From the NCBI GenBank assembly GCA_019054805.1, contig JAHQIY010000006.1, positions 5,022,001 through 5,086,000 of the forward strand: a stretch of DNA of 64,000 bases, read 5' to 3'. This document shows positions 1 to 64,000 of this stretch, in pieces. The stretch comes from Brachionus manjavacas. Its lineage: Eukaryota > Rotifera > Eurotatoria > Ploima > Brachionidae. Position 1 is the first letter of the stretch, and the number at the start of each line of letters is the position of its first letter. Under the pieces are notes generated by a model. It was not told where the DNA came from and did not search any database. It saw only the letters and a list, made by a program, of their open reading frames with translations. Both the position numbers and the translations under genes were made by a program.

Positions 1-6
1 ATTAAG

Positions 7-431
7 AATCTTTGGATAAATGGGAAAGACTGACTGTTGCGGATTCACTGGAACCGGTTCAGTTTGACGATGGACAAAAAATAGTTGTGCAAGGCGAACA
101 TGGAGAAGACTTTTTCATAATTATAGAGGTAATATAAACTAAAAATTTAAGATGGTATTTTTAAAATGTTTACCAGGGTAATGCCGCTGTTTATCAACAA
201 AAGAATGACAACGAAGAGTCTGTTGAAGTTGGCCGTTTGGGGCCATCTGATTATTTTGGAGAAATAGCTCTGTTGCTGGATAGACCTCGTGCCGCTACTG
301 TTATTGCCAAAGGACCTTTGAAATGTGTTAAACTCGACAGACAACGATTTGAAAGAGTACTTGGTCCTGTATCCGAAATTCTTAAACGAAATATTTCACG
401 CTACACTAGTTTTGTTTCTCTATCGGTATAA
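7..431 (+). CDS. PRKAR1A: cAMP-dependent protein kinase type I regulatory subunit, C-terminal part (partial)
   Basis: This is the 3' end of a PKA type I regulatory subunit gene; the 5' part lies outside the window. Exon 7-128 follows an acceptor-like AG at 5-6 and reads [17 protein letters not shown] 48-bp intron (129-176, GT..AG) separates it, in phase 0, from the last exon 177-431. The last exon contains the phosphate-binding cassette of the second cyclic-nucleotide-binding domain ([16 protein letters not shown]) and the typical C-terminal end [10 protein letters not shown] before TAA. In the family this subunit holds the catalytic subunit inactive until cAMP binds its two CNB domains. The cassette keeps the Glu that contacts the cAMP ribose and the Arg that contacts its phosphate, so the domain should bind cAMP. 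An AATAAA polyadenylation signal lies at 492-497. Type I rather than type II is inferred from the C-terminal sequence. Confidence 0.93.
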
Positions 432-3400
432 TCAGCACCAAAATAATACTTTATAAGTTGATGAATTTTTGTTATTCTAAAAAAATTGAGAAATAAAATA
501 GAATGATCTTTTACAGCTTGTATTTTATTTTAACTTTAAATTTTTTTTTGCGCAAATTATTCAAATTTTTTTATTCTCACTTACTCACTTTGTTATCGTA
601 TTAAGACTTTAATTCACTTAAAATAAATAATTAAAAACTCATTTCATTTAATAGTAATTTTTAATTTAATTATGATTAAAATAAATTATTTGTTTTTTTT
701 TCTTTCTAATATTTGATTTGTAATTTTTTTTAAAATAAAATTATTAAAAAATTTGTTCTATAATATTTACACCAAAAGAATCGGATTTTTATTAAATTAA
801 AATTTGTGTCCCCATTTTAAAGTGGTTTAAAAAATTTCATTTGAGAACTGATTTGATTCACTAAGGTTTTAATTTTTAAATTTTTGAAGAAGTCACTTCC
901 GACCAAATTGGGAAGAAAATCTAAAAATAAACTAAAAATATTTATTTATTTTTCAAATTCAAGGTTAATCAATAAGCTAGTAGTCCTATCCGATTGTTTA
1001 ATGCTTCATTTATTTAAAATATTTCAAATTTTACAAAAAAAATTGAAGAAGACTCAAATTATAAAGAAAAGAATAAAGGAAGTTAGTTGAAATAAGAGCG
1101 AAATTATAGGTTAATAAGCGAAGTAAAAATCAATGATGTGTTTTTGTTTGCAAAATATGGTGTCTAAATTATAATTATTTGAGATAAAAGACTATAATAA
1201 AATAAGTAACTTCAAAAAACTGAAAAATATTTTTTGACTCTTTTTTCAAGAATTTTTTCGTATGCTTATTTAACTCAATTTAATTTAAAAACTAGCATTA
1301 TTTATTATTTATCATCTCTAGAAAATTATTTTTTATACTCAATGTATTTAGAAGGCAATTTCTTTCAGATGCCTTTAATATTTTTAAATTTTAACTGAAA
1401 AAATTTTATTCAATCTTATTGTTTAATATTAGAACGATGAGACCAAGTGTCTTTGTTTTCTGGATAAAAGCCAGCAGAATACAATAGAGAATGGTCAAAA
1501 AATTAAATTTTACTGTTTTGTTTAATAAAATCAGGCAAAAAATAGTTATTAATTTAAATGAGATTAGCAAACTCAACTTTAAATAAAAATTATAGGGCAT
1601 TGTGAATTTTCATAAAAACATTCCAAGAATTCCAAAAATACAATACTTTTTCATTAATTTAAATTAACAAAAGTGAGATTTTTATACTTTGATGATGAAA
1701 CAAATTGAAACAAAATAAGTTTCAGTAAATTAAGCAAACAAAAATTAATTTTAATTAACAGAAAATTATTAATCATCAAATAAAATTTCAATATTTTGAG
1801 ATTTATTATCTTTGTCTCTACGATCTATTCTAATTAGAAATTTTTTTTGCAATTTGTAAATTTATTTTATTTAATTGTTAAAATTCTTTTATCGCTACTT
1901 ATAATTTTGAAGAAGGTGGTTATTTATTTAAAAAATTTGATTTTCAAAACTTATTTAACATTCATTTTGGTTAATATTTTTTATTAATATTGTCAAGTGA
2001 AACATTGTTTGTTTCACCTTTTAAAGCTTACAGGAAAATTTCTAGTACAAAATACATATTTTAAATAAGCATCTAAATTTTGTAATGGAATTTTTCTATG
2101 GAAATTCATTAAATTATCTTTCTTATCATCTTAACATTGGTCTAGTTTTCAAATGCATGACCAGCATGTTATGTTGCACCATAAGTTTTTTAAGAGATTT
2201 TTTTTTTATTTTAATTTTTCAAAAAAGGAAATACTTTTATTCAATACTTACTTAATTTTCCAACGTTATGTAAATGGATTGTTGGTTTTTAAAAGAGGGT
2301 TTTTACTAGCATAACTGCTCCGGATTAATGCTTACAGTAATTTTACTATAACTACTAAAAAGGCAAAATATAAAAAATAAAAAATTAAGCAAATAATTAT
2401 TAATATTTGTTTTTTTTAGTTATAAATCAGAGCATCTAATAAAAAATTCATTGTACAGTAAAAATAATTAAAAAAAAAAATGTAAGCTAGATTTGAAATG
2501 ATTTTAACATTTTTTCCCCCCAATTTAGTCAATACCGGAATGAATTCTTCCATAATTAATAATTAAATACCAAAGAGTATAAAAACAGTACTTAATTAAT
2601 ACCTTTTTTTGCAAATTTATATTAGCACTTAAAAAATGGGTGCACAATTTTATTTAAAATGCTGTAAGATTTTTAAGTGTTTGAGCATATTTAGTATAAA
2701 TACAGCTGATTTTTCAAATCAAATTTTTTATGAACTTTAAGAAAGATTTCAAATAATTGAACAGCTTACTTGTGTTAATAGATTAATTATTGTACTTTAA
2801 AATAAAATTCATGTAAACAAGTATTCATTTAAGCATTTGAAAAGTTACCTTTAATTAAGGAAAACAAAGTTGATCTGTTGTTTGCTCAAATATATCAAAT
2901 TTTATTCGGTTTTTTGAAAATTTTGGATTATTAAGTAAAGCTAGTTTATTCTAAGGAATAACATTGAAAATATTCTTTAAATTTCAGAATTAAATTATCT
3001 TTCTCAACTTATTTTCCTTGATAGCAGAATAATAAGATTTTCGGTTTTTCTTCAAATTTAATTTAAAAATTCTAAATTAATATTTTACAAAGTCTTGTCT
3101 TCAAATGAATATTGAAGAATTTTAAAATCAACAAAGTGTAATTTATTTTATTGTAACAAATTTTATTAAGATTTGAGTTATTTTAATATAAAAAAAATCA
3201 AAAAAATTTCAGTTAATAAGCAATTATCAATTTTAGATTCGAACTCTACTTTAAGCTTTATTTCATTTAATTTTCACACACATTTATGTTTTCAAATAAT
3301 TGCAAATTTTCAAATAAATCTACCTTTATTCATAATTTACTAATTTACTCTTATATTTTAGCCGAGGTTCTGCTAAACTTAAAATATTTTAAAAACTGAA

Positions 3401-5330
3401 TTTTTTACATTATAGCTTGAAAAAATTATCTTTTTTCAAATAAAATAATATTGCAAATTGTATGTCTCACTGGTAAATACAGAAAAAAATTCTCCATGTA
3501 AAAATGGTTTTTTGTAAAAATTAGGACGATGAAATTGAGAGCTAAAACAGTCTAAGCCCACTCACTATAAATAAATTTCCCAATCATACTTAAATTTTGT
3601 TTAGATTACCAAAAATTTCAATATAAATTATTTTTTGGTGATATATTGAACCTACTCTTTCTCTATTGTTTTCTTAAAAATTTTATTTAAATTTTTAAAA
3701 TAACTCTAAGTAGCAAAACTTATTTTTTCATTTGAAAAAAAACGCAAAAAATAAAAAATTGAGTTCTCTCGTTTAATAGCCGAAGAAATCTAATTTAAAA
3801 AATACCGAAAAATTTAAATGTATATCGAAATTAACTCGCCATTAACTTAATTTTTATGTTCATCATTTTCTTTAAAAAGAATTAAAAAATTTTGTTTAAA
3901 AAAAGACTAATTAATAAATTAATAGTTTTAAATCTATTCACTTTTTCCAAATATATTTGATTCCGTATGTTCAAGGCGCAAAGAAAGAAAGTAAGTATGT
4001 CAATTAAATCTTTCAAAAAAAATTAAAATAATTTTCATAACACTCATGATTAGGTTTGATCTTATATTTAGCTCTAATTTACAAAAAATGAAATTCAAAA
4101 AAAATACGAATAATTTATTAGCTGCAAAATCCCGCTTACTTTTTCAAAAATTTTTGATTTTATTTCTGCTTTAAGATATGATTTTTCAAATAAAAATAGC
4201 TTTGCAAGAAATTTGCCTTGAGTTAGTATTTAGAATATAACAAAAATTACAAGAGGGATATTAATAGTTTAGTTGCTCACAAAATTAATTAGAATTTTTA
4301 TTTTATTGCGAAAGCGTTTGTTAATCTTTAGTTTCTTGAATTATTTTGTAAAAAATACGATTAAATCAAATCTTAAATGTTTTTGAATTATTTTTATTTA
4401 AATCATCAATATTAAATTTTATCGCAATCTTTTTAGAGAGTTTTGTTAAAATAAATTCAAGAGCTAAAATTCTTATTTATTTTAAGAACCGTGGCCCTAA
4501 AGCAGTTCAAAACCGTTTGAACCGTCTTTTCAATCCTAACGTGAAAAAAATTAATAAAATATTAATAAAGCGTTAGATTATTATTATTTACTATTATAAA
4601 TAATTTGCAGCGAACATAGCCCGCAGAGCTTGGGTTTATGAGTCCATTAAGGTTAACTTGAAATTACACACAATTTGTTTTTTTTTAAATTTGAATTTTC
4701 ATTTATTTTCCCAATCAGTCTTATTTTTATCCTTAAAATTTTGATTTTTGATTTAAGTGGTGAGATTTTTTAATTGATAGATACCATAATTTAAGCAAAT
4801 TTCGTGGCAGGATTTCAATATCGAAAAGCCTTTTTTCAATTCTTAATACTTTTAAACTAAAAGTAAAACCGTAGAAAAGAAACTTTCGGATTTATAACTT
4901 GGCATCAAGAATAATCTTAATTAAAATTCTATCTAATGTAAATAAAAAATTGAAACCAAACGAATGTAATCAAGGTTGCTGCTGGTTGTCAATAAAGATG
5001 CAAATTTTCTTTTAATCAGCTTTGTCAAAACATGTTCGTTTTTAACTAGACATCAGCTATTTAAAACACTTCTAAGAAAAGAGTTATTTTCAATACAAAC
5101 AATCTGATCTAAAATAATAATTCAAACATTGTTGGTTTTTCAGTAATTTTCATTCTTTACTAAAATAAAGAAACAAATAACAAAATTTTATAATATCCAC
5201 AAAGTCAAAGAAAAGAAAATAAAAAGCTTTCTTTTTTTAATTTTCTTTATTTTGAATGCAAATTAAACGAGAAATAAATTCCAAAAAAATACTTTAATAA
5301 CAGCTATTTTCATTAAATATTTTTTAAAGA
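432..5330. other. AT-rich intergenic region without a supported gene
   Basis: About 4.9 kb of very AT-rich DNA. Short open frames here (for example near 884-1090 and 1406-1600 on the minus strand) are low-complexity and show no domain or coding bias. The only structure I can support is the degraded MITE at 1596-2110, listed separately. Confidence 0.6.
1596..2110. repeat. degraded MITE, same family as the element at 41772-42224
   Basis: The left end GGCATTGTGAATTTTCAT matches the reverse complement of the right end of the element at 41772-42224. The interiors align over several hundred bases, with shared blocks such as TGTCTCTACGATCTATTC against TGTCTCTATGATCTATTC, then a common TTGTAAATTTATTTTATT block. 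The right end here is worn (TATGGAAATTCATTAAA), so this copy looks older. I could not identify a target-site duplication. The borders are approximate. Confidence 0.55.
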
Positions 5331-6335
5331 ATGAAAACAAAAGTAAAAGACCCAAAGGTAAATTCCAAAGCTTTGTCAAAAAGCAACAACGACTTGGATT
5401 CACTGACTGATGAATTATTTATTTTGCCATTTTTGTCCGAAAGTTTGATTCGCAAACATGATCAAATGACTCAATCTTTTCATAAAAATCAAAAGAATAA
5501 GAGCACAATTTTACCTGTTATAAACCAAAGGTCTCCATATATCAAAAACACTGAAATTCATAATCGTAATATGAGAAAATCTCAGCCAAATTCGGCCATA
5601 TCAAATAAATCAAGCAAATCAAGCAAATCAAATTTGTCAAACTTATCAATTAAATTAGAATCACAAAAATCTCAAAAAAGCTTCGAAGACCTCACCAAAA
5701 GTACACCACGTTTTCAGGTTTACGGAAGTCAAATTAATGGAAACAAATTTTTATTTTTGACACCAGAAGCTACATCAATAAACAAATTCAATTACAATAA
5801 AAATATGCCTGAACAAAAAACTAGCTCCAAGTCTAAAAATTTACGAGGAATACTCAAAAATACGCCAATGAAGCTCAATTCAAAATTTGAGTCGAATAGT
5901 ATGATTGAGAGACCCTATGAATTGATCGACTACAATTTGGCTAACCCAAATGTTAGCCCCAATTTTGATGATGCAACCCTTCCAAAAATAAAATCACCAG
6001 AACGTTCTTTTAATAGTAAAAGCAAAATAACTTTTGAATCACTGCTAAATACTGACCATATTGTTAATAAAAATCTTAATTTTAAAAGTTTATTCGAAGA
6101 TTCAAATGGAAACTTGTTATCACCAAGCTATATGCATGATTATTTTATGAAAGACTACAAAAACCGACTCTCTCAAATTAACGAGGAGTCAAGTAATAAT
6201 AGTTCGCCATCGGTTTGTTCAGCTTGGTCCTCGTCGTTTTCATCTATCTTGTCCGAAGATCTAATGGAAAATAAGATATTTTCAAATCAAAATGTTAAGC
6301 AATCTAGAACTGTTAGAAATCTGCTAGAATTATAA
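5331..6335 (+). CDS. disordered Ser/Lys/Asn-rich protein with candidate PP1-docking motifs
   Basis: A single-exon frame of 334 residues starting at ATG, with an AATAAA signal shortly after the stop (6351-6356). I do not recognise the family. The sequence is polar and low in hydrophobics: Ser/Lys runs around 92-120, a Ser-rich stretch around 288-308, and no signal peptide or membrane segment. Two short motifs stand out. LRGILKN at 171-177 contains GILK (173-176), the [GS]IL[RK] SILK-type motif found in protein phosphatase 1 regulators such as inhibitor-2. KITF at 232-235 fits the RVxF consensus. SILK before RVxF is the usual order in PP1 interactors. A PP1-regulatory or scaffold role is therefore possible, but it rests on short motifs only. 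Coding status is supported by the length of the frame against an extremely AT-rich background. Confidence 0.7.
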   Translation: MKTKVKDPKVNSKALSKSNNDLDSLTDELFILPFLSESLIRKHDQMTQSFHKNQKNKSTILPVINQRSPYIKNTEIHNRNMRKSQPNSAISNKSSKSSKSNLSNLSIKLESQKSQKSFEDLTKSTPRFQVYGSQINGNKFLFLTPEATSINKFNYNKNMPEQKTSSKSKNLRGILKNTPMKLNSKFESNSMIERPYELIDYNLANPNVSPNFDDATLPKIKSPERSFNSKSKITFESLLNTDHIVNKNLNFKSLFEDSNGNLLSPSYMHDYFMKDYKNRLSQINEESSNNSSPSVCSAWSSSFSSILSEDLMENKIFSNQNVKQSRTVRNLLEL

Positions 6336-9300
6336 AAAACTTATTATGTAAATAAATTATTTTATAAAACTTAAAAACAGTTTGGATCAGTTAAATTTTC
6401 TTTTTTTGATTTACTTAAAATTTATTGTTTTATGAAAACTTCAAAATAAATAATTCTAAAAATAAGTTGTTTCAAAGTTTTTTTGACATACTAATAATCC
6501 ATCAGTTTGATCATTGTATCATTATGTCAAGTTGATTTTTAAAATATTTTTTTTCAAAAATTTATTTTAAATTATTAAAAAAAAATAAAAATTAGGTTCA
6601 AATTTTGATGGACATCTTATCAATTTAATTTAAATTTAAGAAATTACACTTGATTCTGTCATCTGTCAAAAATTGGTTTTGTACAATTTTGCAAAAAAGA
6701 AATATTGTCGATAATTGAAAAGCTCTGTCATTAATAAAACACTTAAATAAAATTACAAATAATTAACAAACTTCTCGATTGTGATATAAAATAATGGATA
6801 AGCTTTTAAATATTTTTGACATGTATAATTTTTGGTTAATTCAAATAAATTTTAATAAATCCCAAAAATAAAGGTTAAATTATTGTTTATAGTGAAATCA
6901 TGGATTATTTTTAGTATGAAAAAAAATCTTTGTAAAGGTATCATGGTTCGAGATTTTAAATCAATAAATGTGATAATTTTTTTGTCCCATTTTTTAATCC
7001 GATTAATAGTCGTGACATGCAATTTAAATTTTTGGACTAGTTATTTTCCAATTGTTAAAAATATTGAGACAGAAAAACATCAGTAAAATTAAAATTTAGT
7101 ACAATCATCTTTTTAAAAAAAAATAAGTAGTAAATATAAAAAATTAAAGTAAACTAGATTATCAAACTATAAAATGAGGATTAGTGGACAAAATTTGCTT
7201 TGAATTTTAATTTGAAAATTGGTTTCATAGCAAAATAATAATTTTGGATTGTAAAAAAAACCATTCTTATTATAATAATATTTTGAAAATTTAAAAAAGT
7301 AATTTTTAAAATAAATACTCATAAAAGGTGATATTCAAATGCGAATGAAAATAATTGTGAACAAACTTTTCATTTTAAAAGCTCTTAAAAAATGTCTGCT
7401 ATTTTACATATTTAAATTTATTTTTAATATCTTTTCTAATGATTAAATTGAAATAAAATGTTATTAATCATAGCTGAATATGCAGTTTATCCTTTCAAGT
7501 TAACCAAAAAAATATTAATTTGATTTTGTAATAAATTAATTATTTTTTAGGTTTTCTTGTTATGCAATTTTAATTTCAAAGTTTTCCAGGAAAATGTTTA
7601 AAATGACAGCTCTTGATCAAAATTATGAGAAGAATTCATTTTAGTAATATTTTGAAATGATTTATGAGATTCAAATTACTTTAGTGCTTATGTGTTCTTT
7701 TTTGACAAAAGCTTTCACCTGAGATTGCTAGAAGACTTAAAAAAACTTAAGAATCTGTTGCCAATTTTTTTCTACGTTTCAAGGCCCAAAATAAATTTTG
7801 TTTTTTTGAGCTCTTCATTTTAAAACAAACTTTGAAAAAATAGTATTTAGTATTTTTCTTTGACACAGTCAAACAAAATTTTCAAAAAATCAAACTAGTG
7901 AATTTTTAATTTTTAATTTAGAGAAAAAGACTAAATATTTTTATAAATTGACAGTGTATTTCATACTATGAACAGAATATCTTTCAAATTAAACATAACG
8001 CCACAAATATCTAGAACAAAAAAAATTATTTTTGATAATTTTTAATTATTTTTCAAGATTTTTATCAAAGCAATACTTAAAATTTTAACTTTAATCTTTT
8101 TTAATTTAAGTTTTCGAGTATCCCAAACAACTTTAATTTCTACACCATGCATTAATATTCGATTTGGTATAAGTTTTACAATTAATTCTACATTTAAAAA
8201 AAAAATAATAAACTTAATAAATTACACCCAAGAGTTTTTGTTTCGTTCAAGTCAGGATTTTTATCCCACCTCGCCTTTTTCACTTTTAAGTTTCATTTAA
8301 CATTTTTTAGCAATTATAAATCGAAAAGTTTCTTTGTATAAAATGTGTTCCCTAGTTAAATAAAACAATGGTTGAATCGTTTTCCAAGCATAATTGAAAA
8401 CAAAACGTCAGCTACCGGAGGAGCATAGTATGCTCATTTACATTTACAATTAATTGAAATCAAACCTTTTCAAGAGACTCGAACTATATATTTAATTAAT
8501 CATTGCTAGGAAGCCTTCACATCCCAAGATGCAAAGCACTCCATTTAGATCCAAGTTCTAACTACATTTTTTAACAAACTAAATTGGCTTCTCATACTAA
8601 AAATGAAGGTAAAAATAAATTCTAAAATATGGGATCAGTTTGAATGAATACACAGTAACTAGGCTTTAATTCATACCATTTCTAACAGGTAGGCATTATT
8701 TTTGCTGGAGTGAATTCAACTAAATTTTGAATTAGCTGCATTAAATGAAATAATAAAATAGCAAGGATGGAAGATTTTTAATTAAATTAGTATAATAGAT
8801 AAAAAATGTTGGAATAAAAAGTTTGTTTTTTTGTAGAATGATATTCGAATAATTTATTTTTGAGGATAAAGAAAAAAAATTTATGCTGTGGAATTTGTGT
8901 TAATTAAGTTGGGTTTAAATTTTAAACAAGCAACAACAAAATTGTGAATTTTCCTCAAAGCTTTATTTTAATGGATATTTTAAATTTGAAAAAAAATGTA
9001 AATTTTCAAGTTTTAAAATGTTGATTTATTGCTCAAAATTATTTCAGTTGTTGCTCACTCAAAAAAATAAAAAACTATTCATTCTGTCTTCTACCTATGG
9101 AGTTAATAATTAAAAGCAATATTTTTCGAGTATCTAATATATAAATGAATTAAAATAACTTAGGAGAAATTTATTTAATTGCTTTCAATTAAAATTCCTC
9201 TGGCTCTAACCGGTTTACTAATGCATGGCAAGAATCGTTTACATAAATGAAAGTAGATTGGGTACCGAGCTTGCTAGATAAGCTTTTTTCTCGTATAATT

Positions 9301-10440
9301 ACTATTTTTCAATCATTATCGTTTTAGGTAAAACTCTAGTCTTAAGGAAAAAAATTTCAATTGATTTATTAACAATTTAATTTATTTTAATAATTTTGTA
9401 CGAAAGTCAACGACATAGTTTTTTAGGTGTTTCTTTAATTAATTAGCCAACACTATACTTTGGAGCGAAGATATTAAAATTTCTCTTGTTATTTTGGTTG
9501 CTGAATTTTTAGGACTATCCATTAACAAAATTTTAATTTAAATTTAATTAGAATTTTTAAAAATAGACCAAGTTGAATGTAAGGACATGTAGATGCTGTG
9601 TTTCATCAAGCATGGATCTAGTCTCTCTATTAACTAAATTTTTAGAACGAGATAATTTTAAGGGTGGTAAACAAATGAATTTAGAAATTTTATAGTCAAA
9701 TTTAATTTAAAAAGATTTGGTGTCCCAAATGATTTGGCTTATTGTTTGAGTTTATTTTTAGCAAAACTTGTCTAAAAAACTAGCAATTACAAAAAAAATA
9801 TGAAATGAAATCGTTCTAACTTTGGTTGGTTTAAATTCTTAAAAGCCATAAAAATTTTGTTTGTTCAAATTTTCTCTTCCTCCATTTCAAATAAAATAAT
9901 AATAAATATATTAATAAAAAAACTTGTTCTCAGTTTGTTGTTTACTGCTTGTTCGTCAAATGCATATATTTTAAGTCTAATTTAAAAAATTTTTTAAATT
10001 TGTCAGTTCTTGGAGAAAATTTGTAATTTTATTGTATTTAAATAAATAAATAAAACAAAATTTTTTTTCATAGGAGTTAGTTATTTGTTTTGAGAGAAAA
10101 CAAAATTTCTAGCTCTTGTTTTTCTTTTGTTTAAACGACTATTAGCGATTTTTTCCGCATTCCCTCACTTAAAATTTTAAATCTTTTTAATTTCGAGTTA
10201 ATTGATTCTATTTATCTGAAAGAACTCTATTGCCAGTCTAGTTTAGCAGATGTATTGAAAAGATGTAGAATGTAATGAAATTTTGTTTTACGCAGTTTTC
10301 AATACTGAACTGATTCAATCGATTTTTCGATTAAGAATCATGCATTCAGTGTATTTCAAAAATTGGCTGGTTTGGAGCTAGCCGTCACAAAATAAGATCT
10401 TATCTAAGAGTGAGAAATTCGAAATTTTATTAATTGAGAG
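6336..10440. other. AT-rich intergenic region, nothing identified
   Basis: About 4.1 kb after the 334-residue gene. A stretch at about 8400-8580 is visibly less AT-rich and contains a 15-nt palindrome (GAGCATAGTATGCTC at about 8421), but it is closed by stop codons in the frames I read. It is not a tRNA. I see no gene here. Confidence 0.55.
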
Positions 10441-10717
10441 CATAACATGAAGCTTGTTAGAGAAATTAGTAAACGCGGCTCATTTAGGTACAATTTTTTA
10501 TCGAACAGAATTGTGTCAAGGTGGAATGATTTACCACAAAGTGTGGTGAATGCTGAAACAGTCAATAGCTTCAAATCGGGTATTGATAAAGAAGTGTTTG
10601 GTGTGGTGCAGAGAAAGCAAAGAAAGACTGCCACAGCTCAACTTGAGCTAAACGCCTTTTGGTGTTAGTGTAGATTTATTCTATATTGCAGTTCTTATTA
10701 CTACTACTACTACTACC
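10441..10717 (+). mobile_element. 5'-truncated non-LTR retrotransposon, 3' end of ORF2
   Basis: The frame from about 10441 to 10668 encodes the extreme C-terminus of a non-LTR reverse transcriptase ORF. It shows the pattern typical of CR1/L2/Jockey-type tails: RYNFLSNRIVSRWNDLPQSV, followed by VVNAETVNSFKSGIDKE. After the stop comes a short 3' untranslated segment that ends in a (TAC)n microsatellite at 10699-10717, as is common for such elements. No reverse transcriptase core, endonuclease or 5' end is present, so this is a dead, 5'-truncated insertion. The frame is still open, so it may be relatively recent. A LINE on the minus strand at 53271-54612 ends in the same kind of trinucleotide tail. 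Confidence 0.75.
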
Positions 10718-13700
10718 AAGTGCTTTAAGGAAATAAAATTTAAAATTTCGATTCAATTGGTTTCAATAATGACTTTGTTTTTCCAGATGGTTCTTGGCAG
10801 AATAGTTAATTAGAATTCATAATGCATTCAATCAAAATTCGGCTTTAAAATGTGAGTTTATTAATAGATTTGATTTTAATTACATTTGTAAAAACCAAAT
10901 TTAAAATATTAAAAGCAATTGATTGACCCATGGAAAATTAATTTTTAAATCAAAGAGAATATTTTTTATGTTCAAAAAATTAATATATTTTCGTTTTTTA
11001 TAATTAGTAAGTTATAAATTACTTAAATTTAAAGCGCTTCTTAAAATGATTTCAACGAGCACTTAGAATTAAAGTTAAATCGTAAACAACAAAACTTATT
11101 TTCGTTTATTAAATTTAGACGCTGATCGATTTATTTGAATTTTTGATTGTATATTTATCGAAGATAATTTTGATTATCTCATAAATTAAATTTCAATAAG
11201 ATTTTAATTAAAAAAGAAGATAGAGAAAAAAATGATAGTAGTTTTAAACAATTTATGAAATAGCTTTCTGTAAACTGATTGCTTTTTTCTTTGATTAAAG
11301 CTTAACTAGTTTTTATCTAGAGAACTTGGTTTATTGGCAAGCCATTTATACCATTTTTTTAAGTAATTGGTGAAAATTTAGAATGCAAAATTTTGATTTT
11401 ATTGAATGCTTGATTCATTGCTACCATTTAAATAAATAGGCATTCTAATGGATTCGGATAAAAAACGCTCATTAAAAAGAATGTTTGGTTACCAAATACA
11501 TTCTCATCAAAGAAATTTCTATTATTTTCAGTTTTTTTTTAACAAAAGACGATAAATTAATCAATTTAAAAAAAAATTCTTTTATTATAATATTAGCTTT
11601 TTTAAACAGAGTATCTACAAAAAATAAAAAATTTAAATTAATTTTTTAATTAATCAAGTTAATTTTAGATTGTCATTTTTCAAGAGGTTTTATATAAATG
11701 ATAAATTGAATTTATTATTTAAAAATCAAAAATGTAATCTTAAACATAAAATCAATTTCAAAATTTTTTTTATATTTTAGATACTATAAAAGCATTTGTT
11801 TGTAAAGTTTCACTGAACTTTTTTATTCATGAAGAATCAAGCTTTTAAATTTTCAAAAAAACTTTCCAAAAATTAAATTAAATTTTATCAATTAAATAGA
11901 GAATACGGTTAGATGTTGTTGATTTAGCTAATGCTTATTTTTTTAAAGGGAAATTTTTACGGTCATCGATCGTCGGATTTAGCAAAATTTAGTTCATTTA
12001 GATAGAGTTAAAATTTTTTAGAAACTAAAATTCATTAGTTTAAGCCTGATAAAGCTCTAATCTTGATCAAGAACATATTTAAGATTTGAACAGATAAAAA
12101 AGTAGTTCAACCGAATATTGGAATTTTTTTCAACTAATTGTAATAATAATTATGTAGGTCTGTAGAATTAATCACAAACTAAAAAAATTATTGAGTTAGG
12201 TATTTTACAGTTTAATATACCTAAAAATTTGGTTACGCATCGGTAGTGCATTTTGCATGCAACGCCATTATTTTAATTTATGATGCTTTTGTATTTTATA
12301 TATTTTGAATTAAATTAATTTAAAATAGAAAAAATAACTCTCAATGTTTTTCAAAGTAATTTCTTAATTTTTGTTAGATAAAATATATCAAATTAAATCG
12401 CAGTAAAATACTTGCTATGGATAAAAATTTAAAACTAATAATAAAAAATATCTATTAAAGTTGATTTAAATTGTAAAAGGAAAACGAGTATTAGGCTCAA
12501 ACCAAATCAATGCAGCAATCTTACGCTCAAGGCTAAGGATTGATTTAAGTAAATTTAGATACAAAATATTAGGTTCTTAATAAATTATTTTTAATAAAAT
12601 GATTTTTTTGGAGATTGAATCCAAAGGCTCAAATTATAATCGGTTAATTAAAGTGTTTATTTTAAGTAATTATTTAATTTTATCCCTAAGGAAGCTAAAA
12701 AGCCTAAATAAAAAATATTTCATTATGGATTTGAAATAATCAATTTCTAATTAGCATTAAGATAGAGTTGAAAATTAATGTTATTATCATCAAGGTTTTG
12801 TAAAATTAGATACTTTTAAATGAAACTTTATTTTATTATTTTATTCTAAGTCATAAGAATTAATTTTATACTCGTTTTTGAAGAATCATAATTTAACAAA
12901 ATGATTGATGTGTTTTTGTAAAATTTAATTGCCCTGTTTCTTTTCTAGTTTTTTTTATTTTTTTATTTTTCTATAGCTGCTTCATCTAATCGATTTTAAA
13001 TTTTCGAAAAACAAAATATTTTTAAAATACTATACAACCAAGCATTGTTCATTTTATTTCTTCTGCCTGATATGAACTCACACGACTTGCTTGCTTTTTA
13101 AATACAAATCAAAAAATTATATCTAATATTTATATGTTGAATTAAAAATTACATTACCATAGAGGATTCAAGCTCTGTTTTTTTTTTGGTGCTTATTAAT
13201 TAAAAAGCATATAATGCCAGTTTTATCAAGAACATAAAAATAGATTTTATTACACAATTAAAATTCACATAATCGAATCAATATTAGTAGAACTTCTTAC
13301 TTTTTGCTTTTCCCTGCATCTACAAGTTTAAATATTTATACATGGCGAATTACTTTGGATAATGCATTAGGAAATGAGAGAAGAGCTATTTAGAAAATTT
13401 CAACTATTTTTTGTATCAGTATTTATTTTATTCTTTATCTTGAGCAATTGCTTTTGATACAAACATTTGTTCGATAGATATTTTCATTTTTTTTACAGAC
13501 ATTCATGGCGTGAAGTTATTCCATTTTAGCAAATTTAATATCAAGTTCTAATAAAAAATTATTTTCTTTTATGTACTTAAATTAAGTATTAAACAAAAAA
13601 TTTCCATGGGATTTGATTTTTTCTTTTTTTATTCTTTTAGTAAATTCTCGTAATTTTAGACTAGCAATATGTTTTATTTGCTTGAAGTATTGAGTTTCAG

Positions 13701-14932
13701 TCATTAAAATAATTAAAATGTTTTCTTGGCTTGATGCAATTCGATATTTGAAGGATATGAAAGATTTTTTCGTCTTTCAAATTCGCAGCTAAGCCAGTTG
13801 ACGAAGTCGTTTAATCTTATTAAATTTTTTCTTGTCTAGATTTTTTATTATTTTTCAGTGATTGATAACATGACATTCTAACTCAGTCTTGAAACTTACC
13901 CAATTTTATTCTAGCTTAACAAAACAATTTTCAATCTACTTTAGATCATTTATCTAGTTTTAAATAGTTCATTACTATCCACGTCTAAATCTAACATTAA
14001 GTTAGCTTTTAAACAGAAATAATATTCAAAAATATCTTGGTTTGATCTAAAAGCTTAAATTTTTAAAGTGTGCTTTTTTATATTTTTCAAATTTTAACAG
14101 CTTAAAAAAAACCTTTAAGCGCATCTACAATCAGACAAGTTACAATGACATGTGTTTCTTATCTTCTTGCTCTCTTCAGGTAAATAAACGTTACCCTGAA
14201 TAATGGCTTCAAACCGTTGTAGAAATTTTTTAGATGTGTGCTTTACCGCTATATACTTGGACACCTATTTATTTTATAAATGGTATAAGTATAGGGCTAA
14301 TCAAATTATATAAATGTTTGAAATTTACTGGATATAAACGATGAATTTTATATTTTAATCAATGACTAAAAATATTTATTATTTAAAAGACAAAAAAATG
14401 AACTCATGTAGATTACTCACCAAATAATATTATAAAAAAATCGATTCTATCACTTTTTGAAACTAAAATTTTCAAGTCAACAAAAATTTTTTTCTCATAC
14501 AATTTGATTTTATTGTATCCCTATATTTTTCAAGCACAAGGCTGAAAGTAAGGACTAAGTTTCATCTCAATCCATCATAGGATTTCCTCACAAATTATTT
14601 TTTAAATGAAAATAAAATTGACAGAAAATAATTTTATTTTAAAAAATTTTAAATTTTAAATTATTCGTCGTTATTGTTTCGTTGTAACTCAGAATATTCT
14701 TTTTTGTGATGGTAACCGACTCATTCTTTAAATCTAAATGATGTACCTAGCTGTATTTTTCTGTCTCCGCTTAGGCTTGTACATTTTAATTCATTTGGGT
14801 TTGCTTTTGTTTGTTAATACAAATATCAGAGTAAATTTTTTCAAAACTGAATTTTGTAAATTTTCATTATGCAAAAGTAAAACAAAATCCTTATTTTACT
14901 ATTCTTCATTACTATTTTAAATTTATGGATAG
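10718..14932. other. AT-rich intergenic region, nothing identified
   Basis: About 4.2 kb of AT-rich sequence with short homopolymer runs. No exon-like frame with splice sites, RNA gene or repeat could be supported on either strand. Confidence 0.55.
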
Positions 14933-15123
14933 AGCCGTAAATTTGTAAAAAAAGACTTCGAAAAAATCGTTGAATATAAGACAGGTCCTTGAATTTATGT
15001 TCGATAGATTGTGGCCAGAAGATGGTCAATTGCAACTACACTGCCTAGAATAGGTAAAGTTTTAAAAAGGCGTTGTGTGATCCCAGATGTAATGGAGCTA
15101 GCAGAATTTGAACGAATAAATAA
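14933..15123 (+). pseudogene. possible degraded LINE-like ORF tail
   Basis: One frame with two internal stops reads as protein, including ARRWSIATTLPRIGKVLKR and CVIPDVMELAEFERINK. It then reaches a stop inside an AATAAATAAATAA-type tail. The local base composition is less AT-rich than the surroundings. Protein-like text followed by a simple A/T tail suggests the 3' end of an old retroelement. I cannot assign a family, and chance is not excluded. Confidence 0.3.
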
Positions 15124-18100
15124 ATAACGAAGATTTTATTATTATTTATTATTTTATAAAATTTCTAATTTTTTTTTATACTTTACCAAAACTACCTCAA
15201 ATAAATTAAAAAAGTAAAAAGCAAAGCAATCTTTTTGTTACTTAATTTTTCAAACTGACTGGGCATTCAACAGTTAAATTTAAGTTAACTTATATTTGTT
15301 AATTTAAGGAAAAAATAAGTTAAAACTCAAGAATAGTTTGATTTTCTGCTCAAAATTCAAATATGACAAATTTTTAGTGATTAACAAATATATTTTTGTT
15401 TGATATTGGAAAAATATTATTAATTAATCCAACTGGTTGCACCAGTCATTTATTTAAGCTTTATTTTTATTATAAAGTTATTATTTTTATGATAGGTAAA
15501 CAATTTTAGCTCGAATTCAAATCAGATCCTGCCCGAATTACGTAAACAGTATCATTACTTACTTGCATATCAACCATTATTTGAGTTGAGTCCGAGGAAT
15601 GATTTATTATTATTAATCATTGCAGATAAAAGAAAAGCGTCGAGGCATTCTTAATCATTTTCATTAATCAGTAGCCCCAATATTGCTTGTATGATATTAT
15701 CAGCCAAAGTACCATTAAATCAAAATAAATAACTTAACAGATAGCTGAAAAATTTTTCATAAGTCGAGTGTTTATTTTAAGAGAGGAAAATACTTTTAAT
15801 TAATTGATTTTTTATTTTGGTTAATATTATAGTATTATGTAATAAAGAACTATTGAAACTGCAAAGATTTTGATATTTGTGCCTAAAAATAGTTGTTATT
15901 TTTGTGCTATCAAAATTAAGAGCCTGGTATGTGAGTAAGCCGATGTGTTGGTATGCATATGTATGTATATTTGTTTTTTTAATAAACGGTTTTTGATTTT
16001 TATTTTATACTATTTAATAACAAAATTCTATTAATTCCATTCGAAATACTTAACTTGCAAAAAGGTAATACAAATATTTTTACAAATGAAAATTTCTTAA
16101 AATTTGCCTTTTATATTTCAACTTAATTTAAATCCAAACTACTAAACAAAGAAAAAGCGTAAAGGTCTCTTAATCTCACTAAAATTTTATATTCTCCTTA
16201 AACTAGATTTTGTCATTTGAGAGGTTACGTAATAAATTTTTGTTTTATGATTCGAAATTTTAAAATTAATATTATATACGAACTTTTTTTTTACTTTCAT
16301 CACCCTTTTCATGAAATAATTTTGATCTTGAGCTTCTATTTCGTTCTGTATTATCTTTGATAAATATGATTTAGCTAATTTGTTTGCATGACTATCGTGA
16401 AAAAGGGAAAGAATAAATCAAAAGTGACAATTTTTAAATGAAATATTTGGTCAAATTATTTTAAAAATTCTTTGTCAAAGCATCCATCATTATTTGATTA
16501 TATGAATCACTACCTAAAAATTTTATCTTTTTTAGATCAAAAGTTAGAAATCAAAAAAAAATTTTGCTTTTATTTTGATAAAAAATTAATTTGGTATAGA
16601 CTTTTTTTTTAAAATTAAAGATTGTTAATTTTCAATTAAAAAATACATTTTTTAAATTTATTTAGGTGAAGTATATTTTTTTAAGAAAGCTTTTCGATAC
16701 CTAAATAATTGATAAATATTTTTTCTTATACTGATTTTTTCATTTCTAGAGTAAAACATGTTTTTATAAACTCAGCTACATAAAAAGCAATTGGGTTTAG
16801 ATAATTTTTAAGAAAATTTCAATTTTGAATTAAATTTTTATGTTTTGACCATGTTTTGTGGCACAAAAATGATTAAATCAAATAATTATTTTAGAAAAAC
16901 TCCCCTAAGCTAGATTGACATAGCATAACAAACAAAAATAAAGATATCAGTTGATGAAGACATAATTAGTTTTATCGTTTAGGTGCAATGGATTTATTTT
17001 GAGCGCCACTAGCCGATAAATATCCATGACTAGGACGACTTAAGGCTAAGAATAGAAATTAATTAAATTTTCACTCATTTTTGTTCGAGGTAAATTTAAA
17101 AAAATCGATTTTTTTCTAATTTTAATATCAATCTTGTTGATTAAGCAGCTTTGATTCGATATGAATTTATGTCAACAAGTTTGTTTGTGTGATAGGGCTT
17201 AAATTTGGGTGCCTAATTTTGATATTAACGCGGCTTAATAAAATAATAAATGTTTATAAATTTTATTGAATTTATATCTTAGTGTAAACAAGGTATTTCA
17301 AATTTTTATATTTCACTATTCAAGTCCTATGATTATAATTATTTTAAATCATTTTGACAATTTTTTTATTATTTCTGTTTTTCAAAAAAGAAAAGAGAAA
17401 TCTGAAATTTCCAAATTATGTAAATCAATTTTCTAGAGAGTATTGGATCATTTGAGCAAATTCTCATTTAAATAGCTTATTATCACGTGCTTTAGAGCTA
17501 ATTTTTTTTTTAAATCCTGCCAAGAATTTTATCTTTTTTAATTAATAACTGTGCTAAGTGCAAAACCGCTTAATCATAAATTAGGTTAATTAATCTTTTT
17601 CAGTCATTCCTCAATTTTCTTCATTAAAGTTTCATGATATGGCTGAAATTAAAAAAAATTTAAATATTTCCTAAAAACATAGATACTTAATGAATTTTCA
17701 GCTTGCATTTTATTTATAACTCATCTATCGGAAAAAAAGTTTTAGATTTAGGGTTGGAATTAAATTTTTTAGCAAAGCCATCTAATCTATTTAATTATGA
17801 ACACTAAGATATTACTCAAGAAATTGTTTTACTAATTTATTGATTCTACGTATGTGCTTGATTCATTTAAATAATATTTTTTCTAATGTTTTGAGCATTT
17901 TACCAAATTAAAAGTAATGAGAAAGCTCTTTGATATTTTGTTTTTTTTTGTTTATTTTATCAAAATAAAAAAAGAAAAATTGTTTCATTACTAATGGTAG
18001 AATTAAATAATTCAGTTTACATGGCGTATAAAATCTAAAAACAAAAAGAAAAATTTTCTTAATAAATTTTTGAGAATGGGCTTTAATTTAAGAAATTTTA

Positions 18101-19717
18101 TGTAATTTTCAAACAAAATTTAGATCTGAAATTTCCATTTTTAATAAAAAAGATAATTTAAGTGTGTGATTCTTTAATTAATTTGTTTGAAAAAAAGGTT
18201 TTCTTTTTTGGAAGCCATTTGTTTAAAATAAATATGTATTAGAGCTTTAAAAATTTCATCTAAGACTCCATTGAATTTTTTTATTATCTTTTTGCGTAAT
18301 AAATATTTATTGACACCATTGTAAATGTATCCAAAAACAAATAAACACTATCATTCTATGGTATAAATTCTATTCTTGATATTCATTTAAAAAATTTTAT
18401 TTAAATTTTTACACTTCAAGCTCGAAGAAAATGCAAATATTTAATCAAGCGAAATGTAGTACAATCAAAATATTTTACCTTGTTTCAAGCTAAATTCAAT
18501 AAAGTTCACTTTTTATTACTTTTTTACGTGTATTATTAATAATTAATATTCCGAATACTGCAAGATAAAGCTCATAATCCCAAAACTAATAAAAATAATC
18601 GTTTTCCCTGAAAACAAATTAGATAATAGTTTTTATTTTAATTTCTATTGTATTTTTCCCCCAGAAAAATAATTAAAAAAAATAAATAGTCGTTTTAAAT
18701 GTTTAACTTTTATAGTTTTAAAAATTAAATTAGCATTAACAAGACCAAATTTAGTATAAATTTTCTTTTTTTAAACAAACTGCTAAATAAAGTTATTAAC
18801 AACTAGATTAAAAAATTTCAAGAATTAAAGAACTTGGCCAAATTAATAGTAGGCTTTATTTAATTAGAAACAAAGGTTATCTAAATCAATCAATGTTACG
18901 TAACTTAAAGGATTTATTATCGCTGAAGAAGCTCAAAAAATTAAGGGATGATTGCTTTTATCTTTTTCTTTTCTAAATTCTTTTCTCAAAGATTGGTTTT
19001 ACGATGATTATATTAAATATTACATTAAAGCGATTTATAATTTTTTTTTCAACTATTTTATTTTTTATTTTGTTTTTTTTTAGTTATATTCTTTATTTTA
19101 AAGCTAATGAGGCAATTTTGTATGTAAAAATAAATAAATTATAAGATATATGTAGAGGGAACGATCCCACTTTAACCATTATCTATTATTATAATATTTT
19201 ATTTATTTGAGGGAAACCCTTAGGTTACTCAGAATGGAACAAAGTCCTTCTTTTTAGGCTAATGATTATTAAATAGGATCAAAAATTGTTAATGTGTTTC
19301 GAGTAAAAATTAATAATAAAATAAAAAACATAAAACCATAAAGCAAATTAAATTTAAGTAAAAGCTTTTCCACAGAAAAATGAATTACTTGTTAAAAAAA
19401 ATATTTAGGCATTTGTAGGTGTCATTTAATTTTTTCTTGAAAAATATAAATTTTCTTCAATTTAAATTTTCACAGTTAAATCGACAAAGATCTGTTTAGA
19501 GAATTATTGATATTAGAGTAAACTTAATTTATTTAGATTTACAACAAGAGAAGAGATCAATAAATTTCAAAATCGAGCGATTGAGTTTATTTGAAAAATC
19601 TCTTCTAAATAAAAAATTGAATGGTGTTGAATTGAATTTACAAAAAAAATAAAAAGGTAAACATACTTGAATATAAATTGATAATAATCAAAAAAAAAAT
19701 TTATCTAAAATCACAAG
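15124..19717. other. AT-rich region upstream of the AHNAK-like gene
   Basis: About 4.6 kb with no supported gene. It holds one copy of a short dispersed repeat (19206-19262). The last part directly precedes the ATG of the giant repeat protein and must contain its promoter, but no convincing TATA box could be singled out among many AT-rich candidates. Confidence 0.5.
19206..19262 (+). repeat. short dispersed repeat, copy 1
   Basis: About 56 bp sharing the block CAGAATGGAAC, one variable base, AAGTCCTTCTTTTTAG with the sequence at 35843-35898 in the same orientation. Both copies start with TTTGAGGG. The function is unknown; it is probably a fragment of an interspersed element. Confidence 0.55.
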
Positions 19718-22700
19718 ATGTTATCAGAAACACAAGAAATTCAAAAAAGACCTTTTTCCGCAAACGATATGAATAGAAGGACAAGAGAGGTAAAAATATA
19801 CAATACGACTACAATAACGACAACTTCGACATCTACAGCAGCAGACTCAATCGTTAAATCAACTGATATGTACCAATCAGATAATTATGGTTCATTTTCA
19901 CTGCAAAATGATTGCAGAAGTAAATCAGCCCAGGGAGTAATAAATGTAAATCGAGAATCTAAAAATAATAACACATGTTATGCAAATATTACAACGAATA
20001 CATCAATATCACTGCCTATTAAAAGAAAAATTAGATTTATCTATGGAGAAAGCGACGAAAATCAGCAAACAAAAAGGGTAACTGAAAATGAAAATAAAAA
20101 AAATAAAGAGGTAAAGAGGGATTCAAACTGCGAATGTGAAGAAAATATTTCAAAATTTCCATTCGAACAAAATGGTGAAAACAAAAATGAACAATACGAC
20201 AATTTTGATTTTAAAAAAAATTGCAGTATGAAAGTAAAAGATGTAGAAGTGGAATGTGAAATAGAAGAAGACCCAGCAATTTTGGAAGGCTCAGAAGGAT
20301 ATGTTAAAAAATTAATAAATAAAATACAGCAGCAATATAAAAATCCAGAAACTGTGCACATAAAAATAACAAGAAGACAAAAACCAAAGTTAATAAATGA
20401 AACAGATGGTAAAGAGCACGGACAAATTGTAAAAAAAGAATATTATACTATCAAAAACCTGAGAAGACAAAAAAAAAGCTCAAGTATAAGTTCATTTATT
20501 GATCAAACAAACATACCATATATTGATGATGAATCATTAAACAATTCAAGAAATAGTTGGTACAATAATAAGATAACAGATAATTATATAATAGAAAAGC
20601 ATGAAATTTATGATCAAGATACGTTAAAAGATGGTATAAAAGGATTCTTCAAGGGAATCGGAGGAAAGATCAAGGCACCAGATGTTCATATACCAGACGT
20701 TAGTGTTTCAGGACCAGATATTAATCTACCAAAATTTAAGGGACCGAAATTCGAAGGTCCTGATGTAAACATCAAGGGTCCAAGAGTGGATGTACCTGAC
20801 GTTTCTATAGATACTAGTTTACCGAACGTTGATGTTGATTTACATGGTCCGAAATTCAAAGGTCCCAAAGTCGATTTACCTGATGTTGATTTAGATGTAA
20901 AAGGACCAAAAATATCTGGACCTTCAATAGACATCAATGCTCCTGATGTTGATTTAAATGCTCCTGACGTAAAGGGAGGCTTAAAAGGATTCTTCAAGGG
21001 AATCGGAGGAAAGATCAAGGCACCAGATGTTCATATACCAGACGTTAGTGTTTCAGGACCAGATATTAATCTACCAAAATTTAAGGGACCGAAATTCGAA
21101 GGTCCTGATGTAAACATCAAGGGTCCAAGAGTGGATGTACCTGACGTTTCTATAGATACTAGTTTACCGAACGTTGATGTTGATTTACATGGTCCGAAAT
21201 TCAAAGGTCCCAAAGTCGATTTACCTGATGTTGATTTAGATGTAAAAGGACCAAAAATATCTGGACCTTCAATAGACATAAATGCTCCTGATGTTGATTT
21301 AAATGCTCCTGACGTAAAGGGAGGCTTAAAAGGATTCTTCAAGGGAATCGGAGGAAAGATCAAGGCACCAGATGTTCATATACCAGACGTTAGTGTTTCA
21401 GGACCAGATATTAATCTACCAAAATTTAAGGGACCGAAATTCGAAGGTCCTGATGTAAACATCAAGGGTCCAAGAGTGGATGTACCTGACGTTTCTATAG
21501 ATACTAGTTTACCGAACGTTGATGTTGATTTACATGGTCCGAAATTCAAAGGTCCCAAAGTCGATTTACCTGATGTTGATTTAGATGTAAAAGGACCAAA
21601 AATATCTGGACCTTCAATAGACATCAATGCTCCTGATGTTGATTTAAATGCTCCTGACGTAAAGGGAGGCTTAAAAGGATTCTTCAAGGGAATCGGAGGA
21701 AAGATCAAGGCACCAGATGTTCATATACCAGACGTTAGTGTTTCAGGACCAGATATTAATCTACCAAAATTTAAGGGACCGAAATTCGAAGGTCCTGATG
21801 TAAACATCAAGGGTCCAAGAGTGGATGTACCTGACGTTTCTATAGATACTAGTTTACCGAACGTTGATGTTGATTTACATGGTCCGAAATTCAAAGGTCC
21901 CAAAGTCGATTTACCTGATGTTGATTTAGATGTAAAAGGACCAAAAATATCTGGACCTTCAATAGACATCAATGCTCCTGATGTTGATTTAAATGCTCCT
22001 GACGTAAAGGGAGGCTTAAAAGGATTCTTCAAGGGAATCGGAGGAAAGATCAAGGCACCAGATGTTCATATACCAGACGTTAGTGTTTCAGGACCAGATA
22101 TTAATCTACCAAAATTTAAGGGACCGAAATTCGAAGGTCCTGATGTAAACATCAAGGGTCCAAGAGTGGATGTACCTGACGTTTCTATAGATACTAGTTT
22201 ACCGAACGTTGATGTTGATTTACATGGTCCGAAATTCAAAGGTCCCAAAGTCGATTTACCTGATGTTGATTTAGATGTAAAAGGACCAAAAATATCTGGA
22301 CCTTCAATAGACATAAATGCTCCTGATGTTGATTTAAATGCTCCTGACGTAAAGGGAGGCTTAAAAGGATTCTTCAAGGGAATCGGAGGAAAGATCAAGG
22401 CACCAGATGTTCATATACCAGACGTTAGTGTTTCAGGACCAGATATTAATCTACCAAAATTTAAGGGACCGAAATTCGAAGGTCCTGATGTAAACATCAA
22501 GGGTCCAAGAGTGGATGTACCTGACGTTTCTATAGATACTAGTTTACCGAACGTTGATGTTGATTTACATGGTCCGAAATTCAAAGGTCCCAAAGTCGAT
22601 TTACCTGATGTTGATTTAGATGTAAAAGGACCAAAAATATCTGGACCTTCAATAGACATCAATGCTCCTGATGTTGATTTAAATGCTCCTGACGTAAAGG

Positions 22701-25700
22701 GAGGCTTAAAAGGATTCTTCAAGGGAATCGGAGGAAAGATCAAGGCACCAGATGTTCATATACCAGACGTTAGTGTTTCAGGACCAGATATTAATCTACC
22801 AAAATTTAAGGGACCGAAATTCGAAGGTCCTGATGTAAACATCAAGGGTCCAAGAGTGGATGTACCTGACGTTTCTATAGATACTAGTTTACCGAACGTT
22901 GATGTTGATTTACATGGTCCGAAATTCAAAGGTCCCAAAGTCGATTTACCTGATGTTGATTTAGATGTAAAAGGACCAAAAATATCTGGACCTTCAATAG
23001 ACATCAATGCTCCTGATGTTGATTTAAATGCTCCTGACGTAAAGGGAGGCTTAAAAGGATTCTTCAAGGGAATCGGAGGAAAGATCAAGGCACCAGATGT
23101 TCATATACCAGACGTTAGTGTTTCAGGACCAGATATTAATCTACCAAAATTTAAGGGACCGAAATTCGAAGGTCCTGATGTAAACATCAAGGGTCCAAGA
23201 GTGGATGTACCTGACGTTTCTATAGATACTAGTTTACCGAACGTTGATGTTGATTTACATGGTCCGAAATTCAAAGGTCCCAAAGTCGATTTACCTGATG
23301 TTGATTTAGATGTAAAAGGACCAAAAATATCTGGACCTTCAATAGACATCAATGCTCCTGATGTTGATTTAAATGCTCCTGACGTAAAGGGAGGCTTAAA
23401 AGGATTCTTCAAGGGAATCGGAGGAAAGATCAAGGCACCAGATGTTCATATACCAGACGTTAGTGTTTCAGGACCAGATATTAATCTACCAAAATTTAAG
23501 GGACCGAAATTCGAAGGTCCTGATGTAAACATCAAGGGTCCAAGAGTGGATGTACCTGACGTTTCTATAGATACTAGTTTACCGAACGTTGATGTTGATT
23601 TACATGGTCCGAAATTCAAAGGTCCCAAAGTCGATTTACCTGATGTTGATTTAGATGTAAAAGGACCAAAAATATCTGGACCTTCAATAGACATAAATGC
23701 TCCTGATGTTGATTTAAATGCTCCTGACGTAAAGGGAGGCTTAAAAGGATTCTTCAAGGGAATCGGAGGAAAGATCAAGGCACCAGATGTTCATATACCA
23801 GACGTTAGTGTTTCAGGACCAGATATTAATCTACCAAAATTTAAGGGACCGAAATTCGAAGGTCCTGATGTAAACATCAAGGGTCCAAGAGTGGATGTAC
23901 CTGACGTTTCTATAGATACTAGTTTACCGAACGTTGATGTTGATTTACATGGTCCGAAATTCAAAGGTCCCAAAGTCGATTTACCTGATGTTGATTTAGA
24001 TGTAAAAGGACCAAAAATATCTGGACCTTCAATAGACATAAATGCTCCTGATGTTGATTTAAATGCTCCTGACGTAAAGGGAGGCTTAAAAGGATTCTTC
24101 AAGGGAATCGGAGGAAAGATCAAGGCACCAGATGTTCATATACCAGACGTTAGTGTTTCAGGACCAGATATTAATCTACCAAAATTTAAGGGACCGAAAT
24201 TCGAAGGTCCTGATGTAAACATCAAGGGTCCAAGAGTGGATGTACCTGACGTTTCTATAGATACTAGTTTACCGAACGTTGATGTTGATTTACATGGTCC
24301 GAAATTCAAAGGTCCCAAAGTCGATTTACCTGATGTTGATTTAGATGTAAAAGGACCAAAAATATCTGGACCTTCAATAGACATCAATGCTCCTGATGTT
24401 GATTTAAATGCTCCTGACGTAAAGGGAGGCTTAAAAGGATTCTTCAAGGGAATCGGAGGAAAGATCAAGGCACCAGATGTTCATATACCAGACGTTAGTG
24501 TTTCAGGACCAGATATTAATCTACCAAAATTTAAGGGACCGAAATTCGAAGGTCCTGATGTAAACATCAAGGGTCCAAGAGTGGATGTACCTGACGTTTC
24601 TATAGATACTAGTTTACCGAACGTTGATGTTGATTTACATGGTCCGAAATTCAAAGGTCCCAAAGTCGATTTACCTGATGTTGATTTAGATGTAAAAGGA
24701 CCAAAAATATCTGGACCTTCAATAGACATAAATGCTCCTGATGTTGATTTAAATGCTCCTGACGTAAAGGGAGGCTTAAAAGGATTCTTCAAGGGAATCG
24801 GAGGAAAGATCAAGGCACCAGATGTTCATATACCAGACGTTAGTGTTTCAGGACCAGATATTAATCTACCAAAATTTAAGGGACCGAAATTCGAAGGTCC
24901 TGATGTAAACATCAAGGGTCCAAGAGTGGATGTACCTGACGTTTCTATAGATACTAGTTTACCGAACGTTGATGTTGATTTACATGGTCCGAAATTCAAA
25001 GGTCCCAAAGTCGATTTACCTGATGTTGATTTAGATGTAAAAGGACCAAAAATATCTGGACCTTCAATAGACATCAATGCTCCTGATGTTGATTTAAATG
25101 CTCCTGACGTAAAGGGAGGCTTAAAAGGATTCTTCAAGGGAATCGGAGGAAAGATCAAGGCACCAGATGTTCATATACCAGACGTTAGTGTTTCAGGACC
25201 AGATATTAATCTACCAAAATTTAAGGGACCGAAATTCGAAGGTCCTGATGTAAACATCAAGGGTCCAAGAGTGGATGTACCTGACGTTTCTATAGATACT
25301 AGTTTACCGAACGTTGATGTTGATTTACATGGTCCGAAATTCAAAGGTCCCAAAGTCGATTTACCTGATGTTGATTTAGATGTAAAAGGACCAAAAATAT
25401 CTGGACCTTCAATAGACATCAATGCTCCTGATGTTGATTTAAATGCTCCTGACGTAAAGGGAGGCTTAAAAGGATTCTTCAAGGGAATCGGAGGAAAGAT
25501 CAAGGCACCAGATGTTCATATACCAGACGTTAGTGTTTCAGGACCAGATATTAATCTACCAAAATTTAAGGGACCGAAATTCGAAGGTCCTGATGTAAAC
25601 ATCAAGGGTCCAAGAGTGGATGTACCTGACGTTTCTATAGATACTAGTTTAGCGAACGTTGATGTTGATTTACATGGTCCGAAATTCAAAGGTCCCAAAG

Positions 25701-28231
25701 TCGATTTACCTGATGTTGATTTAGATGTAAAAGGACCAAAAATATCTGGACCTTCAATAGACATCAATGCTCCTGATGTTGATTTAAATGCTCCTGACGT
25801 AAAGGGAGGCTTAAAAGGATTCTTCAAGGGAATCGGAGGAAAGATCAAGGCACCAGATGTTCATATACCAGACGTTAGTGTTTCAGGACCAGATATTAAT
25901 CTACCAAAATTTAAGGGACCGAAATTCGAAGGTCCTGATGTAAACATCAAGGGTCCAAGAGTGGATGTACCTGACGTTTCTATAGATACTAGTTTAGCGA
26001 ACGTTGATGTTGATTTACATGGTCCGAAATTCAAAGGTCCCAAAGTCGATTTACCTGATGTTGATTTAGATGTAAAAGGACCAAAAATATCTGGACCTTC
26101 AATAGACATCAATGCTCCTGATGTTGATTTAAATGCTCCTGACGTAAAGGGAGGCTTAAAAGGATTCTTCAAGGGAATCGGAGGAAAGATCAAGGCACCA
26201 GATGTTCATATACCAGACGTTAGTGTTTCAGGACCAGATATTAATCTACCAAAATTTAAGGGACCGAAATTCGAAGGTCCTGATGTAAACATCAAGGGTC
26301 CAAGAGTGGATGTACCTGACGTTTCTATAGATACTAGTTTACCGAACGTTGATGTTGATTTACATGGTCCGAAATTCAAAGGTCCCAAAGTCGATTTACC
26401 TGATGTTGATTTAGATGTAAAAGGACCAAAAATATCTGGACCTTCAATAGACATCAATGCTCCTGATGTTGATTTAAATGCTCCTGACGTAAAGGGAGGC
26501 TTAAAAGGATTCTTCAAGGGAATCGGAGGAAAGATCAAGGCACCAGATGTTCATATACCAGACGTTAGTGTTTCAGGACCAGATATTAATCTACCAAAAT
26601 TTAAGGGACCGAAATTCGAAGGTCCTGATGTAAACATCAAGGGTCCAAGAGTGGATGTACCTGACGTTTCTATAGATACTAGTTTACCGAACGTTGATGT
26701 TGATTTACATGGTCCGAAATTCAAAGGTCCCAAAGTCGATTTACCTGATGTTGATTTAGATGTAAAAGGACCAAAAATATCTGGACCTTCAATAGACATC
26801 AATGCTCCTGATGTTGATTTAAATGCTCCTGACGTAAAGGGAGGCTTAAAAGGATTCTTCAAGGGAATCGGAGGAAAGATCAAGGCACCAGATGTTCATA
26901 TACCAGACGTTAGTGTTTCAGGACCAGATATTAATCTACCAAAATTTAAGGGACCGAAATTCGAAGGTCCTGATGTAAACATCAAGGGTCCAAGAGTGGA
27001 TGTACCTGACGTTTCTATAGATACTAGTTTACCGAACGTTGATGTTGATTTACATGGTCCGAAATTCAAAGGTCCCAAAGTCGATTTACCTGATGTTGAT
27101 TTAGATGTAAAAGGACCAAAAATATCTGGACCTTCAATAGACATCAATGCTCCTGATGTTGATTTAAATGCTCCTGACGTAAAGGGAGGCTTAAAAGGAT
27201 TCTTCAAGGGAATCGGAGGAAAGATCAAGGCACCAGATGTTCATATACCAGACGTTAGTGTTTCAGGACCAGATATTAATCTACCAAAATTTAAGGGACC
27301 GAAATTCGAAGGTCCTGATGTAAACATCAAGGGTCCAAGAGTGGATGTACCTGACGTTTCTATAGATACTAGTTTAATTAATCCTACGAAATCTGTAATC
27401 AGTCCTATTTTTAATTCAATCATTCCAGATATTTATGCCGAATCTAGACTTTCATATGATGATGATCTTAAAGATTATTTTTATGGTGTTGATCTTCCTA
27501 TGACTATTGTTAATCATGACTGGTATTGGTCTCCTCAAAATATGGCTCATTCTTCTTTCGAAAAACTTCATTATCAAACTTCATTGAATGCAAACAATGA
27601 CTTGGTCCCATTTGGAAAATATTTTATTGCAAATCATACTTCTAAATCAGCCCAAATTCCTCTGTCTTCCCTTAATCTTGATTTCGAATTTCACAAAGCC
27701 AAAATCCGTCTTGATTCTTTTAATCCGGCTTTGAATCCTCCCGGTGAAAATTCTCTTTTAAACGAAATTTCGACGGCTTCGTTTATCGACAAACCTTCTA
27801 AGAACACCAAACTCCGTCATCAGTCATCATCATCCGTAAATAAGCCTGAAAAAAAACCATCTTTATTTTCAACTAAATCTTTTCGCTCTTTGTCTGTTGA
27901 CGCATATCCAAAGGCTGATTCTTCTCAACCACGAAAAGTTATTCTTCAAACCATCCCTGATTTTGATGGATTGGGTATTCATATTGCATGTGATAGAAAA
28001 TCACGCTGTTCTTCCTACATTTATGAAATCGAATCAAATAGTCCAGGTGCAAAAGCTGGGTTGAAGGAAAAAGAATTTATTTTGGAGATTAATGATGAAG
28101 ATGTTGTATTTCTCGATTTTGATCAATTAATTCAAAAAATTCAGACTTTAATAAAAGAAAACAGCCTTTCACTTACAGTTGGAAACGAGAAGGCCTTTAA
28201 GAAATGGGTCAAAACTCACAAGAAAAAATAA
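19718..28231 (+). CDS. giant AHNAK/periaxin-like repeat protein with C-terminal PDZ domain
   Basis: An intronless frame of 2837 residues. Residues 1-305 are a polar, probably disordered head (Thr-rich 28-45, Lys/Glu/Asn-rich 90-170). Residues 306-2553 are 19 complete 115-residue repeats plus a 63-residue partial one, each starting G(L/I)KGFFKGIGGKIKAPDV. The rest of each unit is a chain of PDV, FKGPK and VKGP motifs, the hallmark of the AHNAK/periaxin central region. Residues 2554-2837 are unique and end in a PDZ-like domain (about 2738-2825) with carboxylate-binding loop GLGI at 2751-2754, then YIYEIESNSPGAKAGL and a basic tail. In vertebrates AHNAK and periaxin are scaffolds under the plasma membrane, with the PDZ-like domain at the N-terminus; here it is at the C-terminus. 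A cortical scaffold role is inferred from the family. One giant exon also matches AHNAK gene structure. An AATAAA lies at 28337-28342. I prefer 'AHNAK-like' to a strict orthologue call because repeats of this kind can arise independently. Confidence 0.88.
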   Translation: MLSETQEIQKRPFSANDMNRRTREVKIYNTTTITTTSTSTAADSIVKSTDMYQSDNYGSFSLQNDCRSKSAQGVINVNRESKNNNTCYANITTNTSISLPIKRKIRFIYGESDENQQTKRVTENENKKNKEVKRDSNCECEENISKFPFEQNGENKNEQYDNFDFKKNCSMKVKDVEVECEIEEDPAILEGSEGYVKKLINKIQQQYKNPETVHIKITRRQKPKLINETDGKEHGQIVKKEYYTIKNLRRQKKSSSISSFIDQTNIPYIDDESLNNSRNSWYNNKITDNYIIEKHEIYDQDTLKDGIKGFFKGIGGKIKAPDVHIPDVSVSGPDINLPKFKGPKFEGPDVNIKGPRVDVPDVSIDTSLPNVDVDLHGPKFKGPKVDLPDVDLDVKGPKISGPSIDINAPDVDLNAPDVKGGLKGFFKGIGGKIKAPDVHIPDVSVSGPDINLPKFKGPKFEGPDVNIKGPRVDVPDVSIDTSLPNVDVDLHGPKFKGPKVDLPDVDLDVKGPKISGPSIDINAPDVDLNAPDVKGGLKGFFKGIGGKIKAPDVHIPDVSVSGPDINLPKFKGPKFEGPDVNIKGPRVDVPDVSIDTSLPNVDVDLHGPKFKGPKVDLPDVDLDVKGPKISGPSIDINAPDVDLNAPDVKGGLKGFFKGIGGKIKAPDVHIPDVSVSGPDINLPKFKGPKFEGPDVNIKGPRVDVPDVSIDTSLPNVDVDLHGPKFKGPKVDLPDVDLDVKGPKISGPSIDINAPDVDLNAPDVKGGLKGFFKGIGGKIKAPDVHIPDVSVSGPDINLPKFKGPKFEGPDVNIKGPRVDVPDVSIDTSLPNVDVDLHGPKFKGPKVDLPDVDLDVKGPKISGPSIDINAPDVDLNAPDVKGGLKGFFKGIGGKIKAPDVHIPDVSVSGPDINLPKFKGPKFEGPDVNIKGPRVDVPDVSIDTSLPNVDVDLHGPKFKGPKVDLPDVDLDVKGPKISGPSIDINAPDVDLNAPDVKGGLKGFFKGIGGKIKAPDVHIPDVSVSGPDINLPKFKGPKFEGPDVNIKGPRVDVPDVSIDTSLPNVDVDLHGPKFKGPKVDLPDVDLDVKGPKISGPSIDINAPDVDLNAPDVKGGLKGFFKGIGGKIKAPDVHIPDVSVSGPDINLPKFKGPKFEGPDVNIKGPRVDVPDVSIDTSLPNVDVDLHGPKFKGPKVDLPDVDLDVKGPKISGPSIDINAPDVDLNAPDVKGGLKGFFKGIGGKIKAPDVHIPDVSVSGPDINLPKFKGPKFEGPDVNIKGPRVDVPDVSIDTSLPNVDVDLHGPKFKGPKVDLPDVDLDVKGPKISGPSIDINAPDVDLNAPDVKGGLKGFFKGIGGKIKAPDVHIPDVSVSGPDINLPKFKGPKFEGPDVNIKGPRVDVPDVSIDTSLPNVDVDLHGPKFKGPKVDLPDVDLDVKGPKISGPSIDINAPDVDLNAPDVKGGLKGFFKGIGGKIKAPDVHIPDVSVSGPDINLPKFKGPKFEGPDVNIKGPRVDVPDVSIDTSLPNVDVDLHGPKFKGPKVDLPDVDLDVKGPKISGPSIDINAPDVDLNAPDVKGGLKGFFKGIGGKIKAPDVHIPDVSVSGPDINLPKFKGPKFEGPDVNIKGPRVDVPDVSIDTSLPNVDVDLHGPKFKGPKVDLPDVDLDVKGPKISGPSIDINAPDVDLNAPDVKGGLKGFFKGIGGKIKAPDVHIPDVSVSGPDINLPKFKGPKFEGPDVNIKGPRVDVPDVSIDTSLPNVDVDLHGPKFKGPKVDLPDVDLDVKGPKISGPSIDINAPDVDLNAPDVKGGLKGFFKGIGGKIKAPDVHIPDVSVSGPDINLPKFKGPKFEGPDVNIKGPRVDVPDVSIDTSLPNVDVDLHGPKFKGPKVDLPDVDLDVKGPKISGPSIDINAPDVDLNAPDVKGGLKGFFKGIGGKIKAPDVHIPDVSVSGPDINLPKFKGPKFEGPDVNIKGPRVDVPDVSIDTSLANVDVDLHGPKFKGPKVDLPDVDLDVKGPKISGPSIDINAPDVDLNAPDVKGGLKGFFKGIGGKIKAPDVHIPDVSVSGPDINLPKFKGPKFEGPDVNIKGPRVDVPDVSIDTSLANVDVDLHGPKFKGPKVDLPDVDLDVKGPKISGPSIDINAPDVDLNAPDVKGGLKGFFKGIGGKIKAPDVHIPDVSVSGPDINLPKFKGPKFEGPDVNIKGPRVDVPDVSIDTSLPNVDVDLHGPKFKGPKVDLPDVDLDVKGPKISGPSIDINAPDVDLNAPDVKGGLKGFFKGIGGKIKAPDVHIPDVSVSGPDINLPKFKGPKFEGPDVNIKGPRVDVPDVSIDTSLPNVDVDLHGPKFKGPKVDLPDVDLDVKGPKISGPSIDINAPDVDLNAPDVKGGLKGFFKGIGGKIKAPDVHIPDVSVSGPDINLPKFKGPKFEGPDVNIKGPRVDVPDVSIDTSLPNVDVDLHGPKFKGPKVDLPDVDLDVKGPKISGPSIDINAPDVDLNAPDVKGGLKGFFKGIGGKIKAPDVHIPDVSVSGPDINLPKFKGPKFEGPDVNIKGPRVDVPDVSIDTSLINPTKSVISPIFNSIIPDIYAESRLSYDDDLKDYFYGVDLPMTIVNHDWYWSPQNMAHSSFEKLHYQTSLNANNDLVPFGKYFIANHTSKSAQIPLSSLNLDFEFHKAKIRLDSFNPALNPPGENSLLNEISTASFIDKPSKNTKLRHQSSSSVNKPEKKPSLFSTKSFRSLSVDAYPKADSSQPRKVILQTIPDFDGLGIHIACDRKSRCSSYIYEIESNSPGAKAGLKEKEFILEINDEDVVFLDFDQLIQKIQTLIKENSLSLTVGNEKAFKKWVKTHKKK
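20633..27376 (+). repeat. in-frame tandem array, 19.5 copies of a 345-bp unit
   Basis: The period is exactly 345 bp (115 codons). Units start at 20633 and every 345 bp to 27188, where the last unit stops after 63 codons at TSL. The units are almost identical at DNA level. The variants I see are ATC or ATA in the Ile codon of the INAPDV motif (ATA in units 2, 5, 9, 10 and 12) and CCG to GCG (Pro to Ala) in adjacent units 15 and 16. The first unit also starts GIKG rather than GLKG. The array is clearly richer in GC than its flanks. Such identity, even at synonymous sites, implies recent expansion or ongoing unequal exchange or gene conversion. Confidence 0.97.
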
Positions 28232-29137
28232 ATTCAACTAGTATTCAACAACAATTATCTGATTGTTAATTTTGTTATTTTTCTTCAGAATCGAACTTTT
28301 TTAAATTTTCTTTTCTTTTTTATTCAAAATTCAGAAAATAAATAACTTTCTATTAGATTAGATTAGTTCATTTTATAAGACTGATAACTAAGGCTTCAGA
28401 ATGATTTTTATTTTTTTGGAAATATTTCAAGTCATTAATTTTTATACAATAAGAAGTTTTATTCATTTTTGAATATTTTACTTCTTTTTTTGAACAAAAA
28501 TATTTAAAACTTATGTTTTAAACTTATATTGAGATAGTTCTCGTTTGAGCTTAGTTTAACGAGAAACGAGATAAAAAACCCTGTAAAGTCTAATTTATAA
28601 TTTACCATTGCTGTTTGAATCCTCTTTTTCTCATCCTATGCTTTTTTTTGCACGAAATGATAAAATCATAAAGGTCTATTTTTCAGGTCTTGTTTTAAAT
28701 GTAAATATTATTTTCAAATTTTGACTTTAATTTGTAAATTGAAATTTGAAAAATCTATCATCCTATACTATTGGTTTTTCTTAGCTTCCTAGCGATTAGT
28801 TTTTGACTTTTAAAATAGATTATTTTATAATGGAAATTGGGTTTAATAAATAGATTGAGTTATAGTTTTTTTTATTTTTTTATTTAAACAACAATAAATA
28901 AAATCTTAAAATTTACTTTTTTTAATTATTTTGAAAACAAAATTTAAAGTGTTTTATTTGAAAATTAGAAAAATATTCAGCTAAATTAAACTTGAATTTT
29001 TTAAAATTAACAAATTTTTTGATCTGGTCCAAATGGTATGAATATAATGCATATAAAAATTCGATTTAAAAATTATTAATTATACACTTAATATTAACAT
29101 TTGAATTAATTCAAAATAAATTTTTTATTGAGAAAAG
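28232..29137. other. intergenic region between the AHNAK-like gene and NOL9
   Basis: About 0.9 kb. It includes the 3' untranslated end of the upstream gene (AATAAA at 28337) and presumably the NOL9 promoter. No other feature was found. Confidence 0.6.
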
Positions 29138-31623
29138 ATGAATGAAGAAATAGATTTTTACGGAAGTTTAACAAAAACCATCAATTCAAATAAATCCTCT
29201 GATTCAAACAAATTGAAAGTAAAATCAAAACACAATGATTTGAAGGTTTGTCAAGTTTATTCAGAATTTATTGAATCTCACAATATTGACGATGATTTCC
29301 AAATAAAAAAACCAAAGTTAAATGAACAAAGTCCTGGTACAAGTAAAATTCAATTGGTGGAAAATCAAGAACAGAAAGAAGCAAATTTATCAGAAAGCTT
29401 CATCGGTGTAAATTCATTTAATTGTGACAATTTTTTTGTGGAACTTGCTAATTTTGGTTTATTGATTGTTTGCTTAGAAGCAAATTCAGACTTTGCCAAG
29501 AACAATTTTTCATTCAAAGGCCGATGTTCAATTAATCTCCTATACGGCTGTATACAAATAAATGGATATAAAATAGATGCCTCTCAAGACAAATGGTATG
29601 ATATATTTTCACCAGAATCGAATTCGTACTTGACCATCTTAAACAAACAAGAAAATAATTCCAATTTAAGTGTACCATACCCAAATATATTAACAAAAAT
29701 ACAAAATTTTTGTCAAACTGTGATCGATAACTCAATAGAAGAAAAAATAAGATATTTTCTTATTAAAACTAACTTTAACACCCAAACAAGCTCTCTAGTT
29801 GCTATTCGCCCACTCAAGTCCCAGCTTTGCAATTACATTTGTTATTTCGAAAATTTTAGGAATATCTATCAAACTAAAATAGATTCTAATGAACCTGCTA
29901 AAGATAATATATCAATGTGCAATGTAATGAACAAATTTGGAATTTACCCTATTCACGATCAGCATTTCAATGCAATTCATCTTGAAAATGACAATGAAAA
30001 AGAAGTTGTCCGAGAAGTCTTAGCCGAAAGCAAATCAAATTCAGAGGGTAACCATTTGTTTATAATTTTTTATTTTTTAGAAATTTAAAAAAATCTATCC
30101 GCAAAGATAGCAGCCGAAAATCCAAATTAATTTAAAAAAATTAAATTTTACAATGAAATTTAATTAAAAAATCAAATTAAAAAATTTGCATTTTTAGGCC
30201 CAATTGTGATGCCTTGTGGAGGTAAAGATGTTGGAAAGTCAACGTTTCTACGCTATTTTATAAATTCACTACTGAATAGGTAATTTATTTTCATTTTAGT
30301 TTAAAAAAAGTTATTTGCAAAAAAATTAAGTTACAAATATGTGGCATATATAGATTGTGATCCTGGACAATGCGAATTTACACTGGCAAGTTGCATAAGT
30401 TTATCTTTGATTACAGAACCTTTATTTGGTAATATTTTTCCAGTTTTGCGCAAAAAATTTTTAAACATTTAATAAAAGGACCTCCGCACTCTCACATAAA
30501 TCATAATGGTTCAAATAAAAAATGTTTTTTTCTGGGCTATCTATCTCCAAATGATGCTCCTGGCTTGTATTTACACTACTTGAGAAAATGTTTTGACGAA
30601 TTCATTGACTTAAAGTCAAGGCTTAGCTTGAAAATTCCACTTGTAATAAACACAATGGGATGGAACCATGGTCTTGGCTTATGTCTTCTGAAAGAGAGCA
30701 TTCTTTTATTTAAACCATCGCACATCATCCAAATTAATCATCCCATAGAGGCAAATAAAAACATGCCTATTCTAGACGTAGAGTGGCTGAAAAATTGTGA
30801 TGGATGGCCGGCAAGCAAACGCTTTGAACAAGAAAAACAATCAGAACTTGAATTTATTCAAAAAAATATGTCCTATAAACTAATGACTTTAAAATCGAAT
30901 GTTCCCTCCAAGAACTCCAAGTTTACGAAGCATTCACTTCAAAAGAACTTTTCAGCCAAGGACCACAGAAACTTGGCCATATTGGCTTATTTTTCAAAAT
31001 TGAACGAATTTGATGTTTATTTTAAGCCAATTCATCACATCAGGCCGTACAGGATTTCGTGGTCAAAATTAGCTCTTCATGTAACTCATTTAAAAGTTGA
31101 ATATGATCAGCTTTTTAGAGTATTTAATGCATCACTGGTTTGTTTGGCAAATGTAGACAAAAAATTTGTAATTAATTTGTTGATTTTATATTTAATTAAA
31201 AATAAATTTAACTTTAAGATAAAATCAAAACATGATAACCCAGAACTGCCCGGTTACTTGAATCTGTTCGAGGATGATGTGGACATTAAATGTCTAGGAT
31301 TTGGTAGAATTAATTATTAATAAAATAATATTATTAATTAGTGCAGTTTTGATTTTAAAGGCATTGTGAGAGCCATTAATATTGAGAGCAAAGAATTTTA
31401 CATTTTAACACCAGAGCCTCTAGATGTGCTTAATGAAGTTAATTTACTTTGCAAAGGAATGCTCAATCTTCCACTAGAGTTTTTCTATGAACAAGATTGT
31501 AGTGCGCCCAGTCCGTATTTAACCGTGGCTAATGAATTGCATAACTTAAGATCTAATCAAATTTCAAACGAGCCCCTCCAACGAAAGTATTTAATTCATC
31601 AAACAACCAGCAAAAAATTTTGA
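29138..31623 (+). CDS. NOL9: polynucleotide 5'-hydroxyl-kinase NOL9 (Grc3 family)
   Basis: Five exons: 29138-30047, 30198-30279, 30331-30428, 30479-31303 and 31361-31623, giving 725 residues (human NOL9 is about 700). The introns are GT..AG and all junctions keep frame. The N-terminal part (to about residue 303) holds a charged head and the Grc3/NOL9 beta domain (YDIFSPESNSYL). The kinase P-loop is GGKDVGKST at 311-319. The Walker B-like element YIDCDPGQCEFT lies around 337-348, and the conserved LGYLSPNDAPG and NTMGWNHGLGL stretches follow. In the family this nucleolar enzyme phosphorylates the 5' hydroxyl of RNA and works with LAS1L in processing the ITS2 spacer of pre-rRNA. All key kinase motifs are present, so it should be active. 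The fourth exon starts inside an AT-rich stretch; its acceptor AG at 30477-30478 is the one that keeps the frame. Confidence 0.9.
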
Positions 31624-32899
31624 AATTTTTCAGCTTGGCTATTTTTGTGTCACAAATTGTAATAAAATTTCCATTAAAAAAGAGCAATTTAATGAAAGAT
31701 TTTAAAATAAATTAAAAAAAAATTGACGTTTTGATTTTAAATTTTGATATTGTGTTGAACAATTACATCCAATTTTCAATTGAATTATTTGGGTTAATAA
31801 AAAAAAAATATAAAGTAACTAGATTTTTTTATGGTCCGATTTTTGTCGATACGCTTAAATAATAACAAGCTAAAAAATCCAACACTCAAGCAAAATACTT
31901 GAGGCAAATCTTTGAGCAAGTATCCTGTCATATGTGATAAAAGATTGCTTCTCTTCCTTGTAAATTCTTTTATTTAGTTAAAAATTTATTGTAAGATATG
32001 CCAACTATTGATGATTGATCTTTGATTAATTCAAATTATGTTTCTTTTATTTGAAAATTTAGATATTTTTGCTCCAAAATATAAACAAGTTATCTAATTT
32101 GTGGGAAATTTTTTAAACTTGAATCTATCAATTTAATGTGTTTTTTTTCTTTTTGTATGAAAAAACATATCAAATATTTGAAATTAATTTTTTTAATTAT
32201 GCTTACAAGAGACTTGAGTCGCCTTGGTATGCTTTAAACCAAAGAATTTTAACTTGTGATTTACAATAAAAATTTTACCTAATTAATTATAGAAATTTTT
32301 TCCATCTTGCTGTTCATGGTTTATGGAATTAAGTCTTTTATTTTTCCACTTTAGCTGACATAATTTCAAAATAATGAAACTGAGAAATAAATTTTTAGTT
32401 TTCATTTTCGTCAGAGGCAAAATTTTGCTCAATTTGAAGGCTTTTTAATTTGAAAAAAATTCCAATAAAAGCTAGGTTACAAGCAAATTTAATGGTAATT
32501 TTTTTGTTGTTACCTAATGCGAAAAATAGAAAAAAATTGATTTTATCAAATGACTCAAATAAAGAAGGGTTTCAGAAATATGATAATTCAGAAGAGCCTC
32601 ATCATTTAAAAAATTATCAAATATTTTAGAATTATTTTCAAAATATTTTTGGCTAGATAAATATAATTTAATATTTCGATTTTATTTTTTTTTTCAAAAT
32701 TTGAATCGAGCGTTTCTATAAGCAATTACATAAAATAAATAGTAACCATTTCACTGTTCAACCTTTTTGATTTGTTTAAGTTATTTAAATTTTGCTAAAA
32801 GTTTATATTCAATAATAATTTTTCCATATAAATTATTCTAATTTAAATTTTATGATTAAATCGTAGTAATAATGGTTCTCAATTTTTAGATTATTTTGA
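31624..32899. other. intergenic region between NOL9 and the palmitoyltransferase gene
   Basis: About 1.3 kb, AT-rich. Nothing supported beyond the NOL9 3' end. A TTTTTAG at 32884-32890 just before the next start codon could be a splice acceptor of a 5' untranslated exon. Confidence 0.55.
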
Positions 32900-35382
32900 A
32901 TGGCCCTGGAGACAAGTAACCAAGCTGAAAAAATGCAGCAGCTAGCTCTAATGATGGGCGTGAAAAATTTCGATCCGACCGTTCTGATCAAGACCGACTT
33001 TTTTCCTGATTGTCTGCAAAATTTAACTGGCCAGCAGTGTAGAGTTGTTTGCGAAGCTCTTTCTAGTCCGACTTATGCTAGCTACGTGAACAAAAAAGGA
33101 CTTCTGGGGGGCTACACAGCCCTTCATTGGATGTGCATCAAAAACGAATATGATCTTATCGAACACTTACTGGTAAAATGTGATGCTGATGTCAATTCAA
33201 CCGCTGGCTTAGGCGAAAGTTCTCTTTTTATTTGTATTAAGTAAAAATTAAAGAAAAATATTAAAAAAATTATATTTTATTAAAACAAAAAAATTAAAAA
33301 GAAATTGTAATCTATATACTATTGAGCTTGTAATCAAGCACGGCGCCGATTTGTCACATAGGGACATTTACAACCGGTCTCTTGTTCACTGGTGTGCCTA
33401 TACAGGAAAAGTGTAAGTGTAAAAATTTCAGATCCCATAACAAACAAGTCTATAAACTAATTTAATAAGTATTTTGCTTTATTATTTTGAAAAATACCAC
33501 TCGGTCAGCAATTTTAATGAGCTTGACCAATTTAAACAGAATGCCTTGCATATCGCATGTGCCTGTGGATTTCCGGATCTGATCATTTTTTTGATGAATC
33601 GAGGCGACATAGATTATTACCTGCAAGATTTTAATGGAAATACTTGTCTTCATATGGGTTTGTTTGACTTGAAATATGTGAAAATTATATCCAAAACTTT
33701 CTTTCAGCTGCAAAATGTGGACTTGCCAGAATTTGTTGGAAGTTGACCAAGCAGAATAATGGCAAATGTGCCAAACTAATTGGAGTAATGAATAATCAAA
33801 ATCAAACACCATTTGATATGATCCGAAATGAAAAAGGACAACAGTATGTTTTTTTTTTTTAAATCAAAGATAATAATTTATTTATTTAAATTTTTTCAGG
33901 TATAAAAAAATTCGAGATTGGCTTAGGCTTGAGGCAAAAACAAATAAATATTTATTGAATAGTACTTCAGATGAGAAATATCCACGAACATCTCTATTAA
34001 AAATTAAAAAAGGCACCTTTTTTTTTAATTGGAATGATAATTTTAAAATGAACCTAGATTGGTATTCGAGAATATTTGCTGTTTTTCTCATATTTAACTT
34101 ACCATTTCTATTAAATACATTTATCATATATCCGAATGAAATGAGTCTTTGGAAAGGTTTTGTTGGTTATTTGTCTCTGTTTCTCTTGGTGTATGTAATG
34201 GTTCGTCAACGACATAGATGTACGCACATAAGTGGGTACCAGAATCCATTCCATGTTGGTCTGCTTTTTGCAATGTTCCTCAACAACTACTCCACCTATT
34301 ATTTATATTTAGTAAATTGTAAGAATTTTAAATTAATAAAGAAAAAAAGTAAAATTTTTTAAATTTCAGACAATAATATGTATACTCTAATTGAGTTGGC
34401 TAAATTGGTCCTGGCTTTTTACCAAAATTTGATGTTTTATCGAATACTAAGAACGGATCCAGGTACAAATCTGAAAAGTCTATCCGAAATTTCAAATTAA
34501 TTTTTTTGTTTAGGAATTTGTAAAGAAAATTACAAAAAATCGGATGGAACTTCATACGAATTAAGAGACCTATTAGTGCTAAACGCCGAGAATCCTAAGG
34601 GAGGAAAAGACTCGACTGAATGGCTGACTGATCCACAAATTTTTGCTCCAACTCTCGAAAACCCAATTTCATTACCTCAACTATATTTTTGCGAATCTTG
34701 TTTAATTGTTCAGGCCGTACCAACTCGGCACTGTAAACTTTGTGAATGTTGTATAAGCAAATTTGACCATCATTGTCTTTTTATCAGCAAATGTGTGGGC
34801 CTCAAAAATCATAGGAATTTTGTTATGCTAATTATTCTTTCAATGTGCTGCTTGGGTGACTTTGTCTGGGTAGTATTGAGCTATTTTGAACTTTATAGTG
34901 AATTTTTGATGAAAGAAAATAGAGATAAAAATTTCGAAGATAGAATAGACTTGATTTATGTCTTGTTTTCTTCAGCACCTCACATATGGTGCACTGTTTT
35001 GGCTATTACAAGTACATTCATAACTATAATGCTAATGTTTTTGCTGATGCTTCAAATCAGGTTTGTTTCACTTGGATATACAACTCAAATCAGACCACCA
35101 GCGTTATTTGTCAAAAGCCACAAACGAATGCAAACAGCTGCTTCGGCACTATTGTACCGCTTGGAGAACTTATTTATATTTTTATTCGATTCATGTGAAT
35201 CTAATTTAGACCTTTATTTTAAACAACAAAGGGAATATAACCAGATAATTTTGTCAAAACATAGTCCGATTGCCATGGGCTATGAAGCATACCCAAGAGA
35301 TCATTTTAATAAGAATTCAAATAGCCAAAGTTTGTTGCCTAAAGAGAATCCTAATAATCAGTATGAGATTGAACTGGACTGA
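32900..35382 (+). CDS. ZDHHC17: ankyrin-repeat palmitoyltransferase, ZDHHC17/ZDHHC13 (HIP14) type
   Basis: Seven exons: 32900-33240, 33302-33412, 33470-33657, 33708-33843, 33900-34318, 34370-34462 and 34514-35382, giving 718 residues. The introns are 50-61 bp with GT..AG ends. The first four exons encode about five ankyrin repeats (GYTALHWMCIKNEYDLIEHL, ADLSHRDIYNRSLVHWCAYT, FKQNALHIACACGFPDLIIF, then GNTCLHMAAKCG across an exon junction). Three to four membrane segments follow, then the cysteine-rich DHHC domain with zinc-binding cysteines (FCESC, HCKLCECC). The catalytic DHHC is at residues 514-517, and two more membrane segments come after it. Ankyrin repeats fused to DHHC occur only in the HIP14 group, which S-palmitoylates neuronal and trafficking proteins at Golgi membranes and reads substrates through the ankyrin domain. 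ZDHHC17 versus ZDHHC13 is not decided; an intact DHHC favours 17. Confidence 0.9.
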
Positions 35383-36124
35383 TTTTTAAAATATTAACTT
35401 ACCAAAAATGTTGAATCGCGAATTTCTGAAAATTAGTTAAGTTATCTTTTTTGCCAACTTGAATGATTTCAGATATGTTTTTATTTACATTATTTGAAAA
35501 TTTTTTTAACGGTTTTACTTTTTTATTTTTTGTTTTGTTAGAAAAAGAATCAAATTTAAAAAAAAATTTAATTTAACTAAATAAAATTTTGTATTAGTTT
35601 TATTTAAAAATTTTAAGAAATTATATCAAGTCAGATCGATACTAGAAAATGAACCATTTCATTCAGAAACAATATTTTCTAAATTTTATAATAAAAAAAT
35701 GAAAAATCTCAGTGATTTTTTTGTTAACCCGAATTTGGCTCTGTAAATTTAATTAGCTTATACATTCAATATATTATCTAAATCAAGCCTCTACAGAAAT
35801 TCTAAAAATCTCAAAATTTTTTAATTTATAATATCATAATAATTTGAGGGGAGCCTGGGGCGGCACAGAATGGAACTAAGTCCTTCTTTTTAGCCTAACA
35901 AATGGAAAAAACGAATAAAAGAAATGAAGTTTAAACATCGTTTATAATAGATTTGAATATTTTAAATAGTGAATTGAATTTTACATTGATGTTGTTTACT
36001 GTGAGTTGGGTGTGATATGACGTGAGATCCTTTATTAAGAATTTTACAAAAGCTTTTTTGTTCTGGTTTCTAATATTTCTAAATTGAGGGATTTGCTGAT
36101 GAAATTTGAAAATAGTTTTTCCAA
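35383..36124. other. intergenic region, nothing but a short repeat
   Basis: About 0.7 kb, AT-rich, containing only the second copy of the short dispersed repeat at 35843-35898. Confidence 0.55.
35843..35898 (+). repeat. short dispersed repeat, copy 2
   Basis: Matches 19206-19262 in the same orientation. It shares TTTGAGGG at the start and the CAGAATGGAAC / AAGTCCTTCTTTTTAG core. It lies about 230 bp upstream of the retroelement remnant, but I see no direct link to it. Confidence 0.55.
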
Positions 36125-37137
36125 TTCACGAGGATGTCCTTCGGACTGTCAATAGCCCCCTACGTCCAGCAGTCTTTACTGAACTGTGTCCTTAGGTTTA
36201 TTAAAAAGCACACAAAGTACACCTACGGACATCTGGACGATCTTATCGTAGCACACTCAGACTATAAAAAGCTCTAGGTCTTGCTGAGTGTGCTAAGGGC
36301 AAAATTTAAGTTAGCGGGGTGGGTGCTTAACACCCATAAGTCAGTCATGAACCCGGTAAGAAAACTAAATTTCCTGGGAGCAGAGTGGTACGGTCTAGGG
36401 ATTACCCGTAGTAAGGATGCCTCTGCCTTCGTAAATTCCATGGCGAGGTCCCTTTTACATTCCGACCCTTAGGAAAGAGCCCTCATGAGAGTGAGAAGGT
36501 ATTTATAATATTATCTAGGGTACTCTGGGAAGGTCAATCAAATTATCAACACCTTCCTGAAAATGACTATCACCACCAGAAAAGAATACTGGTGGTACAT
36601 GAGCCTGCTCATTCACATTGACAGGCTCAAATTCAGAAGGACCTGGTATACGGACGCTTCTGAGTACCAGTTGGAGGCAGTCGTTGACGACTCGGGAAGT
36701 GATTTCTCAGTCGTCGCTCCCACGGACTCAATTCTTTTTAATGAAGCTTCTTTGCTGCCTTTTGTACTAGATAACCGCCCATACCAAATCAAAATCCAAA
36801 TCCACAACATGGCAGTGATAGGTTTGTGGAAGCGAGTAAGAGCCAAGTGGGCTCGTTACTACTCAAGTGGGAAAGAATCAATGCACAGGTTCTTCTCCCT
36901 GATACTGATGGTCAACTTTTACCGGGCAACAAACAATATATACGTGACGTACGTGCCTTCTGCCGAAAATCCGGCAGACGGACCTTCAAGAAGGCCCATA
37001 TCTCCGTAAACATCACCTACGCCTTGGCAACGTCACGATCCGTATAAATATAAGCTGTGTATCGGGCAGCTTTCGAAACTTTTTCTATTTTAATTTAATA
37101 AAAACTGACTGACTCGTGGTCATCCACCGGTCATCAT
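36125..37137 (+). mobile_element. GC-rich retroelement remnant with LTR-like 3' end
   Basis: A sharply bounded island, roughly half G+C by eye, within a background of about a quarter G+C. It contains the reverse transcriptase/RNase H frame 36134-37009. After it comes a segment with TATAAATA (37043-37050), then AATAAA (37097-37102), then an end of the form ...CCACCGGTCATCATAATCCACA. A promoter element and polyadenylation signal close together, downstream of the coding part, look like a long terminal repeat. No second copy is present upstream, so the element is 5'-truncated. No integrase or tyrosine recombinase is seen between RNase H and the putative LTR. Confidence 0.65.
36134..37009 (+). pseudogene. 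reverse transcriptase and RNase H of a retroelement, inactivated by stops
   Basis: One continuous frame, broken by three stop codons and no frameshift. The reverse transcriptase part shows GLSIAPYV and the catalytic box as HLDDLIV, followed by NFLGAEW. RNase H begins with WYTDAS (first catalytic Asp) and ends with VPSAENPADGPSR (last catalytic Asp). The pattern fits long-terminal-repeat-like retroelements (Ty3-like, DIRS-like or related); I cannot decide between them. The 5' part of the reverse transcriptase and any gag, protease or integrase are missing. The stops make it non-functional. Codon use and GC are unlike the neighbouring host genes. Confidence 0.8.
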
Positions 37138-37531
37138 AATCCACAGGTTATTTTCAAAAATTAAATTTAGCTGATACATTAAATTTATTAGCTGATACAA
37201 TTTACAGAACCAATTTTGGCCTTTTTAAAAATAAAAAAATTTTATTGTTTAATTTTTGATTTACTAATTAAGCCCGACTGGACACAGAATTACATAATTT
37301 TCGAGCTTAAAACTGGTTTAAAAGAGGATTAAACTCACATAAAAAGTGAAAATTAAAAAACACCACATAAATATGAAAATGAAAGTTGAACATATTAGAG
37401 CAAAGAAATAAAACATAAAGTTAAGCATTATTTTTTGAAAAAGTTAAAAAAACATGAATTTTTTCTTCCAATAGTGAAAATTGGTATAAAACTGGAATAA
37501 AAACATAAGTTTATTTTTCATCTGTTAACAG
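37138..37531. other. intergenic region, nothing identified
   Basis: About 0.4 kb of AT-rich sequence between the retroelement end and the orphan exon candidate. Confidence 0.5.
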
Positions 37532-37670
37532 TATCGAAGGTCTTAGCGATCATGTAATGGGAAAGACTTACATAGAAATTGACTTACAAAACTTTCAAAA
37601 TGACCAACCCTTCTATTTTGGTGTAGACATTAACGACTGCATTGAAGAGACCCACTTTTTTGATAAATAA
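37532..37670 (+). CDS. orphan terminal-exon candidate, 45 codons
   Basis: An acceptor-like CTGTTAACAG at 37522-37531 is followed by an open frame of 45 codons to TAA. It includes GLSDHVMGKTYIEIDLQNF and DQPFYFGVDINDCIEETHFF. The composition (Asp, Glu, Asn, aromatic residues; mixed codons) is much more protein-like than nearby AT-rich frames. I do not recognise the family and could not find upstream exons on this strand between here and the retroelement. It may be the last exon of a gene interrupted by that element, a gene remnant, or chance. Confidence 0.35.
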
Positions 37671-37897
37671 AATTTACTTATGTTTTTCTAACAGTTATAC
37701 AATATTTCTTATCTGGATAAAGAGTTTGAACTATCTTGTTTGCTACCAGCAATATTTCGTTATGTTAACTTTTATTTTACATCGCCTTTAAGGCGTTCAT
37801 TGAAATAAAAAAATAAATGAAAATTTTCAAAATTTTTATTGTTAGAAATAAAAAAAGTTTTGAAATATATTTTCTTGTTCTATAATTTTCAATTCAA

Positions 37898-38110
37898 ATG
37901 ATTTTTAATCTATTAATAATAATTGTTTTTGTTTACATTTTGTTGTCTAATAATTGTTCAAAAACTAAATTTAGATATAGATGGAAAGTTTATAGGCTAG
38001 GATATTTTGGATACAATTACAATATTCCTTTTTTCCTTTTTGACCATGTTTTTCATTATCCCTACAATTTTGAAGTGAATTCCTTAACAAAGTATAATAT
38101 TAAATTTTAA
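37898..38110 (+). CDS. possible small secreted Tyr/Phe-rich peptide
   Basis: A 70-residue frame from ATG. Residues 1-17 are a hydrophobic stretch (MIFNLLIIIVFVYILLS) that resembles a signal peptide or anchor. The remainder is rich in Tyr, Phe, Lys and Arg (RYRWKVYRLGYFGYNYN), with one Cys. No family is recognised. AT-rich DNA readily produces such Phe/Ile/Leu-rich frames, so coding status is doubtful. Confidence 0.25.
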   Translation: MIFNLLIIIVFVYILLSNNCSKTKFRYRWKVYRLGYFGYNYNIPFFLFDHVFHYPYNFEVNSLTKYNIKF

Positions 38111-38328
38111 AAATTATATTAACTTATTTTTAATAAATGAAATCAGACACTGGAAGTTTCTTTTAACTATTGAAAACTTGCCAGTCTCTTCAACAAATTA
38201 ATTCATTTCGATTTTCTCCTAGTTTTTTTAATCAATTCAAAATAGTAAAAATTTATTTAAAAATTTATTTTTAAAAAACAGATTTAAAGATCTTAATCTC
38301 AAAATTAAAGAACAACAAAATAATTTTC

Positions 38329-39630
38329 TTAAAAGTCACTATCATTTTCGTCAAAGGGCACATTACGTTGAATTACTTTTCCTTTATTTTGCATACCTTT
38401 CATTTTTCCTCCACTTATGTGCAAATCTTCATCATCTTCATCATTTGGTTCTTCATCGTCATCTTCATCCTCTTCATCGTCATCATCTTCCTCGTCCTCT
38501 TCATCGTCATCATCTTCATCTTCATTTTCAGAGCCACTTAAATCAGCGTCCATAGCTCCGAAATTCTTCTGCTGAAGCTGTTGTTTTCTGGCACGTGCAT
38601 TAATAGCACTCTTAGATATTCTATCTTGTTTTCTACCAGCGCCCTGGTCATCACTTTGATCCGAATCAGCTGAAATAAGCATTTCATCATCATCCAAGAA
38701 TGGATTACCATTTCTTTCCTTCTCTTGTTCTTTTAATTTTTTATTAGCTAGTTGCATTCGGCGAGCCGATTCCTCAAACTTTTCCTGTTCACTTTGATTG
38801 TACTCATCTAATTGCTGTTCCAGATAAGATTGGGTTCTAAACTTGATCAAATATTCTTCATACAATTGTTCAAGCTCTTTTTCAAGCGCTTCATATTCGT
38901 CCATGAATGCAGGTCTTACTTCTTTTAAAGTGCGCAAACGGCCCATGTTTTTTTCCAAATCAGCGCGTTTTTTTTCTATTTTTTCATCTAAATTCTTTTC
39001 ATCTAAATGAATGTTATCCAACATGGTCGCTGTTTTTTCGCCTTCACGCTGGCATGCCTTAATGGCATCCCTAATTCCTTTTTCTACATCCGAAAGCTCT
39101 AGATTTCTATTAATTGTATAAGTTCTCATGTCTCTTAGATCGACCTCGCGCCCCAGCAGGTCAAAAATGCTAGAGCCTTTTAATGTTATCTCTGAAGCTA
39201 GTTCTCTTGCTCGCCTTAAGTCGCCGATCTGAGATGATATATCGAACTGGATGTTCAAATTTCGGTCTGAATTTTCATCTTCATTTTCTTTTTCTTGATT
39301 ATATTTCAGCGCATTATACAAAACTGAAGTCATTTTTAATAATTCTTTTACCACGTAGCCATCGGCTTGGTAGAGTTTTTTTGTGTTGAGTTTAATATGG
39401 GCTTTAGTGGCCATGAACTGTGCGACACTTTTAATGAACAAAATACGGTCCGATTCGGTATCTATTTCTGTCGGTATATCTGCTGTAGGGTCGTAGCGTT
39501 TCACTAACCATTTTAAAAGTTCGGCTAAGAGTGGAAAGTTTGGTTGGCGAAAATTTTCGACAGATATCAAACGCGGGTAGCCCAGCACTCTAGTCATCTC
39601 ACAAAAATTTTTTATGTCCCGATAAGACAT
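38329..39630 (-). CDS. CLUAP1: clusterin-associated protein 1 homologue (IFT38)
   Basis: Intronless, 433 residues (human CLUAP1 is about 413). It starts MSYRDIKNFCEMTRVLGYPR, the conserved beginning of the family. Residues 1 to about 130 form the calponin-homology-like N-terminal domain with LLKWLVKRYDP. Residues of about 170-320 are a long charged coiled coil (for example MGRLRTLKEVRPAFMDEYEA). The tail (about 340-433) is a highly acidic Asp/Glu run followed by a short basic end. In the family this protein is IFT38, a peripheral subunit of intraflagellar transport complex B, needed to build and maintain cilia. Full length and intact motifs suggest function. The acidic tail is low-complexity and may differ between relatives. 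Confidence 0.95.
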   Translation of the reverse strand: MSYRDIKNFCEMTRVLGYPRLISVENFRQPNFPLLAELLKWLVKRYDPTADIPTEIDTESDRILFIKSVAQFMATKAHIKLNTKKLYQADGYVVKELLKMTSVLYNALKYNQEKENEDENSDRNLNIQFDISSQIGDLRRARELASEITLKGSSIFDLLGREVDLRDMRTYTINRNLELSDVEKGIRDAIKACQREGEKTATMLDNIHLDEKNLDEKIEKKRADLEKNMGRLRTLKEVRPAFMDEYEALEKELEQLYEEYLIKFRTQSYLEQQLDEYNQSEQEKFEESARRMQLANKKLKEQEKERNGNPFLDDDEMLISADSDQSDDQGAGRKQDRISKSAINARARKQQLQQKNFGAMDADLSGSENEDEDDDDEEDEEDDDDEEDEDDDEEPNDEDDEDLHISGGKMKGMQNKGKVIQRNVPFDENDSDF

Positions 39631-40663
39631 TTCGATTTTTTTTAAATATTTTATTTATTAATGAATAAAAAATTCCTATATCTACTTTACTTGAACTTAT
39701 AAATAATTTTAGGTTTTTGGTTTCTATGGAATTTTGTGGCTCTTGTTTTCATTTAAAATATTTTCGACAATTTTCAAAATTATGGTTACAATTTTATAAA
39801 TAAAATATTTTTTACATTAAATAATTAAAAGAATGTTTTCTTTTTTTATCAAAATTTATTTTATATTTGATTTTTGTTTTTGATGTAAAACGATAAACTG
39901 TTTAAGTTAATCAAAAAATTAAGTTATTTGAGAAAAAGATGTATTTTCTTTGGAAAGTCTATATTACTTCAGACGATCTGACTTCAATAATTCACTAAAA
40001 ACTAAAAACTAAAAACTACTAAAAGATACTAAAAACTAATTGTAAAGAAAATATAAAAGATGAGCTGATAAATGAATATGTTTTTTTAAAGTAAAAGCAA
40101 ATCCATAGTTTCAACAGTACGAACCTTTGTAAACTTAAGTTTCTTGAAGTTAATTGAAGATTGTGATACTTTACAACTGTTTACAACTATACATTGAATG
40201 ATTTTAATTTTTCGATTATTTTTTTAATTTGAAGAGGTGAAATTAAAATTTCCTTTTTTTTTAAGATAAAAAAATTACGATACTCTTCGATTTTACAGAT
40301 ATTAGTTCATATTTAATAAAAGAGTGCTATTTTAATTCTTTTGAAGTGAATAAATGTTTAAACATTATTTTTCTGGGTCGATATGAGACAAGGCAGATCT
40401 ATCGAATTTTTAATGGTGAAGGTCTTCATCATAAATATTCTATAATTTTCTTAAATAAATTCTTTAAAAAAAATTAAAAAATTTTTGATTGTATTTTTTT
40501 TTAATTTAGGTTAGATGTTTAATAAATCTTTCCTATAATATTATTATTTAAAAAAAAAAACTTTTTTTTAAATGCTTTATTAAATTAAAAAATCAAAAAT
40601 CTATTAAAGTGTAGCAAAATTTTATAATTCAAGATTTTATAAATATATAGAATAAAATTTAGA
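39631..40663. other. intergenic region, nothing identified
   Basis: About 1 kb between the CLUAP1 start and the 3' end of the secreted-protein gene. It contains a short run of ACTAAAAACTAAAAACT repeats near 39995-40040 and no gene. Confidence 0.6.
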
Positions 40664-41218
40664 TTAATATTGAAAATTAGGAATCATAGCTACTCGTCTT
40701 ATTTGAGACATTTGTTGACCTTGAGCTCCTGGCATTGCTGCTACAATTCTCATTCTAGGCACAAAAATTCTTCTAACTGATCCCCCAGCTCCTGGTACTA
40801 ATATTTGTCTTGATCTCTGATAAGTAGGGGCAGGTGTAACTGGGATTGGAGTAGGTCTTGCAGTCGTGTATGCGTTGGTAGTTGTTACAGAAATTGGAAT
40901 TGGTATCGGTCTTGTAGTATACTGTCCTGGAGTAGTTACTGGTATTGGAATGGGTCTTGTGGTATACTCAGGTCTAGCTGTTACGGGAATCGGAATAGGT
41001 ATAGATCCGTAACCTGAATCGGATCTTACCGCTTGTTGCCTTTGTTGAACTAAAGGGTTTCTTGCAAAACCGATGATGTTTCTTAAATTTGATAAATTTT
41101 GGCCTGATACTGAACCAATCGAAAAGTCATCATTTGAATTATCTGAGAGATTAACTCCCAGGTTAGATTGACTTTTAACCAAAGTAATGATTAAAATTGA
41201 ATACAAGAACTTAAACAT
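40664..41218 (-). CDS. secreted Thr/Pro/Ile-repeat protein
   Basis: A 184-residue, single-exon frame from ATG. Residues 1-16 are a good signal peptide (MFKFLYSILIITLVKS). Residues of about 70-130 hold imperfect repeats built on YTTRPIPIPVTT: IPIPIPVTARPEYTTRP, then GQYTTRPIPIPIS, then AYTTARPTPIPV. The C-terminal part has RQILVPGAGGSVRRIFVPRM and ends MIPNFQY. There are no cysteines after the signal. The Thr/Pro-rich repeats look like mucin-type O-glycosylation sites or a structural extracellular polymer. A near-consensus TATA box lies 53 bp upstream of the start. I know no family for it. A secreted matrix, cuticle or glandular product is a reasonable guess. Confidence 0.75.
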   Translation of the reverse strand: MFKFLYSILIITLVKSQSNLGVNLSDNSNDDFSIGSVSGQNLSNLRNIIGFARNPLVQQRQQAVRSDSGYGSIPIPIPVTARPEYTTRPIPIPVTTPGQYTTRPIPIPISVTTTNAYTTARPTPIPVTPAPTYQRSRQILVPGAGGSVRRIFVPRMRIVAAMPGAQGQQMSQIRRVAMIPNFQY

Positions 41219-41270
41219 TTTTTCCTTAAAAGCTTTTTTTTCTTTAATTTTTTAATATTTTGAGTCTAGT

Positions 41271-41280
41271 CTTATTTATA
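41271..41280 (-). promoter_or_regulatory. TATA box of the secreted-protein gene
   Basis: On the minus strand this reads TATAAATAAG, matching the metazoan TATA consensus. It lies 53 bp upstream of the ATG at 41218, so transcription would start roughly 25 nt before the start codon. Confidence 0.55.
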
Positions 41281-41716
41281 AGCTAAATTCTTCTCAATTT
41301 GGTTAAGTAACGTGTCTGTTTTATTAGATAAAAACAAATAAAACCAGGCATCCATAAACTCTGGAAAATTGTGTGTTTTTTTTATTTTCTATTTTCTATT
41401 CAATTTAGTTAAAATATTTAGCCATTTTGAAAAAAAAAATTTTATTTCTAGAAACCTATATTTATACAATTTAAATGCGAGTTGTAGAAAAATTAACACA
41501 TGTCTTTTGATTAAAAAAAGATAATTAAAAGATGATAAAAAACTATTCGCAAATGCAAACAAAGTTGTATGTGTTTAAATCCACTGGAAGAAAGCATTCA
41601 TGAAAGCAGCTTAAATTTCACCAAATCAACTTTTCAATTTTTCAAAAAAATGATGACTTAAAATTCGACTGTTTGAATCAACTTTTTGAATTAAGTGAAA
41701 GATAAGCTAGGCAGAA

Positions 41717-42253
41717 ATGAGTCATTCTGTTCCATTAGTTGTAAAACTGGTGGAAGAATATAGAGAAGGTTGGGATTGTGATATTTCATACAAACCTTCC
41801 CAAAATTACCAAAATAAAATTCTTTTTTAATAATTTAAATTGAAAAAATTGAGAAATTAACAGGAAAATATTAATGATAAAAAGAAATATCAATCTTTTG
41901 GAATTTATTTATTACTTGTCTCTATGATCTATTCAAATCAGAATTTTTTTTTTTGCATTTTGTAAATTTATTTTATTCAAATGTTAAAATTCTGTCATCG
42001 TTACAATTGTAAAAAATTTATTTTTCATTTCAAAGTTAATTTGATTAGAAGCAATCAATTTATTGGAAATATTTATTTAAATTTTTTCTTAAATTGAACT
42101 ATTAAATAAAACTTTGTTTTTTTTCATCTTTTAAAAATTACAGAAAAATCTTTAGTTCAAAAGACATATTTTTAGTAAAAATTTAAATTTTGTTTTGGAA
42201 TTTTGCATGAAAATTCACAATGCCGAGAAGGTTTTGAATCAAGATATAGTTAA
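41717..42253 (+). repeat. older coding-like repeat, split by a MITE
   Basis: If the MITE 41772-42224 and one copy of its 9-bp target duplication are left out, the flanks join into a short frame beginning MSHSVPLVVKLVEE and reaching GFESRYS before a stop at 42251-42253. A diverged relative lies at 56568-56670 (MSYSIPFVVKLVKD, then GFDSRYIEF). Conservation of the protein reading between two loci suggests a fragment of a mobile element's ORF or a small gene family. The family is unknown. Confidence 0.5.
41772..42224. mobile_element. MITE with 9-bp target-site duplication
   Basis: A 453-bp non-coding element. The left end GGGATTGTGATATTTCAT and the right end ATGAAAATTCACAATGCC are imperfect inverted repeats. 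It is flanked by the exact 9-bp direct repeat GAGAAGGTT (41763-41771 and 42225-42233). Nine-base duplications are typical of Mutator-like elements, so a MULE-derived MITE is likely. A worn relative is at 1596-2110. Confidence 0.8.
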
Positions 42254-42699
42254 TACCCTACTCCATTGTGTAATTGCTACCATACTATTTCTTCTCTTTT
42301 TCAAGTATTAGGTACATTCAAAAATTCCAAAAATTTAGTTTATTAACAGAAAATTTTAAAACAAAATAAATTTTAAGTTAAGAAATCTTAACCCGAAATA
42401 AACCAAATTTCGACTTATTGTATTTAAATAAGTTAATTGGGAATTTTTAAAAATTGAAAAAAAGAGGAATTAGAAAAATCAAATAAGTTGAAATATTTGA
42501 ATAACTGAATAGTTAAATAGTTGTATTTGATGAAAATTTGAATAAATGAATATAACACAATCTTAACAGTAGCAAATAAATATTAATATGTCTTTATCTA
42601 TTGTAAGGATTGTAAACATTTTCTTATTGTTTGATTGATATTGAAATAAAATTATTAGCTTAATTCAAAATTTAGAATAATTCAGTTTTTAATACACAT
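42254..42699. other. intergenic region with a shared short motif
   Basis: About 0.45 kb. The stretch around 42257-42310 (CTCCATTGTGTAATTGCTACCA) resembles 62906-62955, which suggests another dispersed fragment. No gene is seen. Confidence 0.4.
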
Positions 42700-42912
42700 A
42701 GAAGTGATGTTGAAGGTTGTTATAAACAAAACAACACTCGATCAGAAAAAGAAGAGGAACCAGTTTCAAAAAAAGCAAGATTTGAGGCAAACAATGTAAA
42801 ATAATTCAAAAGTAATTCACAAACTAGCAAAACTGTGAGATCAATGTGGCGCACAAATGAAGAAAAAACGCTACTGGACTGGGCTTGTCCAAACAAATGT
42901 GGAAAAAATTAA
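42700..42912 (+). pseudogene. gene or transposase fragment with an internal stop
   Basis: One frame reads SDVEGCYKQNNTRSEKEEE, then PVSKKARFEANNVK, a TAA stop, then SNSQTSKTVRSMWRTNEEKT and LLDWACPNKCGKN before a second stop. The charged segment with a KKARF basic cluster and the WRTNEEKTLLDW segment look like genuine protein; the latter is faintly like a Myb/SANT-type helix start. No start codon, splice sites or family could be assigned, so a decayed copy is the best reading. Confidence 0.35.
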
Positions 42913-43187
42913 AAAAATTTAGTGTCAAAAGTAAAAAAAAGCTTGTTTTTTTTAATTTTTATTGTCATTTTAATCAAATTGGTGTCAAATAATAAAAAAA
43001 GTGTTTTTTTTTATTTTTACGTATATTTTATTTTTTGTGGTTATTCTAATAAAATTGGGAGAAAAACTTAAAAATTTGGGGTGCTTTATTTAAATTTTGT
43101 GGTATTCGAAATAAATTTCTCATCAGAAAAATAGTTAATTTTTGAGCATTTAATTTGCAAAGTTTATTTATCAGTTAATCTCTTTTA

Positions 43188-43422
43188 CAATGCCGGAAAT
43201 TAACTTGTCACTTTGATATCATTGAAAACCATTTTCTTAACTTTCCTCATATCAGCTGATATCAGCTATTAACATTCGATATAAGATAATATCAGGTGAA
43301 TTAAAATTTGAATTTTTATATGTAAAAATTTGTAAATAATTTTTTTTCCTAATATTAGCTGATATCAGTTGATATCAAATGATTTCATTTAATATGATGT
43401 GACAAGTCAATTTCCGGCACTG
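43188..43422. mobile_element. Tc1/mariner-like MITE with TA target site
   Basis: A 235-bp element. The ends are CAATGCCGGAAATTAACTTG on the left and the complement of CAGTGCCGGAAATTGACTTG on the right. It is bounded by TA dinucleotides at 43186-43187 and 43423-43424. Internally both arms repeat TATCAGCTGATATCAG-type palindromes, giving a near-complete fold-back. TA duplication and a CAGTG-type end point to the Tc1/mariner superfamily. Confidence 0.75.
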
Positions 43423-43626
43423 TATCAACCGCTTTATAATATGCAAATTAGTACATTGAGATAACATTTGATCAATGAAATAGTAAAATAAATATGGAGA
43501 TAAAATTTTTCCTTGTTTAAAACGTACAGTTTTATTAAAAAGACTCCTTTTTTGTTCACCAATTTTAATTACTTTAGATATTCAATAATACCTATGTAAA
43601 ATTTTCCAAATATAATGAATTTTTCC

Positions 43627-44237
43627 GGGAGTAGCTCAAAATAGCATCAATTAAAATAGCTATAATTAAAAAAGCGTACAGATAAAAAAAAATATCAAAA
43701 AAGCTCAATTAATTTTTTTTTTAAATAAAGAAAAAAATGTTTTAGAATGGCTTAATTGTCTTAATTTTTAAATAGTTCAAAGAGCTAAAATATTTTATTC
43801 AAAAGAGGTGTCAATAAAAATAAAATTAAAACCTAATATCTCATTACATAGCTTAATACAACGCTAATTGAAAATGTTTTTTTTTATTTTGTTGTACATT
43901 TTGTTTATAGTAATAGCCTTTAAAATGAAACTGGTGATGGCCTTTTTGTGAGAGAGAACTAAAAGCTTTATTTAAGCTTAGATTTCTAACACAAGTTGTT
44001 AGTTGATCGACATCTGACGTTTTTCAAAATAAAATATTTTTTTTTCAAATTCATTGATTGCTTCTAATTAAAATTATTTTTTTTGATACACACTTTTCTA
44101 TTACTTAGCCATTCTTTTTTTATTTAAAGCTATTTTGATTTTAACTAAATTAAATTAACAAAAAATTTACTTGAGAAAATTAATTTTAGCTATTTTAATT
44201 ATGGCCATTTTAAACGTAGCTATTTTGAGATAGAGCC
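43627..44237. mobile_element. 611-bp MITE with 9-bp target-site duplication
   Basis: The exact direct repeats AATTTTTCC flank it (43618-43626 and 44238-44246). The terminal inverted repeats begin GGGAGTAGCTCAAAATAGC on the left and GGCTCTATCTCAAAATAGC on the right (complement). Inside, both arms repeat AAAATAGCTA-type words. There is no coding potential. The 9-bp duplication suggests a Mutator-like origin, but the ends differ from the 41772-42224 family. Confidence 0.8.
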
Positions 44238-44246
44238 AATTTTTCC

Positions 44247-44699
44247 TATGAATTTATAGGAAAAATAATTTAAATTTTCCTCTTAAACCCTTTAAAATAA
44301 TTAAAATCCATAAATAATTCCCAAAAATTTAATTTAAAAAAACGAATCAAACAGAATGTTTTATATATTTTTAAATAAAAAATAAATTTTAGATTCAATT
44401 AAGCAATCGGTAAGAAAAATTTTACTACCATTAATGTGTTTCTTGGCTGAATTACATAACTCTTAATGCAAAAAAAACAATCTTTAAAAATTGGTGAACA
44501 ATGCAAAATCTTTTATTTGTGATGTCTTTGATAAAAATTAAAAAAAGTGAAAAATTTACAATTTTCTAATCATAATAAAATAAAAAGTAAACAGAATAGC
44601 AAATTAATTTGCTAGCAATTTTCTAGTATGTAAAATGTCACTTTCAAATAAATGATTCAGACATCTTTTTTCGATACTGTTGCTAACAAATAATTTTAA
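44247..44699. other. intergenic region downstream of geminin
   Basis: About 0.45 kb holding the geminin 3' untranslated end. Nothing else is supported. Confidence 0.55.
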
Positions 44700-45459
44700 T
44701 TAGTCTTCTTCATCATCTTCATCGCATTCATCAATACATTCCAGTATTTGGCTCTTTATTTCATCATATTCCTTTAACGCTTCATGCAATTCAGTATTTA
44801 CATCTCTGAGTTCATCATTCTCTTTGTCCAAGTCGGCAATAATTTTATTTAGCTTAACAAAAAATATTTATAAAATTTATCCAAAAAAATTTATCTACCT
44901 GTTCGTTTTCTTTTTCTGCTTCAATCAAAGATCTAAATCTCTTGTGAGCCAGCAATTTCCAATATGGAGTTCCCTCAACATTGCTATTTAACAGCATGTC
45001 CTCATCACTTTTGTTGCATTGAATCGAAATTTCTTTGAATTTCGTCAAATTTTCTCTTTTGTTTTGCTTCTCTTTTCCTGAGATTCTATCCGATGCCTTT
45101 TTGTCTCCAAAATGTAAATTTGGATTTTCTTTTTCCTCTTGGATTACTGAGCCCATAATTTCTTTTCGGGCAATTTTTGTTGGAGTAGTTGAAGTTGATG
45201 TGGTACGATGATTTTTGGTTGGAGTAGATGTTATTGACTTGGAAGTCTGATTAGAACCACAAATATCGGGAAGTGAAATTGAAGTTCTCTTTTTGAGACC
45301 ATTGCGCACATTTGTCGAGTTTTTGCATTCATATAAACCTTTTTTGGTTTGCAATTTGGCCGATGAAGTTGCCATTCCAGCTATATCTTTACCATTAGGC
45401 GAATATTGAAGACTATTGAGAGCTCTTCTTGTTCGTACACCGTTTTCTTGGCTGTTCAT
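44700..45459 (-). CDS. GMNN: geminin (DNA replication licensing inhibitor)
   Basis: Two exons, 44899-45459 and 44700-44852, with a 46-bp GT..AG intron (44853-44898), giving 237 residues (human geminin is 209). Near the N-terminus RRAL (11-14) fits an RxxL destruction box, and KEN at 110-112 fits a second APC/C degron. The geminin coiled coil starts at TPYWKLLAHKRFRSLIEAE (about 164-182) and continues across the splice junction through NEQLNKIIADLDKENDEL to about residue 225. The acidic end is DECDEDDEED. In animals geminin binds CDT1 through this coiled coil to block re-licensing of origins and is destroyed at anaphase. The hydrophobic spacing and the YWK entry support geminin over its relatives MCIDAS and GEMC1, which are larger. 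The exon junction inside the coiled coil keeps phase 0. Confidence 0.88.
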
Positions 45460-45844
45460 TTTGAAAATTGAATTAGAATTTTTTTATTTAGCTTTGAAAA
45501 TGACTTTTTTAGTCAATGCAAATTTTCTTATTGTTTGATTGATATTCAAAATTTGAAATTTAAATTATCATTTATACCTTGACCGTTTTCAAATTTATTA
45601 TAAGTTCATTTTTGATGTTTAAAACTTTAAATTAAAAGCGATGAAAATCAAATGCATATTTTTTTGTCTTAAAAATTTGTTACCAATTTTTTTAAATAAA
45701 TTTTTTTCTTTTATTTTAGATCTTAATCACACTGTATTTGATAGCATTGTCTTCAGACAATTCATAATAACTTTTCGATTTTTATTCTAGTAAAGAAAAT
45801 TTTTTTTTTAAAACGACCAGTAAAATTTTAAATGAAATATTCTT
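45460..45844. other. geminin upstream region
   Basis: About 0.4 kb between the geminin start and the fold-back element. It presumably holds the promoter; no clear element was identified. Confidence 0.45.
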
Positions 45845-46306
45845 TAAAAGATAAGATGAAATAAAATAAAATAAAAAAATAAAAAAGTAGCCTCGCTCCG
45901 CCGGTCTATAATTATTATTTATTGACGTGAATAAAATTTAAATAAAAGTAAAGAGTAGAAAAATCATTTTTATAAAAATCTAGATAATCTTTTTAAAGAA
46001 ATTTAGAGAAATTTCTAAAGTTAAATTTTTACATTTTTTATTTTTTTTTAAATTTTGCATCTGAACTATCTTATTTTGATTTTTTTTGAATAAAGCGATA
46101 TAAATTATACTAGTTATTTTAATTTGAATTCAGAAATTTCTCAAAATCTTAAAAAGATTATCTAGATTTTTATAAAAATGATTTTTCTACTCTTTACTTT
46201 TATTTAAATTTTATTCACGTCAATAAATAATAATTATAGACCGGCGGAGCGAGGCTACTTTTTTATTTTATATTTTTTATTTTATTTTAGTTCATCTTAT
46301 CTTTTA
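45845..46306. mobile_element. fold-back element with nearly identical 160-bp arms
   Basis: The left arm, about 45845-46010, and the right arm, about 46145-46306, are inverted copies with only a few differences near the outer A/T runs. The outer ends are TAAAAGATAAGATGAA and its complement. Each arm holds a GC-rich core (GTAGCCTCGCTCCGCCGG) that stands out from the AT background. The spacer is about 135 bp. An imperfect direct repeat, TGAAATATTC against TGATATATTC, flanks it (45833-45842 and 46307-46316) and may be the target duplication. There is no ORF. Confidence 0.75.
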
Positions 46307-46316
46307 TGATATATTC

Positions 46317-47489
46317 AAGATTCATTTATGCTAAAAGCAAAATAAAAATGTGTTAAGTATAAGAATGGATTAATTTTCATCTGGTTTTTTCAACTGGTGA
46401 GATATACTTGAAAACTTTGAAAATGATAATTTTGAGTATAAATGTTTATAATAAAATAAATTTCTTATTTAATATATATTTAGTCATTTATTAATTTTAG
46501 ATGATTAAGCTATGATTATTTCATAAATAAACTTTTGAGAATTTCGCAATAAAAAAGCGTTTAATAGACTTTGGAATTTTAGTAATAAATGATTTTCAAA
46601 TTACGAATATTAAAATTAAAAAAAATTGATGTTATCATTTAAAATTTAGATAATAAGATAAAAGAATTTTATCTTTGGTTTATACAATTAATGAAAGTCT
46701 ATCTTTATTCGAAGTTTTTGATATTCAGTAATTTAATTATTTTTTGTCAATAGATTCAGAAATGATAATATATAAAAAATAAAAAATAAATTTTTGTTGA
46801 CAAACAATATATATTTATGGTAATTTTTATATTATTTTATGTATTCTTTAAATAACATGTATGTCAATGTTTTTTATGTCAGCAGAATTTTTTATTTGAT
46901 TTCAAAAGATTGTATAAAATATCGCTATACTTGGTAAATAAGTCAGTTTAGTAAAATTGGCCTTAGCTAATTTTGGAATAAATTAAAACATAAACTAACC
47001 AAAACAAATCCAAAAATAAAAAAAAAATCATTTAAAAAATTCAAGTGATGTTTAATTAAAATTAAAAAAATAATTTAAAGGACGATTTTTACTTTTATTT
47101 ATGAAAAGTTAAAACAAAATGGTTTAAAAGAAATAGAATACAATAAAATAATCAATCATTTAGAAAAATAAAGACCAATTTTCTTAATCGCTTATAAAAC
47201 AACAAAAACTGATAAAACAAAACTTAGGTTGAATTCACCTCATTTGCTTCAGTTGGTTGATTATTATTATTATCAATAAAGTATCAATTTTAGCAATTTA
47301 AATATTTTCGAATGGCTAAATAGGAACATTTTTTGTTACTGGATACGTTCTTATTTATTCCATACTAAAAAAAGTTAAAAGTCAAAAATTGACAATCCGA
47401 TGTAACAAACTATAAATAAAAGAAAAAATAAAACCAGAAAATTTTCATTTTGTTTTTGATATTTTTTGTTTAGAGATTCATCTTATAGC
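46317..47489. other. intergenic region, nothing identified
   Basis: About 1.2 kb of AT-rich DNA between the fold-back element and the acyl-CoA synthetase stop codon. Confidence 0.6.
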
Positions 47490-49955
47490 TTAATCCAAAG
47501 ATTTGTACATGTGATCTATTTGATCTTTAAAATAGGCCAACAGTTCATTACGTTTCGATTTCATAGTAGGTGTTAGTAACCCATTGTCAATGCTGAACAA
47601 TTCATGATGCAAATGAATATCTCTAGCCTAAAAAAGAAAAAAAAATTAAAATAAAGCTCTAGTCGACCATTTTAAACTAACTTGTTCGAATCCTTTCAAG
47701 CCTCCATCTTTTCCCATTTGAGTTATATCTTTGAGAATGGTTTTTTTCAATTCATTATGTTGACAAAGATCATCAAATTTAGCTTCGACATTATTTTGTT
47801 TAGCCCATTCATAAACCACTGTTTCTTCTGGAACTATTATGGACACCAAGCTGCTCTTTAAGCTGTTTCCGTAGATGAAAACTTGAGCTACATACTTGGA
47901 TCTAACATAAATGTTTTCAATTTTTTCAGGTGCAATATATTCTCCTTGCTGTAATTTAAAAATATTTTTCACTCTGTCAACAATCTTGATGCAACCATTT
48001 TTATCAAACATTCCAATATCACCACTATGATACCATCCGTCAGCATCTAAGGCAGCCTTGGTCTTTTCTTCGTCTTTATAGTATCCCTTGAAGACGTTAT
48101 GTCCATAGATGCACACCTCTCCTCGGTTGTCTTTGCTAACTACCAAGTTCATCTCTGGAACATCGATTAATTTGTACATGCAACAACCAAATGGTGGTCC
48201 AATATTTCCTACTGAGGTCTCGCCAGGCAATTGAACCGAACAAGCACCGCCAGTTTCAGTAGCCCCATAGCCCTCAACAACAAAGCAACCAGATACAACT
48301 CTTAAAAAGTGTAAAATTTCCGGGGAAATAGGTGCCGAACCGGTGATAATCATTTTGCAGCAGCCACCAAGACTTTCGCGAATTTTTTTGAAAGCAAAGT
48401 CATAAATTCCGTCATTTCGCACTATTCCTCTAGCGACTTCTTTTTCTTTTTGAGCAAAAGCCCATTTAAAAATTGCTTTTTTAAGAGCAGAAGACTTCTC
48501 AATTTTTTCGGTTACCTTAAATACGTAATGTAAATATTAAATTGAAAAAGTCAATAAATAAATAATTACGCTTGAATAAATGCGATTTAGCAGTCTTGGC
48601 ACTGTACAGAAAATAGTAGGCTTCAGCTCTTGCAAGTCATTGATCAATTTTTTTACATCACCTTGGAAATAACCTATCGAACCTCCAAGAGATGTAACGG
48701 TAGCCTTAACAGAAAAAATATTTAAAAAATTTTCCTCAAAAAAAGAGCTTAAGTTACTTGTGCCACTCTTTCGAACATGTGAGCCAATGGCAAATAAGAC
48801 AAGTATCGTTCTTGGCCATCTTTGATGTCCTTTTGTCTCTTGAGTATTGAACACATGCTTGCCGAAATGGAAACAATGTTGCAATGAGTGATCAAGGCTC
48901 CTTTTGGAGTTCCAGTTGTTCCACTGGTATAGCATATGGTGGCCAAATCATCTGGTCTTGGAGGCTAAATTTAAACATGGTTTAAAACAAAAATCCTTCA
49001 ATTTTAAAGAAAAAATCTACATTTGGTTCTTTGAGATTATCTTTTCCGATTTTTTTCAATTCTTCAAATGAAATTAATCTCAAATTGAGCTCATTAGCTC
49101 TATTAAGAGCTTCTTCAGTAATATTATCTATAATTATGATATATTCAAGATTCGATTTGGAATTCATTAGATGTAATGCTTTCTCTGAATCATCGCATAC
49201 TACCAATTTTAATTGAGCTAAAAAACAAAGAATTTGAATTGAATAGGAAATTTTAAAACAAATTTTTTTTACTTTGAACTAGGATAAAATTTATAGCCTC
49301 TGAGCCCAAGGTGTCATAAAGTGGAACAGTGACCATTGAATAAGTATTTGATGCTATTTCAGTGAGAGACCACTCGACTCTATTTTTGGCATAAATACCA
49401 ATAAATGTTTCTTTTGATGACTCAAGACCAAGATGAATAAAACCACTTCCGATTTGCTCGGCCAACGAAGCAACTTCCGAGTACTTAAGCCATTTGTACG
49501 GATCTCTTGGATTCGGCTTCCATCCCAAATAGTTTCCGTCATCTAGAAACAAAATTAAAAAAAAAACTTAAAATTTCCACTTTTTACTTGATAATTTTTG
49601 GCCTTTTTTCATCAATTCATAAAGTGTTTTACCATCATCATAGTAATAAGAAATAAGTTTATCATTTTCGGTCAATGCACATATTCTGGCTCCGTCAGTG
49701 CGATCCTATTTTATTTTAATTAAAACATTCATCATCATGAAATTTTAATTTTACTTGAATTTCTCTAGTTTGATTATTATAATCAAAGCCAGCTATGCGT
49801 TTTGGCTTAGCTGAATTGTTCATGTAGTAGTAAACTGCACCACCGACCAAAGCAGCACCAGCTATGGCATACAATTTGCTCATATCTGGAGCACTGTTCA
49901 AAAACGAGCTGGTTACTTGATTCAATAAATTATTGTTTTTATCATCGGAACTCAT
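47490..49955 (-). CDS. ACSL: long-chain-fatty-acid-CoA ligase (ACSL1/5/6 type)
   Basis: Eight exons on the minus strand: 49755-49955, 49588-49705, 49273-49542, 49021-49217, 48758-48964, 48570-48704, 47682-48515 and 47490-47627. The introns are 45-56 bp, GT..AG and frame-consistent. The product is 699 residues, the usual size of the ACSL1/5/6 group. I start at MSSDDKNNN because the frame upstream opens with a non-ATG codon. An N-terminal membrane anchor (YAIAGAALVGGAVYYYM) precedes the AMP-binding domain. The P-loop is TSGTTGTPKG at 275-284, the A5 motif is GYGATETGG around 458-466, WYHSGD lies around 537-542, and DRVKNIFKL follows around 556. The C-terminus ends FSIDNGLLTPTMKSKRNEL. The enzyme activates long-chain fatty acids to acyl-CoA with ATP, at the ER or outer mitochondrial membrane. 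All catalytic motifs are intact. Confidence 0.93.
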
Positions 49956-50671
49956 TTTTAGTTTCAATAAATTATTTTATTTAACAAAATACGTATTTCA
50001 CCTAAATATATAAAGAAAATTTTAATTTGCGTCTATGCATTAACTAATACACCTTTGTTTTTATTCGAATCAGTAAAATAAGACCCAACAACTAAGATGT
50101 AAACAAAAAAATGAACTTTGTCTTTAAAAATTAGTTTAAAAAAAAATTCTAGATCGTAATCTTGATCCTGATATTGATTTAATGAGAATAGATGCCAGCT
50201 TATTATGCGTTAAAATTATAATATTAAAAATTAAAAAAAAAAGATAGGAAAGTGATCACCGATTTTTATCTCTAGAAGTTTTATCATTAAAAATTTCGAT
50301 AGTAACACGTCATCATGTAGAATGACTCAGTTTAAATTTTGTAATTACCTACGAACAATTTAAACATTCTACTAATGATTTGTTCTAATAATATATAAAA
50401 AATTATTTTTGGTATTTTTATTTATTTCTGTATACTAAAAAAAAATAAAAAAATAGAAATGCTTTCTAATTTTTTCTATATTAAAAAATGCAAGCAAGAG
50501 CGAACAAAAATGCAAATTTCTAGCAAAACTTAATTAAAATTAGACTTGAATTTTTGAAAAAAAGAACTCTCACACACTAAAAAACATTTCTAGATCGTAG
50601 TTATAGTGATTTTATTAAGCTTATAAATGAAGAAAAATTTTTGAAAAAATAAACATCGATTAAATACTAAA
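49956..50671. other. intergenic region upstream of ACSL
   Basis: About 0.7 kb of AT-rich DNA that should contain the ACSL promoter. No convincing element was singled out. Confidence 0.5.
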
Positions 50672-50938
50672 CTACCAATAAAGTCCCACATGAGAATATA
50701 AATTTTGATCTTCACCACGTGGAGCTTTATCGAAAACATACTGTTCGAAAGCATGTTTTATTTTAATCAAAAATAGATGCTTTTTAAAATAAAAAGAAGA
50801 GTCATTTTTAAATTTGAATATGGGAGTAAATATTTTATAAGCGTGCAAAATTATCAACACTATTTTTAAATTGCAATCCAATTTTGGTTGAATTAAGCTT
50901 AGAAAGGATAATTTTGCGCGATCATGCTTGACTTTGAC
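50672..50938 (-). CDS. orphan exon or small-protein fragment
   Basis: A minus-strand frame of about 89 codons with no in-frame ATG, so it would need an upstream exon. It is preceded by a polypyrimidine tract and acceptor (TATTTTTTTCAG, ending near 50951). The C-terminal part, FEQYVFDKAPRGEDQNLYSH followed by VGLYW and stop, looks like real protein. The middle, rich in Phe, Lys and Ile, may be intronic or simply AT-driven. I found no start exon between here and DDX19, 200 bp away. Family unknown; it could be a small membrane or mitochondrial protein, or a remnant. Confidence 0.3.
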   Translation of the reverse strand, partial: VKVKHDRAKLSFLSLIQPKLDCNLKIVLIILHAYKIFTPIFKFKNDSSFYFKKHLFLIKIKHAFEQYVFDKAPRGEDQNLYSHVGLYW

Positions 50939-51147
50939 CACTTTCTATCCTGAAAAAAATATAAATATTTAGTTTGGCAAAAATAGCTTGGTTAAATACT
51001 TAAAAATATGATGAACTGACAAAAAAATTATCTACAATCAAAATTTGAATAGGTTTGGAACGCCAAGATTTATTTTAAACTTTCAATTCGAGTCTGTTGA
51101 TTAAAAATAAAGTTTATTTATTTTGAAAAAAAAAAAAAATTCAAAAT

Positions 51148-52720
51148 TTATTGGGAAATTTTTTCAATTTGTTCTGGGTCCGTTGCGTCCAATTTTTCGA
51201 TCGGCTTGCCAAAGTGCTGCGCTATCTTGTCCAAAATATGCATTGTGTTTGTGTCTACAAAATTAATGGCAACACCTGACTTTCCAAAGCGACCTGTTCT
51301 ACCAATTCTATGCAAATATGTTTCGTAATCTGGCATGTTTTCATGACAAGGCAGATCGAAGTTGATAACCAAATTTACATCGTCCACATCGATGCCTCTG
51401 GCTGTTACATTTGTGGTAATAAGCATTTTGCATTTGCCCTCTCTAAATCTCTGTATAACATTTGCTCTTTGCGTCACCTCCAGCTCGCCACTGAGCAATT
51501 CACACGGCACACCATCCTCTGTCAAGCGGACCACTAAATCTCTGGCTGTGTTGCGAGTCTGGCAAAATATTATTGATTGACCCACTGTCAACAGTCCAAA
51601 TATATTAGTTAATGATTTATACTTTGTTTCGAAGCTTTCACAGCGCACATAGAATTGCTTGATATAAGAAAGCGCCTCTTGGGAACGTTTAAGACGAATT
51701 ATCATCGGATTTTGGACTATTTTTTTGGCAAATTCTATCACAGGGTTCTTGTAAGTGGCCGAAAAAAGCAACTTCTGACAGTCTCTTGGCAAACCTCTTG
51801 AACAAATTTTTTTTTCACTTTACTTTTTATTAAATAAAATAACAATTACTTGACAATTCGGATGCAAATATCTTGATGTCCCTGCTGGTCAATCATGACA
51901 TCTGCCTCGTCCAAAACAAAAACTTTGAGCTTTTTTAAACTAAAAACATTAACTTTGAAAGACGACCAATCGAATGCTGTTCCAGGTGTTCCAATAATAA
52001 CCTGTTCTCTAAGCTCAATATTTTTTGGCATTCTATTACCACGAATTGCAGAGGCAATATTCAAATTTTTCATATATTGGCCCATCTTTTTTACAACATC
52101 AGTTATTTGGCTCGCTAGTTCTAGAGTTGGAGCCAGGCATAGGGCCTAAAAAATGCTTCAATTGATTCTGTTGATTTTAAAAAAGTCAATTTACTTGTGG
52201 ATAATTCAAATTGGTATCTATTCGCGAGAGCATAGCAAGAGAGAATGCTGCAGTTTTTCCAGTACCTGATTGGGACTGAGCAATTAGATTTTGTGGCGGA
52301 TCATTTAGTAGAGCTGGTAAAGCTGATTCTTGAATTTTGGACGGCTTAGTAAACCCCATGGCATACAGACCTTGCAAAAGTTCTGGTTTTAAATTAAGGT
52401 CTTCGAATTTTTTGCAAGAGTATAATGGAGAATCTGGATTTTTGCGTTCTATTTCTATAGCTGAGTTATCTTCTTCGAGACGAGACCGAAGAAGTTTTTT
52501 TAACAATGAAGCATCAGCAGAGGCTTTTTCTATAAGATAATAAAGATGTTGCTTTTAATTAAGTTTTAAGATTAATTTTTTTAATAAATTCCTTGCCTTC
52601 CTTTTCTTCTTCATCTTGTGATTTATTTGCTATCGAAGATGTTTCCAGTTTAGCTGCTACTGTATCAACTGGAGTTTCTGTATTGTCTTTACTTCCGTTT
52701 TCTTCTTTCATTTCACTCAT
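51148..52720 (-). CDS. DDX19: DEAD-box RNA helicase DDX19/Dbp5 (mRNA export)
   Basis: Four exons: 52597-52720, 52195-52529, 51850-52145 and 51148-51796, giving 467 residues (human DDX19 is about 478). The Q-motif region has GFTKPSKIQ around 100-108. Walker A is SGTGKT at 129-134, the DEAD box is at 232-235, SAT at 264-266 and HRIGRTGR at 414-421. The N-terminal [20 protein letters not shown] region and the [10 protein letters not shown] stretch before the P-loop are characteristic of DDX19/Dbp5 rather than other DEAD proteins. In the family the protein sits at the cytoplasmic face of the nuclear pore and, with Gle1 and IP6, strips export factors from mRNPs. The first intron (52530-52596) appears to use a GC donor (GAAG|GCAAGG). 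A GT donor inside exon 1 would instead give a shorter head. Frames in the opposite direction over this gene are shadows. Confidence 0.93.
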
Positions 52721-53021
52721 TCTAAAATATTCTATGCTGCAACAGAAATGATCATTTAAATTTTGAAATTTAGATAATTTTTAAGATTTTAATAGAAAAT
52801 TTATAATAAAGTATTGCAATTTTTAATTTTGATAAATGTAGAAATATTTGTCTGATAAATTTAAAAAAAATAAACTTTTTTTGAGTCATTTAAACCTGAA
52901 TATCAATGATATTGTAATTTCAATTAAATATCAATTATTCAATTAACTTATATATAAGTTTACTTATTAGATTAATAGTCCAATTTATAAAATAAAAAAA
53001 GATAAAATCCTAGATTTTTTT

Positions 53022-53261
53022 TTAATTTTTTTTTGGTCTACCACGTTTCTTTGAATTAGAATTTTTTCCAATCACCTCTTTTACATGATCATTAACTTGC
53101 AGCTCTTAATTGCTTTTTTTTAAGGTTGTTCTTGGTATTTTTAGGTATGCTCAAATTCTAAATGGTTATTATCTTATATCTTGTTTTTTCACAAAATTCA
53201 TGTATAATTTTTCGTTGTTCGGGCTTTAAATCACTAAGGAACCGATACGAACTATATTCAT
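53022..53261 (-). pseudogene. broken transposon ORF with R3H-like and AT-hook-like pieces
   Basis: On the minus strand it reads LDNEYSSYRFLSDLKPEQRK then IIHEFCEKTRYK, stops, and after a frame change reads ELQVNDHVKEVIGKNSNSKK then RGRPKKN and stop. The ERK-IIHE spacing is reminiscent of an R3H nucleic-acid-binding domain, and KKRGRPKK matches the AT-hook core GRP. Both readings are weak because the fragment is short and frameshifted. It probably belonged to the surrounding inverted-repeat element. Confidence 0.4.
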
Positions 53262-53270
53262 TGTCCAATA

Positions 53271-54612
53271 TTTAGTAGTAGTAGTAGTAGTTTTGACTGT
53301 AGCTGGCTAGCCAGCGAGTGTGCTGATAAGGCACACCAAGACAGCTGATGTGATTGATTGCTGCTAACATTGGGGGCTTCAACTAATTGTTTTGGCAGTG
53401 AGTTCCATATGTTAGGGGTTCTGTTCAAAAAAAAGTTATCTATTTGTCGGAGCCCCGAAATTTCTTTGTGATATTTGAAGCAGTGACCTCTTCCTTGGAT
53501 TTTGGTGACATTAAAATTGTTGCTTTTTTCAACCAATTCTATTCCATGCATGAACTTGTATAATTGAATTGTAGCCTCTATCACTTGATTTTTCCATTTA
53601 AGATTTGTATTGAAGATAACTCAATGATCTTTTTCGGTTTCTGACGTTGATAACTGTTTGCCATTAATAAAATAAGTGAATTCTTTGTTTTTATGACCGT
53701 AATGCATAACCACACATTTTGATGTGTTGAAGAGAAGAAGCCAATCTTGAGTCCACTTGAAAATTAAATCTAAACATGATTGTAGTTTCACTGCGCTTAT
53801 TTCTGATACCGTTTGCGAGAATATTTTAGTATCATCTGCATACATTTTGACAATATTCTCTATTTCTTTTGGTAGATCATTGATTTACAAAACGAACAAA
53901 AGTGGACCAATCACTGACTCTTGTGGTACGCCGCTAAAAATTTCAACCCAATCCGACAAAATTTCACCTTGAACAACTCGTTGTCTTCTATTTTTCAAGA
54001 AAGCTTCAATCCATTTTAATGTTAGACCATCAAAGCCATACACTTTTAGCTATTAGTCGTCTGTGCGGAACAGTATCAAATGCTTTCGCAAAATCTAGCA
54101 GAATTACATCAACAGGAATAATTTTGTCTAGACTAATTGAGATTAAATCTAGAGTTTCCAGAAGATTAGATGTACATGACTTTTTCTTGACAAAACCATG
54201 CTGTTCTTTAGATATAATATTATTCCTATAGCCTATAGGAATCATGGAATTATCTTTGAAAGATAATCTTCCATTTTGGTTCTTATTATGCTTTCCATAA
54301 TTTTGCATGGAATTGAAGTTAAAGACACGGGACGATAATTGCTGGCCGTTGATTTATCACCTTTTTTAAACAATGGAGTAATATTTGCTGATCTGAATTG
54401 TATTGGAAGCTGACTATTAGATAAAGACTTTCTGAAAATTAAAGTTAAAGGAACAGTAAAGGCTTCTGCACAGTTTTTTAGCGAAAGAAGATTGTCTACA
54501 CCACATGATTTATTTTGATTTTGGCCTTGTAATTTATTATAAACCACTTCATAACTAATAATATTTGGTTCAATGTCAATATATTCTGAACAGTTTTCAT
54601 TGAAGTTTAGCT
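53271..54612 (-). mobile_element. non-LTR retrotransposon (CR1/Jockey-like), 5'-truncated and frameshifted
   Basis: The minus strand encodes successive reverse transcriptase blocks in different frames. An upstream piece has KSCGVDNLLSLKNC and ITPLFKKGD, then NYRPVSLTSIPCKIMESII (54242-54590). It is followed by QHGFVKKKSCTSNLLETLD and LLDFAKAFDTVPH (54030-54308), the YADD catalytic box (53845 downward) and a tail with FFLNRTPNIWNSLPKQLVEA (53258-53584). The 3' end is a (CTA)n tract (53273-53290 on this strand). It lacks the endonuclease and the 5' half. Several frameshifts make it inactive. It sits inside the inverted-repeat element 52883-54753, so it inserted later than that element. Confidence 0.85.
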
Positions 54613-54761
54613 ACAAAAGGTATTTGCTTAAATATTACTTCATAAAATAATTACTTAATCGGTTAATTTTTATTATATTGAAATTTAATATTGAAAAAGG
54701 TTAATTGAATAATTGAAATTTCAATATCATTGAAATTCAGGTTTATATGACCCCTTTTTTT

Positions 54762-56393
54762 TATTAATTTTATAACATTTCACACATTTTTATGGTTTCT
54801 CAATCAAAAAATTAAATAACAATTAAAGATTAAAGAATGATTAAAATAACACGAATAAAAAATATATTATCTGGTAAATCATTTTTGTGAACACCTGGCC
54901 AAAAAAATAGTAAATATATTTTTGAACTATTGCTTACAGAATAAAATGAAGAAAAAAACTAATAAAAATATATGAACAAATTTCATTTTACTTAAATCTG
55001 CTTTTTTAAAGAAAATTGATAATAAAATTAATCCAAAATTATTGTATACCAATTAACATATATTTTTTAAAATAAAATGTAAATAGAAATGTTAAGAGTT
55101 TGATTCTAAGATTTTATCTTTTTTGAGTTTGTGTTGATTTTGTGTTATTTTCAATAAGTTTTTCGGAAAACTGAGACCTTTCAGTTTGAGTTTGAAAAGG
55201 GTATTTTATAATTGATAATTTTAATTAAAGAGAAAAAAAATAAGCAATGTTTAAAATTTATTTAAATTAATTTTTTTCGACTTCATATTCAATAATATAA
55301 TACAAATTTTTAAATTTTATGATTCAAGGCGTCTAGATTTTGATTTTTAGAAATGTATTTTTTTTTATTTGTAGATATGTACCGATATGAATGTGGCTTA
55401 TGCTAAAACACGGACCACCTTTTTTTAAACTAAAACACGGACCGCGGTCGGATGGATGGTCGAATAATCCAAAGACTTCCGACAACCAACCATTATGTAC
55501 GGAATTTTATGAACTTTTACGCAAAAGAATCAGTTGGATCATAAGACATAGTTTTTGACTTGTAAAACTATTAATAACGAGTAAAATCCTGAGTTGCTAT
55601 TAACGGACCATATGTTTTCAAGATAATGATAATACCTTGACCTTCCGACCACTAATTATATGAAAGAGAAAAGCCTCAGTATTATTGCAGAAAAATAAAT
55701 TGTCTCCTAGCTCTTTTTTTTAAGAGCTCATAGCTGAAAAACTAAAAGAAATGGCAAAAAATGTATTTTTTTGCATTAGTAGCAGATGCTGCACATGCAT
55801 CTGCTACTAATGCATTTGGATAATAATCAAAAAGGGTGAAATTAGTTCCGATTATTAACACAGAAAAACCTTGCCTTAGCAATTTATATTTTGCATCAAT
55901 ACATATAGGTTTAGTTTAAAAAGAACCACCAAGTCGGCAATGAATGTAATCATTTAGAAAAAAAAATTTTAATTTAAATTAATTTTTATTTTTTAAAGGC
56001 TTGGCTCCTATTAACCATATCGAGCAAATAAAAAGTAAATATTTTAATGTATTATCTAGTTTTAATTTTTAAAATTTAAAAAAAAATTTTACGACACTTC
56101 AAGAAAATTCAAAAACTAATAAAGACCCAAAAAAAAACTGGCAAAACAAAAAACAATTTTTCATTTTTTTAATGATTTAACTTAATTGATTTAATATTTT
56201 ATTTTGAAATTTATAAAAAATGTTATAATTAATAAATTTTGACTACAAAATGTTTAATTTTGATCAAAAAAAAAAGTATACAAATTTTCTTAGATGATAT
56301 AATTCATCTTTTTTATTTAAAGTCTTGGACAAAGTAAAATTTCCAAAGCATGAAAAACTGAAATCAATACTATGATACCCTTAAAAGTCATCC
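54762..56393. other. intergenic region with a perfect hairpin
   Basis: About 1.6 kb. A less AT-rich stretch at about 55380-55700 carries a doubled phrase (CTAAAACACGGACC at about 55402 and 55428). A perfect 18-bp inverted repeat lies at 55772-55814. No gene is seen. Confidence 0.5.
55772..55814. repeat. perfect 18-bp inverted repeat with 7-nt loop
   Basis: The left arm TGCATTAGTAGCAGATGC (55772-55789) and the right arm (55797-55814) are exact reverse complements. The loop is TGCACAT. The function is unknown. Confidence 0.9.
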
Positions 56394-56492
56394 CAAACAC
56401 AAGATCCATCTAATTACAGACCAATTAGCATTACAAGCTGTCTTGGAAAACAGTTTGAACACAATATTTATCTTAGACAGTGTCTGGCATGA
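56394..56492 (+). pseudogene. non-LTR reverse transcriptase fragment
   Basis: A frame reads DPSNYRPISITSCLGKQFE followed by HNIYLRQCL and a stop. This is the conserved NYRPISLTS-type block near the start of non-LTR reverse transcriptases. Only about 33 codons survive. It is immediately upstream of the coding-like repeat at 56568, and the two may come from one decayed element. Confidence 0.6.
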
Positions 56493-56567
56493 GCCTCCGA
56501 CACTACCTCATTCACTGGATTAAGTCTTTTCTTTACTCTAGGAAATTTAAAGTAAGTGAGTATAAGT

Positions 56568-56670
56568 ATGAGTTATTCTATTCCATTTGTTGTTAAGCTG
56601 GTGAAAGACAAAACGGGCTTCGATTCAAGATATATCGAATTCATAGAACATATTTCACCTGTCACAATTT
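56568..56670 (+). repeat. second copy of the MSxSxPxVVKLV coding-like repeat
   Basis: A frame beginning MSYSIPFVVKLVKD and continuing GFDSRYIEFIEH is clearly related to the frame split by the MITE at 41772. It is AT-rich beyond about 56650. Confidence 0.45.
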
Positions 56671-57138
56671 TTTCAATTTCTCTATATTAATTTTCTCTAT
56701 TTTATTATATTTTAACTTTATTTTTATTTTAATTGTTGAAAATTTTATTTTTTCTTAATTTTTTGGATTTTTTTATCAGAAGGAGCCTTAGATCAACAAA
56801 AAACACAAAAAAAATAAAATTATTTTTTTTACCTCTAACAAGGCTGTAAAGATATTAACAAAATTTATTTATTCTAAATGAGTCTATGTATATATATCTA
56901 TATATTTTATTTTAAAAAACTTTTCAAGTGTTTTTTTTTTTTCAAATTTAGATCAATTTTTTTAAAAGAATATTTCAATAATTTATTAATAAATAAAAGA
57001 TTTCTCAAATCTCTAAATTAGAATTAAAGCAAATGTAAACTTTCGTTACCATAGAAACTTGAATTTAAAATTTCTAATTAATCAAAATTTCTTTAATTAT
57101 CATCAAAAATTTAAATTCGGTAAGTTATCAATACTAAA
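56671..57138. other. upstream region of the UPF0193 gene
   Basis: About 0.47 kb, AT-rich, with no distinct promoter element. Confidence 0.5.
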
Positions 57139-58063
<925 letters not shown>

Positions 58064-58948
58064 GTCGTTGAAAAATTTGTTTGTTTTTATTTGATCATTT
58101 TTAAGAAACTTAAAAAATTTTTTTTTAAGAAATTATAGACAAAGATGAAGTAAAAAGCTGTGAGTATTCAGTGCAAATTGAATAAAAAAAATTATTTTGA
58201 AATTTCAACTTTAATTATTGATCAATTAAATAAAAATTTAAAAGATTTTTTTAAGTAGAAAAGTTGCAACATATTATGTTACAATGTGTTGCATTTTTTT
58301 GGAGAATTTTTACTTCAATTTTTTTTCAAAAAGAAAATATTTTTGTCAAATTTTTTTAAAGTAGCTTCAAAGCAAAAAAATATTGGATTTTAAAATTTAT
58401 TAAATTTGTTATTATTTAAGAAGTAATTATAAAACTTCGAATTATTAAAAAAAAAAAACTCATTGAAATATTTTAGAAATGGAAAATAAAAATTATTTTT
58501 AAATTTTTTTATTTTAATTTTTAATGACTATTAAAAATTGAATAAATTTTTTATATTTTATTAAGATTATGTGATAATATAAAGTTAAAATTTGATTATA
58601 ATTTTCAAATTTATCTAAAATTTTTTACTCAAGTCTTTTTTAATAAATTACTTACAAACTTGGTTAAATAAACCCATAAATTTCTCAAATCTATTACTCT
58701 TGAAAAAAAACTTTGATTCAAAAATGAAGAATAATTAAAACACAAATAATCCATTGATATAACAAAAGTAATGCTGTTGATTTTATGGGACCCACATGAA
58801 AGACAAAATTAAAAATCACGTTTGGGTCCTTGTCAAGTTGGAACACTTTTTCTTGCTTCAGAGAATATCATAATTTACAATTAAAAACTGAACAATTTTA
58901 AAACAAATTCTTAATCGGTTTATTTCACAGGGTTTCCTAAATATACAA
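58064..58948. other. intergenic region between convergent genes
   Basis: About 0.9 kb of AT-rich DNA between the UPF0193 stop and the stop of the minus-strand nuclear protein. Nothing else is supported. Confidence 0.6.
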
Positions 58949-61900
58949 TTAGAAATTTAGATTTTCAGATGACGAAAACTTGGGTTTTTTTCTCGAGTTG
59001 GACCTTTTTTTTCTAGATTTATGCTGACTTTCGTCCTCATTAGAATCATCGTCTGAAGTCGAAAATTCTCGATAGTCGGCTTTGCGAGCCCGTTTAGAAG
59101 ACCTAGTTGAGTAAGATGAGGCTGTTTTGGTAAGGGTGCTTTTTTTGTTTCGAGACAAAATCGTCTCATTATTTTCTTTATTGTCCATGGATCGACAAGA
59201 CCTAACCGGCCGTTTGGACATAGAATTTTTGTCATTATAACGAGTCTTTTTGACCTTCTTAGATTTTTTTCTATTCTTTTTTGAGCTGATCAATTCGTTT
59301 TGGTTAAAACTGTCATCCTCAAAATCTTCATCATCTTCTTGATCTAAACTAGAAGCGTCGCTCTTATCTTCATCTTCGTAAAGATCATCATTAATTTTTT
59401 TCTTGCTTCTACCATTCATACGAGCTCGATTGGTATCATTCTCTTCATATTTTTCGATATCACTAGAAGTATTTGAATCATCATCGTCTGATTGAATAGT
59501 TTTTTTTCCTCTACCTCTCTTGTTTTTGCTTACCGCATGATCGCTATTAGACATGGCCGTATTTGATTCACTTTTTGTGATACGTGTCTTTTTGCTACTA
59601 TCAGCTTTAAAATTGGACGTACTTGGCTTGCACTCAATTGATTCTGACGCTTCAACCTTGGGAAACTTATTGGAAAAGTTTGTAGCCTCGTTTCGAGTCA
59701 GTTTTGAGTTTGAATTTATCTTAGATTCTTCATCAATGTAATCATCATTTAAGTCATATTCAATGTTATCCATTAATGCCATCTGAGTCTCTTCATCCAT
59801 GTATCCATTCAACACCTCATTTGAAAAAGTGTCTTCTGTGTCATCAGTTCGGCTATGGTTACTGTTTTCATTGTAAATTGGAATTGAATTGGCTTTATAA
59901 TAAATTTAATTATTTTTTGTTTTGATTCAGTTAATGCCGATTCTGGCAATAAAAATTTTAAAAAGAAAATATAAAGTTTAATTTCTGATTGAAGCTTGGC
60001 CAGAACAAGCAAAAAATAGTAAGAAAATATTGACTTCTTCTATCTAATTAAAAATAGTTAAGACAGTTAATATTTTCGATAATCAATTTTAAAAAACCCT
60101 ACGACAAATTTAGATAGAGATAAAAAATTTACTGTTTTGAAGCTTTGTTTTTTTATAAACGAATTAACATTATTTAAAAAAATGATAAAAAAAAGTAATG
60201 CATCTCTAATTTAATATAAAGATATTTTTTTGTTGATAATACAATTAAGATAATTATAAAATTAATTTTAACTTATGACCGCTATGAAACTAAAACCGTA
60301 AAGCTAGTTAAACTTTTGGGTTTTAGTTAATAGTAAAAAAATTTAAAATTTACATAAAATCTTAACCAACCTATAATTTTGAAAAGTCAAATCTTATCAA
60401 AAAAAAATTAAGTTATTAATCAATTACCGTAATGCCTTGCCACTTTAAACCAGAATTCTGGATTTTAATGCTGCATTTAACCCACTTTTTTTTTCCAGAT
60501 ACGCTGCGACTAAAAATGCTACAGTTAATGTCAAAATTTTGGTATAAATGCCGCATTAAATATGTAAAAAATAATAAAAATATATTTTTCTATTTTTTCA
60601 ATTGTTTCAAAATTTGAAACACAAAAAATGTTCTTCGGACATAATGCATGCATGTAAAGTTAAAATTTTGAGTTTTAATGCGTCACGAAATTTTATTTAA
60701 ATTGATAAAAAAATGGTTTATAGTACATTATTTGCTCTTTCTAGCTAAACCCAATTTCTTATTGTCCTTCTATCGATTCCGGTTAATCTAGCAATACAAT
60801 TAATACTTTTTTCACTCTTTTTTTCATTTGTTTGCAATTCTCTAAATTTCAAAATTATTTTGGATTTAAATTCCAAAGAGAATCTTCTTCTTTTTCGATG
60901 AACTGCCGGTGTCTGTGAGCGCTGTGTTTCAGTCGCATTTAAATTCATTTTAAATTAAACTTATATATCGCATATATTCATAAGCATTAAAACTCAAAAT
61001 TTTAACTTTACATGCATGCATTATGTCCGAAGAACATTTTTTGTGTTTCAAATTTTGAAACAATTGAAAAAATAGAAAAATATATTTTTATTATTTTTTA
61101 CATATTTAATGCGGCATTTTTACCAAAATTTTGACATTAACTGCAGCATTTTTAGTCGCATATACTTATTTTATAAACTTAAAATATTAAACTTAAAACT
61201 TTTTCGGACAAGTACTGATATTTTTAAAATAATGATATTTGAACTTTAATAAGTTCAAATAAAGTAAAACCGCATCCGGTGATCCGGATCTGAAAAATTT
61301 TAGAAAATTTACAAAACACAATTTTATTATTTCAAATAAATTTAATCTTTATTAAAACAATTTTAGGGAAAAAAATGAAAATTTTATAAATTGTGTCTTT
61401 TAGAACTTAACCAATTTTATCTGTGATTTTAAAGTAATTTTAAATTATTAAATGCATCTGGTCCAAATTGGTTTTCATATTTTTAATAATCAATGTTTAG
61501 GGTCCCAATCAATGTTACGGTATGTTATCAGCAATTGTAATTAACATGTCTTGAGTAATTTTTGAACATTTTTTTTTTAATTTAAATTATTATTGAGAAT
61601 ATTTAGTCAAATTTGGTTTTATAAACTAATTGTGAAAAAATCCGGATCTGGGTTTTAGAGACAATCTAAAGTTTAAATTTTTCAACTAACACCTTTTTTG
61701 ATATCTTCAACTATTAATTTGTTTATAATAAATGAAAATGTCTATTTTTATTAGTTAAGTTAGTAATGTATTTATTTTGTCCATATTTTTTTTTTAATTT
61801 GTGGACGAGTTTATTGACGTTCAATAAATAATAATGATTTTTTTAGATGAAATGAGGACAGATAAATTATTTTAAATAAGCGATCATTTTAGCATCTAAT

Positions 61901-62411
61901 TTTTTTTCGGAAATTCAATCTGGCCTTGTTTGAGAGTTCAAATTAAATGAACGAAAAGCTTTTTGCAGTGAAAAAAATTATTCGACTTTAAATTAAAAAA
62001 ACAAACAAAATATGACTCACGTAAAATAAGAAAAATAAAAATTTCAGCTACCGAAAATTCAAAGTTTAAAATAAATCGGAAGATGTTTTTTTAAGGATTT
62101 TTTTTTGAATATTTTCTCATTTTTTGAATCGAATTACTTTTGAAAATAAAAATAAACTTACAGTTTAGAGAATTTATTTTTCTGTTCGAAGAAGACCTGG
62201 TTGCGTATCCACTTGTCGAAGGACCAACAAATTCTTCACTATTACTTTTATTTATTGTTTCAGAATTATCTGTTTTAAAATTGCTCCCGTTTTTGAATAA
62301 TTTTCCAAAGTTATTCTCTCCTTCGAAGTAGTTTACTTGTTGATGTTTTCTCCTTAATTGGAAAAAAAACAAATTAAATTTTTTGAATTTAAATTGACTA
62401 GTTTTGACCAT
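58949..62411 (-). CDS. nuclear-type acidic/basic protein, two exons with a 2.3-kb intron
   Basis: Exon 62162-62411 (ATG at 62411) ends at a perfect GTAAGT donor. Exon 58949-59892 starts after a TATAAAG acceptor. The joined frame is 397 residues. The first exon has RKHQQVNYFEGENNFGK and GPSTSGYATRSSSNRK. The second has a Met/Asp/Glu-rich start (GYMDEETQMALMDN), Ser/Lys/Asp stretches, acidic runs (SSLDQEDDEDFEDDSF) and basic clusters (KKNRKKSKKVKK; SKRARKADYREF; KSRKKRSNSRKK). Such alternating acidic and basic tracts are common in chromatin proteins, and the RRKHQQVNYFE and RKADYREF pieces are of a kind seen in chromatin regulators. I do not recognise a domain or family. The second exon is well supported. 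The splice linking the two exons is phase-consistent, but the acceptor is AT-rich, so the link is inferred. Confidence 0.65.
60505..61160. mobile_element. fold-back transposon with 177-bp inverted repeats around an HTH ORF
   Basis: A 656-bp element. The left arm 60505-60681 and the right arm 60984-61160 are inverted copies with only about two mismatches. The ends are TGCGACTAAAAATGCT and its complement. The 302-bp centre holds one intact ORF (60745-60948, minus). No clear target-site duplication was found. It lies in the long intron of the minus-strand gene 58949-62411. The near-identity of the arms implies a recent insertion. Confidence 0.85.
60745..60948 (-). CDS. isolated helix-turn-helix DNA-binding domain in the fold-back element
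   Basis: A 67-residue frame from ATG with its own stop. After a short head it has the basic cluster RKRRRFSLEFKSKIILKF and ends INCIARLTGIDRRTIRNWV. This is the layout of a homeodomain-like HTH of the Brinker/Psq/CENP-B type that begins many Tigger/pogo-type transposases. The recognition helix is DRRTIRNWV. No catalytic domain follows. Either it is the remnant of a longer transposase, or the element encodes only a DNA-binding protein that could bind its ends. Confidence 0.6.
   Translation of the reverse strand: MNLNATETQRSQTPAVHRKRRRFSLEFKSKIILKFRELQTNEKKSEKSINCIARLTGIDRRTIRNWV
61161..62161. other. rest of the long intron of the minus-strand nuclear gene
   Basis: About 1 kb of AT-rich DNA. 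One phrase, TTATTGACGTTCAATAAATAATAAT near 61812, resembles the core of the fold-back arms at 45905-45940, but only over about 25 bp. Confidence 0.4.
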
Positions 62412-62567
62412 CACAGCACTTTGGCACAATTTTTTATTTCTTTTAATTCCAACAATATTTATAAACTTTTCAGAAACAAATTTAGAAAAAAAACAATTTT
62501 TTGCCACTATAATTGCATCACTATTACCAAAATAATTGCGAATTTTACTCGCTCTTAAATTAATTCC

Positions 62568-62575
62568 TTTTTATA
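62568..62575 (-). promoter_or_regulatory. candidate TATA box
   Basis: TATAAAAA on the minus strand, within CCTATAAAAAGG, 157 bp upstream of the ATG of the minus-strand nuclear gene. Position and flanking GC fit a core promoter, but AT-rich DNA makes chance matches common. Confidence 0.35.
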
Positions 62576-63207
62576 GGCTTTTTTTTTTCAAATTCAAAAT
62601 TCGTTTTAATTCTGTAAATAACGACGCGAAAATTTACTAGTAAAACAAATTATCTAATATAATAATCAAAATGTCTAACTGTGTAACAAAAAAAAACAAA
62701 ATTTTGAACAAGCTTTTTTCTAAACAAATTATTTTAATTATCAACAAAATAATTAATTTTAAATCAAATTTGCATTTTTAGTGTCAACTTTTTTTATTAT
62801 TTAGTGCTCTTTTTTTGCTTTTATCCTTGATTAAGAAGCCAAATGTCATTTAAAAAAACACCAAATAAATAAAATGATAAATAAGATTTATAGAAATATC
62901 CAACTCCATTGTGTAAATGCTACCAAACAATTTCTACTTTTTTTCCTGAACTATCAAATATTAAACATGTCTAACCTCTATAATATATCAGAATCCAAAA
63001 TTTTATCTTGACTTTTGACCAACTTTGTTTCAAAGCACCATGTCTATAAGAAAATAACGTAATCATCCGAATTGAGTGAAATGTCTTTAAAATAGAGTAC
63101 TCTTTTTTAGCGACATGTTATTCAAAATTGAGCACTGTTTAAAAAAAAAATAAAATTCAATTTTAGTGACATGTAATAAGAAAGTGAACACATTTTAAAA
63201 CTATTAA
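62576..63207. other. AT-rich region with repeat fragments
   Basis: About 0.6 kb. 62906-62955 (CTCCATTGTGTAAATGCTACCA) resembles 42257-42310. Related phrases TTTTTTAGCGACATGT (about 63104), TTTTAGTGACATGT (about 63162) and TTTTTAGTGAC (window end) suggest another worn repeat. No gene is seen. Confidence 0.4.
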
Positions 63208-63215
63208 CAATTGTT

Positions 63216-63879
63216 GGGTCTAGTAATCAGATGATAACATGTTATCATTTGGCACCATACCGGTTATGTTAACATCCTGATAACTAAATTGTTATCAGCG
63301 GCTTATGTTATCAAAAAGAGTTTATTAAAAACAAAACTAAAAAAGATGCTACCATTTCCTCAATCCTCTATGGTATCATCTTGACAATTTTGCTATCAAA
63401 TAATATATAAAAAAAAAGGTTTTTTCAAAAAAGCTGATTTGTATCTTTTTAAACGAAACAAAAGTCTAAATTAAAATTATTAATTTTGATTATTTTTTTA
63501 CGTCTGCGAAACATGTGTAAAAAAGTCTAAATAAATTTTGTACTCATCAGTTAACAATCCGTCTAACAAAATAATCATCAAGTTACAATCTAATAATAAA
63601 AATAAAATCTTTTAATTTTTGTATTTTTTAATTTTGTTTATATCATAATCAACAAATTCAATTTAAAAAAATTCCTCTAAAAAATTTTTAAATTTCTCAG
63701 AACTATTTTAAATTAAAGATCAAAAGTAAAAAATAAATTTTACCAAAAAAATAGAAATTTTATCAAAAGTTAATTTATGTTATCATAGATTGATTTTTGT
63801 TATCATTTTTGATAACACAAAGCACTGATGATAGACATAACCGGTATGGTACCACATGATAACACTATCGACTAGACCC
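63216..63879. mobile_element. hAT-like MITE with 8-bp target-site duplication
   Basis: A 664-bp element with ends GGGTCTAGT / ACTAGACCC. It is flanked by exact CAATTGTT direct repeats (63208-63215 and 63880-63887). Longer subterminal inverted similarity includes ACCATACCGGTTATGT on both sides. Many copies of TGATAAC/GTTATCA lie near both ends, as expected for transposase-binding sites. There is no ORF. The 8-bp duplication fits the hAT superfamily. Confidence 0.85.
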
Positions 63880-63887
63880 CAATTGTT

Positions 63888-64000
63888 AAAGCTTATGTAA
63901 ATTTTTTTAAATTGAAAATTGAATTTACTATGTTTTTTAACTACGTTTTAGTCGGAAGTTTTTTTTTTAAATGGGTCAAATTTATTCACTTTTTAGTGAC
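63888..64000. other. window end, nothing identified
   Basis: About 110 bp of AT-rich sequence after the hAT-like MITE. Confidence 0.4.

Follow-up and report, generated by a model that had tools for sequence, protein, structure and literature searches.

Mucins, filaggrin and AHNAK2 all provide examples of coding tandem repeats that can expand, and in vertebrate AHNAK, AHNAK2 and periaxin the repeats sit in one giant exon. For AHNAK2, a review describes an N-terminal PDZ domain and 24 predicted repeats, highly conserved, about 165 amino acids long and with a predicted β-strand make-up (PMC8833689). The periaxin PDZ domain is reported to have a structure that, among known PDZ proteins, only AHNAK2 shares (PMC7072810). 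A survey of 17 mouse genomes lists 428 genes with coding VNTR polymorphisms and units of up to 990 bp, among them Ubc, with 8-23 copies of 228 bp (pi 8.95e-3), and Muc4, with 14-27 copies of 369-372 bp (pi 0.107) (PMC12903361).

Among invertebrates, the tapeworm Echinococcus granulosus has a protein, EgrG_000760400.1, named 'Protein AHNAK2' in a proteome table; the AHNAK name has therefore already been given to invertebrate proteins, and the comparison with the present locus extends to the name (PMC4578768). The relevant passages of PMC2923515 and PMC5090203 bring up AHNAK solely as a partner of dysferlin or in chicken. Among the papers listed in our literature search, none dealt with an AHNAK gene from an invertebrate and none joined AHNAK and rotifer.

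Here, we analyze a gene of the rotifer Brachionus manjavacas that combines AHNAK-like repeats with a PDZ domain. The analyzed window is a 64,000-nucleotide, AT-rich stretch (C6:5022001-5086000) of a 114.17-Mb assembly in 61 contigs.

Extent and uniformity of the repeat array

The array is real, and its homogeneity is extreme. TRF, for which rows of score 50 or more and period up to 500 were considered, and a unit-by-unit reading agree on the 19 full units (345 bp each) and one partial unit of nearly identical coding sequence that had been recognized from the sequence alone (Table 1). Of the extent given in the original prediction, the end at 27376 was confirmed, while the start at 20633 lies 4 bases early: at a lag of 345 the sequence is identical from 20637 onward, and 20635 and 20636 are mismatched. 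The array amounts to 19.54 copies and ends in a partial unit. No other TRF row in the window has a period above 36.

Table 1. Features of the repeat-bearing gene, in window positions
Feature	Positions	Strand	Details
Open frame, ATG to stop	19718-28231	+	2837 aa, about 302 kDa; whole array inside
Unique N-terminal region	19718-20636	+	about 306-307 aa; no known domain
Tandem array	20637-27376	+	TRF: period 345, 19.5 copies, 99% matches, 0% indels, score 13431
19 full units	20637-27191	+	345 bp (115 aa) each; codons start at 20639
Unit 2	20982-21326	+	ATA variant (base 21280)
Unit 5	22017-22361	+	ATA variant (base 22315)
Units 9 and 10	23397-24086	+	ATA variant
Unit 12	24432-24776	+	ATA variant
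Units 15 and 16	25467-26156	+	Pro>Ala variant
Partial 20th unit	27192-27376	+	185 bp, equal to consensus; unit-by-unit reading
Unique C-terminal region	27377-28228	+	284 aa, PDZ near end
PDZ match	27968-28177	+	residues 198-267 of region starting 27377

In the unit-by-unit comparison, only 2 of the 345 unit positions vary across the 19 full units. There are three distinct unit sequences, and no change is private to a single unit; the consensus is matched by 12 of the 19 full units and also by the partial 20th. Pairwise differences between units average 0.61 per 345 bp (pi 0.00176, or 0.18%) and reach 2 at most. Comparison at a lag of 345 gives 10 mismatches over 6395 positions, which excludes chance. 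The homogeneity at silent sites noted earlier is likewise supported: of roughly 79 silent sites in each unit, one is variable. At the edges, unit 1, unit 19 and the partial 20th all equal the consensus, and the borders of the array are sharp.

All units lie within one stop-to-stop ORF of 2840 aa (19709-28231). Across the array this is the only one of the six reading frames that is open, with 0 stops, while the other five contain 20 to 253. Together with the in-frame period of 345 bp, the continuous frame supports the earlier claim that the array is coding, the protein being a predicted one. An AG directly precedes the ATG at 19718, making an upstream exon possible. In the N-terminal region, Pfam gave no match up to E 10, and by eye none of the seven + strand pieces of at least 55 aa in the 9.7-19.7 kb interval looked like a PDZ frame.

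The unit carries 15 positive and 18 negative residues and has no relative in the PDB up to E 10. Two Pfam models that scored on the repeats were judged compositional, since no single stretch passes alone in either case: LmeA (28.7 bits, cut-off 27.3) and ELFV_dehydrog_N, which remains below its cut-off.

An AHNAK-like proline grammar

The likeness to AHNAK was assessed against a single AHNAK sequence, a provisional human stretch of 362 residues. The unit contains 16 prolines, and within one unit all 15 spacings between prolines are odd, a result reached by none of 2000 shuffles. Over two tandem copies, 30 of the 31 spacings are odd (5, 7 or 9). In the same two copies, with each proline counted twice, V, I, L, M or F occupies P+2 in 32/32 cases and P-3 in 30/32, and is found in 0/32 at each of P-4, P-2, P+1, P+3 and P+5. 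The provisional human stretch follows the same pattern, with 44 of 47 spacings odd (a share again reached by 0 of 2000 shuffles) and no hydrophobics at these five offsets.

Aligned with this human stretch, the unit scores 225, the highest score among 500 residue shuffles being 82. Block shuffles, 500 of each kind and again with the provisional human sequence, reached at best 139 (blocks of three), 175 (four) and 189 (six). None of the Pfam matches in the gene is to an AHNAK repeat model. The proline grammar and the alignment (225 vs 189) give provisional support, as a lead, to the AHNAK-like repeat character first proposed. The accompanying statement, by which AHNAK repeats of other animals would as a rule be much more diverged, was too general, given the predicted conservation of the 24 AHNAK2 repeats (PMC8833689) and the place of mouse Ahnak2 among the coding VNTR genes with a wrong copy number in GRCm39 (PMC12903361). 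Judging by its sequence, the protein probably works like an AHNAK scaffold.

We also looked for relatives of the unit in bacterial and viral sequences. Among 100 candidate stretches from bacterial genomes one was confirmed, on an Anaerolineales MAG contig, where 42-bp repeats (L019:5272-5413) read as LPDVDL/LPKVDL in one frame, after a protein that by eye looks coiled-coil-like. We rejected it as a relative, judging this short LPDVDL-type repeat, which lies at the contig end, to be convergent; it indicates that short AHNAK-like motifs can arise independently. None of the seven candidates on viral contigs was confirmed as a relative.

The C-terminal PDZ domain

In the C-terminal region, PDZ-type models lead the Pfam list and none exceeds its own cut-off: PDZ_6 reaches 26.4 of the 27 bits required and PDZ 22.0 of 23.2, both just under. 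The PDB search returned 52 matches at E up to 0.1, the best being NHE-RF3 (E 7.4e-7), NHE-RF2 and NHE-RF1. AHNAK2 (4cn0) and periaxin (4cmz) are absent from these 52 matches, and both chains are in the searched library. BLASTP of the PDZ against a provisional periaxin PDZ sequence produced no hit, even with an E limit of 100.

The original prediction had missed this domain. The gene is not a plain AHNAK: its PDZ sits at the C-terminus, and the best PDB matches of that domain are of the NHERF type. Such a C-terminal, NHERF-matching PDZ argues against membership of the vertebrate AHNAK family, as far as the predicted sequence can tell.

Within the rotifer's own genome, the C-terminal protein matched eight further places over the PDZ part (E 3.3e-7 to 7.6e-3), seven of which we took as loci L010-L016. 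When the PDZ was compared by itself, five of the seven (L010, L011, L012, L015 and L016) aligned within an E limit of 1, the best at E 8.9e-11; L013 and L014 did not align. L010 resembles NHERF. Frames of 150 aa or more in these seven loci hold 0 or 1 repeat motifs, and no TRF period above 35 was found in the 3.2-3.5 kb covered for each. Five of the PDZ-matching places (L011 and L013-L016) fall within about 190 kb at C1:3239794-3426241. Both L011 and L015 have three PDZ matches, and multi-PDZ genes, which we take to be NHERF-like, seem to be clustered on this contig.

Genomic context

Both genome searches with the unit gave at least 20 matches each among the best candidates scored, all of them in this array, and diverged paralogues may exist beyond these. 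The N-terminal protein matched one of nine scored genome candidates, which is itself, and the C-terminal DNA occurs at one place in 114 Mb, so that a single haplotype was recovered.

The neighborhood looks like one of ordinary animal genes, going by the domains in its open frames: NOL9/CLP1 and DHHC downstream on the + strand, and Cluap1, geminin, AMP-binding and helicase domains on the - strand. Rfam gave no match in the window, and a provisional rotifer spliced-leader sequence gave 0 matches when up to 3 mismatches were allowed. A short-period ATCTTC-like repeat lies at 38425-38530 within the Cluap1 open frame (- strand). At 10438-10665 on the + strand, a 76-aa frame with no Pfam match up to E 1 resembles, by eye, the end of a reverse transcriptase from a non-LTR retrotransposon. 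A DNA_pol_viral_C hit of 16.6 bits (cut-off 22.4) over 21 residues at 36509-37006 (+ strand) is probably due to chance.

Elsewhere in the assembly, the only COX1-family match lies at C21:120555-121901, in a 667-aa open frame at a locus of 34% GC. This frame looks like a bacterial ubiquinol oxidase subunit I, and contig C21 may be bacterial, from a symbiont or a contaminant.

Variant units and duplication history

Two substitutions account for all differences between the full units. The first, C>A at unit position 299, is silent (ATC>ATA) and occurs in units 2, 5, 9, 10 and 12. The second, C>G at unit position 186, changes CCG to GCG (Pro to Ala) in units 15 and 16. The unit-by-unit comparison thus reproduces exactly the barcode reported at the outset. 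With C for consensus, A for ATA and G for Ala, the order of the full units is C A C C A C C C A A C A C C G G C C C.

In a search for histories restricted to block tandem duplications and substitutions, with deletions and conversion outside the model and an outcome that depends on the price of a substitution, the cheapest solution is either 2 substitutions with 8 block tandem duplications or 3 substitutions with 6 duplications. Two mutations of single origin and eight block tandem duplications are enough for the observed order.

The adjacent pairs 9/10 and 15/16, previously interpreted as direct unit duplications, carry less weight than was claimed. Under random placement, the two Ala units are adjacent with P 0.105, while the probability that the five ATA units include at least one adjacent pair is 0.74. 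More telling than the pairs is the scatter of the ATA units, which needs block duplications, conversion or repeated mutation.

Base composition was also considered. GC3 is 0.233-0.235 in the unit, compared with 0.193 and 0.236 in the rest of the gene, while GC at codon position 1 reaches 0.59 and is the source of the rise in GC. Because the rise comes from position 1 and not from position 3, it reflects amino-acid make-up, and GC-biased conversion was rejected as its cause, GC3 not being elevated.

Origin of the homogeneity

We consider it reasonably probable that the locus arose by recent in-place expansion of an AHNAK-type module through tandem block duplication, giving a scaffold-type protein. 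The low diversity between units (pi 0.00176), the unchanged edge units and the sharp borders all agree with recent copying as the source of homogeneity, as first suggested. Under a long steady state of exchange, the edges of an array are expected to decay; because the edge units here are without decay, recent expansion is the best reading. The process would have started from an AHNAK-type coding module present once or in few copies. Blocks holding one unit or several would then have been duplicated in tandem at the same site, perhaps by unequal exchange or slippage-type replication repair. The 19.54 copies count against this reading in its simplest form, since duplication of one 345-bp segment would not yield such a number, and the partial last unit implies a history that is more than that.

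An old array held uniform by continuous concerted evolution, through unequal exchange and gene conversion, is the next most plausible explanation, although a clearly less likely one. Conversion or repeated exchange would produce scattered ATA units such as 2, 5, 9, 10 and 12, and the partial terminal unit likewise suggests a history beyond one duplication. However, general theory has the edge units of such an array, which take less part in exchange, diverging, whereas here they equal the consensus, and just two sites vary overall.

Errors of assembly or polishing, by which true units that differ more, or in number, would have been evened out in the consensus, seem an unlikely source of the pattern. 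They are the main caveat for the present array, because GRCm39 carries wrong copy numbers in five named genes, namely Ubc, Ahnak2, Flg and two others (PMC12903361), showing that such arrays can be mis-assembled. The single haplotype, with the C-terminal DNA at one place in 114 Mb, would also fit. Against this, both variants recur in several units, no private noise appears in 6740 bp, and the reading frame is intact throughout. In addition, the 6.7-Mb contig and the 61-contig assembly suggest the use of long reads, and the array with its anchors (about 8 kb) fits the usual long-read length.

Selection at the nucleotide level, on RNA structure or codon use, is highly improbable: silent sites are nearly as uniform as others, as it would predict, but nearly every base would have to be held, and codon use in the unit is mixed (Ile: ATC 4, ATA 4, ATT 1; Pro: CCA 6, CCT 6, CCG 3, CCC 1).

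Expected properties of the protein

Under recent in-place expansion, the product would be a protein of 2837 residues with a center made of 19.5 copies of a 115-residue module. Its architecture suggests that it most likely serves as a scaffold, with a long, proline-punctuated, beta-prone polyampholyte between a unique N-terminus and the PDZ. The NHERF-like PDZ at the C-terminus would tether the protein to the tails of membrane proteins, and copy number would set both the length of the protein and the number of its binding sites. Copy number may well vary between individuals, the present data representing one haplotype in one assembly.

A broader proposal can be made tentatively. The gene may encode an invertebrate AHNAK-like scaffold of an origin separate from that of the vertebrate family, an NHERF-type PDZ protein that acquired an AHNAK-grammar module and expanded it into an array. 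This array would turn over so fast that all units trace back to one copy about as recently as alleles diverge from one another, and length alleles would segregate in the population. The reversed domain order, with repeats followed by an NHERF-like PDZ, raises the question of whether AHNAK-style repeats have been joined to PDZ domains more than once. With only two marker sites in the array, changes in length can be read as block events, and the rate and step size of change in a coding repeat would be directly measurable if lines were sequenced with long reads.

Comparison with known systems

The gene shares with AHNAK, AHNAK2 and periaxin a large protein built around a central array of long modules. 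All units lie in one open frame of 2840 aa, as the vertebrate repeats lie in a giant exon. The odd proline spacing with alternating hydrophobics agrees with that of AHNAK, as represented by the provisional human stretch. Unlike these three proteins, which have an N-terminal PDZ, the rotifer protein carries its PDZ at the C-terminus and has an N-terminus without a Pfam match. By its PDB matches, and by BLASTP with the provisional periaxin PDZ, the domain is not of the AHNAK2/periaxin type, and the unit measures 115 aa, compared with about 165 aa in AHNAK2. The NHERF/PDZK1 proteins are closest in their PDZ, which NHE-RF3, NHE-RF2 and NHE-RF1 match best; NHERF proteins are not known to carry such a repeat array.

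As a coding repeat, the array resembles the mouse coding VNTRs of Ubc, Muc4, Flg and Ahnak2 in its long in-frame units, present in many copies and, in some of those genes, very alike. It differs from mouse Ubc in diversity, with a pi of 1.76e-3 here against 8.95e-3, values that are perhaps not comparable, the first coming from one assembly and the second from several strains. The kind of array is already known; the degree of its homogeneity is extreme.
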